Below, one piece after another: positions 1 to 36,898 of a stretch of 36,898 nucleotides of DNA; within the stretch, counting starts at the first letter, position 1, and each line of letters starts with the position of its first letter. This DNA is from Candidatus Methanomicula labiotermitis (lineage in GTDB: Archaea; Thermoplasmatota; Thermoplasmata; Methanomassiliicoccales; Methanomethylophilaceae). The DNA lies in assembly GCA_009780575.1 (NCBI GenBank), contig WQZU01000012.1, positions 1-36,898 on the forward strand. The letters are read 5' to 3'. The notes under the pieces were generated by a model, which did not search any database, was not told where the DNA came from, and was given only the letters and a program-made list of their open reading frames with translations. A program made the translations under genes and the position numbers.

Positions 1-16
1 CCACATACTCTTTGCG

Positions 17-72
17 CCGAAACCCTGTTCTTCGACCTTCGTCTTCGACTCGGTCTCAGAACAGGGTTTCGG
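17..72. repeat. Long perfect hairpin, 15-bp arms
   Basis: Arms CCGAAACCCTGTTCT (17-31) and AGAACAGGGTTTCGG (58-72) are perfect reverse complements around a 26-nt loop that contains a further GACC/GGTC pair. No poly-T run follows directly, so a simple terminator is not obvious. It could be a processed RNA structure, a terminator for a gene left of the window, or an element end. Confidence 0.8.
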
Positions 73-119
73 TCATTGTCTCAAACTCTTACCATACCGG
101 TTTCGAAGTTTTCAATTTA

Positions 120-134
120 GATAGTGACACTATC
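120..134. promoter_or_regulatory. 15-bp palindrome, candidate operator
   Basis: GATAGTG-A-CACTATC is a perfect palindrome with one central base. It lies just upstream of an AT-rich candidate promoter (GATTTAAC near 145, AATATAC near 155) and about 40 bp before the GTG start at 175. Size and position suit a site for a dimeric helix-turn-helix repressor. No regulator gene is visible beside it. Confidence 0.45.
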
Positions 135-174
135 TGGAAACAAGATTTAACAATCAATATACAGATAAAGCACC

Positions 175-670
175 GTGAATAGAAACAACGCTATACTCGC
201 GGCCCTTGTATTGACGGTTACCGTCGTGATCGCAGCATATGCGTTGATAACTATTCTCGATGATGGATGATACCGACCCCTACTACACAATAAGCTTTCA
301 GGTCGTTTCCTCTGACGAGGCTCCATTTCCCCGCATTGATGGCAATCTTACGGATCCAGGCACAAGACTAGTATTTACAGCAACATACGACGCGGACACA
401 GAGAGTTTCGTACTTTTCGGGACAATGTCGCCCAATTGGCTATGGAGCGTATCCATCGAATTCAACAACTTGGAGCCGATGAAAGAGTATAACATAAGGA
501 TCGGGTTCAGCCCAGACGGCGACAATTTCTACATCGTCCCGACACTTCAAGATACTTTCATAACTTCATGTGAAGAAGGCAAGATATCGCTCTCTTTCTT
601 CATGCTCGGAGGGAATCATCTGGGAGATCCGTTCATCATCGGGTTCGGAGCTCCGAGATCGATAAACTGA
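175..670 (+). pseudogene. Frameshifted secreted or membrane-anchored protein
   Basis: I do not recognise the family. A GTG at 175 opens a 31-codon frame with a short polar start and one long hydrophobic stretch (residues 6-28), a signal peptide or anchor, then stops at TGA 268-270. A second frame (260-670) encodes about 135 residues of soluble, beta-rich-looking sequence with no export signal of its own. The frames join exactly if one G is removed from GATGATGGATGAT near 265, giving a run of Asp codons and an open frame of about 165 residues. The likeliest reading is one extracytoplasmic protein gene broken by a single-base insertion, or a sequencing error. No enzyme motif is visible. Confidence 0.6.
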
Positions 671-710
671 CTTCTATAAATCGATCATTGCGGTCCGTCA
701 ATGACGTTAT

Positions 711-1043
711 TTGGCAACGATTGCGGACATGCACAACACCGCGGCCTCCGCGAAGGACGCCAGAACGTCATAGCAGGTGATCTGTGAATGCAAAAGGAAG
801 ACCGAAGAGACGGTAAAAGCTGCTGCATTGACAGCGGCATCATCGACAAACCCTCTGGGATGGGGAAGGATCGCAATCGCAGCGGCCGCGACCGCGGCCG
901 CCGCCGCAGGCGTGGCGATGGCGGTGAAAAGCGCCAATCTGAAAGATTCTCGATTCGTTCAACACCGTCGCTACGCCCGGAATTTCTCGGTGTCATTTAA
1001 AAGCGTAAACGGGCGGAGTATAAGGAATATACACAATTCATAA
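711..1043 (+). pseudogene. Alanine-rich hydrophobic ORF interrupted by TAG
   Basis: Frame 711-1043 reads with coding-like codon choice across an in-frame TAG at 771-773 and ends at TAA 1041-1043. After the TAG come a charged Cys-Lys segment, then TNPLGWGRIA and a run of about 20 mostly alanine residues typical of a membrane helix; the TNPLGW-plus-helix pattern recalls phage tape-measure proteins. No ribosome site precedes the TTG at 711 or ATG at 729. Options are a decayed gene, a gene starting at GTG 777, or a pyrrolysine codon. An alanine-rich frame is also open on the other strand, so coding status is uncertain. The rest of 671-1234 shows no gene. Confidence 0.3.
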
Positions 1044-1088
1044 CCTCGCGTGACGGTGTATTATAGTATCATAATCTTAGTGTGCCGC

Positions 1089-1136
1089 GAGACCTGCCTC
1101 GTTCCGGTTTGATCTCCTGCTTCGGCGGCAGGTCTC
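1089..1136. repeat. Inverted repeat upstream of the recombinase module
   Basis: GAGACCTGCC (1089-1098) pairs perfectly with GGCAGGTCTC (1127-1136). Inside its loop, GATCTCCTGC (1111-1120) is also the exact reverse complement of GCAGGAGATC (1220-1229), which contains the ribosome site of the next gene. The TATA-like TTTATACTA near 1183 lies between, so the hairpin is upstream of the promoter and is not a leader attenuator unless transcription starts earlier. Confidence 0.5.
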
Positions 1137-1234
1137 CCAGATGACAATGTTTTGCCATAAAGTGTACACTCTGTGTAACATATTTATACTAGAACGGCTT
1201 AACACTCCTATGCCGAAAGGCAGGAGATCATCAA

Positions 1235-1456
1235 ATGAACAAAGACGCATCAGAACACGATTCGCACACATGTGCAGAGAAAAAGGACATTAAGAAGACT
1301 AAGGGACTGATCACCGAATGGACGTCGACCGTTCCGGTGAGGGCGAGAGGCCAGGGGAAACTGTATATCAACATACCAATGGATGCCGTCAGGCATATGG
1401 ATCTCGCACCGGATGAGAGAGTAACTTTCACAATGAAGAAGATCGAGGTGAAATGA
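1235..1456 (+). CDS. Small AbrB-like protein
   Basis: This 73-residue protein has a charged N-terminal half rich in Lys, His and Asp. Its C-terminal segment (about 42-73) has the alternating KLYINIP...DLAPDERVTF pattern of SpoVT/AbrB swapped-hairpin DNA-binding domains. If so, it would act as a dimeric transcription regulator, perhaps of its own operon. The start is set by GGAG about 8 nt upstream, and a TATA-like TTTATACTA lies near 1183. The stop codon abuts the ATG of the next gene, so the three genes to 2853 probably form one transcript. The AbrB call is from residue pattern only and could be wrong. Confidence 0.6.
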   Translation: MNKDASEHDSHTCAEKKDIKKTKGLITEWTSTVPVRARGQGKLYINIPMDAVRHMDLAPDERVTFTMKKIEVK

Positions 1457-1921
1457 ATGCCTCTTCCGCACGAACTTGTTTCACTTATGCATGTCAATAG
1501 GTATTCATGCCCTTTCCGATCATTATATGGTAAAGTGTGTGAGAAAACAGAGGACGGACGGTGTGCCGCGAGATACATGCGCGTCTGCATGTGCACCGAA
1601 ACGATACCGATACGATCGTATGAGGAAATGCAGCGTCACGATCCCATTGACAGATGGAGACAGACCGCGCGGCGCCGCGGCCTGATGATCCGCATCCCGG
1701 AGGTCAGGAAGATCGCGTCAGGTATCGACAAAGTCTGCAGCCCGGATGTCATGAAGGTCACGTCAGGTATCGACAAAGTCTGCAACCCGGATGTCAGGAA
1801 GATCGCGTCCCGCATAAGCAAATACCATTCTCTGAGAATAACAAAAGAATACTTACACGACCATCATCGCTGCGATGTTACGGAAACAGTGAATGTCGGA
1901 ATGAAGGAGGGAGCGGCATGA
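1457..1921 (+). CDS. Cys-containing protein with tandem 15-residue repeats
   Basis: I do not recognise this 154-residue protein. The first 50 residues hold five cysteines and could bind metal. Residues about 82-122 contain two full copies and one partial copy of a 15-residue unit of the form VRKIASGIDKVCSPD, encoded by 45-bp tandem DNA repeats. The ATG follows the upstream stop directly, with GGTGA as ribosome site, so translation is coupled. Its end overlaps the recombinase start by 4 nt (ATGA). It could be an accessory DNA-binding partner of the recombinase; nothing proves that. The repeat number may vary between strains. Confidence 0.6.
   Translation: MPLPHELVSLMHVNRYSCPFRSLYGKVCEKTEDGRCAARYMRVCMCTETIPIRSYEEMQRHDPIDRWRQTARRRGLMIRIPEVRKIASGIDKVCSPDVMKVTSGIDKVCNPDVRKIASRISKYHSLRITKEYLHDHHRCDVTETVNVGMKEGAA
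1703..1812 (+). repeat. 45-bp tandem repeat inside the Cys-protein gene
   Basis: Unit 1 (1703-1747) and unit 2 (1748-1792) are 45 bp each and differ at only a few bases. A third partial copy begins at 1793 and diverges after GTCAGGAAGATCGCGTC. The period is in frame and adds 15 residues per unit, so copy-number change would keep the frame. Confidence 0.85.
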
Positions 1922-2853
1922 CAGAAAGAAATTTCGAGCAGATAATGACGCTTGTGGACGAATTCGCCGAGAAATACAGGAGAAGGAGTGAAGCGACCGT
2001 CGACAACTACCGGAGAAAGCTCAGGTATTTATTGCGCATCTTCCGCGACAAAGGATTATCCGCAGACCCGCAGACGATAGGAGAGCGGGAAGTCAACGTA
2101 ATACTTGATATGGACCTGTCTGACAACACGAAAATGACCTATACGGCGATTCTGAAAAGTTTCTGCCAAGCCATGTCCGACAAGAATAACCGGAACACAA
2201 ATTTTCAATCGATGGATCTCAAATTCGATGTTGTGATAAAGAACAGAAAGACGCTGGAGCATGAGGACTATCTGAAAATGCTTGAACTCGCGGATGATCC
2301 GAGCATAAGGATCGCCCTGGTCCTCGGCGCGGAGCTCGGCCTCAGGCGCAGGGAGATATGCAATCTTAACGTAAGGGACATAGACGGTCAATGGATCACC
2401 ATCGTGCGCGGAAAAGGAGGAAAGACCGCAAGATTGCCGATCAGCGACGAACTTATGCGTGAACTGAAAGAATATCTGGATATCAGAAAGGATTTGGTCG
2501 AGAAGTATAAGGACGACGCCGGCGGCCGGCTGGTTATCAGGGATCTCGGAAAATTACGGAAACTTTCACCGGGAGCATTCTACAGCCACGTCAGGAAACT
2601 CAGCAAGGAGGTAGGCGCGGAGACGTCGCCGCATTCGCTCAGATCGATGTACATAACGAACAAACTGGACTCCGGCGTCCCGATCCAAATGGCGATGAAA
2701 CTCGCAAGGCACAATGATGCGAATATGACGCATCGTTATTACCGGCCGCGCGACGATCTTATGATGAAGGCGCAGAACGTCAAGGTGAACAGGTCCGATC
2801 CGATGGAGAACGCCCGCATCATGCACGGAGGATTCAACGATGTTTTTAAATAA
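1918..2853 (+). CDS. Tyrosine site-specific recombinase (XerA/integrase type)
   Basis: At 311 residues this is a full-length phage-integrase-family recombinase that cuts and rejoins DNA through a 3'-phosphotyrosine. Residues about 8-90 form the SAM-like N-terminal DNA-binding domain; the catalytic domain follows. The catalytic set is visible: Arg143 (GLRRRE), Lys166 (RGKGGK), His239 and Arg242 (HSLR), His265 and Tyr274. The ATG at 1918 is chosen over upstream in-frame starts because GGAGG stands 7 nt ahead and the frame upstream overlaps the previous gene. It could be the chromosomal XerA dimer resolvase, but its place in a small operon next to decayed genes favours an integrase or local invertase. 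No attachment site or tRNA was found nearby. Confidence 0.9.
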   Translation: MTERNFEQIMTLVDEFAEKYRRRSEATVDNYRRKLRYLLRIFRDKGLSADPQTIGEREVNVILDMDLSDNTKMTYTAILKSFCQAMSDKNNRNTNFQSMDLKFDVVIKNRKTLEHEDYLKMLELADDPSIRIALVLGAELGLRRREICNLNVRDIDGQWITIVRGKGGKTARLPISDELMRELKEYLDIRKDLVEKYKDDAGGRLVIRDLGKLRKLSPGAFYSHVRKLSKEVGAETSPHSLRSMYITNKLDSGVPIQMAMKLARHNDANMTHRYYRPRDDLMMKAQNVKVNRSDPMENARIMHGGFNDVFK

Positions 2854-2904
2854 AGATAATAGGTTATCAGGACGCGGTTCCACGAAAATAATCATTACCG
2901 TCGG

Positions 2905-2912
2905 TTTTTTTT
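2905..2912 (+). terminator. Poly-T terminator after the recombinase
   Basis: Eight consecutive T residues about 50 nt after the recombinase stop fit the T-rich, structure-poor terminators of archaea. The gatD promoter follows. Confidence 0.45.
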
Positions 2913-3004
2913 CGATACAACGTTACGAAGAGAAATTAAATGATAACGGATTAACGGAAAAATGACGAAAAATGATACGGAAAAATGTACGGAAACATGA
3001 TAAC

Positions 3005-4288
3005 ATGAACGAATCCGGCGAACTGTCAAAGATGCTCGGATCTGCAGGCGCAGACGAGGGTTCCGTCATATCGTTAACGATCGGCGATAAGGAATACGAA
3101 GGCGTCCTGATGTCTCACAGGGACGATATCATTGTCATAAAGATGAAAAGCGGATACAACGCCGGATTCAGAGTGAAGAAGGGAGACTCCGTAAAGGTCA
3201 TCGGAAAACCGGCAACGAAAGTTCATAAGACGCAGGAGCACAAGATGAAGAACGGACTTCCGAATATCGTTCTCATAGGAACGGGAGGTACTATCGGTTC
3301 AAAAGCGGACGGCGGATCGATGCGCCCCGGTCTGTCGGCAGAACATTTTTTGGATATTGTTCCCGAGGTTCTCGATGTTGCGAATGTGAAGGTAAGGAAC
3401 ATTATCTCGGTTTTCTCGGAGAACATGAATGTCGATCATTGGAAGGAGATTGCCAAAGCAACGGAGGAAGAACTTAACAACGGCGCCGCCGGCGTTGTTA
3501 TATCGCACGGCACGGACACCATGGGTTACACGGCTGCGGCACTGTCATTCATGTTAAAGGAAATAAGCGGCCCGGTTGTCCTGACGGGATCGCAAAGACC
3601 GACCGACCGACCGTCATCGGACGCTCCCGGTAATATCATGGCGTCCGTAAGATTCTGCGCGTCGTCAAAGGCCGCCGGCGTCTATGTGGTGATGCATGAC
3701 ACTATGAACGACGATTCGTATGCGGTGCATCGCGGCACACGCGTAAGGAAGATGCACACTTCCAGAAGGGATGCGTTCCGAAGCGTGAACACGGTGCCGG
3801 TTGCGCACATTGACGCATCGGGAAAAATAACGTTCAAAGATGATATAACGGCGGCATCAAAGAGAACGGCCGCATACACGGATATGGAAAAGAGAGTGAC
3901 GCTTCTTCAATTCTATCCCGGAATGGATCCGGCACTGTTCAAAGACGTGATCATGGATTCAAAGGGAATAGTTGTGGCAGGCACCGGACTCGGACACGTA
4001 AGCAACGAAATGGCATCACTGTTCGGCAAAGCAATAGGAAAAGGTGCGGTCGTCGTTATGACATCGCAATGCATGAACGGACCGCTGGGTATGGATGTTT
4101 ACGACACCGGGCGGGAGCTTAGGAAGATCGGAATCATACCTGTATCGGATATGCTGCCCGAAACAGCCTACGTGAAACTCATGTGGGCGCTTGCAAATTC
4201 AAAAGATACGGATGAAGCGAAAAGGATCATGAACACACGGCTTTCGTATGAGACGAGCGACAGGAGGACGGTCGATGTCATCTGGTGA
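3005..4288 (+). CDS. gatD: Glu-tRNA(Gln) amidotransferase subunit D
   Basis: GatD is the asparaginase-like subunit of the archaeal GatDE enzyme. It releases ammonia from Gln or Asn for conversion of Glu-tRNA(Gln) to Gln-tRNA(Gln) in the cytoplasm. The 427-residue protein has the GatD N-terminal beta domain (about 1-75) and then an asparaginase domain with the full catalytic set: Thr96 in TGGTIG, Thr170-Asp171 in HGTDTM and Lys249 in RVRKMH. I prefer the ATG at 3005 because MNESGELSK matches the usual GatD N-terminus; an in-frame ATG at 2972 would add 11 residues. No good ribosome site precedes either. An AT-rich promoter lies near 2931-2942. It overlaps gatE by 14 nt, so the subunits are co-translated. 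Confidence 0.97.
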   Translation: MNESGELSKMLGSAGADEGSVISLTIGDKEYEGVLMSHRDDIIVIKMKSGYNAGFRVKKGDSVKVIGKPATKVHKTQEHKMKNGLPNIVLIGTGGTIGSKADGGSMRPGLSAEHFLDIVPEVLDVANVKVRNIISVFSENMNVDHWKEIAKATEEELNNGAAGVVISHGTDTMGYTAAALSFMLKEISGPVVLTGSQRPTDRPSSDAPGNIMASVRFCASSKAAGVYVVMHDTMNDDSYAVHRGTRVRKMHTSRRDAFRSVNTVPVAHIDASGKITFKDDITAASKRTAAYTDMEKRVTLLQFYPGMDPALFKDVIMDSKGIVVAGTGLGHVSNEMASLFGKAIGKGAVVVMTSQCMNGPLGMDVYDTGRELRKIGIIPVSDMLPETAYVKLMWALANSKDTDEAKRIMNTRLSYETSDRRTVDVIW

Positions 4289-6137
4289 CAGGTTCATCTG
4301 CGGTATCGAGATACATCAGCAGCTCAACACGAAGAAATTGTTCTGTTCCTGCGAAAGCGAGCTTTCCGAAGAGAGTACGGACACATACTTCAGAAGACTG
4401 AGACCGACGGCCGGAGAGTCGGGGCTGACGGATCATGCGGCTTTGATCGAATCGAAGAAGCAGAGAGGGTTCAGATACCAGTCGCCGGCGCGAGTAAGCT
4501 GTTTAGTAGAACTTGATGAAGAACCGCCCGGGAACGTTAACCCGGACGCGCTGGATATAGCGCTTACATTTGCCGCAATGGTCAACGCGAAGATAATTGA
4601 TGAGATCCATTTCATGAGGAAGATCATCGTTGACGGTTCCGGGCCCGGAGGATATCAGAGGACGGCCATGGTGGCCGTTGACGGGTACATCGAGATCAGC
4701 GGCAAAAGGATAACGATCCAGTCCGTATGTCTGGAAGAGGACTCGGCGAGGAAGATAGAAGAGAAGGACGGCGAAGTAACGTATCGCCTGGACCGCCTGA
4801 GCATACCTCTCATAGAGATAGCCACCGGCCCGGACATCAGGACGCCGGAAGAGGCGATGGAAGTCGCTCTGAGAATAGGAACAATGTTAAGGGCCACGAA
4901 AAAAGTGAAGAGAGGTATAGGCACTATACGGGAGGACATAAACATCTCCCTGCCCGGAGGACCGAGGACCGAAATTAAAGGGGCGCAGGAACTCAGACTC
5001 CTTCCGATGTACGTGGAGAACGAAGTGCAGAGACATATTATGCTTACGGAGATCAAAAAAATACTTTCATCACGAAATGTTTCCGCTGACGGCAAATTGG
5101 AAGATGTGACCGCTGTATTCAAGGATTGTCAGTCAAAGGTCATCAGAGGCGCATTGTCGGAGAACGGAAAAGTAATGGCGGTCAGACTTCAGGGATTTGC
5201 GGGAGTGCTCAACGGCGGCGACGGAAAGTTACGATTGGGTGCGGAGATGGCGCAAAGGGCCAGGACCAAAGGCGTGAAAGGAATATTCCATTCCGATGAA
5301 TTACCCGCATACGGTATTGAACAGGATATTGTCAATAAGATACGCGAACATCTGAAAATGAAGGAACAGGACGCTTTCGTCTTATGCGCGGAAAAGGAGA
5401 ACGTTTGCATAACGGCGCTTGAAGCGGCCGTCGAAAGGGCAAAGGAAGCGCTTACCGGGGTTCCCGAGGAAACGAGAGACCCGCAGCCCGACGGAACATC
5501 AAGATACATGAGACCTCTCCCGGGAGCGGCAAGAATGTATCCGGAGACGGATGTGCCTCCCATAATGATAACAAGCGACAGACTCGAAAGGATATATTCC
5601 AATTTACCGGAACTTCCGGAAGAGACGGAAAAGAGACTCATCTCAAAATACGGACTCAATGATCAGCAGGCCCGGCAGATCGTCAGGGAAGGCAACGAGG
5701 ATCTGTTCGAAAAGATAGCCAAAGACAGGAGCATGGTATCCATCGCAGCGACGACGTTCCTCGGCACATTCACGGAAATGGAACGCGAAGGAACGAACAT
5801 CGGCGCAATATCGGAAGGATCGGTACTCGAGGTCTTCGATTCTCTGAAAGGATCGAAGTTCGCCAAAGAAGCGTTGCCCTCGCTGTTCAGGGAGATAGCG
5901 AAAGGCGTATCGCTGAATGATGCGGTAAAGAAGCTCGGAATAGGCGCGGTGGACGAAAGCGAAGCGATAAGGATCATCGCCGGAATTGTGAAAGAACGCG
6001 AAAAATTCGTCAGGGAGAAGGGAACAGCATCCGCCGGTCCGCTGATGGGGCCGGTCATGGAAGCGCTGAGAGGAAAACTGGACGGCAAAAGGATGAACGA
6101 ACTTCTCGCTGCTGAGATCAAAAGGATATTGGATTAG
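4275..6137 (+). CDS. gatE: Glu-tRNA(Gln) amidotransferase subunit E
   Basis: GatE activates the glutamate of Glu-tRNA(Gln) with ATP and amidates it with ammonia from GatD. The 620-residue protein opens with the GatB/GatE cradle (GIEIHQQLNTKKLFC), has an AspRS-like insert in the middle and ends with helical and YqeY-like tail domains, the normal GatE order and length. The start at 4275 has AGGAGG about 7 nt upstream and lies inside the gatD end. The stop is TAG, one of only two in the window; the frame beyond stays open for 91 codons antisense to the HemK-type gene, so readthrough would give an implausible tail. It converges with that gene, overlapping by 4 nt. Confidence 0.97.
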   Translation: MSSGDRFICGIEIHQQLNTKKLFCSCESELSEESTDTYFRRLRPTAGESGLTDHAALIESKKQRGFRYQSPARVSCLVELDEEPPGNVNPDALDIALTFAAMVNAKIIDEIHFMRKIIVDGSGPGGYQRTAMVAVDGYIEISGKRITIQSVCLEEDSARKIEEKDGEVTYRLDRLSIPLIEIATGPDIRTPEEAMEVALRIGTMLRATKKVKRGIGTIREDINISLPGGPRTEIKGAQELRLLPMYVENEVQRHIMLTEIKKILSSRNVSADGKLEDVTAVFKDCQSKVIRGALSENGKVMAVRLQGFAGVLNGGDGKLRLGAEMAQRARTKGVKGIFHSDELPAYGIEQDIVNKIREHLKMKEQDAFVLCAEKENVCITALEAAVERAKEALTGVPEETRDPQPDGTSRYMRPLPGAARMYPETDVPPIMITSDRLERIYSNLPELPEETEKRLISKYGLNDQQARQIVREGNEDLFEKIAKDRSMVSIAATTFLGTFTEMEREGTNIGAISEGSVLEVFDSLKGSKFAKEALPSLFREIAKGVSLNDAVKKLGIGAVDESEAIRIIAGIVKEREKFVREKGTASAGPLMGPVMEALRGKLDGKRMNELLAAEIKRILD

Positions 6138-6700
6138 AGACGTATCTCCAATACTTTGAGCGTTTCAAAGAATATCTTCTTCTCGCCGAGCACATTGACC
6201 TCATACTCGCGCAGGACCTTTTCAAGACGGTGCTCATCCATAAGCGACGAGACAACGACAACGAACCTTCCGCGCGGTAAAAGGCGGTCGCGTACGTTGT
6301 TCAGAAGATTCACAAGACTTTCCATACCGCCTTCCCCTCCGGACCACGCCTTTTCCAGAACGCCTTCTTCCTTAACCGGAAGATACGGAAGGTTGAACAC
6401 GATCGTGTTGTAATGCGAATCAATATCTTCGTAAAGGTTGGAAAGGCGGATGTCCATGAACGCACCGTTGGCCGCCGCGTTCTTCCGTGTCAGTGCGACC
6501 GCCGCCGGGTTTATATCGACCGCGGTCACGGAAGCGCCGTTCTTTGCGCAGTGTATCGCTACAATTCCGCTTCCGCACCCGATCTCAAGAACGCGCTCCC
6601 CTTCCCTTATATTGAGCGACTCTATCAAAAGCACACTGTCCTCGGCCGGAGCGTAAACATCGCCCCGCTCTTCGATCTGTATGCCGGGATCGTACAACAT
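6134..6700 (-). CDS. HemK2-type protein methyltransferase
   Basis: This is a class I SAM-dependent methyltransferase of 188 residues. The SAM loop is LEIGCGSGI (about 38-46), VDIN at 61-64 follows, and the NLPYLP motif at 103-108 is the (N)PPY-type signature of glutamine or adenine N-methyltransferases. Size and the early DVYAPAEDS motif fit the archaeal/eukaryal HemK2 (Mtq2) group, which methylates the GGQ glutamine of release factor aRF1 with a Trm112-like partner. No partner gene is seen here. The start is divergent from the rhomboid gene. A DNA or RNA substrate cannot be excluded from sequence alone. Confidence 0.85.
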   Translation of the reverse strand: MLYDPGIQIEERGDVYAPAEDSVLLIESLNIREGERVLEIGCGSGIVAIHCAKNGASVTAVDINPAAVALTRKNAAANGAFMDIRLSNLYEDIDSHYNTIVFNLPYLPVKEEGVLEKAWSGGEGGMESLVNLLNNVRDRLLPRGRFVVVVSSLMDEHRLEKVLREYEVNVLGEKKIFFETLKVLEIRL

Positions 6701-6722
6701 GCTGAGCTATAGCCGTTCACGG

Positions 6723-6730
6723 CTTAAATA
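6723..6730 (+). promoter_or_regulatory. TATA box of the rhomboid operon
   Basis: CTTAAATA lies 22-29 nt before the ATG at 6752, predicting a leaderless or nearly leaderless transcript. A small palindrome GCCGT-TC-ACGGC (6712-6723) overlaps it, in the gap between the divergent genes, and could be an operator. Confidence 0.55.
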
Positions 6731-6751
6731 TTTGCAGAGCGATCCCCGCGC

Positions 6752-7624
6752 ATGGAGACGGTGTCATGGATCATAATCGCCATAGTTGCGGTTACACTGA
6801 TACTTCTGGCGCTGCGCAAACACAGTCCGACGATCATACTGGCAGCTTCGAACATGATCATCTTCACGGTAATGATGACGCTCGGATCGTTCGAACGTAT
6901 GAGTGTAACCATCGATCTCGGTTTCAAATCGACGCTGTTCTTCAACGGTGAAGATCTTTGGACGATCGTGACGTCAATGTTCGTGCATGCCAATTTCATG
7001 CACCTCATCGGTAATATGTTATTTCTGGTGGCCATAGGCCTGCCGCTCGAATCCCGAATAGGAAAAGAAAGGTTCATTGCAATTTACTTCCTCGGAGGGA
7101 TGGCGGGCAGCGCATTGTTCGCATTCACGGAATGGAACTCGAGCATCATATACGTGGCCGTAGGAGCATCCGGAGCGATATCCGCGCTCATGGGAGCGAT
7201 GATCATGCTTTACCCGAGAGAGAAGATAATGTTCTTCTTAGGCCCGATCCTTACGAACAGGTTCAGCGTGTGGATTCCGATAGTTATATGGTTTGCGATG
7301 CAGCTGTTCCTTTTCCCGCTGGACCCGTCACCGGTCGCATACGCCGCACACCTGGGAGGATTCGCGGCAGGCGCAGGGATCGCGCGGATATTACGTCCCG
7401 GGAAGACATCAAAGGATATATGCACCGATATATCCGCGCTTGAACGATTATGCACATCGGCGTCGCTCAGAGAGATGTACGGCCATGCGGAGAATTCGAT
7501 AGACGACAATTCGAAAATGATATGGGCCGAGAACATACTGAAAAATGTAAAATGCCCGGAATGCGGTTCTAAGATAACAATGACAAGGAAAGGATTCAGA
7601 TGCGAGAACGACCACGAGATTTGA
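6752..7624 (+). CDS. Rhomboid intramembrane serine protease with C-terminal zinc ribbon
   Basis: The protein (290 residues) is predicted to span the membrane six or more times and to cleave transmembrane helices. The rhomboid core shows HANFMHLIGN (79-88), the nucleophile Ser140 in GASGAIS and the base His200 in AHLGGFAAG. After the membrane part a soluble tail of about 75 residues ends in a zinc-ribbon-like CPECGS...RCENDH motif (Cys268, Cys271, Cys284, His288), which is not part of the basic fold. The gene leads an apparent operon with a metallo-beta-lactamase gene, which it overlaps by 25 nt, and a zinc protein. Its substrate is unknown. Confidence 0.93.
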   Translation: METVSWIIIAIVAVTLILLALRKHSPTIILAASNMIIFTVMMTLGSFERMSVTIDLGFKSTLFFNGEDLWTIVTSMFVHANFMHLIGNMLFLVAIGLPLESRIGKERFIAIYFLGGMAGSALFAFTEWNSSIIYVAVGASGAISALMGAMIMLYPREKIMFFLGPILTNRFSVWIPIVIWFAMQLFLFPLDPSPVAYAAHLGGFAAGAGIARILRPGKTSKDICTDISALERLCTSASLREMYGHAENSIDDNSKMIWAENILKNVKCPECGSKITMTRKGFRCENDHEI

Positions 7625-8187
7625 ACGTGTTGGATATACTCACAATCGGCAGCCTCGTAAGAGACGGGACCCTGATCAAAGAAGCGCATTCCACGTCAAC
7701 GCTCATACGCACCGGCGATCTCAATATAGTGGTGGACACAAGCAGCAGAGAGAGACAGGCGTCCATAAGGACGTCATTCAAACAGATAGGCGTTTTTCCG
7801 AAGGATGTTGATGTTGTCGTTCTTACACACGCGCACCGCGACCACTGCGGGAACAACGACCTTTTCAGGAAGGCGAAGTTCTACGTCAGAAAGGAAGAAC
7901 AGATCGACGGGGATAATATCGTACGTATCTCAAAAGATGTCGAGATCGCACCGGGAGTGAAGCTTGTGCACACGCCCGGTCACACGAAAGGATCGATGAG
8001 CGTGTTCGTGGAATCGGAAAGGAAGTATGCGATCGCCGGAGACGCGATACCGCTTGAGGACAACCATAGAAAAATGATACCGCCAGGAATCAACTGTGAT
8101 GCGGAAAAATCCATGAAAAGTATAAAGTACATAACAGAATACGCTGATGTAATAATACCCGGACACGGCTTCCCGTTCCTGCGGTGA
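7600..8187 (+). CDS. Metallo-beta-lactamase-fold hydrolase
   Basis: A compact 195-residue MBL-fold protein with the complete metal set: HAHRDH (77-82), His128 in HTPGHT, Asp148 in AGDA and His189 in PGHG. It should bind two zinc or iron ions. The small size without extra domains fits thioesterase- or glyoxalase-II-like housekeeping hydrolases rather than RNases or flavodiiron proteins; the substrate cannot be read from sequence. The ATG at 7600 lies inside the rhomboid gene, which implies coupling; a later GTG at 7627 would remove the overlap and nine residues. Confidence 0.88.
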   Translation: MRERPRDLNVLDILTIGSLVRDGTLIKEAHSTSTLIRTGDLNIVVDTSSRERQASIRTSFKQIGVFPKDVDVVVLTHAHRDHCGNNDLFRKAKFYVRKEEQIDGDNIVRISKDVEIAPGVKLVHTPGHTKGSMSVFVESERKYAIAGDAIPLEDNHRKMIPPGINCDAEKSMKSIKYITEYADVIIPGHGFPFLR

Positions 8188-8200
8188 GAGGAAAACAAAA

Positions 8201-8821
8201 ATGAAAGATGTTCCCGGCGAAATATACTTCGAATGTCCTGACTGCGATGATATCACAACACAGGATGTGTTGAAGGGAAAAACGGGAAAGGATTCTTTGG
8301 ATGCCACTATAAAATGTCAGGACTGCGGTCTCACAAGAACGACCACCATACGATTTCCGAAGGAGATCGAGGTCAGGATGATAATAAGCGACGGCAGTGA
8401 ATCCGTCAGCACATCGATAACGCTGGAGGACGACGACCTTCTCAAAGTGGGCGACGAGTTCAGCACGGATTCCGGGAACATAGTAAGGATATCGGGTCTG
8501 GAACTGGCGCAAGGCAAGCGCGTGAAATCGGCAAGGGCCACCGAGATAATGACACTGTGGACGATAAGTTTTGATACGGTGCATGTGAAAGTTTCAATAA
8601 ACGACGACCGCAAAACGTATTCCAAGACCGTGCCGTCGTCCCCCGACGATGAGTTCACGATAGGCGATATATTAAGTTTCGATGATATGGACTGCCTGGT
8701 GCATTCAATAAAGATACAGGGCCGGATGCTCAGAAGAGGTTCCGCCGAAGCGAGGAACATAGTACGCGTATACGGGAAATACAGAAGAAGGACGTATGCG
8801 GTGCTCGACCTCGAGAACTGA
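8201..8821 (+). CDS. HVO_0476-family zinc finger protein
   Basis: This 206-residue archaeal protein has an N-terminal zinc knuckle (Cys12, Cys15, Cys39, Cys42) followed by two beta-rich segments. It matches the pattern of the conserved euryarchaeal family named after HVO_0476. The family has no established function; the zinc knuckle plus OB-like strands suggests nucleic-acid or protein binding. It starts 13 nt after the MBL gene with GAGAGGA nearby, so it is the third gene of the rhomboid operon. Confidence 0.8.
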   Translation: MKDVPGEIYFECPDCDDITTQDVLKGKTGKDSLDATIKCQDCGLTRTTTIRFPKEIEVRMIISDGSESVSTSITLEDDDLLKVGDEFSTDSGNIVRISGLELAQGKRVKSARATEIMTLWTISFDTVHVKVSINDDRKTYSKTVPSSPDDEFTIGDILSFDDMDCLVHSIKIQGRMLRRGSAEARNIVRVYGKYRRRTYAVLDLEN

Positions 8822-8852
8822 TAATCCAATTCTAACGTCTGGATATGTTGTT

Positions 8853-9506
8853 TCACTTCGCAAGTATTATGTCAAGGACATCCGTGATGCTCCGGCTTCG
8901 CACAACCCTGTCCGCGGCATCCACGGTCTTCTTATCAATAGGATTGAAAGCGATGCTGAACCCTGCGGCCTCGAACATCTTCACATCCGTATATGAGTTG
9001 CCGATGGCCACGGTCTCCTCTTTGCGGGCGTCATATTTGTTCATGAACTCTCTTGTCTTTATTCCTTTGTCCGTGAGGTCAACGTTGATCTTTCCGTCGC
9101 CCGTGAGCCTTCCGTCGGGATGTGAAAGTATCGTATTGGCCGCATAATCGTCAAATCCGTATTCCTCGGCGATCATCTGCGCCGCCTTGTCGATGCCGCC
9201 GCTCACTATGACACTTTTTATGCAATTCTGTGAAAGCGTTTCGATCGTTTCCCTGATGCCATTTATCAAAGGAACGTCACGCAGCGCGTTGATCAGATCG
9301 CTGATGTTCACGTTCGGATGTTTTCCGAGCCACAGGCCGATATCACGGCGTATGAATTCGATCTCGGTGATCCTGCCTTCTTTGAACATTTCAAACGCTT
9401 CTCTGTTGTCCACTTCAAATTTATCATTTGCCCAGGTCCACGAACCTTCATGATCGATAAGAACCCCGTCCATATCAAAGGCGACGAGTTTGTACCTGCT
9501 GTTCAC
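8853..9506 (-). CDS. HAD-family phosphatase, phosphoserine-phosphatase-like
   Basis: The 217-residue protein has the four HAD motifs: nucleophile Asp11 and acid Asp13 in DMDGVL, VSGG at 101-104, a lysine near 147 and GNSYTD at 169-174. The helical cap (about 17-85) fits the SerB-like C1 class. A likely reaction is Mg-dependent release of phosphate from phosphoserine, the last step of serine synthesis, but related enzymes act on other small phosphates. It is divergent from the TraB-like gene. Confidence 0.85.
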   Translation of the reverse strand: MNSRYKLVAFDMDGVLIDHEGSWTWANDKFEVDNREAFEMFKEGRITEIEFIRRDIGLWLGKHPNVNISDLINALRDVPLINGIRETIETLSQNCIKSVIVSGGIDKAAQMIAEEYGFDDYAANTILSHPDGRLTGDGKINVDLTDKGIKTREFMNKYDARKEETVAIGNSYTDVKMFEAAGFSIAFNPIDKKTVDAADRVVRSRSITDVLDIILAK

Positions 9507-9525
9507 GGATCCGTCAGCACAAGTG

Positions 9526-9535
9526 TTAATAAAAA
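9526..9535 (+). promoter_or_regulatory. TATA box of the TraB-thyX operon
   Basis: TTAATAAAAA sits 20-30 nt before the ATG at 9556. This spacing supports that start and a leaderless transcript, rather than an in-frame ATG at 9490 that would lie upstream of the promoter. Confidence 0.55.
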
Positions 9536-9555
9536 GTTGTTGCTTTCAACGAACA

Positions 9556-10269
9556 ATGATAACCTTAGTAGGCACCGGTCACGTTTTCAAGATAGCCGAG
9601 CAGGTGAAGTTCATCGTGAGGAACATATGGCCCGACGCCGTTCTGGTAGAACTGGATGCGTCAAGATACGGCGCCATAACCGCAGATGCGGTGAATGAGG
9701 AAAACAACAATTCGCCGTGGGCGTACAGGAAGATGGCCAAGTACCAGAGAAGAATGGCCGAAGAATATGATTCTCAGGTCGGTTCTGAATTCATAGCCGC
9801 CGTTGAAACGGGAAGAACATTGGGCGCCGCCGTTGAATTCATCGACAAGGACGCCGGTCTGACAATGACTGAACTATGGAACGAAATGCCGTTCCGCGAG
9901 AGGATGAGATTCACGCTCTCACTGTTCGGCGACAGATTCAGAAGAAGGAAAGCGGATATTCTGATCCAAGAGTTCGCAGAGAACGAAGAGGAATACTTCG
10001 GCGAAATGAGGAAGAAGTATCCGACGCTGGTAAGAAAACTGATCGACGAAAGGAATGCATACATGTCCGAAAGGATAAAAGAGGCGCTGAAGCGTCATGA
10101 AAGCATCGTCGTCGTCATCGGCGACGGACACGTGGAAGGCATCGCAAGGTCATTGGAAGAAGAGACGGACAGCATAAGAAAGATAAGGCTGAAGACGCTC
10201 ATGGACAAGGAAAGCATGGATTCTCTAAGAGCTGAACTGTGGTCCGGACCATCGGAGTTGGATGAATGA
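9556..10269 (+). CDS. TraB/PrgY-family protein
   Basis: TraB-family proteins share a Tiki/EreA-like fold that carries metal-dependent proteolytic or hydrolytic activity in some members. This 237-residue copy shows the N-terminal LVGTGHV motif (4-10), VELD (about 31-34) and a late VIGDGHVEGI motif near 190; the two GxGH motifs mark the family. There is no C-terminal membrane block, unlike longer archaeal TraB proteins, so it should be soluble. The start at 9556 follows from the promoter. It overlaps thyX by 4 nt (ATGA), which suggests co-expression but gives no functional link. Confidence 0.85.
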   Translation: MITLVGTGHVFKIAEQVKFIVRNIWPDAVLVELDASRYGAITADAVNEENNNSPWAYRKMAKYQRRMAEEYDSQVGSEFIAAVETGRTLGAAVEFIDKDAGLTMTELWNEMPFRERMRFTLSLFGDRFRRRKADILIQEFAENEEEYFGEMRKKYPTLVRKLIDERNAYMSERIKEALKRHESIVVVIGDGHVEGIARSLEEETDSIRKIRLKTLMDKESMDSLRAELWSGPSELDE

Positions 10270-10922
10270 TCGTAAAACTGCTGGCAAGCACACAGGACGC
10301 GGACAGGATATGCGCATCCGCCGGAAACTCGTGCTATTCCGAGAAACCGTCGCATGAACTTATGAATGATGTCGGCGATCCGGAGCGCATATTGTCGAAG
10401 ATCGTCGGCATGGGCCATTATTCCGTGATCGAGCATGCGGTCTTCACGTTCTCGGCCGAAGGCGTCTCAAGGGCGCTTACACATCAGCTGGTAAGACACA
10501 GGATCGCGTCTTTCTCGCAGCAGAGCCAGAGGTATGTTCCGCTGAACGAATCAACGTACGTGGTCCCGGAGACCGTGTCATCCGACCCCGATTCATTGAA
10601 AATATACGCCGAAGCGATGGACAGTATATGGGACGCCTACAGAAAACTCAGTGAACGCATACCCGCGGAGGACGCAAGGTATGTGCTGCCGAACGGCTGC
10701 ACAACAAATATAACGATAACGATGAATGCCCGCGAACTCCTTCATTTCTTTTCCTTAAGGTGCTGCGAACGCGCCCAATGGGAGATAAGGGACATGGCAG
10801 ATCGAATGTTACGGATATGCAAGGATATTTCTCCGATCATTTTCATGAATGCCGGCCCTCCGTGTATAAAAGGGCATTGTCCGGAAGGCAAACTGTCCTG
10901 CGGAAAGCCGCGAAGATCGTGA
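10266..10922 (+). CDS. thyX: FAD-dependent thymidylate synthase
   Basis: ThyX makes dTMP from dUMP with methylenetetrahydrofolate (or a methanopterin analogue), FAD and NADPH. The signature RHRxxSxxxxSxR is intact at 77-89 (RHRIASFSQQSQR), and the HxSxxEH-type motif is at 51-57. At 218 residues it has normal length. The C-terminal tail adds three cysteines (PPCIKGHCPEGKLSC), which is slightly unusual. It is coupled to the TraB-like gene by a 4-nt overlap. Confidence 0.96.
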   Translation: MIVKLLASTQDADRICASAGNSCYSEKPSHELMNDVGDPERILSKIVGMGHYSVIEHAVFTFSAEGVSRALTHQLVRHRIASFSQQSQRYVPLNESTYVVPETVSSDPDSLKIYAEAMDSIWDAYRKLSERIPAEDARYVLPNGCTTNITITMNARELLHFFSLRCCERAQWEIRDMADRMLRICKDISPIIFMNAGPPCIKGHCPEGKLSCGKPRRS

Positions 10923-11024
10923 AACATACCGTTCGCCGCAGCATGAAATCCTTTTTCGAATGTCCTGATATGTGAGAATGCGCGGCAGAGGAAAGTTATT
11001 AGTCATCGATACGATACGGAACCC

Positions 11025-12524
11025 ATGCGAAAGAAAGGCAGGTTCAGAGGCGCCAGGAACGCACCTAAACGTCTTGAGGGGGACATAATGGCCATGTCCA
11101 AGGCTCTTTGGGAGGACCCGGGTCTGCTGAGGCCCAAATGCGCCGGCAGCTGCAGGAAATGCCATTTCGACAAGACGTTCTCGGAGATCGCAAAACTCGA
11201 TAAGTTCAAAGGGAGCGCCGAGGCTCTGAACAAAATATCGCAGAGAGGAGGCGACGATATCGTGAAAGCATATGCAGGAACGATATCCGTTTACGCGTCC
11301 GGAACGGTTCCTTGCCTGACCGCCGCAAAGCTGGCCGGAGAAGACGTTCCGTTTGTGATGAGAGGAAGCGTCGGCAAGGACAAACTGATAGGCGTTCAAT
11401 ATTACGACGATCCTCAGAAAAGGCTTCTGCTTTACAACAAATTCGCTAAAAAGAAGAAACTGCACATGTACTCGCTGAACGATGAACTCGTATGTTCAAA
11501 CACGGCGAACATGCCCAAGGATTATCTTCTTGATCTTTTCTACGAGACGCCGTATGATTTCGGGGACGACGGGACCGACTGCGGACATGCGGCCGAGGGC
11601 GCACTGGTGATACGTTCAAAGTCCCTCAGCTCCGGCATAAGGATATGCAGCGAGTGCGCGGAAGAGGTCTCAACGCTCATGTACCTGATATCCAGGATCA
11701 TTGCGATCGATCCGCTGGACGATTTTGATGTTTCGGTTGAACACAAATACCACGCATCAAAGGACGGCGGCGTTGACAGTATAACGGGAGAGATACTGAA
11801 ACAGTATTCAATCGGAAAGATAACCGATCGGATTGTCATCGAAACGATCCTCCGCGGCAAGAAGAAGGATCTGACAAGCAGCGGCGTATCCGCATACATG
11901 ATCGACAACAGACATTACGGTTCCGATCTGAACGCTTTCATGAACGATCTGAACGGTACGGATAAGGAAAAGGAACTTCTCAGAAACTATCTTTCAAACA
12001 ACAAGAAAGCGGTGATACTGAAAAGCGACAGGATGAGCGAAGCCCTTTCGTCGGTTTGGAAGGACGGTGCAAGGGAGATATTGGCGGCAGCATCATCCGA
12101 AGAAGTGGTCAATAAGATGGGCGACCTGTCCAAAATGCTGCCCGTGCACGCTATAGAGGACGCGATCGTCGGTCAGATGTGGCTGTCCGTTGCCGCGAAG
12201 CTACCCGAACTGAAAGGTCTCGGACCGGTCGGAAAACTTGCCGATAAGTTCGCAAGATCATTCCTGGCAGGCGGAACCCCGTTGCTGAAGAAGGAGATCG
12301 AACACGCTTCGCTCAAAGAGAGCCGCTCGAAATCACTGGCAAGGGCGTTCATAATATCATCCGGGGTGGAAGGGGATTTCACATGGAAATGGAGCGCCGA
12401 CGAGGAAGACCTGGCAAAATTCCTTTGTCCGTTCGTTGACCGGCTCATAGCCTCGGAAGGCAAGGAATACATAAACGCAATGGAAAACCTGCTGACCGCA
12501 TCCGGCTCCGGCGAACGTTTATGA
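11025..12524 (+). CDS. Conserved-looking protein with Cys/His zinc motifs, function unknown
   Basis: I do not recognise this 499-residue protein. Two clusters look like zinc sites: Cys39, Cys43, Cys46 in KCAGSCRKCHF, and Cys186, His188, Cys208, Cys211 (DCGH...CSEC). The N-terminus is strongly basic, as in RNA- or ribosome-binding proteins; the C-terminal half is mainly helical and Lys/Glu-rich. There is no signal peptide or membrane segment. A weak TATA (GTTATTAG, 10995-11002) is about 25 nt before the ATG, suggesting leaderless transcription. Its stop interlocks with that of the convergent Trm5/Taw2-like gene. Normal codon use and length argue for a real vertically inherited gene. Confidence 0.85.
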   Translation: MRKKGRFRGARNAPKRLEGDIMAMSKALWEDPGLLRPKCAGSCRKCHFDKTFSEIAKLDKFKGSAEALNKISQRGGDDIVKAYAGTISVYASGTVPCLTAAKLAGEDVPFVMRGSVGKDKLIGVQYYDDPQKRLLLYNKFAKKKKLHMYSLNDELVCSNTANMPKDYLLDLFYETPYDFGDDGTDCGHAAEGALVIRSKSLSSGIRICSECAEEVSTLMYLISRIIAIDPLDDFDVSVEHKYHASKDGGVDSITGEILKQYSIGKITDRIVIETILRGKKKDLTSSGVSAYMIDNRHYGSDLNAFMNDLNGTDKEKELLRNYLSNNKKAVILKSDRMSEALSSVWKDGAREILAAASSEEVVNKMGDLSKMLPVHAIEDAIVGQMWLSVAAKLPELKGLGPVGKLADKFARSFLAGGTPLLKKEIEHASLKESRSKSLARAFIISSGVEGDFTWKWSADEEDLAKFLCPFVDRLIASEGKEYINAMENLLTASGSGERL

Positions 12525-13532
12525 TATCCGTACGTCGGCCACATAATGCGACACCGAAGGAGCGAAGGATTTCACCTCTCTTATGTGAAGCAGATCATAT
12601 CCGTTCGTTCCGAAGACCTCTGTGAATATGCTGTTCACCCGTTTGTCATATTCGCTTACGTAAAAAGTGTCATGATAATGAATTATTCCGCCGGCCCTTA
12701 TCATCTCTTTGGCCTTGTCCAGGAATTCGGATGTCTTTCGGACGTAACCCATTATTATCCTGTCGGCGTTCACGCATTTCAATTTCCGGTTGTCCTTCAT
12801 CACCGGTATAACGATGTTCTCCAATCCGTTGATCTTTATGTTCTCCTGCAGATAATGAAATGAATCGGAGTTCTTCTCGCACGCGATTACTTTCTCGGCG
12901 CCCGCGAACTTTGCTATCGGCAACGTGAAATATCCGATCCCGGCGAACATGTCGACGATCGTTTCATCCTTACAATCCAATTGCCTCATTCTGTGACGTT
13001 CGTCAACGTTTCCGGATGCGAACATTATCTTTGTCACGTCGAACTTATATCTTATTCCGTTCTCAAGCCTGACGGCTTCCGTATCGCTGCCGAAAAGGAT
13101 ATTCATCTTAGGCTGTCTCAGTTCACCGGATACGCCGCCGGTGTCCGCACATACCGTCTTGGAATTCAGTTCCTTTGCGTACGCTTCCCCTATCTCCTTT
13201 CCGTATTGGTATAAGTTATCATGCATCCTCAGTATCACTATGTCCCCGACGAACTCCCATCTCATCGGCAGCGCATCAACGATATCGTCCGGAAGATGAC
13301 CCAGTCTGTTTTTTATTCTGTTCTGAGGGCTTCTCGTTCCCCGTTCAAAGGCGTTTCCGTCAATGATCTCAAAACCCATTGCCGACGCCTCGTTCTCACA
13401 GCCGTCGTATATCGGAACGTATCTCACGCCGTCGCCTTTACATATCTTGGCACCGGAATTCACCAATCCTCCGGATATTAGTGAAGGTATAGCCTCCGAC
13501 GCCTTTTCGTTAGGAACCTTTGCAAGCTTCAT
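12519..13532 (-). CDS. Trm5/Taw2-family tRNA wybutosine-pathway transferase
   Basis: The protein (337 residues) contains the Trm5/Tyw2 fold: an N-terminal domain, then FGSDTEAVRLENGIRYKFD and a SAM-binding VDMFAGIGYF motif near residue 195. These enzymes act at G37 of tRNA(Phe); Trm5 methylates it and Taw2 moves an aminocarboxypropyl group from SAM to make wyosine derivatives. The motif DRIIMGYV replaces the NLP-type motif expected in Trm5 methyltransferases, which favours Taw2. It is last of the seven-gene minus operon, overlapping the GGR gene by 4 nt. Confidence 0.82.
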   Translation of the reverse strand: MKLAKVPNEKASEAIPSLISGGLVNSGAKICKGDGVRYVPIYDGCENEASAMGFEIIDGNAFERGTRSPQNRIKNRLGHLPDDIVDALPMRWEFVGDIVILRMHDNLYQYGKEIGEAYAKELNSKTVCADTGGVSGELRQPKMNILFGSDTEAVRLENGIRYKFDVTKIMFASGNVDERHRMRQLDCKDETIVDMFAGIGYFTLPIAKFAGAEKVIACEKNSDSFHYLQENIKINGLENIVIPVMKDNRKLKCVNADRIIMGYVRKTSEFLDKAKEMIRAGGIIHYHDTFYVSEYDKRVNSIFTEVFGTNGYDLLHIREVKSFAPSVSHYVADVRIS

Positions 13533-14695
13533 AATATGCTCCGCAGCATCGCTTTGGTCATTATCGGCATCAAACGCATCATCGCCTTCGGATCTTTCAT
13601 TAACCGGAACAGCAGATCGCTCGGACGATCTATGTCGGCGTTTCCCAACACGTTCTTCATGTCATCGTTACTGAATATGTCCACGGCGCGGTTCAGTTCG
13701 TTGTCTTTCATTGTCGTGTACATCTTCCTGAGAATGTAGCCTCTCCTCAGTTCTTTACCTGCCGCGCGCTTCCATCTTTTCTCGTATACGGACAGGGATC
13801 CTTCAGAGAAGTCGTTATCATCGAATGCTTCGGCAACCGTCTCGGCGACCGCATACGACGACAGGAACGCCGGATGCAGACCTCCTCCCGATACGGGTTT
13901 TACTTGACACGCAGCATCTCCGACAAGCAGCAGATGATCGGCGTACGTCCTTCTTTGACCGCCGATCGGTATCCTGCCGCAATATTTGTTCACTATCTCC
14001 TTATCTTCAAGGCCCGTCCTTTTCATGAGCGCTTTCAGGTACACGGACGGCGGGCCGGCCGACCATGATGTGCACAACCCGACACGTGTCATATCTCCGA
14101 ACGGGATCTCCCATGAGAAGAATCCGGGCGCAGTTTCGGATCCGGTGCGTATGTTCACCATGTCCTGATCTTCGGCCCTGTGTTTTATGTCCGCCTGTAT
14201 GCCCCGCACATATTCCAGCGGCCGGTTGTTGTCTATCGTTCTTGCAAGCACGGAATTATGACCGTCGGCGCCGACGATCATTGACGCTTCAATTGTCGTT
14301 TTATCGGTTTCCGCGATAACCGAACCGTTTCGTATACTGTGCGAAAGGAAACGCGATGAATACATATGCTTCGCGCCGTCGTCCTCTGCTTTCGATGCCA
14401 TGAGCGCATCGAATTCGGAACGGTCTATGAGCACTCCTTTGTGCTCCTTCGATCTTATCTTTATACTCTGGCCGTTCGGTAAGAAGACGTTCGCACCGTA
14501 CAGTCTGTTCAGTATTGTCGGTTTAACGCCCGACAGTTCCACAACTTTGTCGGATATAAGGCCGGTGCATTGCATGGGCCTTCCGGGAACACTGTGCTCT
14601 TCCATTACGAGAACATCATACTCTTTGGCCAACAGCGAAGCTACCCTGTTGCCGACGGGTCCGCCGCCGACAACGATCACATCGTGCCTGATCAT
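13529..14695 (-). CDS. Geranylgeranyl reductase family flavoprotein
   Basis: This FAD enzyme (388 residues) likely saturates geranylgeranyl chains of archaeal membrane lipids (digeranylgeranylglycerophospholipid reductase). Evidence is the N-terminal dinucleotide motif [15 protein letters not shown], the PxxxxCTG motif (PMQCTGLIS, about 40-48) typical of archaeal GGRs, and [18 protein letters not shown] near 270 for FAD binding. It overlaps both neighbours by 4 nt. Other FAD reductases of the same superfamily act on menaquinone or chlorophyll chains, so lipid reduction is the best guess for an archaeon. Confidence 0.9.
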
Positions 14696-15339
14696 GATTT
14701 CTTTGCTCTCTCGTGGTCTGCGAGGAACAGCCTGATCCCTTCATCGGTCTTCGGGTGGGAGATCATCTTCTTCAGTATGTCATACGGGATCGTTGCTATG
14801 TGCGCACCGATCATCGCAGCCTCAAGCACGTGCACCGGGTGTCTGATGCTTGCTGCGATTATCTCCGTGTCAATATCATAATTCCTGAACACGGCGACCG
14901 TCTGCGAAAGCATTTCCGATCCAACCTGACCGATATCGTCCAAGCGCCCGACGAAGGGTGAGACGAATCTTGCGCCCGCCTTCGCCGCAAGCAGCGCCTG
15001 ATGCGGCGAGAATATCAGTGTGACGTTAACATCAATACCTTCAGATGACAGCGTCTTCGTTGCTTTCAGCGCTTCGGCGCACATAGGCAGCTTGACGTTG
15101 ATGTTCTCGTGTATCAAGGAAAGTTCGCGTCCTTCTTTGATCATTCCTTCCGCATCCATGGACATCGCCTCCGCGGATATGGGGCCGTCAACGATTTCGG
15201 ATATCTTTTTGACGCATGTTCTGAGATCCGTTTTCTCCTTTGCGATGAGACTGGGGTTCGTTGTTACGCCGTCAAGTATACCCAGACCGCTGATCTCCTT
15301 TATCATTTCTATGTTCGCCGTGTCTATGAATATCTTCAT
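14692..15339 (-). CDS. Transaldolase / fructose-6-phosphate aldolase (TalC type)
   Basis: The protein is a compact 215-residue TIM barrel of the small TalC class. The Schiff-base Lys83 lies in NVKLPMC, and TTNPSL near 26-31 is also typical. With the transketolase halves just upstream it would run the non-oxidative pentose phosphate branch. I place the start at ATG 15339 because GGTGA lies 4-5 nt before it; a GTG at 15348 would add three residues and overlap the upstream stop. Transaldolase and F6P aldolase activity are not separable here. Confidence 0.92.
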
Positions 15340-15344
15340 TCCCG

Positions 15345-16283
15345 TCACCTTCTTTTCCTGGCGATGACATTCTCCGCCGCAGCAACGACATCATCCGTTG
15401 TGAGACCGTATTTCTTCATCAGTTCGTTCGGATCGCCGGATTCTCCGAACAGATCCTTTACACCGACCCGGATCTGAGGCGTCGGAAGGTTTTCCGCGAG
15501 GCATTCCGCGACCGCGGATCCGAGACCTCCGATCACACTGTGCTCTTCCGCAGTGACAACGCACCGTGTCTTGGAAACCGAAGAGATTATCGTTTCGGTG
15601 TCAAGCGGTTTTATGGTGGATACGTTGATCACCTCTGCCGATATTCCTTTCTGCTTCAGTATGCTGAACGCTTCGATGCATGAGGTCAGCATTTGACCGG
15701 TTCCTATCAGAGTGACATCCTTCCCTTCTTCCAGGACTGTTGCTTTACCTATTATGAAATCCGCTCCGGCGGAGGTCACAAGCGGAAAATCGGCACGTCC
15801 CATTCTCATGTAGCAGGGTCCATCGTGATCGGCTATGGCAAGGGTTGCCGCATACGCTTCGTTGGCGTCCGCGGGCGATATTACAGTCATATTCGGAAGC
15901 GCCCTCATTATCGCCATGTCTTCGAGCGCCTGATGCGACGCACCGTCGCCGCCGACGCTTATCCCGCAATGCGACGCCACGATCTTCACGTTCAGCCGCG
16001 GGTATGCGACCGCCTGCCTTATCTGCTCCCAGCATCGGCCGGTGGCAAAGACCGCAAAGGTCGATGCGAACACGGTCTTCCCGGAAGCCGCCAATCCTGC
16101 GGCGACGCCTATCATGTTCTGTTCCGCAACGCCTATCTGGATGAATCTTTCTTTCGCCGTCTTCTCGAAATCGGAGGCTTTCGTTGATCCTCCGAGGTCT
16201 GCGTCAAGAACGACTATGTCCTTCCTTGCGGCAAGTTCCGTCAATGCTTTTCCGTAGTATATGCGCTGTGCAACGTTCGTCAA
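15345..16283 (-). CDS. Transketolase C-terminal subunit
   Basis: The protein (312 residues) matches the pyrimidine-binding and C-terminal domains of transketolase as a separate chain, the normal archaeal arrangement. [10 protein letters not shown] (about 51-60) holds the catalytic glutamate that activates thiamine diphosphate. It pairs with the N-terminal subunit encoded directly upstream with a 4-nt overlap to move two-carbon units between sugar phosphates. Confidence 0.95.
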
Positions 16284-17137
16284 TCTATCCTCTCCTTAAG
16301 CTCTTTCAGCGCTCTTTCCTTTTCATCGGCCGTACACGGGCGGCCGTGGAAGTCAGGGTTGCTTTCCATGAACGTCACGCCTTTCCCCTTTATCGTGTTC
16401 AGTATTATCGCGGTCGGAAGCTTTGACTGTTTTGCCTTGTTACATGCGTTTATTATCTTTTTCACATTGTGGCCGTCTGTTGAAACGGTCCTGAAACCGA
16501 ACGCTTTCAGTTTTTCCTTCAGCGGATCTATAGACATCGTCTTTTCCGTATTGCCCATTATCTGCAGACGGTTGCGGTCGATGAACACCGTCAGATTATC
16601 CAGGCGGTAGTGGGATGCGAGCATCATGGCCTCCCAGTTCTGGCCGCTCTGAAGCTCCCCGTCGCCGAGAAGGCAATAGACCCTGGCGTTGTTCCTGTCG
16701 AGTTTCGCAGCCAATGCTATGCCGCAGCTCATGCTCAGCCCCTGGCCGAGCGAACCGGTGGACATCTCTATCCCCGGAAGTTTCCCTCTTACCGGGTGCC
16801 CCTGAAGCCTTGACCCCAATTTTCTGAGCGTGAGCAGTTCCTCGACCGGGAAATATCCGGATTCCGCCAAAGACGCGTAAAGGACCGGCGCCGCATGTCC
16901 TTTTGAAAGGACGAATCTGTCTCTTCCGCTCCAGTCCGGGTCTTTCGGGTTATGTTTCATTATGTTGAAATAAAGGGCGGCGAACAGATCTGCCGATGAC
17001 ATGGACCCGCCCGGATGACCGGATCTCGCTTCGTACGTCATCTCAATGATATGGATCCTGATCCTATCGGCCATTCTCCTTATGTCGTCCATATCGTTCA
17101 AAATTCCACTCGCTTCCATATGAATCATCTCAGTCAT
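16280..17137 (-). CDS. Transketolase N-terminal subunit
   Basis: This 285-residue chain supplies the diphosphate-binding half of transketolase. SGHPGGSMSSAD (39-50) and the GDGELQSGQNWEA motif near 157 bind thiamine diphosphate and Mg. The ATG at 17137 lies inside the PCNA gene end (8-nt overlap); later in-frame ATGs at 17128 and 17119 are possible starts. Translation is coupled to the C-terminal subunit gene by ATGA. Confidence 0.95.
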   Translation of the reverse strand: MTEMIHMEASGILNDMDDIRRMADRIRIHIIEMTYEARSGHPGGSMSSADLFAALYFNIMKHNPKDPDWSGRDRFVLSKGHAAPVLYASLAESGYFPVEELLTLRKLGSRLQGHPVRGKLPGIEMSTGSLGQGLSMSCGIALAAKLDRNNARVYCLLGDGELQSGQNWEAMMLASHYRLDNLTVFIDRNRLQIMGNTEKTMSIDPLKEKLKAFGFRTVSTDGHNVKKIINACNKAKQSKLPTAIILNTIKGKGVTFMESNPDFHGRPCTADEKERALKELKERID

Positions 17138-17873
17138 TCTCTATCCTGGGAGCAAGCAGGTAACCGACGCTTCCGTTGCCGTCGGCGAAATTGAAACTCA
17201 GTTTTACGGGATAGTCGTCTCCGAGGGAGATCTTCACGATCGTATCGGACGGTATCGCCTTCACGAGGTTCGCAAAATAATCCAGAGGGAATAAACTGCG
17301 TACTTTTGATGTAGCTGTTATTCCTGCCAGTTTCGTTCTGTCAAGCTTAAGGCTCACGGTGTCCGTGTTGCCTTCGCAGAAAAGTTCGAACGTGTCCGCA
17401 TCGGCGGACAGGGCGATGTGGTCGGAAACCGATTCAGCGGCCTTCATTCCCCGTTGCAGTTCCGAAACGGCAACATCCACATTCGCGGGAAGCGAAAGCT
17501 GCGGTACCTTGGGATCGTTCATCCCGGATGTGTCCACAAGATTCATGGACCTCGTTATGTTCCCCACTTTAAGTATAAGCCTTCCCTGCGATTCGTTCTG
17601 CTCCATCGTAACGATGTCGCCGGGGCTTGCAAGCTTGAGCACTTCTTTCATCTTATCAAGATCGACACCCATTTCCAGCCGGTCCGCCGAGAACGATTCG
17701 AATGCGCCTTTCCCTATCGTAAGGTCGACCATCGCCACGTGAGCCGGATCCACCGCTTTCAGATTGATGCCTTCTTCGCTTATATTGAACTTGGCCTCAT
17801 CCACCAGCGTCGATATCACGTTAACCAGACCTTTGAGGGTATCGGATTTTATCTCTGCTTTGAACATATTCAC
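17130..17873 (-). CDS. pcn: DNA polymerase sliding clamp PCNA
   Basis: The 247-residue protein is a full-length archaeal PCNA, forming a homotrimeric ring around DNA for polymerase, ligase and FEN1. Visible are the opening FKAEIKSDTLK, the DPAHVAMVDL segment (about 42-51) and the C-terminal LAPRIEND. A second ATG two codons in (17867) is an equally good start. It lies 30 nt after the transcription factor S gene, a replication-plus-transcription pairing at the head of the operon. Confidence 0.97.
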   Translation of the reverse strand: MNMFKAEIKSDTLKGLVNVISTLVDEAKFNISEEGINLKAVDPAHVAMVDLTIGKGAFESFSADRLEMGVDLDKMKEVLKLASPGDIVTMEQNESQGRLILKVGNITRSMNLVDTSGMNDPKVPQLSLPANVDVAVSELQRGMKAAESVSDHIALSADADTFELFCEGNTDTVSLKLDRTKLAGITATSKVRSLFPLDYFANLVKAIPSDTIVKISLGDDYPVKLSFNFADGNGSVGYLLAPRIEND

Positions 17874-17903
17874 TCCTCCTCGCTGATCATTCCGATTGAC
17901 ATA

Positions 17904-18197
17904 TCAATACTCCCTCCAGGAGTGGCTGCATTTGCAGCATCGGTATATTCTTGTCTCCGGTTCATCTGCGGAACGTGTCTGTCTGAGAACGAAGTACGCT
18001 TCTTTGTTGCCGCACTCCGTGCAAAGTATCCTTGTCTTCGGCAGCGTGGCGGACGATTCCGATATGATGGTGGTCTCTTTCTCTTTGGCATCGGTCGTGA
18101 AATGCTGTGCTTTCTCAACACCCTTTGTAACACCGCACTTGTTGCACAGATACTGTCCTTCTTTTGGGAACATCATCGATCCGCATGAACAAAACAA
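17904..18197 (-). CDS. Transcription factor S (TFS, RpoM-like)
   Basis: TFS rescues backtracked RNA polymerase by stimulating transcript cleavage. The 97-residue protein has an N-terminal zinc site (Cys3, Cys5, Cys18, Cys21) and a C-terminal TFIIS-type ribbon (CTEC...CCKCSHSWREY) with the catalytic acidic hairpin SADEPETR. The start is a TTG at 18197, preceded by GAGGCTGAT; the next ATG would remove the first zinc cysteines. The first knuckle reads C-S-C rather than the usual C-x-x-C, a small oddity. It heads the operon to 12519. Confidence 0.93.
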   Translation of the reverse strand: MFCSCGSMMFPKEGQYLCNKCGVTKGVEKAQHFTTDAKEKETTIISESSATLPKTRILCTECGNKEAYFVLRQTRSADEPETRIYRCCKCSHSWREY

Positions 18198-18229
18198 TTA
18201 ATCAGCCTCTGATAACCTGACTTTGTTTT

Positions 18230-18240
18230 AGATATAAAAA
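18230..18240 (-). promoter_or_regulatory. TATA box of the TFS-PCNA-transketolase operon
   Basis: On the minus strand TTTTTATATC lies about 35 nt before the TTG start at 18197. It is the only strong TATA element before the seven-gene operon. Confidence 0.55.
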
Positions 18241-18323
18241 TTGGTTGTATACGTGCGCCCGCGAACACTTGTGCGTTACCGCCTGTACGTATACTATGGC
18301 CAGCGTCTTGTGCCCGAAGTATT

Positions 18324-19184
18324 TCAAACGTATTCCATATCCTCTCTGGTGAGGCTGTGTCTCGTTCTTTCCTTCTCCGGATCGTTCTTCTCGGCGCGGT
18401 GTATGAGGCCGGTGAAAGGACTCTCGCGCTGTTCGGCCTCCTGTGCCGCAACCGGAACACTTCCGGCGGATATCGCTTTCGGCTCTTCTCTGGCAACGGA
18501 ACTTCTTACCAGGGAGTTGCAAACGACGACCCTTCGCTCCGGAACCTTGGACCGCTGTATCGACAACCGATCATCAAAATCCTCGAATCCGAGCTTTTTT
18601 CCGTGAACATATGCGGCCAGCGACCTGGGCATGAAAACGCGCTCTACCGGCGCGCTGCGCTTAGCTTCCTTGGAACGCTGCGACGATATGACGCCGCCTA
18701 CCATGCCGAAGACCACGGTGATTATGTAGATGTTGATCATCATGGATGTCGTCAATCCCATCGTGTCAAAGAAACCCTGCAGGAATGTCAGCAAGGTTGT
18801 CAGCAGCGACCCCAGGACGGCGGACATCTCTCCGATCGACGCTGCGGTTTGTTCAGGATCCGCAAGCAGGAAGCCGAATCCTCTTATGATGCCGGACGAC
18901 AGGATGGCTATCGCTCCCATGACTATCATGACGGACATAAGCGTTGCGACCATTCCCTTGGCGGGCGATCCTCCGACCCTGCCGCCGACGTACCCGGCTA
19001 TAGCCTGTCCGATTATAGGCAGCCACCAGAAAAGCATCGACAGGAGCAACGTGTAGCGTATGGCAGAACCGATGTTGCTGAACACGCTCTCCTTCTTTTC
19101 ACCAGCATTAACACCCACTTTTCTGTTCCCGCCAAGGAAAGACAGAAGGCCGTCGCTGTTCTCGGCGCCTTTTCCCATATGCAT
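18324..19184 (-). CDS. Multi-pass membrane protein with Gly-rich loop and long cytosolic tail
   Basis: I do not recognise the family. From ATG 19184 the protein has 286 residues: a polar N-terminus, hydrophobic helices at about 41-63, 77-100, possibly 120-140, and 146-167, and a charged tail of about 115 residues. GYVGGRVGGSP (65-75) between the first helices recalls small archaeal Gly-zipper membrane families. The start is chosen because a TATA (TTATATAGT, minus strand 19229-19237) is about 45 nt upstream; in-frame codons further 5' would precede the promoter. The left inverted repeat of the neighbouring cassette begins about 20 bp upstream of this TATA, so the promoter touches the element edge. 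Confidence 0.75.
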   Translation of the reverse strand: MHMGKGAENSDGLLSFLGGNRKVGVNAGEKKESVFSNIGSAIRYTLLLSMLFWWLPIIGQAIAGYVGGRVGGSPAKGMVATLMSVMIVMGAIAILSSGIIRGFGFLLADPEQTAASIGEMSAVLGSLLTTLLTFLQGFFDTMGLTTSMMINIYIITVVFGMVGGVISSQRSKEAKRSAPVERVFMPRSLAAYVHGKKLGFEDFDDRLSIQRSKVPERRVVVCNSLVRSSVAREEPKAISAGSVPVAAQEAEQRESPFTGLIHRAEKNDPEKERTRHSLTREDMEYV

Positions 19185-19253
19185 CCCTTTGTCAGACACA
19201 TGGCTGACATCATTGATTGGAACTGCGACTATATAACGTTTTCTCGCGCATGA

Positions 19254-19316
19254 GCTTTGCACCTAAAGTTATGTTTTTCTGACACATTAGGTGCAGAGTG
19301 CCGACTTTAGGCGCAA
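19254..19316. repeat. Left cluster of TTTAGGTGCA-type repeats
   Basis: Three copies: an inverted one within 19254-19269, ATTAGGTGCA at 19286-19295, and ACTTTAGGCGCAA at 19304-19316. The last two are 20 bp apart, two helical turns. The cluster lies upstream of the minus-strand TATA of the membrane protein gene, so a regulatory role is also possible. Confidence 0.75.
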
Positions 19317-19355
19317 CCTTTCTCATGTGATTTTATATTGGGCAAACAAGTGATT

Positions 19356-19565
19356 TCACTCATCGAAGCGACTCGTCGCTGCGTAAACCGATTTATATCT
19401 TTCTTCAATAGGCAACAGATTGTTTCCTTTTTCCTTGATCATGCCCATTTTTCTCAATGACTCTAATTTCTCCACGGCTTTTACATATTCGGAAATATTC
19501 TTGTTCCCCTCGAATTTTTTCGAATCGATCAAGGCAACGACCTCATCAACGATATTTTTCGTCAT
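19356..19565 (-). CDS. Small partner protein of the SDH-type protease
   Basis: This 69-residue protein is charged, Lys/Glu-rich and predicted helical, with no cysteine, signal or membrane segment. I do not recognise it. It overlaps the protease gene by 4 nt (ATGA), so the two are co-translated and probably act together, for example as adaptor, inhibitor or antitoxin-like partner; this is inference from context only. It lies wholly inside the AT-rich cassette. Confidence 0.7.
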   Translation of the reverse strand: MTKNIVDEVVALIDSKKFEGNKNISEYVKAVEKLESLRKMGMIKEKGNNLLPIEERYKSVYAATSRFDE

Positions 19566-20467
19566 GTGTTTCTCTCCTTTCTTCTGCTCGTGATTCTACT
19601 ATTTCTGGTGTCTAAACAATACTCGTAACCCATTTTATTAATGTAATCTATTACGTATGTATAGTATGTTGTAATAACTATTTCTAGTTCACTATTTTCA
19701 GAGAAATCATTAATTACAAGTCTTAATTCATTTCGTAAAGTCTCCATGTTGATTGGTCGACCGTGTGATTTCCACTTTTTGTTGTCGCTCAACTGTTTCG
19801 CAATATAGCTGGCCCTCTCCCGTTTCTCATCTTCTGTGACGGGCCTTCCAATCTTATCAGGGTCAGTTTTGTGTTCCGTCCAGCTTTTAAACTTATAATT
19901 AGCAAGCCAAGTTTCTAGTAAATCGATGGTTAGTTCTTTTGCCTGCTCATATTCACGGAGTTCGCCCAAATCCATATTGTTCAACATCATGAACTCGGCC
20001 TGTGAAAGTTCATCCTTCTTCGACTTTTCGATCATCTCGTTGACCTTATCCAAGTAACCCAATGCGGCGACCCAGCGCCCATCCTTATTCAACACCTGCG
20101 GATCGATGGGGCCCAACACACTGAAATAATTCATGAAGATACTGTCGCCGCTCATGCAAAATATCGTTCCTGCACTGTAGGCATAATCAGGAACTATGAA
20201 GTTTATCTCATCATAATGGTGTCTGATGACATTGACGCACCGTTCAACTTCCTCTGCGCTTCCGCCGGTCGTAGTTAGGATTATCGAGAGCTTCTTGTAC
20301 CCCTTACTATCTCTTTTCAATTCATCGATCATCTCACGAAACATTTCTGAAAGTCCAAAACTGAGGGGACCGTATAGAAATATAACATCTGAGGTCAATT
20401 TTTTCTCAATGGATATTATCGCTTTACGTAAATTCTTATCAATCTGAATATCAATGGGACTCTGCAT
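19562..20467 (-). CDS. SDH-type serine protease of the ClpP/crotonase fold
   Basis: The 301-residue protein matches the SDH (serine dehydrogenase proteinase) family, a ClpP-like group. The core shows ILTTTGGSAEEVERCVNVIR (about 63-82) as the oxyanion-binding strand and helix, AYSAGTIF with candidate nucleophile Ser98, and SVLGPIDPQ (116-124). It has no signal peptide or N-terminal membrane helix, unlike SppA or NfeD-linked proteases, so it should be cytosolic. Codon use is AT-rich compared with neighbours, a sign of transfer. AGAGGAT lies just before the ATG; a TATA-like TATTTGTAA is near 20525. Substrates are unknown. Confidence 0.82.
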   Translation of the reverse strand: MQSPIDIQIDKNLRKAIISIEKKLTSDVIFLYGPLSFGLSEMFREMIDELKRDSKGYKKLSIILTTTGGSAEEVERCVNVIRHHYDEINFIVPDYAYSAGTIFCMSGDSIFMNYFSVLGPIDPQVLNKDGRWVAALGYLDKVNEMIEKSKKDELSQAEFMMLNNMDLGELREYEQAKELTIDLLETWLANYKFKSWTEHKTDPDKIGRPVTEDEKRERASYIAKQLSDNKKWKSHGRPINMETLRNELRLVINDFSENSELEIVITTYYTYVIDYINKMGYEYCLDTRNSRITSRRKERNT

Positions 20468-20654
20468 CTTAATCCTCTCTTTCTCAATGCGCCTCTCTGA
20501 ATCCCTGTACCCCTATAGATTACAAATATCTTGCTCCCCGCGGACCAACAGGAAATCATGATCTCATCCCCGAACTTGACATCTCTGGACCAATTCTGAA
20601 GTTATGAACTATGCATCTGAACATGAAGTATTCTTCATATGTATTCGAAACGTG

Positions 20655-20708
20655 ACTTTAAGTGCAGGTTCCCTATTTTAGGTGCAAGTCAGACTTTAGG
20701 TGCAAAGC
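20655..20708. repeat. Right cluster of TTTAGGTGCA repeats
   Basis: Three same-strand copies: ACTTTAAGTGCA (20655-20666), TTTTAGGTGCAA (20676-20687) and ACTTTAGGTGCAAAGC (20693-20708), spaced 20 and 18 bp. The last is the exact reverse complement of the left-end copy. A degenerate TTTTAGGCG follows near 20760. Next to the array, ATGAAG-TATT-CTTCAT (20623-20638) is a small inverted repeat. Confidence 0.8.
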
Positions 20709-20719
20709 CTTGCGCATGA

Positions 20720-21087
20720 CCCGTAGGAAATTATCCGTGCAATACCACAAATGATATGTTTTAGGCGTCCGTGAACCACACTTACTTCGAACATACAATA
20801 TCGGATCCAGTACCGTCTGTCTAAACCTTTAATACCCTAATATATTGCCTTTTAAATGGGATGTACACTTTAAATGATTGAATCGGGCATTGCACACAGT
20901 CCAGATGAATTCGATTGCGTGTGCAAAAAGGACGGGGAAAAGGATAGCGGTCAGCAATCACGCAAAAACGCACATGGTGATCTTCAGGATCCCGGCTGTG
21001 ATGTTATGCGACATGATACAAAACCCGATTCCGTGCAACTCCCGAAAAGGACTTCCGCACCGCAAGAGTGCGAGAAGGATATGCGCT
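20720..21087. other. Intergenic region right of the cassette, no confident gene
   Basis: This stretch holds several plus-strand AT-rich promoter-like elements (CTTTAATAC, AATATATTG, CCTTTTAAATGG near 20825-20860), probably serving the genes from 21088. Two overlapping frames are open across 20874-21110 but neither has a convincing family pattern or ribosome site, so I treat them as chance or decayed. Confidence 0.4.
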
Positions 21088-21183
21088 ATGAAGAAGAACG
21101 TGAAGTATAACATCATACTTGACCCTTTCAAGATTCAAGAGGAATCCTGCTGGGTCGTTGCCAACATGGAGCCATTAAAATGA
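21088..21183 (+). CDS. Very small ORF, HicB-like N-terminus
   Basis: This 31-codon ORF has AAGGAT about 10 nt upstream and overlaps the next start by 4 nt. Its KYNIILDP...EESCWVVANME pattern resembles the first beta strands of HicB-type antitoxins but stops where that fold would continue. It may be a truncated remnant or a leader peptide. Weak evidence. Confidence 0.3.
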   Translation: MKKNVKYNIILDPFKIQEESCWVVANMEPLK

Positions 21184-21809
21184 GCAAGAACTGCGAACAC
21201 AAGTGGGAGAAGGTGGAGAGATCTCCGGAAGACATGGGTATATCATACTATTATCTCCAGTGTACCGATCCTAAGTGTAGTAAGGTCATCTACCCAATGG
21301 ACCAGTTGCAAAAGCTGATGGACCATTCGGAAGAACATCAGTTCATGTTCCTTGAAGATTGGATATTGACATTGTTCCATGCGCTTCCGGAATCGGACAT
21401 AGTTGGATGGACCAGTCTACAGAAGCAGGTGTTCTTAGTGATGGTGGAATTCGCGCAGGAAGAGCGCATACCGACAGAGAACATAGGATTCTATGCATAT
21501 GATTACGGTCCGTATGATGACAGGATAACCGATGCGACGGATGTCATGGTGGAAGGCGGCATAATCGAGAAGCAGGGCAGATACAGTCCAAAAAATGTAA
21601 GATTCCGGCTCACACCTGCAGGAACAGAGAGGGCAGCGGAATCATTCGATAAGCTCACAGAGGATCAAAAGAAGAAACTGATCGAACTCAGAAAGGAATA
21701 TCAGATGTGGGGACCGGACGGTCTTCTGAAATATGTGTACACGAAATACGATCAATACACTCGCTCATCCAAGATACGCCGCAGCGTACTGGATCCGAAG
21801 AAGAAGTGA
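21180..21809 (+). CDS. YwgA/Panacea-like protein with N-terminal zinc site
   Basis: The 209-residue protein has a short N-terminal Cys/His site (Cys5, His7, Cys28, Cys33) and then a helical domain with LQKQVFLVM, YAYDYGPYD and FRLTPAGTERA, ending with LLKYVYTKYDQYTRSS. That order is typical of YwgA-like proteins and close to the DUF4065/Panacea group, known as neutralising domains in some toxin-antitoxin pairs and near defence genes. Here there is no clear toxin, only a HicB-like scrap overlapping by 4 nt. It could regulate the neighbouring cassette; this is inference. Confidence 0.6.
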   Translation: MSKNCEHKWEKVERSPEDMGISYYYLQCTDPKCSKVIYPMDQLQKLMDHSEEHQFMFLEDWILTLFHALPESDIVGWTSLQKQVFLVMVEFAQEERIPTENIGFYAYDYGPYDDRITDATDVMVEGGIIEKQGRYSPKNVRFRLTPAGTERAAESFDKLTEDQKKKLIELRKEYQMWGPDGLLKYVYTKYDQYTRSSKIRRSVLDPKKK

Positions 21810-21964
21810 GTCTGCGAATATGACGCCGGACTCATTCCTCTGATCCGTTGTCTTCTGTTACTCAAAATCCGCATATCCGAATCCGAGGCGGTCAAAAACG
21901 TCGGTTTCCGCCGTACTGTTTTTATCCATCCTTTACTTATTCGGTCGGAGAACGGAGGATCACG

Positions 21965-22294
21965 ATGGATAAATACGAACTGCAGCCAAGGTTCAGCGAT
22001 GAGAAGAAGAGAAAGATCCTCACGCTTTTTGTGATAGGCAATGCGGGCCTGGCGGCCATCGGTGCAAGGTTCAGCACGGTGATCATAATATCATCCATGG
22101 TGATCATGGTCGGCCTGTTGTTATGGAGTGATGTTCTCAGACACACGAAATACTGGTCGTGGGCATGCACGTTCGGTTACGACAAGATCAAGAAGGTCGA
22201 GACAAAGCGCATGATACCCAGGATCCAATGGACGATCTATCTGGCGTCCGCAATATCGGCGATGCTGCTCTACGCACACCTTATCGGTGCATGA
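21965..22294 (+). CDS. Small three-helix membrane protein
   Basis: The 109-residue protein has hydrophobic segments at about 17-34, 36-55 and 88-106 separated by a basic loop, and a charged N-terminus without signal peptide. I do not recognise the family. The ATG at 21965 is chosen because GGAGGATC precedes it at proper spacing; an upstream in-frame start would lie before this site. It converges on purL with 2 bp between their stops. Confidence 0.75.
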   Translation: MDKYELQPRFSDEKKRKILTLFVIGNAGLAAIGARFSTVIIISSMVIMVGLLLWSDVLRHTKYWSWACTFGYDKIKKVETKRMIPRIQWTIYLASAISAMLLYAHLIGA

Positions 22295-22296
22295 TA

Positions 22297-24603
22297 TCAA
22301 TATCGCGACGACATTATCTTTCCGACCGGATCCTTCCAGGCCTTTTTCATGCTGCTCACGGATATGTCGACGGAAGCATCCTTTATCCTCAGGCGGGTGC
22401 CGTGCGTCTTTCCGATGGCGACGGCTTTCCTGCCGAAGATCTTTCCGAAAGCGTCCTCATCCTCCTTCGCGACCTCAGCTATCCACCGCGTATGGCTTTC
22501 CGAATAGAGTTTAACGATATCGCTGCCTTCGATCTTCGACAGGTCAAGGTTTGCGCCTATGCCTCCGGCTATGCACATTTCCGCCATGGCAACCGCGAAA
22601 CCTCCGTCGGAACAGTCGTGGCAGCTTTTTATGAGGCCGGCGTCCATTGCCTTCAGCATCCTGTCCATAAGCTTCTTCAGGTTAACAGGATCGACATCCG
22701 GAACATCTCCTCCGCTGCCTCCGAACCTGCGGAAGAGCAGCGAACCCCCCATCTCATCTTTGGTCTCGCCCACAAGGTAAATAACATTTCCCTTTTCCTT
22801 CAGATCGGCCGTGACGGCTTTTCTGCTGTCATCGATCAGCCCGGTTCCTATGACCATCGGAGTAGGCAATACGCACACTCCGCTGGATGATTCGTTGTAT
22901 AAGCTAACGTTACCCGACGGTATGGGTATCTTCAACGCCTTCGCGACTTCGCCGAGACCTCTTACGGATTCCCTCAGTTCGCCCATACGGTCAGGTTTTT
23001 GCGGATTGCCGAAATTCAGACAGTCCGTGAACGCATGCGGCCTCGCACCGACCGCCACAAGGTTGCGGCATGTCTCGTCTATACAACCCATACCTCCGCG
23101 GTACGGATCCGCGGCGACAAGCCAGGGATTGCATCCGACAGTGACCGCAAGACCTTTGCGGCTTCCATGAACGGGCTCAATGATGCTCGCGTCTCCGGGT
23201 CCGTTCCCTGCCGCCGGGCCGATGACGGTCTTCCTGCCTTTCTTTTCGAACTGTTTTATTGCCCACTCTCTCGAAGCGATGTTCAGGTCGGAGAGCAAAG
23301 TAAGTATGACGTCGTTGTTGTCCGGCAGATCGGAAATTTTTTCATCACATTTCGTTGATACCTTAGGCAGATCGTAAGGCCGGTTGTACATAGGCCCGCC
23401 GGTAAGGAATACGAGGTCCATGTCAAAGATCAGCTCACCGTTCCAGGTTATCTTCGTTCTGCGGGTGTCCGTGCTCTTTCCGACAACGGTCGCGGGAACA
23501 TTGTGTTTCCTGAATATGTTGAAAACCTTCTTCACATCCTTCTCTTTGACGGCGAGCATCATCCTTTCCTGCGTCTCCGACACCCAGGTCTCCCACGGAA
23601 CAAGGTCTTTGTCTCTGAGCGGCACTTTCTCAAGATATACTTCGGCGCCGCAACCGGCCTCCAATGCCATCTCTCCGACAACGCAGCTCAGTCCTCCGCC
23701 GCCGAGATCCTTCATTCCTGTTATGAGACCCGCCCTATTCGCTTCAAGGGTCGCGGCGAGAACGAATCGTTTCGGTATCGGACTGACGCCATGTTTCGCA
23801 CCTTTGTTTTCCTCCGCCATAGAAAGGTCCATGGATGCGAAGTTCACGCCCTGTATACCATCGCGCCCGGTCGGTTCTCCGCACAGTATGAAAATTTCTC
23901 CGGGTCCGCTGACGAAGTTGTTCCTCAGCTCTTTGTTTTTCACGATACCGAGCGCACCCACATTCACCAAACAGTTCTCCGTGTATCGTTCATCGAAGAA
24001 CAATGCGCCGGATATTGCGGGTATTTTCAGCTTATCGCAATAGTCGCGGGCGCCGTCAACAGCTTTCTTGAGCAATTCCTTCGGGTGTTTCGTTCCCTTC
24101 GGAAGTTTCGCGGCGGTGTCTATCTTACCGAAGCAGAACGGATCGATGACACCGACCGGTTCGGCGCCCATGCAGACGATGTCTCTCAATATGCCGCCCA
24201 CGCCGGTGGCGGCACCGCCGTACGGTTCGATCGCCGACGGGTGGTTGTGACTTTCTATCCTGAGCGCATATCCGTGTTTCTTATCAAACCTCATGACCCC
24301 GGCGTCACCGCGTGACATAACGTCTTTATGGTCTATGCCAAAAACAAATTCCTTCAGCACCGATTTGGAACTTTTATAACAGCAATGTTCACTCCACGCC
24401 TGCCCGAGTGACTGCAATTCAATATCCGACGGATCCCTTTTCTCTTTGATGAAATGCTCTTTTATCATTTTCATCTCATCAAGCGAAAGACCCAGACCGA
24501 GATCCTTGGAGATCGTTACAAGGTCTTCGTCACCCGCATTCTTTATTTTTATATCATAAAGCTGGAAAGGAACATTGCGTTTCACCGTAAACTCGTTGGT
24601 CAT
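22297..24603 (-). CDS. purL: Phosphoribosylformylglycinamidine synthase, large subunit
   Basis: PurL converts FGAR to FGAM with ATP in purine synthesis, using ammonia from PurQ with the help of PurS. The 768-residue protein has the archaeal/Bacillus-type length without a glutaminase domain. Visible are the early SLGQAWSEHCCYKSSK motif, the substrate loop ESHNHPSAIEPYGGAATG, and GHDCSDGGF-like CHDCSDGGFAVAMAEM near the end. GGTGATC stands at good spacing before the ATG. purQ and purS are not in the window. A TATA-like ACATATAAC on the minus strand near 24735 implies a leader of about 100 nt. Confidence 0.97.
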   Translation of the reverse strand: MTNEFTVKRNVPFQLYDIKIKNAGDEDLVTISKDLGLGLSLDEMKMIKEHFIKEKRDPSDIELQSLGQAWSEHCCYKSSKSVLKEFVFGIDHKDVMSRGDAGVMRFDKKHGYALRIESHNHPSAIEPYGGAATGVGGILRDIVCMGAEPVGVIDPFCFGKIDTAAKLPKGTKHPKELLKKAVDGARDYCDKLKIPAISGALFFDERYTENCLVNVGALGIVKNKELRNNFVSGPGEIFILCGEPTGRDGIQGVNFASMDLSMAEENKGAKHGVSPIPKRFVLAATLEANRAGLITGMKDLGGGGLSCVVGEMALEAGCGAEVYLEKVPLRDKDLVPWETWVSETQERMMLAVKEKDVKKVFNIFRKHNVPATVVGKSTDTRRTKITWNGELIFDMDLVFLTGGPMYNRPYDLPKVSTKCDEKISDLPDNNDVILTLLSDLNIASREWAIKQFEKKGRKTVIGPAAGNGPGDASIIEPVHGSRKGLAVTVGCNPWLVAADPYRGGMGCIDETCRNLVAVGARPHAFTDCLNFGNPQKPDRMGELRESVRGLGEVAKALKIPIPSGNVSLYNESSSGVCVLPTPMVIGTGLIDDSRKAVTADLKEKGNVIYLVGETKDEMGGSLLFRRFGGSGGDVPDVDPVNLKKLMDRMLKAMDAGLIKSCHDCSDGGFAVAMAEMCIAGGIGANLDLSKIEGSDIVKLYSESHTRWIAEVAKEDEDAFGKIFGRKAVAIGKTHGTRLRIKDASVDISVSSMKKAWKDPVGKIMSSRY

Positions 24604-24900
24604 TATAAGATCACCTTTTCACTGTGTGCGCAACCGAAAGACCGTGTTTCAAGAATTTCAAAGACCGACCGGATGTACAACACCACACACCTGTTCCTGC
24701 GATGTATTTACAGCTTTAATATGTTTTGTTATATGTAAGAAACCGCCTCCCGATCGATTACCGACAACAAATCACCGATAGTTGAAAAGTGGCCCGCTTT
24801 CTTTGATGCTGTTGATCTGTACCGAGCAACGCACATTTCAACCGAGGAAACTCTGAGCACACAATACATGAAATCCATACAAATCAGGGAAGAACCTTAT
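24604..24900. other. Intergenic region upstream of purL
   Basis: The first 130 bp hold the purL ribosome site and minus-strand promoter. The rest contains no gene I can support and no tRNA- or riboswitch-like structure I could recognise. A plus-strand AT-rich promoter (CTTATATGCATAAATCTTATATG, described in parts) begins near 24895. Confidence 0.5.
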
Positions 24901-25020
24901 ATGCATAAATCTTATATGTTACCGTCGAATAACCGGAATCCGTCTGCTCCGTACAGGGCGGCGAAGACCTTGGAGCACGGCATTACGAAGCGGGAACCTG
25001 AATCACAAGCGGTGCCGTGA
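24901..25020 (+). CDS. Possible 39-residue peptide ORF
   Basis: A frame ATG 24901 to TGA 25018-25020 gives a polar, proline-rich peptide (SNNRNPSAPYRAAKTLEHG core). A second ATG at 24916 is possible. TATA-like CTTATATG sequences overlap its start, so it may be only partly transcribed or be a leader. A 7-bp inverted repeat CACGGCA (24976-24982)/TGCCGTG (25013-25019) lies in its 3' end. Weak evidence. Confidence 0.25.
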   Translation: MHKSYMLPSNNRNPSAPYRAAKTLEHGITKREPESQAVP

Positions 25021-25036
25021 AATGGAGATGTATAAC

Positions 25037-25246
25037 ATGAATCGAACTGAAGGAACGAAGTTCAGAGATACGTACATCAAGTATTACAATGTAAAACAAG
25101 TGGAAGGGGAAGACCTTGCTATGCTGGACAGGCTGGTCCGTGCCGAGCACATCAAATACTCGATAAGGGAAGGCAAGGCATACGCGGAGGCGACCGAGGG
25201 AAGCAAGAAGTTGCACAGTATCCGTCCGCCCAGACCCAGTATCTGA
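25037..25246 (+). CDS. Small charged protein, unknown
   Basis: The 69-residue protein is rich in Lys, Glu and Tyr, with no signal, membrane segment or cysteine, and ends in a proline-rich RPPRPSI tail. I do not recognise it. The ATG at 25037 is favoured because GGAGATG lies 6 nt upstream; an in-frame ATG at 25022 is possible. It is 12 nt from the next gene and probably shares its transcript. Confidence 0.55.
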   Translation: MNRTEGTKFRDTYIKYYNVKQVEGEDLAMLDRLVRAEHIKYSIREGKAYAEATEGSKKLHSIRPPRPSI

Positions 25247-25258
25247 ACAGGGAATCGC

Positions 25259-26020
25259 ATGTCGGATGAGGGTTGGTGGGGATGGATACCGAATTTATCG
25301 GGTAAAGTGTGCGGGAGATGGACTCCGGGTTTGGATAAAGTATGTGAGGATTGCAATCTCTGTGATTCGTCGGAAGGCTGCACACAGGACGAAGATGGTA
25401 AATGGGTCATAATTGTTCAAGAAGAAGGTAAAAGGATCGGAATAAAGATACAAGATGAGAACGGCCTCTGTTCAATCGGGATCATGGGGGAAAGAAGCGA
25501 ACGTGAGGACATCTACCAAAAAATCCTTATCGCATCCGTTTGGAAAGATTTTCGGTCCAAACTTGATTCATGTTCCAATGATGTCTGTAACTGCAGTGCA
25601 ATGAATGCGCCGGTCTGGTCGTCAGAAGAGAATGCCGGACAAAAAATAGCCGAGGAGTTCATACGTACGTTGGAGTGGCTGACCGATTCCCCGATCTCCA
25701 TACCATGGGAGGAGACTGAATGGTGGAGGAAATGGCGGAGGATTGTGTGGAGAGAGAGGCTACTGGCAGCGAGGAAATACGATAATATCGCAAAGACCAA
25801 TCACACATATCTCGAAAGATTCTTAGAGATCTACAGTGAAAAGCTGAAGGATGTCAATGATCTCAGAAATACAATGAATGCCAGATCTGAAAAGGCGGCG
25901 ATAATTTACGATGATGCCATGTTCAAGGCGGAATTGGGATTCAAGACGTTGACCACCAACTATACGCTGTTTGCAATATCGATTGCCGCCGCCTCTCTGG
26001 TTGCCAGGTTGATCCTCTGA
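25259..26020 (+). CDS. Cys-rich tail-anchored membrane protein, unknown
   Basis: I do not recognise this 253-residue protein. The N-terminal region is rich in Trp and Cys (Cys18, 29, 32, 35, 41, with CEDCNLC), suggesting metal binding, and a second Cys group (SCSNDVCNC) occurs near residue 107. The middle is Trp/Arg-rich and helical (WWRKWRRIVWRERLL), and one hydrophobic segment at about 234-252 ends the chain, so it is probably a tail-anchored protein with its bulk in the cytosol. The layout recalls membrane-associated effectors, but no enzyme motif is visible. It converges on hypC. Confidence 0.65.
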   Translation: MSDEGWWGWIPNLSGKVCGRWTPGLDKVCEDCNLCDSSEGCTQDEDGKWVIIVQEEGKRIGIKIQDENGLCSIGIMGERSEREDIYQKILIASVWKDFRSKLDSCSNDVCNCSAMNAPVWSSEENAGQKIAEEFIRTLEWLTDSPISIPWEETEWWRKWRRIVWRERLLAARKYDNIAKTNHTYLERFLEIYSEKLKDVNDLRNTMNARSEKAAIIYDDAMFKAELGFKTLTTNYTLFAISIAAASLVARLIL

Positions 26021-26091
26021 ATTTGACTGTCTAAAGGTCTGTCCTTGTCATGTGGCTCTGGCCACACATCTCCGAGAATCGATGTACCTTA

Positions 26092-26319
26092 TCATCGGAT
26101 GTCCGTCTCGTCGTGAGCAAGCACCTCATTCCAGAGATCGAGGGTCCTCCGCGCCTCTTCTTCGTCCATCGTCTCAATGGCGAAGCCCGCATGGACAACC
26201 ACCCAGTCGCCGATATTCGGTTCAACCATGGTGATGTTCGCCTGTTTCACAACGCCGCCGAAATCCACGCTTGCCGTATCTCCGTCTATGGAAACGATCT
26301 TACCGGGAAGTGCCAGACA
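26092..26319 (-). CDS. hypC: Hydrogenase assembly chaperone HypC
   Basis: HypC carries the Fe(CN)2CO group with HypD during maturation of [NiFe] hydrogenases. The 75-residue protein starts with the diagnostic MCLALPGKI; Cys2 is the conserved ligand. This fixes the start at 26319 rather than an upstream in-frame codon. AGGTGTG serves as ribosome site and overlaps the TAG stop of the NAC gene, so the two are probably co-transcribed. No other hyp or hydrogenase gene is in the window. Confidence 0.95.
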   Translation of the reverse strand, partial: CLALPGKIVSIDGDTASVDFGGVVKQANITMVEPNIGDWVVVHAGFAIETMDEEEARRTLDLWNEVLAHDETDIR

Positions 26320-26330
26320 CATTTTCACAC

Positions 26331-26696
26331 CTATGAGCTGATGATCTTCACTATGGCTTCCGCAGGCTGTCCGTTGCACTCCTGCAATGCACTGACGGCC
26401 GTATCCCTGTCGCAGCCGGTCTGCGACATTACAAGCTCTATATCCTCGGAAGGCACGGCAATGCCATGATCCTCGCCGACAGACTCCGACGGCCTGGACT
26501 CCGGTTCGCCTGAGATCTGATATGTTTTGTTTCCCTGCACTTCCATCACTGAAACATCCGGATTCCTGAACACCAGTTCTTCGCCCGGCATTCTGATTAT
26601 AACCTCGGAGACATCTTTCAGCTCCGTGTTGCGGATGCCCATCTTCTTCATGGCCTGTTTCATTTGGCGCGGATTGATCCTTCCCATTCCGGACAT
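26331..26696 (-). CDS. nac: Nascent polypeptide-associated complex protein (NAC)
   Basis: Archaeal NAC is a homodimeric ribosome-exit chaperone. The 121-residue protein has the NAC domain at about 10-65 (NPRQMKQAMKKMGI start), a linker, and a C-terminal UBA domain at about 82-120 (EDIELVMSQTGCDRDTAVSALQ), the normal archaeal layout. Its stop is TAG, backed up one codon later by in-frame TGA (TAG GTG TGA), so readthrough would add only two residues. The TAG also lends AGGTG to the hypC ribosome site. Confidence 0.95.
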   Translation of the reverse strand: MSGMGRINPRQMKQAMKKMGIRNTELKDVSEVIIRMPGEELVFRNPDVSVMEVQGNKTYQISGEPESRPSESVGEDHGIAVPSEDIELVMSQTGCDRDTAVSALQECNGQPAEAIVKIISS

Positions 26697-26723
26697 GCTG
26701 CCTCCCTATGCTATTTCCTATAA

Positions 26724-27905
26724 TTAATTTTCCCGATCCAACGCATCCTTCACTGTCTGTATGATATTTTCCAGCACACGCGCGGATACCGATACATCGG
26801 GAACCCCTCCCTGCGCGAAATCAGCCTTGCCGCCGCCTCTGCCGCCGACCTTTTTCATAGCGTTTCCGAGTATAAGCGAACAGTCAACACATTTCACTCC
26901 GGATGATACGATCACGGAAAGGGATTCGCCTTTTGCCAGAAATACGGATACGCTGCCTTCGCCCTTTATTCTTTCGGCTGCGTCGGTGATCGCCGTCCTG
27001 TCATCCGTTTCGAATATACCGGAATAAACGGACACGTTTTTTACAATATCAGGACGCAGGCTGCTTATGATCTCCGATATGGCGGACCTGAGCTGCTCCG
27101 TTTTTACTATGCCGTTATGTTTGAGATTTTGTGCAGCTCTGACAACATCTTCCGTTTTTGTTCCGAGAATTTCAACGATCTGCATGCACTTATTGGCAAG
27201 CTCCATCGATCTCACGGAAGCATCTTTTCCTACTCTGAAGTGTATCGCATATCCGTCCTTTCCCGCGGACACCTTCCTGTCAATGAGCAATGCACCTATT
27301 TCTCCGGTTTCGCGCACATGCAGTCCGCCGCACGCCGCGGCGTCAACATCGCCGATCTCTACAACGGTGATAAGATCATCATCGATCCTTTCCATCTTTG
27401 CACGTATGTTCTCCATTTCCGGATCGTCCCTGCCCATTGTACTTTTCGTTACGCTGAGGTTGTCGTTTATCGCCGCATTCACAAATTCCTGCGCTTTGCC
27501 GATGTCATCCCATTGGACGTCCCTGTCAACGATCACGTATTTGCTTTCCGGGGAAATAAATATCTTAACGATGTTAATATCCGGGATGATTCTTTTCAAT
27601 GCGCCGAACAGAAGATGTTCGGCCGTGTGACCGATCATCATGTCATACCGTTTTTCCCAGTCTACGCTGCACCATATTGTATCTCCGACCTTCATGCGGT
27701 GTCCCGGAACATGATGCAGAACGTTATCGCCGTCGGCCCTCACGTCTTTGACGTCAAGGCCGCATATCTTCCCGAGGTCGTTCACCTGACCGCCGCCGCC
27801 CGGATAGAACGCGGTCGCGTTCAGGGATATCCAATCGCCGTCGGTTGATGTGACGTCAGCCTCGAATTCGAAGACGTATGCATCCCGTTCATATATTCTG
27901 ATCAT
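26724..27905 (-). CDS. Alanyl-tRNA editing protein AlaX, long form
   Basis: AlaX hydrolyses mischarged Ser- or Gly-tRNA(Ala) in trans. The 393-residue protein has the AlaRS-like N-domain with FYPGGGGQ (33-40), zinc ligands His93 and His97 (HTAEH) and Cys192/His196 (CGGLH), and a C-terminal DHHA1-type C-Ala domain with VGGRGGGKADFAQGG. This is the AlaX-L architecture. The start has a TATA 26-32 nt upstream. Confidence 0.92.
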   Translation of the reverse strand: MIRIYERDAYVFEFEADVTSTDGDWISLNATAFYPGGGGQVNDLGKICGLDVKDVRADGDNVLHHVPGHRMKVGDTIWCSVDWEKRYDMMIGHTAEHLLFGALKRIIPDINIVKIFISPESKYVIVDRDVQWDDIGKAQEFVNAAINDNLSVTKSTMGRDDPEMENIRAKMERIDDDLITVVEIGDVDAAACGGLHVRETGEIGALLIDRKVSAGKDGYAIHFRVGKDASVRSMELANKCMQIVEILGTKTEDVVRAAQNLKHNGIVKTEQLRSAISEIISSLRPDIVKNVSVYSGIFETDDRTAITDAAERIKGEGSVSVFLAKGESLSVIVSSGVKCVDCSLILGNAMKKVGGRGGGKADFAQGGVPDVSVSARVLENIIQTVKDALDREN

Positions 27906-27930
27906 GACATCCGTGAATGTTCTTCGCTCT

Positions 27931-27937
27931 TAATAAA
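27931..27937 (-). promoter_or_regulatory. TATA box of the alaX gene
   Basis: TTTATTA on the minus strand lies about 26 nt before the ATG at 27905, predicting leaderless transcription of alaX and perhaps of nac and hypC. The remaining intergenic DNA to 28161 shows no gene. Confidence 0.5.
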
Positions 27938-28161
27938 CACGCAACACAGATCAGCGGGAAGCGGCCGCCTGATCGGACAGGATGGAACATTTGAATCCGA
28001 GATCCGGCGCAGCCGCAAAAACAGTTTTCTCGCGGGAGTAAAAAGCTTCACGAACGCTTAATTAACACATGATCTGTGTGTTTTAATACGATCTTCCGCT
28101 GATATTGATACGTATATATTATATACTTCCTATCATCATAGGTTCTAAACGGGGTTTACAA

Positions 28162-28545
28162 ATGTATTGCAGCAATTGTGGGAGCAATGTAGATGACAGC
28201 CCGTTCTGCGGTAAATGCGGTACCAGAATGGACGGAGGAGGGCAAGCCCAGCCTCAGAGAGTGGCATATGTACGTGAGAAGAGCGAAGGCCTCGCTGCCG
28301 TACTGTCTTTCGTCTGGGCGGGACTGGGGCAGATATACGCAGGCAGGGTCATGCGCGGTTTCGGGATAATGGTACTCGGAATCGTGCTTTGGTTCGTGGC
28401 GATATTCTTAATGTTTTTCGTCGTGACCGCGATAATAGCGGTGATAATGATAATAGCATTCTGGATATGGAACGTCATGGACGCGTACAAATCGGCTCAA
28501 AGATATAACGACGTCATCAGATCAACGGGAAATCGTCCCTGGTGA
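28162..28545 (+). CDS. Zinc-ribbon plus TM2-like membrane protein
   Basis: The 127-residue protein has an N-terminal zinc ribbon (Cys3, Cys6, Cys16, Cys19 in MYCSNCGS...FCGKCGT) followed by two or three membrane helices (about 42-60 and 64-108). GLGQIYAGRVMRGF between the first helices is the TM2-domain signature. Such proteins are common in methanogens; no function is established. A strong TATA (TATATATTATATAC near 28124-28136) lies about 25-38 nt before the ATG at 28162, so an upstream in-frame ATG is unlikely. Confidence 0.8.
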   Translation: MYCSNCGSNVDDSPFCGKCGTRMDGGGQAQPQRVAYVREKSEGLAAVLSFVWAGLGQIYAGRVMRGFGIMVLGIVLWFVAIFLMFFVVTAIIAVIMIIAFWIWNVMDAYKSAQRYNDVIRSTGNRPW

Positions 28546-28620
28546 TCAGAACTCTTTCCGCACAAAACCTTTTTCACACAATTTTTTTCATCTGTTACGG
28601 ACGGGCCGTTTTCATCATGC

Positions 28621-28650
28621 GGCCGGAGATCGCACGGCGATCCCTCGGCC
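28621..28650. repeat. GC-rich hairpin before aspS
   Basis: GGCCGGAGATCGC pairs with GCGATCCCTCGGCC across a 3-nt loop, with one bulge and one mismatch. It lies upstream of the aspS TATA, so it probably ends transcription from the left; a T-run near 28582-28588 may share that role. Confidence 0.5.
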
Positions 28651-28653
28651 ATA

Positions 28654-28680
28654 AGTGCATGGGTTTTAATATGATGCACT
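28654..28680 (+). promoter_or_regulatory. aspS promoter flanked by an inverted repeat
   Basis: AGTGCAT (28654-28660) and ATGCACT (28674-28680) are perfect inverted arms that bracket a TATA-like TTTTAATAT (28664-28672). The ATG is at 28710, about 38 nt from the TATA. A dimeric repressor bound here would block TBP, so this is a good operator candidate. Confidence 0.5.
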
Positions 28681-28709
28681 AGCTAACACACCGGCTCAGA
28701 GGCATCTTT

Positions 28710-30515
28710 ATGAGAAGGACTCATACCTGCGGGGATCTGCGTTCAAAGGATATAGGCAAGAAAGTCTGCATGCAAGGCTGGGTAAGGTTTTCCAGGGACC
28801 ACGGAGGCGTGGAGTTCATAGACCTTGCGGATTCTTACGGAATAACGCAGCTGGTATTCGATCCGGAAGACGTGCCGAACGGTTCCGACAGGAACGAGAT
28901 ATCCGAAGTTTTAAGATCATTCACACGGGAGTCCGCCGTCTCTGTGGACGGGATCGTCAGAAAAAGGGTCAAAGGAACTGAAGACCCCAAGAACAAAACC
29001 GGCGATGTCGAGGTCCTTATAACAAAAGCGGAAGTTCTCAACAGATCTAAGACGCCGCCGTTCGAGATCGGCGACCAGAAGGAGTCGGTGCTTCCCGGAG
29101 AGGAGACAAGGCTGAGGTACAGATATTTGGATATCAGAAGGACGGAGATGTCGGAGGCCCTGAGATTCAGACACAGATTTCTTTCAGCCGCAAGAGAATA
29201 TTTTGACAAGAGCGGTTTCGTTGAGGTTGAAACTCCGATGCTCACTAAGAGCACCCCGGAGGGCGCCAGGGATTTCATAGTACCGTCAAGGGTGCATCCC
29301 GGAACGTTCTACGCGTTACCGCAGTCCCCTCAGCTTTTCAAACAGCTGCTCATGATAGGAAGCATGGACCGGTATTATCAGGTTGCCAGATGCTTCCGCG
29401 ACGAGGATTCCAGATCGGACAGGCAGCCGGAGTTCACGCAGCTGGACATTGAGATGTCGTTCGTTGACATGAAGGATATCCAGGATACGATAGAAGGACT
29501 GATCGCCCACGTTTGGAAAAAGATCTACAGTAAAAAGCTGAAAACGCCGTTCCCGCGGATATCCTTCGGCGAGGCCATGAGCAAATACGGAACGGACAAA
29601 CCGGATCTCAGATACGGATTGCCGATGCATCATATCACTGAAATAGTGAAGGATGCGCCTTACGACATATTCCAGAAGGTGCTTTCAAAAGGCGGCGTAA
29701 TTGCGGGATTCAACGTAAAATCCGAGATCGCCAAAGACAGGATAGGAAGGAACGAGATAGACCGTCTGATCGAATTCGTGAAGAAGAACGGATTGGGCGG
29801 AATGACGTGGATGCGTGCAACGAAAGATGGTTTGGACAGCAACATAGTGAAATACTTCACTCCCGACGTGCTGTCAAAACTGAGGAAGAAGATGGACGTA
29901 AAGGAAAACGATCTTCTGTTCCTGCTCGCCGGTCCTGAGAAGAACGTTCTCGAGACGGGAGGCACCCTCAGGAGAAAACTGGCGGACGACCTGGAACTCA
30001 TCGATCCGGACGTTTTCAAATTCGCGTGGATCGTGGACTGTCCGATGTTCGAGACCGACCCGGCATCCGGTAAGAAAGGTGCGTTCCATCATCCGTTCGT
30101 TTTTCCCACGACTCCGCTCGATGCTGAGAACGCGGGCGGCGCATCATTCGATCTCGTACTGAACGGGAGCGAACTGGGAAGCGGGTCGCAGAGGATTCAT
30201 GATCCGGAGATTCAAAAAGAGGTGTTCAGGATGCTCGGGATCTCCGAGGAGAAAATGGAATCGGATTTCGGATTTCTATTGGAGGCGTTGGGATACGGGG
30301 CGCCGCCGCACGGCGGAATAGCTTTGGGGATAGACAGGATGATAAGCGTACTCCTGAACAAAGAGAGCATACGCGATGTCATAGCGTTCCCGAAGAACAA
30401 AAAAGGACAATCATTACTTGACGGTTCGCCGCAGAAGGTCGACGATGAGAAACTTGAAGAGTTACAGATACTGTCGATAGCGATAGACGATATCAATATC
30501 GGAGATATTGAATGA
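28710..30515 (+). CDS. aspS: Aspartyl-tRNA synthetase, bacterial type, probably non-discriminating
   Basis: AspRS charges tRNA(Asp), and in non-discriminating forms also tRNA(Asn), with aspartate. The 601-residue length and the extra GAD-type domain (about 290-420) between motifs 2 and 3 mark the bacterial class; typical archaeal AspRS is about 430 residues. Motif 2 is FRDEDSRSDRQPEFTQLD from 229 and motif 3 is PPHGGIALGIDRM near 535. His31 (RDHGG) and Gly89 (VKGTEDP) match the residues linked to relaxed tRNA recognition in bacterial enzymes. GatCAB genes lie about 2.5 kb downstream on the other strand. The gene is probably of bacterial origin. Confidence 0.95.
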   Translation: MRRTHTCGDLRSKDIGKKVCMQGWVRFSRDHGGVEFIDLADSYGITQLVFDPEDVPNGSDRNEISEVLRSFTRESAVSVDGIVRKRVKGTEDPKNKTGDVEVLITKAEVLNRSKTPPFEIGDQKESVLPGEETRLRYRYLDIRRTEMSEALRFRHRFLSAAREYFDKSGFVEVETPMLTKSTPEGARDFIVPSRVHPGTFYALPQSPQLFKQLLMIGSMDRYYQVARCFRDEDSRSDRQPEFTQLDIEMSFVDMKDIQDTIEGLIAHVWKKIYSKKLKTPFPRISFGEAMSKYGTDKPDLRYGLPMHHITEIVKDAPYDIFQKVLSKGGVIAGFNVKSEIAKDRIGRNEIDRLIEFVKKNGLGGMTWMRATKDGLDSNIVKYFTPDVLSKLRKKMDVKENDLLFLLAGPEKNVLETGGTLRRKLADDLELIDPDVFKFAWIVDCPMFETDPASGKKGAFHHPFVFPTTPLDAENAGGASFDLVLNGSELGSGSQRIHDPEIQKEVFRMLGISEEKMESDFGFLLEALGYGAPPHGGIALGIDRMISVLLNKESIRDVIAFPKNKKGQSLLDGSPQKVDDEKLEELQILSIAIDDINIGDIE

Positions 30516-30555
30516 GCGTTTTTAAGAGCAAAATCGCAATAAATCATCCGAAAAC

Positions 30556-30579
30556 GGAGAACCACTTAACTGGTTCTCC
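30556..30579. terminator. Perfect 9-bp hairpin after aspS
   Basis: GGAGAACCA and TGGTTCTCC flank the 6-nt loop CTTAAC between aspS and the next gene. No T-run follows, so it may be a weak terminator, a processing site or a 5' leader element of the downstream polyamine genes. Confidence 0.45.
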
Positions 30580-30642
30580 CGCAATTCTTAAGAACAATAC
30601 CGCCCCTTTGGAGCAGATAGCGTAAAGCAGGAGAAAGATTTT

Positions 30643-31839
30643 ATGAAAGCAATGGTAATAGGTTGCGGAGGCGTAGCGACAGTTACTGTACACAAATGTT
30701 TCCAAAACAGCGAGGTCTTTTCCGAGATAGTGCTTGCAAGCCGCACTAAAGAGAAATGTGTCGCCCTAGCCAAAAAATTAGAGGGCGGGAAAACAAAGAT
30801 AACACCTGAAAAGGTTGATGCCGAGAACATCCCGGAGCTTGTTGCGCTCATAAACAAACACAAGCCGGACATCGTTCTGAATCTTGCACTGCCTTACCAG
30901 AACATTCCTATAATGGAAGCATGCCTGCAAACAAAAACCCATTATCTGGATACTGCTTTATCGGAGCACCGTGAGATCGTCAAATACGATTACGAGGAAC
31001 AGTGGGGTTACCACGAGCGTTTCAAAGAGGCCGGCATAATGGCGCTGCTCGGGTGCGGCTTCGACCCGGGAGTGACAAGCGTATTCGTCACGTACGCGCA
31101 GAAACATTATTTTGATCAGATAGAGTACATCGACATACTGGATGCGAACGGCGGCGACCATGGTTATCCGTTCGCTACGAATTTCAATCCGGAGATCAAC
31201 ATCCGCGAGGTGAGCGCAGACGGCTCATACTGGGAGAACGGAAAGTTCGTACCGGTCAAATGTATGGAGATCAAAAGGACATACAATTTCGATACTATAG
31301 GACAAAGAGACATCTACCTGATGTATCACGAGGAGATCGACAGCATCGTGAAGTATGTGAAGGGACTGAAAAGAGTACGTTTCTTCATGTCCTTCGGACA
31401 AAGCTACATAACTCATCTGAAGTGCCTTGAAAACGTAGGTATGACATCGATCAAACCGATAATGTTCGAAGGCAGGGAGATAGTTCCGCTGCGGTTCCTG
31501 AGAGCTGTGCTGCCGGATCCGGCCTCACTCGGCCCGAGGACGAAAGGATACACGAACATAGGCTGCATAATCACCGGCAAAAAGAACGGTAAAGAGGTCA
31601 AATATTACGTGTACAACATCTGCAGCCACGAGGAAAGCTACAAGGAAGTGGGTTCGCAGGCGGTCTCATACACCGCGGGAGTGCCGCCCATGATCGGTGC
31701 GATGCTCATGCTGAAGGGCGTTTGGAGCGGTGCCGGAGTATTCAACATGGAACAGTTCGATCCGGATCCGTTCATGGAAGCATTGAACAGATGGGGACTG
31801 CCGTGGAAAGAAGACTTCGATCCAGAGCTGGTGGAGTGA
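30643..31839 (+). CDS. Carboxynorspermidine synthase (saccharopine-dehydrogenase-like)
   Basis: This 398-residue NADPH enzyme joins aspartate semialdehyde with a diamine to give carboxynorspermidine or carboxyspermidine. Evidence is the N-terminal Rossmann motif MVIGCGGVATV, ASRTKEKC for NADP binding, and GCGFDPGVTSVF (147-158), all typical of the CASDH branch of the saccharopine dehydrogenase family. The next gene, 4 nt on, encodes the matching decarboxylase, which makes this branch more likely than true lysine-pathway enzymes. The route is chiefly bacterial. Confidence 0.9.
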   Translation: MKAMVIGCGGVATVTVHKCFQNSEVFSEIVLASRTKEKCVALAKKLEGGKTKITPEKVDAENIPELVALINKHKPDIVLNLALPYQNIPIMEACLQTKTHYLDTALSEHREIVKYDYEEQWGYHERFKEAGIMALLGCGFDPGVTSVFVTYAQKHYFDQIEYIDILDANGGDHGYPFATNFNPEINIREVSADGSYWENGKFVPVKCMEIKRTYNFDTIGQRDIYLMYHEEIDSIVKYVKGLKRVRFFMSFGQSYITHLKCLENVGMTSIKPIMFEGREIVPLRFLRAVLPDPASLGPRTKGYTNIGCIITGKKNGKEVKYYVYNICSHEESYKEVGSQAVSYTAGVPPMIGAMLMLKGVWSGAGVFNMEQFDPDPFMEALNRWGLPWKEDFDPELVE

Positions 31840-31842
31840 GCG

Positions 31843-32958
31843 TTGAACAGATACATTCTGAACGAGCCGACCCCTTATTATGTGATAGATGAAGCCTTAC
31901 TCATCAAAAACCTGAAGGTGCTCCGCTCAGTGAAGGAGAGAACGGGATGCAGGATACTGCTCGCTCAGAAGGCGTTCTCGTGTTTCCATTTATATCCGTT
32001 GATAGCGGAGTATCTGGACGGCGCCACTGCCAGCGGCCTTTTCGAAGCACGCCTGGGTCATGAGAGATTCAGGAAAGAGAACCACGTCTTTTCGGCGGCG
32101 TACCGTGAAGAGGAGATGGACGAGATCAATGAAATATGCGACCACATAATATTCAACTCGTTCGGCCAGCTGAGAAGGTTCGCACCTAAGTTAACAAAAA
32201 AATTGGGACTGAGGATAAATCCGCAGGTCTCAACGCAAAAGAAGGACATGTACGATCCGTGTGCGCCGTTCTCAAGGCTCGGGGTCCGAGCTCCGGAGTT
32301 CGAGAAGAATGAAGACCTTCTGAAATATATCAGCGGTTTCCATTTCCATACGCTTTGCGGTCAGAACTCAGACGCACTTGAGGTCACGTTACGCGGCGCG
32401 GAAAAGAACTTCTCGCAATATTTTGACAACATCGAATGGCTCAACTTCGGCGGAGGGCATCATATAACCCGAAGCGATTATGACGTGGAACTGCTTGTCT
32501 CACTGATAAACGAGTTCAAAGACAGATATAATGTTCAGGTCTATCTGGAACCGGGCGAGGCGGTCGTGCTGAACGCAGGGTTTCTGGTGTCCTCGGTATT
32601 GGACGTCGTGGAGAACATAAAAAGGATCGCGATCCTGGACACAAGTGCGGCCTGTCACATGCCGGATGTGATCGAAGGCCCGTACAAACCGCGCGTGACG
32701 GGCGAAGGAGGAACGCATCAGTACCGCCTGGCGGGATGTACCTGTCTGGCGGGAGACGTGATCGGCGATTATTCGCTGCAAAACGAGCTGAGGACAGGCG
32801 ATAAGATCGTCATTGAGGATATGGCGCTTTACACGATGGTGAAGAACAACACGTTCAACGGCATAGGTTTACCTTCAATTCACAAACTGGATCCCGACGG
32901 GAAGCCGTCGAAGATAAAAGGTTTCGGATATGAGGATTTTATCGAAAGGTTAAGCTGA
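31843..32958 (+). CDS. nspC: Carboxynorspermidine decarboxylase
   Basis: NspC is a PLP enzyme of the alanine-racemase fold that decarboxylates carboxy(nor)spermidine. The 371-residue protein shows Lys43 (AQKAFSCF) as the PLP lysine, HFHTLCGQNSD near 162-172, FGGGHH and EPGEAVV for phosphate binding, and a Cys in DTSAACHMPDV near 270. The start is a TTG at 31843 with GGAGTGA 4 nt before it; no in-frame ATG lies near. The gap to the synthase stop is 3 nt, so both are translated together. Confidence 0.93.
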   Translation: MNRYILNEPTPYYVIDEALLIKNLKVLRSVKERTGCRILLAQKAFSCFHLYPLIAEYLDGATASGLFEARLGHERFRKENHVFSAAYREEEMDEINEICDHIIFNSFGQLRRFAPKLTKKLGLRINPQVSTQKKDMYDPCAPFSRLGVRAPEFEKNEDLLKYISGFHFHTLCGQNSDALEVTLRGAEKNFSQYFDNIEWLNFGGGHHITRSDYDVELLVSLINEFKDRYNVQVYLEPGEAVVLNAGFLVSSVLDVVENIKRIAILDTSAACHMPDVIEGPYKPRVTGEGGTHQYRLAGCTCLAGDVIGDYSLQNELRTGDKIVIEDMALYTMVKNNTFNGIGLPSIHKLDPDGKPSKIKGFGYEDFIERLS

Positions 32959-32964
32959 TCCTCA

Positions 32965-34302
32965 TTATCGGATCATCTCATCCAATATTTTCTTCGTTGT
33001 TTCAACGATGTCCGATGACGGGTATGCGCCCCTCGTTTCTTTCATCACGGTGCCTATGATGCTGTTGCCCGCTTTCTCGTTCCCGCGGTAATCGTCGACA
33101 ACGGACGGGTTGCCGGCGATAGCCTTCCGTATGAGAGCGTCAAGGTCGGCATTGTTCTTCTCCATGCTCCGAAGGTCTTCGCCGGTTATGTATGCTTTCA
33201 GAAGCATCGAACACTCAACATCGTTTATCTCGCCGTTCATGAACCGGACGACTATATCCGTAAGTCCGTCCTTTTTCGTGTCAGCATCTTTTTCCAGCGA
33301 TCTCCAATTGGAACTTATCGGTCCGGAGATCCATTTCAGTGCATTCTCCTTTCCTGTCTTCCTGGCAAAATGTTCAAAGAGTTCCGCAAGCTTCACCGAT
33401 GTGTTCACGATCTGCTTCGCCGCCTTTTCCTCAAGGCCGAACTCTTTTTGGAGGCGCATCGCCATGCTCAGCGGGCTCTCCTTCGTTTCGATGCGATCAG
33501 CTATCCTTCTCACATTGATCGATCCGAGGTTCGGTTCTCCGATGTACGCATAATCGCCTTCGTATTCTTTCTTACGGGCGGCGGTCGTTACTTTTCGCTC
33601 TTCATCGTAGTGTCTTGTTTCTCTTACTATCCTGCCGCCGGATCTGAGGATCTTTGTCTGTCTTACAGCTTCGTACGTCAGCGCGCGTTCAACGTTCTTA
33701 AGACCGGTGACGTTCTTGACCTCACACCTTTCCGTTCCGACGGATATATTGCAATCAACGCGTATGCTCCTTTCGCCGTCGCTCGGAAGGTCTATCACAT
33801 GCCGTATGTCCTTCAGCAAGAAAGTCAAAAATTCTCTGGCCTCCGCCGGCGATGAGATATCTGGGTCTGTTACAATCTCCACAAGCGGCATACCGCTCCT
33901 GTTGTAATCTACGAGGCTGCCGTCGCCCGATCTCTCCATGCTTCCGGGATCCTCTTCCAAATGGGCCCTCGTGATGCCAATCCTTTTCTTACCGAGATAA
34001 TATTCTCCCTTCAGGCCGACAGGCGTCTCGTACTGCGTTATCTGATAGTGTCTGCAAAGGTCCGGATAGAAGTATATCTTGCGGTTGAACCACATCACGT
34101 CCGGTATGCTGCAGTTAAGAAGTCTGGCTAATTTGATCCCGATGTCGACCGCCGCTCTGTTCAGAGCAGGCCTGGTTCCCGGCATGCCCATGCATCCCGG
34201 GCATATGTGCTCGTTCGGCCCCGCTGCGCCGACGGCCGGGCAGGAACAGAACATCTTCGTCTTCGTCGGCAGTTGCACATGTATCTCAAGTCCGATCTTC
34301 AT
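32965..34302 (-). CDS. gatB: Asp/Glu-tRNA amidotransferase subunit B
   Basis: GatB activates the acyl group of Asp-tRNA(Asn) or Glu-tRNA(Gln) with ATP and amidates it. The 445-residue protein has the GLEIHVQL opening, the zinc site Cys19, Cys21, Cys34, Cys37, DYNRSGMPLVEIVT and a C-terminal helical plus YqeY-like tail. It overlaps gatA by 4 nt. With GatDE in the same genome its expected job is Asn-tRNA formation. It converges on nspC, 6 nt apart. Confidence 0.96.
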   Translation of the reverse strand: MKIGLEIHVQLPTKTKMFCSCPAVGAAGPNEHICPGCMGMPGTRPALNRAAVDIGIKLARLLNCSIPDVMWFNRKIYFYPDLCRHYQITQYETPVGLKGEYYLGKKRIGITRAHLEEDPGSMERSGDGSLVDYNRSGMPLVEIVTDPDISSPAEAREFLTFLLKDIRHVIDLPSDGERSIRVDCNISVGTERCEVKNVTGLKNVERALTYEAVRQTKILRSGGRIVRETRHYDEERKVTTAARKKEYEGDYAYIGEPNLGSINVRRIADRIETKESPLSMAMRLQKEFGLEEKAAKQIVNTSVKLAELFEHFARKTGKENALKWISGPISSNWRSLEKDADTKKDGLTDIVVRFMNGEINDVECSMLLKAYITGEDLRSMEKNNADLDALIRKAIAGNPSVVDDYRGNEKAGNSIIGTVMKETRGAYPSSDIVETTKKILDEMIR

Positions 34303-35594
34303 GAACGAACCTCCGCGGTCTTCATGTCAAACGCTTTTTCCCAAAGATCCGCCGCAGACAGAAGGATATCCTCATCCCAATGATCGGAGATGAACTGCAT
34401 TCCGATGGGCATTCCGTCAGAGTAGCCGCAAGGCACCGACAAACACGGTAACCCGCAGAACACCGGCGGTGCGGCGAAACGTCCGGTCATGTACGAATCC
34501 GCGGAACGCATTCTGACGGCGTCGTCTATCTTCGGCGATATGAAAGGCATGCTCGGCGTCAGTATGACATCATGCTCGCCGAGAACCCTTTTGTGATCAT
34601 TGATGACAAGATTCCTTGCTCCGAGCGATCTCAGGTACATGTTCCTTCTGTTGTCTCCCATGGTCATGTACGTTCCCATGATCGATCTGAGCTTTGTCTC
34701 CGTGCCGAAATACTTTGACCGGAACGAGACGAAGTAGTCGTTGAAAGGCAGCGAAAGGTCACCGTCCTGACGGCCGCATCTCATGCCGCAATATTGCACG
34801 AGGTTCGTTGCGGCCTCCGTTACGCTGACAACGTAATGCGCCGGCATAGCGTATTTCAAATGAGGCATATCCACAATTTCAACGCTGACAGACATGCTTT
34901 TCAGAAGTTCCACGGAATCTTCGAACGCGCTGCGTACGGAATCGCTAACGTTGTCGGTGATGCCTTTCGGCACCGCCGCTGTTTTTAATTTTCTGTTTCC
35001 GATCCTGAGTTCCGGCTGTGCGGCGGAAACCGGATCTCTGTCGTCTTTCCCTGATATCAGCGGTAAATATTTTCTCAGCAGATCGCTTTTCGATGCAAGT
35101 ATACCGATCGGACCCATAGAACTGACCCCGTCTATCTGCCCGTAACGGGAAATGCGTCCGTGTGTGGGCGTAAGCCCGAGGACCCCGCAGAAAGCCGCCG
35201 GAGAGGTTATCGATCCGCCGCCGGATGTTCCGAGCGCAACATGTCCTTCAAGCAGGGCCGCGGCGCAGGCGGCGCCGCCGGACGAGCCGCCGCATGACCG
35301 CTCCGGGTCGAACGGGTTCCTCGGAATGCCGGTTCCGGTGACGGAGAACATCCCGAAGCCGAACTCATCCATGTTCGTTTTCCCTATCAAATGATTACCG
35401 TTCATTTTCGAGACAACGGCCGCATCGAACAACGGACGATATCCTTTCAGCATTTCAGACCCGGCGGTAGCCTGAAACCCTCTGGCTGTTATGTCGTCCG
35501 ATAATGAATACGTGAGAACCTCATCAAGCGTCGATGCATCAAACTCACTGAACATCCGATATCTTTCGATCAAAGGCTCACGACCGGAACTCAT
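34299..35594 (-). CDS. gatA: Asp/Glu-tRNA amidotransferase subunit A with altered catalytic site
   Basis: GatA normally frees ammonia from glutamine with a Ser-cisSer-Lys triad. This 431-residue chain (start ATG 35594, overlapping gatC by 4 nt) is shorter at the N-terminus than the usual 470-490. Nucleophile Ser128 (GTSGGGSIT) and cis-Ser104 (CGGSSGG) are present. However, the VKDNI motif that carries the catalytic lysine reads LSDDI, giving Ser32 (codon at 35499-35501), in a 28-residue stretch that otherwise aligns without gaps. GTDTGGSIRQP is also changed to GTSGGGSITSP. Glutaminase activity may be lost; the subunit could be structural, or the complex may use free ammonia. Confidence 0.92.
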   Translation of the reverse strand: MSSGREPLIERYRMFSEFDASTLDEVLTYSLSDDITARGFQATAGSEMLKGYRPLFDAAVVSKMNGNHLIGKTNMDEFGFGMFSVTGTGIPRNPFDPERSCGGSSGGAACAAALLEGHVALGTSGGGSITSPAAFCGVLGLTPTHGRISRYGQIDGVSSMGPIGILASKSDLLRKYLPLISGKDDRDPVSAAQPELRIGNRKLKTAAVPKGITDNVSDSVRSAFEDSVELLKSMSVSVEIVDMPHLKYAMPAHYVVSVTEAATNLVQYCGMRCGRQDGDLSLPFNDYFVSFRSKYFGTETKLRSIMGTYMTMGDNRRNMYLRSLGARNLVINDHKRVLGEHDVILTPSMPFISPKIDDAVRMRSADSYMTGRFAAPPVFCGLPCLSVPCGYSDGMPIGMQFISDHWDEDILLSAADLWEKAFDMKTAEVRS

Positions 35595-35863
35595 ACGATC
35601 TTCGGCCCCCTGACGAATCCGTTGTACGTGCCCATGCATTTCAGCATTTCCTCGGCGTTCTCAAAGACGACCGGAACATCATCTCTAAGCGCATCGAAGA
35701 CGCCTATAGGTTCAAAGCGAAAAGAATCATCCTCCGGAACATCATTCAAAGCGTTCAGGATGTTAAGAAACGCATTGACATCATCCGTAAATCTTTCCAG
35801 ATCATCGTCCGGAAGATCGATCCGTGCGACACCCGCCACGCGTTTCACTGTCTCCTTTTCCAT
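35591..35863 (-). CDS. gatC: Asp/Glu-tRNA amidotransferase subunit C
   Basis: GatC is the small belt that holds GatA and GatB together. At 90 residues with RVAGVARIDL near the start and VFDALRDDVP (about 54-63) it is normal in length and motif. It is first of the gatC-gatA-gatB operon; a TATA-like AGTAGATAAG on the minus strand near 35895 predicts a very short leader. Confidence 0.93.
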   Translation of the reverse strand: MEKETVKRVAGVARIDLPDDDLERFTDDVNAFLNILNALNDVPEDDSFRFEPIGVFDALRDDVPVVFENAEEMLKCMGTYNGFVRGPKIV

Positions 35864-36013
35864 TAAATTACCAGGTTCATCAATACGGACAGGTCTTATC
35901 TACTTTTTCACGGAATGCCTGTCACAATGATCCAAATCGCCTGTAATACGCGAAAAAACATTCTTTTGCAGGTATAAAATCCACTCTATATTTTTCTTTT
36001 AATTGGGAAGAGG

Positions 36014-36027
36014 TTAAATATAAAAAA
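36014..36027 (+). promoter_or_regulatory. TATA box of the acetate transporter gene
   Basis: TTAAATATAAAAAA lies about 26-39 nt before the ATG at 36053, with GGTAGGAA as a possible ribosome site between them. Confidence 0.55.
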
Positions 36028-36052
36028 GAAATTTATCGCCCGGTAGGAAAAA

Positions 36053-36592
36053 ATGACGTCCTCAAATACATTGGCAAACCCTTCCGCACTCGGTCTTTTC
36101 GGGTTCGGAATGGCGACAATAGTTCTTTCGATAAGCAACGCTGGGGCTTTCGATCCGAACACAGCAGTACTGGCAATGGGCTTCATGTGCGGAGGCGTAG
36201 CACAGATCATCGCCGGTTTGATTGATTTCAAAAAGAACAACATGTTCGGTGCGACCGTCTTCACGATGTTCGGTCTGTTCTGGATGACGCTGGTAGCAAT
36301 AAAATTGAATCTGGCTGGAATAGCCACCGAACCTGCGACAATGGGAACCGTCTTCGTAGTATGGGGTACACTGGCAGCAGTGTTCTCACTGTGCGTAGCG
36401 AAGAAGAACATTCCGCTGAGACTTGTGTTCTACGGACTGATAATCCTGTTCGCTCTGCTCGCAGCGTCTGAGTTCGCGGAAATGGAACTGCTGAAGAACA
36501 TAGCAGGCGTACTCGGTGTCATGTGTGGTGCAGGTGCATTCTACGTCGGAGTGACGGAATTCCTTAAGTGCAAGGAAGACCACGCATCATAA
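36053..36592 (+). CDS. Acetate uptake transporter (AceTr/SatP family)
   Basis: The 179-residue protein has six membrane helices at about 11-31, 38-58, 65-85, 96-115, 122-142 and 147-171, and the family signature NPSALGL at 9-15. AceTr channels pass acetate or succinate. For a gut methanogen this would suit acetate uptake as carbon source, an inference. It has its own promoter and a strong terminator, so it is monocistronic and probably well expressed. Confidence 0.93.
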   Translation: MTSSNTLANPSALGLFGFGMATIVLSISNAGAFDPNTAVLAMGFMCGGVAQIIAGLIDFKKNNMFGATVFTMFGLFWMTLVAIKLNLAGIATEPATMGTVFVVWGTLAAVFSLCVAKKNIPLRLVFYGLIILFALLAASEFAEMELLKNIAGVLGVMCGAGAFYVGVTEFLKCKEDHAS

Positions 36593-36603
36593 ACCTTACA
36601 AAC

Positions 36604-36640
36604 ACTGTCTCCTTCGGGAGACAGTTTCCGATTTTTATTT
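36604..36640 (+). terminator. Hairpin with UUCG loop and T-rich tail
   Basis: ACTGTCTCC (36604-36612) and GGAGACAGT (36617-36625) form a 9-bp stem closed by a UUCG tetraloop, followed by a T-rich tract. It starts 12 nt after the transporter stop and looks like an intrinsic terminator, unusual in shape for an archaeon. Confidence 0.75.
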
Positions 36641-36745
36641 TTGTATTCGATGATCAGCGAATTTGTCTTATTCCCGTTAAATCGGTGTCATTTTAACTGA
36701 AATTCTCGGGTAAAATACTGGTATATGCAGTCTGACGCAGTCCGT

Positions 36746-36810
36746 ATATAAAAGCATTTATAAAGTCTATAAACAGAAAGGCTTAAATCGTCATACCCAT
36801 ATCTGGGTAT
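36746..36810 (+). promoter_or_regulatory. Promoter and palindrome before the edge gene
   Basis: TATATAAAA and TTTATAAAG lie at about 36746-36765. Between them and the ATG at 36811 is an 18-bp inverted repeat ATACCCA-TATC-TGGGTAT (36793-36810) touching the start codon. It could regulate expression or belong to the end of an insertion sequence. Nothing else was seen in 36641-36745. Confidence 0.45.
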
Positions 36811-36898
36811 ATGCCCGAAAACTTCTATGTGGAGAAGGATGGTAAGACGTACGTGTACAACAGCACATCCGTGTACGATGCCAGCACTAAGAAGAAAA
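36811..36898 (+). CDS. N-terminus of a probable IS4/IS1634-like transposase (partial)
   Basis: Only 29 residues fit before the window ends. The pattern KDGKTYVYNSTSVYDASTKK resembles the opening beta strands of archaeal IS1634/IS4-family transposases (YVYxSxSxxD...K). The terminus of the element should lie between the transporter terminator and the ATG. Identification rests on a short N-terminal pattern. Confidence 0.45.
   Translation, partial: MPENFYVEKDGKTYVYNSTSVYDASTKKK

Follow-up and report, generated by a model that had tools for sequence, protein, structure and literature searches.

Boundaries and Anatomy of the Element

In a 36,898-nucleotide stretch of DNA from Candidatus Methanomicula labiotermitis (contig WQZU01000012.1; hereafter the window), a short AT-rich segment with repeats at both edges raises the question of whether it is a mobile element and, if so, what would move it, how its position relates to the neighbouring gene and what it carries. 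A first-pass annotation had read it as a protease cassette mobilised in trans. Taking the explanation as a whole, we consider it very likely that positions 19253-20709 are a non-autonomous, cargo-carrying transposon derivative (mobile insertion cassette). Its asymmetric, multi-repeat ends are shared with an IS5-like DDE transposon family with a SWIM zinc finger, present across the class. The features of the locus are as follows:

18324-19184, minus strand: putative membrane-protein gene whose promoter is the inferred insertion site; kept in the genus at 57-63% identity
19229-19236, minus strand: TATA box (TTATATAG) of the 18324-19184 gene, 16 nt outside the A-end terminus (from the flank list)
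19244-19252, no strand: left target-site duplication TCGCGCATG, matching 20710-20718 at 8 of 9 positions when the 9-bp frame of relatives is applied
19253-19317, plus strand: A-end, with a terminal repeat (19253-19269) and inverted subterminal copies at about 19284-19298 and 19303-19317 (A-end model R2, alignment A7)
19356-19565, minus strand: 69-aa partner protein, its start overlapping the protease stop (small-ORF HMM match)
19562-20467, minus strand: SDH-type ClpP-fold serine protease, 301 aa (PF01972, conserved residues, AlphaFold fold)
20652-20709, minus strand: B-end, with three direct motif copies 20 and 18 nt apart (B-end model R1, alignment A8)
20710-20718, no strand: right target-site duplication TTGCGCATG, 8/9 identical to the left copy

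The perfect 16-bp inverted repeats claimed at the outset are present as an exact reverse-complement pair of GCTTTGCACCTAAAGT, at 19254-19269 (plus strand) and 20693-20708 (minus strand). With up to three mismatches this sequence matches five times in the window, far above the chance expectation of 0.19. The repeats make up only the outermost portions of two transposon ends that differ from one another, and each end contains three copies of the motif TTTAGGTGCA. The A-end, on the left, combines an outward-facing terminal copy with two inverted ones, at about 19284 and 19303. The B-end, on the right, has its copies in direct order, at about 20655, 20675 and 20693. The end models recognise the window A-end with 64.5 bits (E 1.2e-17) and the window B-end with 60.4 bits (E 2.0e-16), these ends being among the seven and six sequences from which R2 and R1, respectively, were built.

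In relatives, the termini read GGCTTTGC...GCAAAGCC and are accompanied by a 9-bp duplication. Applying this geometry, the window element is re-parsed as AGCTTTGC...GCAAAGCC, corresponding to 19253-20709, with a G-to-A change at the A terminus. The first-pass annotation had described an 8-bp flanking repeat offset by 3 bp on the right; both copies of GCGCATGA exist (19246-19253 and 20712-20719), but the offset vanishes in the 9-bp frame, in which the flanks are TCGCGCATG and TTGCGCATG, identical at eight of nine positions. The cassette is AT-rich as proposed (40.4% GC versus 50.4% in the rest of the window), and it encodes the expected SDH-type protease and 69-aa ORF, with no transposase found within the element. 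Nor was an intact transposase of the end family detected elsewhere in the genome of the window, which is about 95% complete. A weak second B-end without a recognised partner is located elsewhere in this genome (G000:C15:12177-12225, L235).

The Family of Ends and Its Transposase

The exact 15-mer of the motif was detected in 5 of 61 genomes, the window's own included, and the motif with one mismatch in 9 of 102 genomes of the family, while the end models gave matches in 11-15 of these 102 genomes and in 21-29 of 400 genomes of the class, which gene content suggests is Thermoplasmata. Alignments of A-ends and of B-ends are nearly gap-free and define two distinct end types, the A-end with one terminal and two inverted copies and the B-end with three direct copies, 18 and 20 nt apart. 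The search for the 16-bp ends around other cargo, suggested with the first-pass annotation, showed the same ends flanking a transposase, MITEs and other genes across the class. The nearest analogue of the window (G253, contig C26) consists of an A-end, an unrelated gene for a 315-aa protein of unknown function and a B-end, with GAACATATC on both sides as a 9-bp duplication. G011 has an IS110 gene bracketed by two 126-bp A-B units (MITEs) that are nearly identical to each other, and the whole unit has CGTGAGAGA on both sides, a 9-bp duplication exactly abutting GGCTTTGC...GCAAAGCC; this layout is repeated in G402 (C49), with surface-protein genes between two MITEs and again a 9-bp duplication. 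Other ends lie directly beside the start of a radical-SAM operon, in G032 and, in an internally deleted copy, in G025; these copies belong to two genera and share 85-87% DNA identity. Lone palindromic units of only 48-50 bp were found in G023 and G082. As a side observation, the loci in G011 (G011:C1:593432-595453, L009) and G402 (G402:C49:16217-19892, L275) have the form of composite transposons built from MITEs, each with one outer 9-bp duplication.

Across the family of ends, 7 of 20 end pairs match at eight or more of nine flank positions, compared with none of 368 mispaired flanks (maximum 7). Among the seven, five relatives match at 9/9, while the window and one further relative match at 8/9. 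Two further pairs match in a shifted frame, over 10 bp in G167 and 8 bp in G270; more than half of the paired ends are without a duplication.

The transposase linked to these ends is encoded in G042, where the A-end overlaps the 3' end of a gene for a 422-aa protein; this protein has a SWIM finger at its N terminus (PF04434, marginally over the cut-off) as well as a DDE_Tnp_1 domain (PF01609, 86 bits against a cut-off of 23). In G032, a truncated DDE transposase lies at the edge of a contig, with an A-type end behind it. For both proteins the nearest NCBIfam model is IS5_2, and the full-length transposase scores 136.1 bits against NF033579, just under the cut-off of 140. A transposase adjoins or overlaps the A-end in G042, G032, G167, G356, G134 and others (with the A-end at its 3' end in G042, G032, G134 and G356), and a transposase or remnant lies near the A-end at 7 of 24 class-level loci. 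A complete element of 3287 bp is present in G167 (C54), formed by a B-end, a transposase (64% identical), an A-end and a perfect 10-bp duplication. Besides the transposase, this locus (G167:C54:50182-53468, L266) has two extra genes, one of them ParB-like by eye.

The IS903 group of the IS5 family generates 9-bp duplications. The archaeal family resembles IS5-family DDE insertion sequences in its DDE_Tnp_1 domain, its best NCBIfam match (IS5_2) and its 9-bp duplication. However, its transposase has an N-terminal SWIM finger and scores just under the family cut-off, its ends are multi-repeat, its insertions are promoter-proximal, and its one complete element reaches 3.3 kb with extra genes.

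Position of the Ends Relative to Promoters

The window A-end lies upstream of the 18324-19184 gene, and the promoter block GAAANCG-TTATATA of this gene is common to several same-genus orthologues that do not have the element. Comparison with relatives did not yield a clean empty site: the left flank and promoter are kept without the element in same-genus genomes, and the right flank is rearranged, forming a synteny break. Synteny with same-genus relatives ends at the right side of the element (window 20710-21180), and the divergent gene that relatives have there, metallo-hydrolase-like by eye, is missing from this position. The right-hand gene in the window (21180-21809) shows a weak SocA/Panacea-type antitoxin likeness (Pfam below cut-off; PADLOC PDC-M19A, E 9.5e-11), and it had no match among same-genus genomes.

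The spacing observed in the window is not isolated. A hexamer made up of A/T only and including TA begins 16 nt outside the terminus in 20 of 54 flanks and 17 nt outside in 23 of 54, compared with only 0-7 of 54 flanks at offsets 0-14 and at 21 or beyond. A hexamer start within 15-18 nt occurs in 26 of 54 flanks; permuted data gave 7.5 on average (sd 2.4) and 18 at most, and none of 20,000 permutations reached 26. As only one flank of an insertion should face a promoter, a share of about one half is close to the highest to be expected. Because the pattern was first noticed in part of these data, a hold-out of 15 termini was used, which either came to light afterwards in the final model search or had not been part of the initial set; 7 of 15 had a hexamer at the expected spacing (permutation mean 1.4, p=5e-5). 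Because the two flanks of one element, orthologous rps3ae sites and elements close to each other all enter these tests, the sites are not fully independent; the definition of a TATA box is also simple, without mapped transcription starts behind it. Outward ORFs start within about 75 nt of many of the termini. Taken together, a strong family-wide tendency for a TATA box to follow one terminus at 16-17 nt is observed.

Ends are located in front of the rps3ae promoter at the 16-17 nt spacing in G032 and G002, and units are found near rps3ae in G003, G079 and G025. Ends recur upstream of rps3ae in five genomes, which represent at least three genera (G032:C12, G002:C67, G003:C71, G079:C106 and G025:C81; L011, L078, L012, L240 and L237), and it is possible that this region is an insertion hot spot.

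This placement could suggest that the 16-bp motif is the palindromic operator of a host regulator acting upstream of BRE/TATA, with the cassette appearance being coincidental. The copies 16-17 nt upstream of TATA boxes, the lone 48-50 bp units and the recurrence before rps3ae in several genomes would agree with an operator, and the occurrence of the motif at unrelated promoters had been named in advance as a refutation of the cassette. The motif does sit before promoters, but 9-bp duplications are confined to true pairs, a transposase gene accompanies the A-end in several genera, there are two distinct end types, and the motif is rare in the family and does not occur in the promoters of the flanking gene's orthologues, which identifies it as the end of an inserting transposon. 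The operator reading is scarcely tenable and was rejected on the duplications and the transposase linkage.

Two other explanations concern the spacing itself. If insertions elsewhere were lethal or lost, promoter-proximal positions would merely be those that survive. Compact genomes tolerate intergenic insertions, which counts for this explanation without being a direct test of it; however, survival alone predicts a spread of distances upstream of promoters and not a peak at 16-17 nt, and we regard it as quite unlikely. A preference of the transposase for DNA shape or AT tracts, with no contact with the transcription machinery, is harder to set aside and remains a serious possibility, if somewhat short of an even chance. 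Transpososomes commonly favour bendable AT tracts close to the cleavage site, and AT tracts occur at about 16 nt on both sides in G167 and G434, and at 16 and 18 nt in the window. Against such a preference, most elements with a duplication have, by inspection, a tract on one side only, and an outward ORF follows many sites at a promoter-like distance.

The reading we tentatively put forward, without claiming even odds for it, is that the end family finds its targets via the archaeal pre-initiation complex (TBP/TFB on BRE/TATA) and joins at a set distance upstream, leaving the host gene active, so that non-autonomous copies could use a harmless address to move cargo such as defence-like pairs among archaea. 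Direction of insertion by TBP/TFB or by promoter DNA is inferred, and protein tethering has not been shown. Targeted insertion beside core promoters is known for some eukaryotic elements; Ty3/Ty1 and other promoter-targeted elements insert at a fixed distance from the core promoter and the gene stays usable. The archaeal family is similar in its promoter-distance insertion but differs in being a DNA transposon at an archaeal promoter for which tethering is undemonstrated. No prokaryotic transposon that keeps a constant distance from a TATA box is known to us, and literature searches for promoter-targeted archaeal elements or for SWIM transposases in archaea found nothing relevant. As far as the searched literature shows, the end anatomy and the promoter spacing are undescribed. 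If the targeting holds, archaea would provide a small model in which to study promoter recognition by a transposase, and such cassettes would explain how gene modules from bacteria become established in compact archaeal genomes with no gene disrupted.

Proposed Origin of the Window Copy

Mobilisation in trans, as first proposed, gains support from relatives, where the same ends enclose an autonomous element with its transposase, MITEs and further cargo, and where 9-bp duplications match on the two sides. A transposase acting in trans may have bound the repeats at the two ends, excised the segment and inserted it immediately before the BRE/TATA of the 18324-19184 gene without disrupting the promoter. 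These steps are inferred, whereas the ends, the duplication geometry, the linked transposase, the other cargo, the spacing and the conserved gene pair are observed. No intact element with protease cargo was seen outside the window, and the mobility of this copy is therefore inferred only from relatives, as transposition in trans itself is inferred. Given the 8/9 duplication and the G-to-A change at the A terminus, the window element may be old and immobile.

Mobile insertion cassettes are already known as a kind, for example MIC231 with IS231 of the IS4 family (cited in PMC2266710). MIC231 and the window element are alike in having insertion sequence ends around passenger genes without a transposase, autonomous relatives that share these ends, and direct target repeats. 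The window element differs in its asymmetric ends with three motif copies each, in an IS5-like transposase with a SWIM finger and in insertion tied to archaeal promoters.

The Protease and Its Small Partner

The protease matches PF01972 with 50 bits (cut-off 31.3) and the equivalog NF047768 with 59.7 bits, far under its cut-off of 250. S98, D122 and H235 are invariant in a 28-sequence homologue alignment and form a candidate triad, and the AlphaFold model (pLDDT 92.7) matches the SppA and ClpP folds. The protein resembles the SDH family of Clp-fold serine proteinases (PF01972, NF047768) in fold and in the Ser-Asp-His motif region, but in addition to its low equivalog score it is set apart by a further conserved stretch at the C terminus and by a small partner of its own encoded downstream.

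Homologues are bacterial, up to 57% identical, and distributed over many phyla (Bacteroidota, Spirochaetota, Fibrobacterota and others), with at least 550 relatives in GTDB species genomes; within the window's own family, only distant homologues (about 27-38% identity) of the cargo were found. A small ORF of one family lies directly downstream of the protease at 71 of 78 bacterial loci, often with a 4-bp overlap, although this count was made with an HMM built from the same set. The window's 69-aa protein, which is not in that HMM, matches it with 48.9 bits, compared with 11.6 for the best of 2000 shuffles. The two-gene system suspected from the start is therefore real and conserved in bacteria, and it constitutes a widespread module. 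It appears not to have been described as a pair, the literature search on an SDH protease pair having found nothing relevant. An IMG/VR search with the single protein gave no relative, the 69-aa protein was not found in plasmids, and a PDB sequence search gave only a spurious match.

The function of the module can only be inferred. The cargo may be a horizontally spread bacterial-type protease and small-partner unit of selfish or defence-like character, in which the small protein could regulate or target the protease. A stress or protein-quality-control protease, or a toxin-antitoxin-like pair, without an antiviral role is nearly as probable as not. This would be in line with the SDH/ClpP fold, with the lack of a convincing PADLOC match (the protease reached only Cmr1 at E 0.006 and the 69-aa protein nothing) and with the many housekeeping genes near bacterial homologues, whose neighbours by PADLOC/Pfam are a mixture of housekeeping and defence genes with no fixed neighbour. 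However, in E. coli, where 20 of 5426 genomes have a match (17 over most of its length), the prophage copies examined lie at or beside a cI-type repressor, a usual site of lysogenic-conversion and exclusion genes, and on Rhizobium plasmids the protease follows a multiubiquitin/ThiF/DUF6527 operon (L096 5039-9064, L098, L099). This placement favours a mobile, defence- or conflict-type module, for which PADLOC offers no model, and a defence role, though only inferred, is plausible. Genes next to cI in lambdoid prophages include rexAB; the E. coli protease homologues share this position, but the proteins are unrelated and no phenotype is known for the homologues. In two lambdoid prophages the pair is immediately downstream of the cI-type repressor, and in a third one small gene intervenes. 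The E. coli prophage loci with protease and small ORF are L095 (7923-8996), L280 (3001-4074) and L281 (3001-4074).

Follow-up and report, generated by a model that had tools for sequence, protein, structure and literature searches.

To our knowledge, glutamine is close to universal as the nitrogen carrier for amidation. Vertebrate carbamoyl-phosphate synthetase I (CPS I) works from free ammonia: it is a naturally occurring amidotransferase whose catalytic Cys is missing (PMC7657897). The ant symbiont Blochmannia vafer has lost glutamine synthetase, and its CarAB has been suggested to use ammonia; the portion of that genome paper available to us reports no loss of glutaminase catalytic residues for the symbiont (PMC3017870). 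Among the tRNA-dependent amidotransferases, the yeast enzyme GatFAB accepts NH4Cl (PMC4027206), and so provides a precedent for a GatA-containing enzyme that works from ammonium.

Here we analyse a gatCAB operon within a stretch of 36,898 nucleotides, hereafter the window, from Candidatus Methanomicula labiotermitis, a member of the Methanomassiliicoccales. The operon is the same as that of canonical GatCAB, and the proteins share with canonical GatCAB and yeast GatFAB their fold and the intact catalytic residues of GatB. They differ from both in that GatA is without its catalytic Lys and without residues presumed to contact glutamine, and in that some relatives of the window GatA have lost the catalytic serines as well. 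The pattern resembles that of CPS I: GatA has lost its Lys while the GatB residues are intact, and in the same genome CarA has lost its catalytic Cys beside a full-length CarB (1067 aa). The CarA proteins of many of these archaea show the same kind of Cys loss as CPS I. GatCAB is, however, a different enzyme, and here the loss is recurrent, affects several lineages and more than one enzyme, and is accompanied by a glutamine synthetase that we could not detect. Judging from these sequences, GatA and CarA probably act as subunits of ammonia-dependent amidotransferases of the CPS I type, with dead glutaminases. Likewise, synthetase loss combined with probable ammonia use by CarAB recalls B. vafer. 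In a partial literature search we came across neither a natural GatA devoid of the catalytic Lys nor a case of glutamine synthetase loss in Methanomassiliicoccales; a term search of the main text of a study of 243 genomes of the order (PMC10804542) did not return the word glutamine. Thus, an amidotransferase with a dead glutaminase that uses ammonia is known from CPS I, and the GatA case appears, from its sequence, to be new.

The three genes of the operon lie on the minus strand, with gatC at 35591–35863, gatA at 34299–35594 (stop codon included) and gatB, encoding the kinase/amidotransferase subunit, at 32965–34302; gatA overlaps the stop of gatC and the start of gatB by 4 bases each. A longer gatA reading frame of 446 aa opens at 35639, and the shorter start is the ATG at 35594–35592. 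The best NCBIfam matches of the three proteins are GatA, GatB and GatC, although GatA (TIGR00132, 317 bits against a cut-off of 481.1) and GatC (TIGR00135, 45.5 bits against 47.1) fall below their own cut-offs. Three relatives with the Lys score 409–438 bits against TIGR00132 and four damaged GatA proteins score 288–323; since the Lys-bearing relatives also fall short, this cut-off does not separate intact from damaged GatA. The Pfam Amidase match of the window GatA exceeds its cut-off, and an AlphaFold2 model (mean pLDDT 87.7, pTM 0.91) best matches solved GatA chains, with TM scores of 0.93 to 3h0l_A and 0.91 to 2df4_A. Each of the eight genomes of this genus, which we take to be termite-gut genomes, contains one amidase-signature gene. 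The genome of the window (G000) measures 1.37 Mb and is 94.9% complete.

The surroundings of the operon hold several other genes. Divergent from gatCAB is a gene for a GPR1/FUN34/YaaH-family membrane protein (36053–36592, plus strand). We considered it as an ammonium-linked partner and rejected it, as 15 further gatCAB loci, not all of them complete, gave no match. Between gatB and a bacterial-type AspRS gene recognised by a profile match (28710–30515, plus strand), two genes at 30643–32958 (plus strand) resemble, by eye, carboxynorspermidine dehydrogenase and decarboxylase; no match to this pair was found at the 15 other gatCAB loci. A gene for a phage-integrase-family recombinase (PF00589) lies at 1654–2853 on the plus strand.

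Lys79, Ser154 and Ser178 of Staphylococcus aureus GatA form the catalytic triad. The equivalent triad given in the yeast GatFAB paper is S154-cis-S130-K52 (PMC4027206). In a phmmer alignment with S. aureus GatA (2df4), Ser32 of the window GatA, counted from the ATG at 35594–35592, pairs with Lys79. It is encoded by TCG at 35499–35501 on the minus strand (cga on the plus strand), as the preliminary description had proposed. The site is covered in six genomes of the genus, and each of them has Ser. Because those six genomes agree, and 23 loci from other genera of the order in our first alignment all have Lys, the Ser is neither an assembly slip nor a chance event. (Amidases of Microbacterium, Nostoc and Desmonostoc were included in that first alignment only and then dropped.) Both serines are still present in the window GatA, again in agreement with the preliminary description: Ser119 and Ser143 (numbering of the 446-aa frame) pair with Ser154 and Ser178. 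The codon of the cis-Ser is at 35283–35285 and that of the nucleophile at 35211–35213, both on the minus strand. Hence, the triad of the window GatA is incomplete. In genus mates the cis-Ser is replaced by Pro (G050) or deleted (G051), and the nucleophile is replaced by Gly or Asn (G049, G050 and G051). An altered DTGGSIRQP loop had also been put forward as a sign of damage. The loop is indeed altered, but its D, R and Q are missing mostly order-wide, the loop of relatives with the Lys reading [VAE][SA]TGGS[IV]xxP, so the change says little about Lys loss; the replacement of the T of TGGS by G is more specific to the window GatA.

We determined which other positions decay together with the Lys. 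As a reference we used the 121 positions that are at least 97% invariant among 116 Lys-bearing GatA sequences, and compared them with 15 damaged sequences, 13 of them picked by Lys loss and two (G049 and G052) from the genus of the window, in which the Lys site is not covered. Of the 121 positions, 47 are kept in every damaged sequence. The positions lost most often are Lys47 (13/13, by the choice of sequences), Tyr171 and Leu175 (13/14 each), Lys177 (12/14), Tyr268 and Arg317 (14/15 each) and Asp386 (13/15). The last three align with Tyr309, Arg357 and Asp425 of S. aureus GatA, and in the window they read His (34836–34838), Leu (34689–34691) and Gly (34482–34484), respectively, all on the minus strand. 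We take Tyr309, Arg358 and Asp425 of S. aureus GatA to be glutamine contacts, and Asp425 to be the counterpart of yeast D418. The yeast paper names R334 and D418 and assigns to D418 the recognition of the glutamine amide (PMC4027206); no paper naming Tyr309, Arg358 and Asp425 together was found in our partial search. Arg318, the equivalent of Arg358, is still present in the window GatA, and four of the 15 damaged sequences have lost it. The cis-Ser is lost in G028, G033, G050, G051, G067 and G120, and the nucleophile in G024, G049, G050 and G051; decay goes further within the genus of the window, some members of which have neither of the two catalytic serines left. Looking for another Lys in the pocket had been proposed as a check. 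We addressed this by alignment, and no replacement was evident among the sequences of the genus: a Lys kept in most of them falls at positions where 14–100% of Lys-bearing relatives also have Lys, with the exception of position 215 (Lys in 5% of those relatives), where the window has Asn.

To see how widely the Lys has been lost, we searched 147 genomes of Methanomassiliicoccales and detected a GatA match in 134. The Lys position could be scored in 127, and 13 of these, from six genera, lack Lys. Ten have Ser: six from the genus of the window, g1 (G000, G048, G050, G051, G053 and G054), and one each from g2 (G024), g5 (G028), g6 (G033) and g14 (G120). Three, all from g8 (G061, G064 and G067), have Glu. 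The 20 unscored genomes comprise 16 without a GatA sequence in the alignment (including G002 and G114, fragments missing the site) and four whose sequences lack the Lys column (G009, G044, G049 and G052). The alignment of related GatA proteins called for by the preliminary description finds Ser in every scored genome of the genus and Lys in most of the other genomes scored, the wider sampling having revealed losses beyond those of the first alignment. We built a tree from 61 GatA sequences after masking the active-site columns; on it the Lys state has to change seven times. Ser takes the place of Lys in five separate lineages and Glu does so in two other branches. The tree places G028 within g5, G120 within g14 and G061 beside G062 and G065 (starred branches), the exact place of the long sequences G024, G120 and G033 being less sure. 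Three genomes (G055, G059 and G029) have two GatA matches each; in G059, which has glutamine synthetase, the first copy keeps Lys and the second has Ala both there and at the cis-Ser.

Loss of the Lys goes together with an undetected glutamine synthetase. The family model PF00120 matched 123 of the 147 genomes and all 14 named controls, but none of the 13 Lys-less genomes; absence here means absence of a match to this one model, and the 13 genomes are 59–96% complete. Conversely, all 109 scorable genomes with a synthetase have a Lys-bearing GatA. Five genomes have no detectable synthetase yet keep the Lys (G029, G030, G043, G080 and G113). The association is strong by Fisher's exact test, which counts relatives as if they were independent (p = 4.5e-14). 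Among ten independent pairs of genomes that differ in synthetase, the Lys differs in the same direction in six to seven and in the opposite direction in none (p = 0.016–0.031); this test uses neither the G049 sequence nor the second of the two GatA copies in G059.

A separate enzyme, carbamoyl-phosphate synthase, shows a similar pattern. A search of 30 genomes yielded CarA in 25 of them, at 26 places in all, and CarA was also read in G110 and G027; there was no CarA match in G028, G033, G053, G064 and G029, and in G049 and G059 the sequence is a fragment that misses the catalytic site. Among the 17 synthetase-less genomes that cover the site, 13 have Gly, Ala or Ser where the catalytic Cys should be (G000, G024, G030, G048, G050, G051, G052, G054, G060, G068, G080, G113 and G120), and in none of eight genomes with a synthetase (G031, G056, G062, G065, G071, G121, G110 and G027) has it been lost. 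G030 has two CarA genes (L228 and L245), and the Cys is missing from both. The synthetase-less genomes that keep the Cys are G043, G061, G067 and G096; in G061 the HPE motif reads RQE. For CarA the independent-pairs test has three informative pairs, all in the same direction and none opposite (p = 0.25). Among the five genomes that have a Lys-bearing GatA but no synthetase match, three (G030, G080 and G113) lack the CarA Cys, which suggests that their synthetase absence is real too.

Not all glutamine-dependent enzymes have decayed. The window also encodes the Gln-tRNA route, gatD and gatE (2972–6137, plus strand), and the catalytic residues of its GatD are intact. We read GatD in the genus of the window, G028 and G033; the Thr, Thr-Asp and Lys, to which we assign catalytic roles, are kept in all eight genomes of the genus and in G028. 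The GatD of G033 (L152) lacks the nucleophile Thr, alongside a damaged GatA, so that both tRNA amidotransferases of that genome may lack a glutaminase. The Cys is kept in TrpG of G049 and G053 and in PurQ of G033 (proteins named by eye), and PurF Cys1 is kept in all 23 aligned sequences, with changes at what we presume to be PurF glutamine contacts in G024, G033 and G067. Since these sites are intact, some glutamine, perhaps imported, must still be in use, and for some steps the cells probably continue to draw on an external supply of it. The intact GatD, the two TrpG proteins and PurF Cys1 argue, as far as their residues tell, against a total switch away from glutamine. Matches to class-I glutamine amidotransferase domains number 0–3 in 12 genomes taken as damaged (the eight of the genus, G024, G028, G033 and G120) as against 4–7 in four controls, counts that mix incomplete genomes and several enzymes and served as a lead only. 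CTP synthase was considered as a further test and set aside, its N-terminal domain being found in only three of 19 genomes of the family and missing also from synthetase-bearing ones.

We considered whether GatCAB might be wholly non-working in these archaea, the operon being a remnant and asparagine-tRNA being made by another route. Fast evolution of gatA in some lineages would fit, with end branches of 1.56 for G120 and 1.58 for G024 in the GatA tree and a dN/dS of 0.25 between G120 and G121 (dS near saturation). An alternative route is, however, not apparent. No AsnRS exceeded the cut-off in 16 genomes, the nearest match in G000 being archaeal-type AspRS, and no full-length AsnB was found in these genomes: no Asn_synthase stretch covers more than about 150 of the 354 positions. 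The frames carry one or two such stretches each and measure 129–469 aa, apart from one of 679 aa in the control G110. (The genome of the window has a second AspRS, of archaeal type, named aspartate--tRNA(Asn) ligase, at L275:115-1485.) With neither enzyme found, GatCAB should still be needed. Moreover, the GatB catalytic residues, taken from the yeast enzyme paper (PMC4027206), show no change in any of the damaged genomes read (14 full sequences and one partial); outside this set, the His that precedes EEDPG has become Gln in G061, G064 and G067 and Leu in G028. With dS near saturation throughout, dN/dS is 0.06–0.085 for gatB in four pairs, 0.07–0.15 for gatA in five pairs from the genus of the window and 0.06–0.07 for gatA in two Lys-bearing pairs; several pairs yielded no value. 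Finally, the gatA and gatB matches adjoin an AspRS match in all 15 other genomes examined. We regard a defunct complex as very improbable, the least probable of the explanations considered here.

Continued hydrolysis of glutamine or asparagine by GatA through a changed mechanism, with Ser or another residue in place of Lys, would account for the persistence of both serines and the Arg358 equivalent in the window, and for the repeated choice of Ser, rather than random residues, in five separate lineages. It sits poorly with the appearance of Glu in two other branches, the disappearance of the nucleophile from four genomes, the loss of most equivalents of Tyr309 and Asp425, the lack of an evident replacement Lys in the alignment and the undetected synthetase, and we judge it unlikely. 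Supply of ammonia to GatB in trans by another glutaminase, for example the GatD of GatDE, strikes us as somewhat less likely still. GatD has kept its residues in the genus, and each of the 16 genomes tested has a second GatB_N match that is GatE-like, but such a supply would leave unexplained the damage to CarA, a separate enzyme, in most synthetase-less genomes, and the G033 GatD has itself lost its nucleophile; nothing points to contact between GatD and GatB.

We therefore consider it likely, although the case is built from comparison of genomes, that the gatCAB operon of the window carries a non-hydrolysing scaffold GatA, and that, following loss of glutamine synthetase, GatCAB and CarAB use free ammonium. 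The loss of residues, its recurrence, its link with an undetected synthetase and the intact GatB residues are observed. We infer from them the loss of activity, the identity of the donor, the scaffold role and the order of events, as follows. Loss of the synthetase, separately in several lineages of the order, would have ended the cells' own production of glutamine; the glutaminase sites of GatA and CarA would then have come under relaxed selection and decayed. The synthetase halves, GatB and CarB, would have been retained because they can take ammonia directly, GatB activating Asp-tRNA(Asn) with ATP and amidating it with free ammonium. GatA would persist because the complex needs it for assembly. 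The ammonium might come from the gut or from methylamine-dependent methanogenesis; uptake and monomethylamine methanogenesis are given as ammonia sources of the order, and GlnN as its likely ammonia-assimilating enzyme, in PMC4153887. The preliminary description had envisaged part of this. Its proposal that GatA has lost its glutaminase while GatB is kept gains support from the loss of the Lys in 13 of 127 genomes, together with most of the putative glutamine contacts, beside an intact GatB; the comparative data point to retention of GatA as a scaffold; and use of free ammonium is favoured by a synthetase undetected in all 13 Lys-less genomes and by CarA damage in most synthetase-less ones.

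On a broader reading we are evenly divided: several lineages of gut methanogens may have given up glutamine as a general amide donor, and, once glutamine synthetase was gone, may independently have moved the Asn-tRNA amidotransferase and carbamoyl-phosphate synthase, and PurF perhaps in part, to ammonium supplied by methylamine-dependent methanogenesis or by the gut, their glutaminases being left dead. If true, these archaea would be a natural experiment on when free ammonium can replace the channelled nitrogen of glutamine, and could be used to test directly whether GatA has any role beyond that of a scaffold. The reading predicts dependence on ammonium, and perhaps glutamine uptake, which would be useful for cultivating these methanogens.
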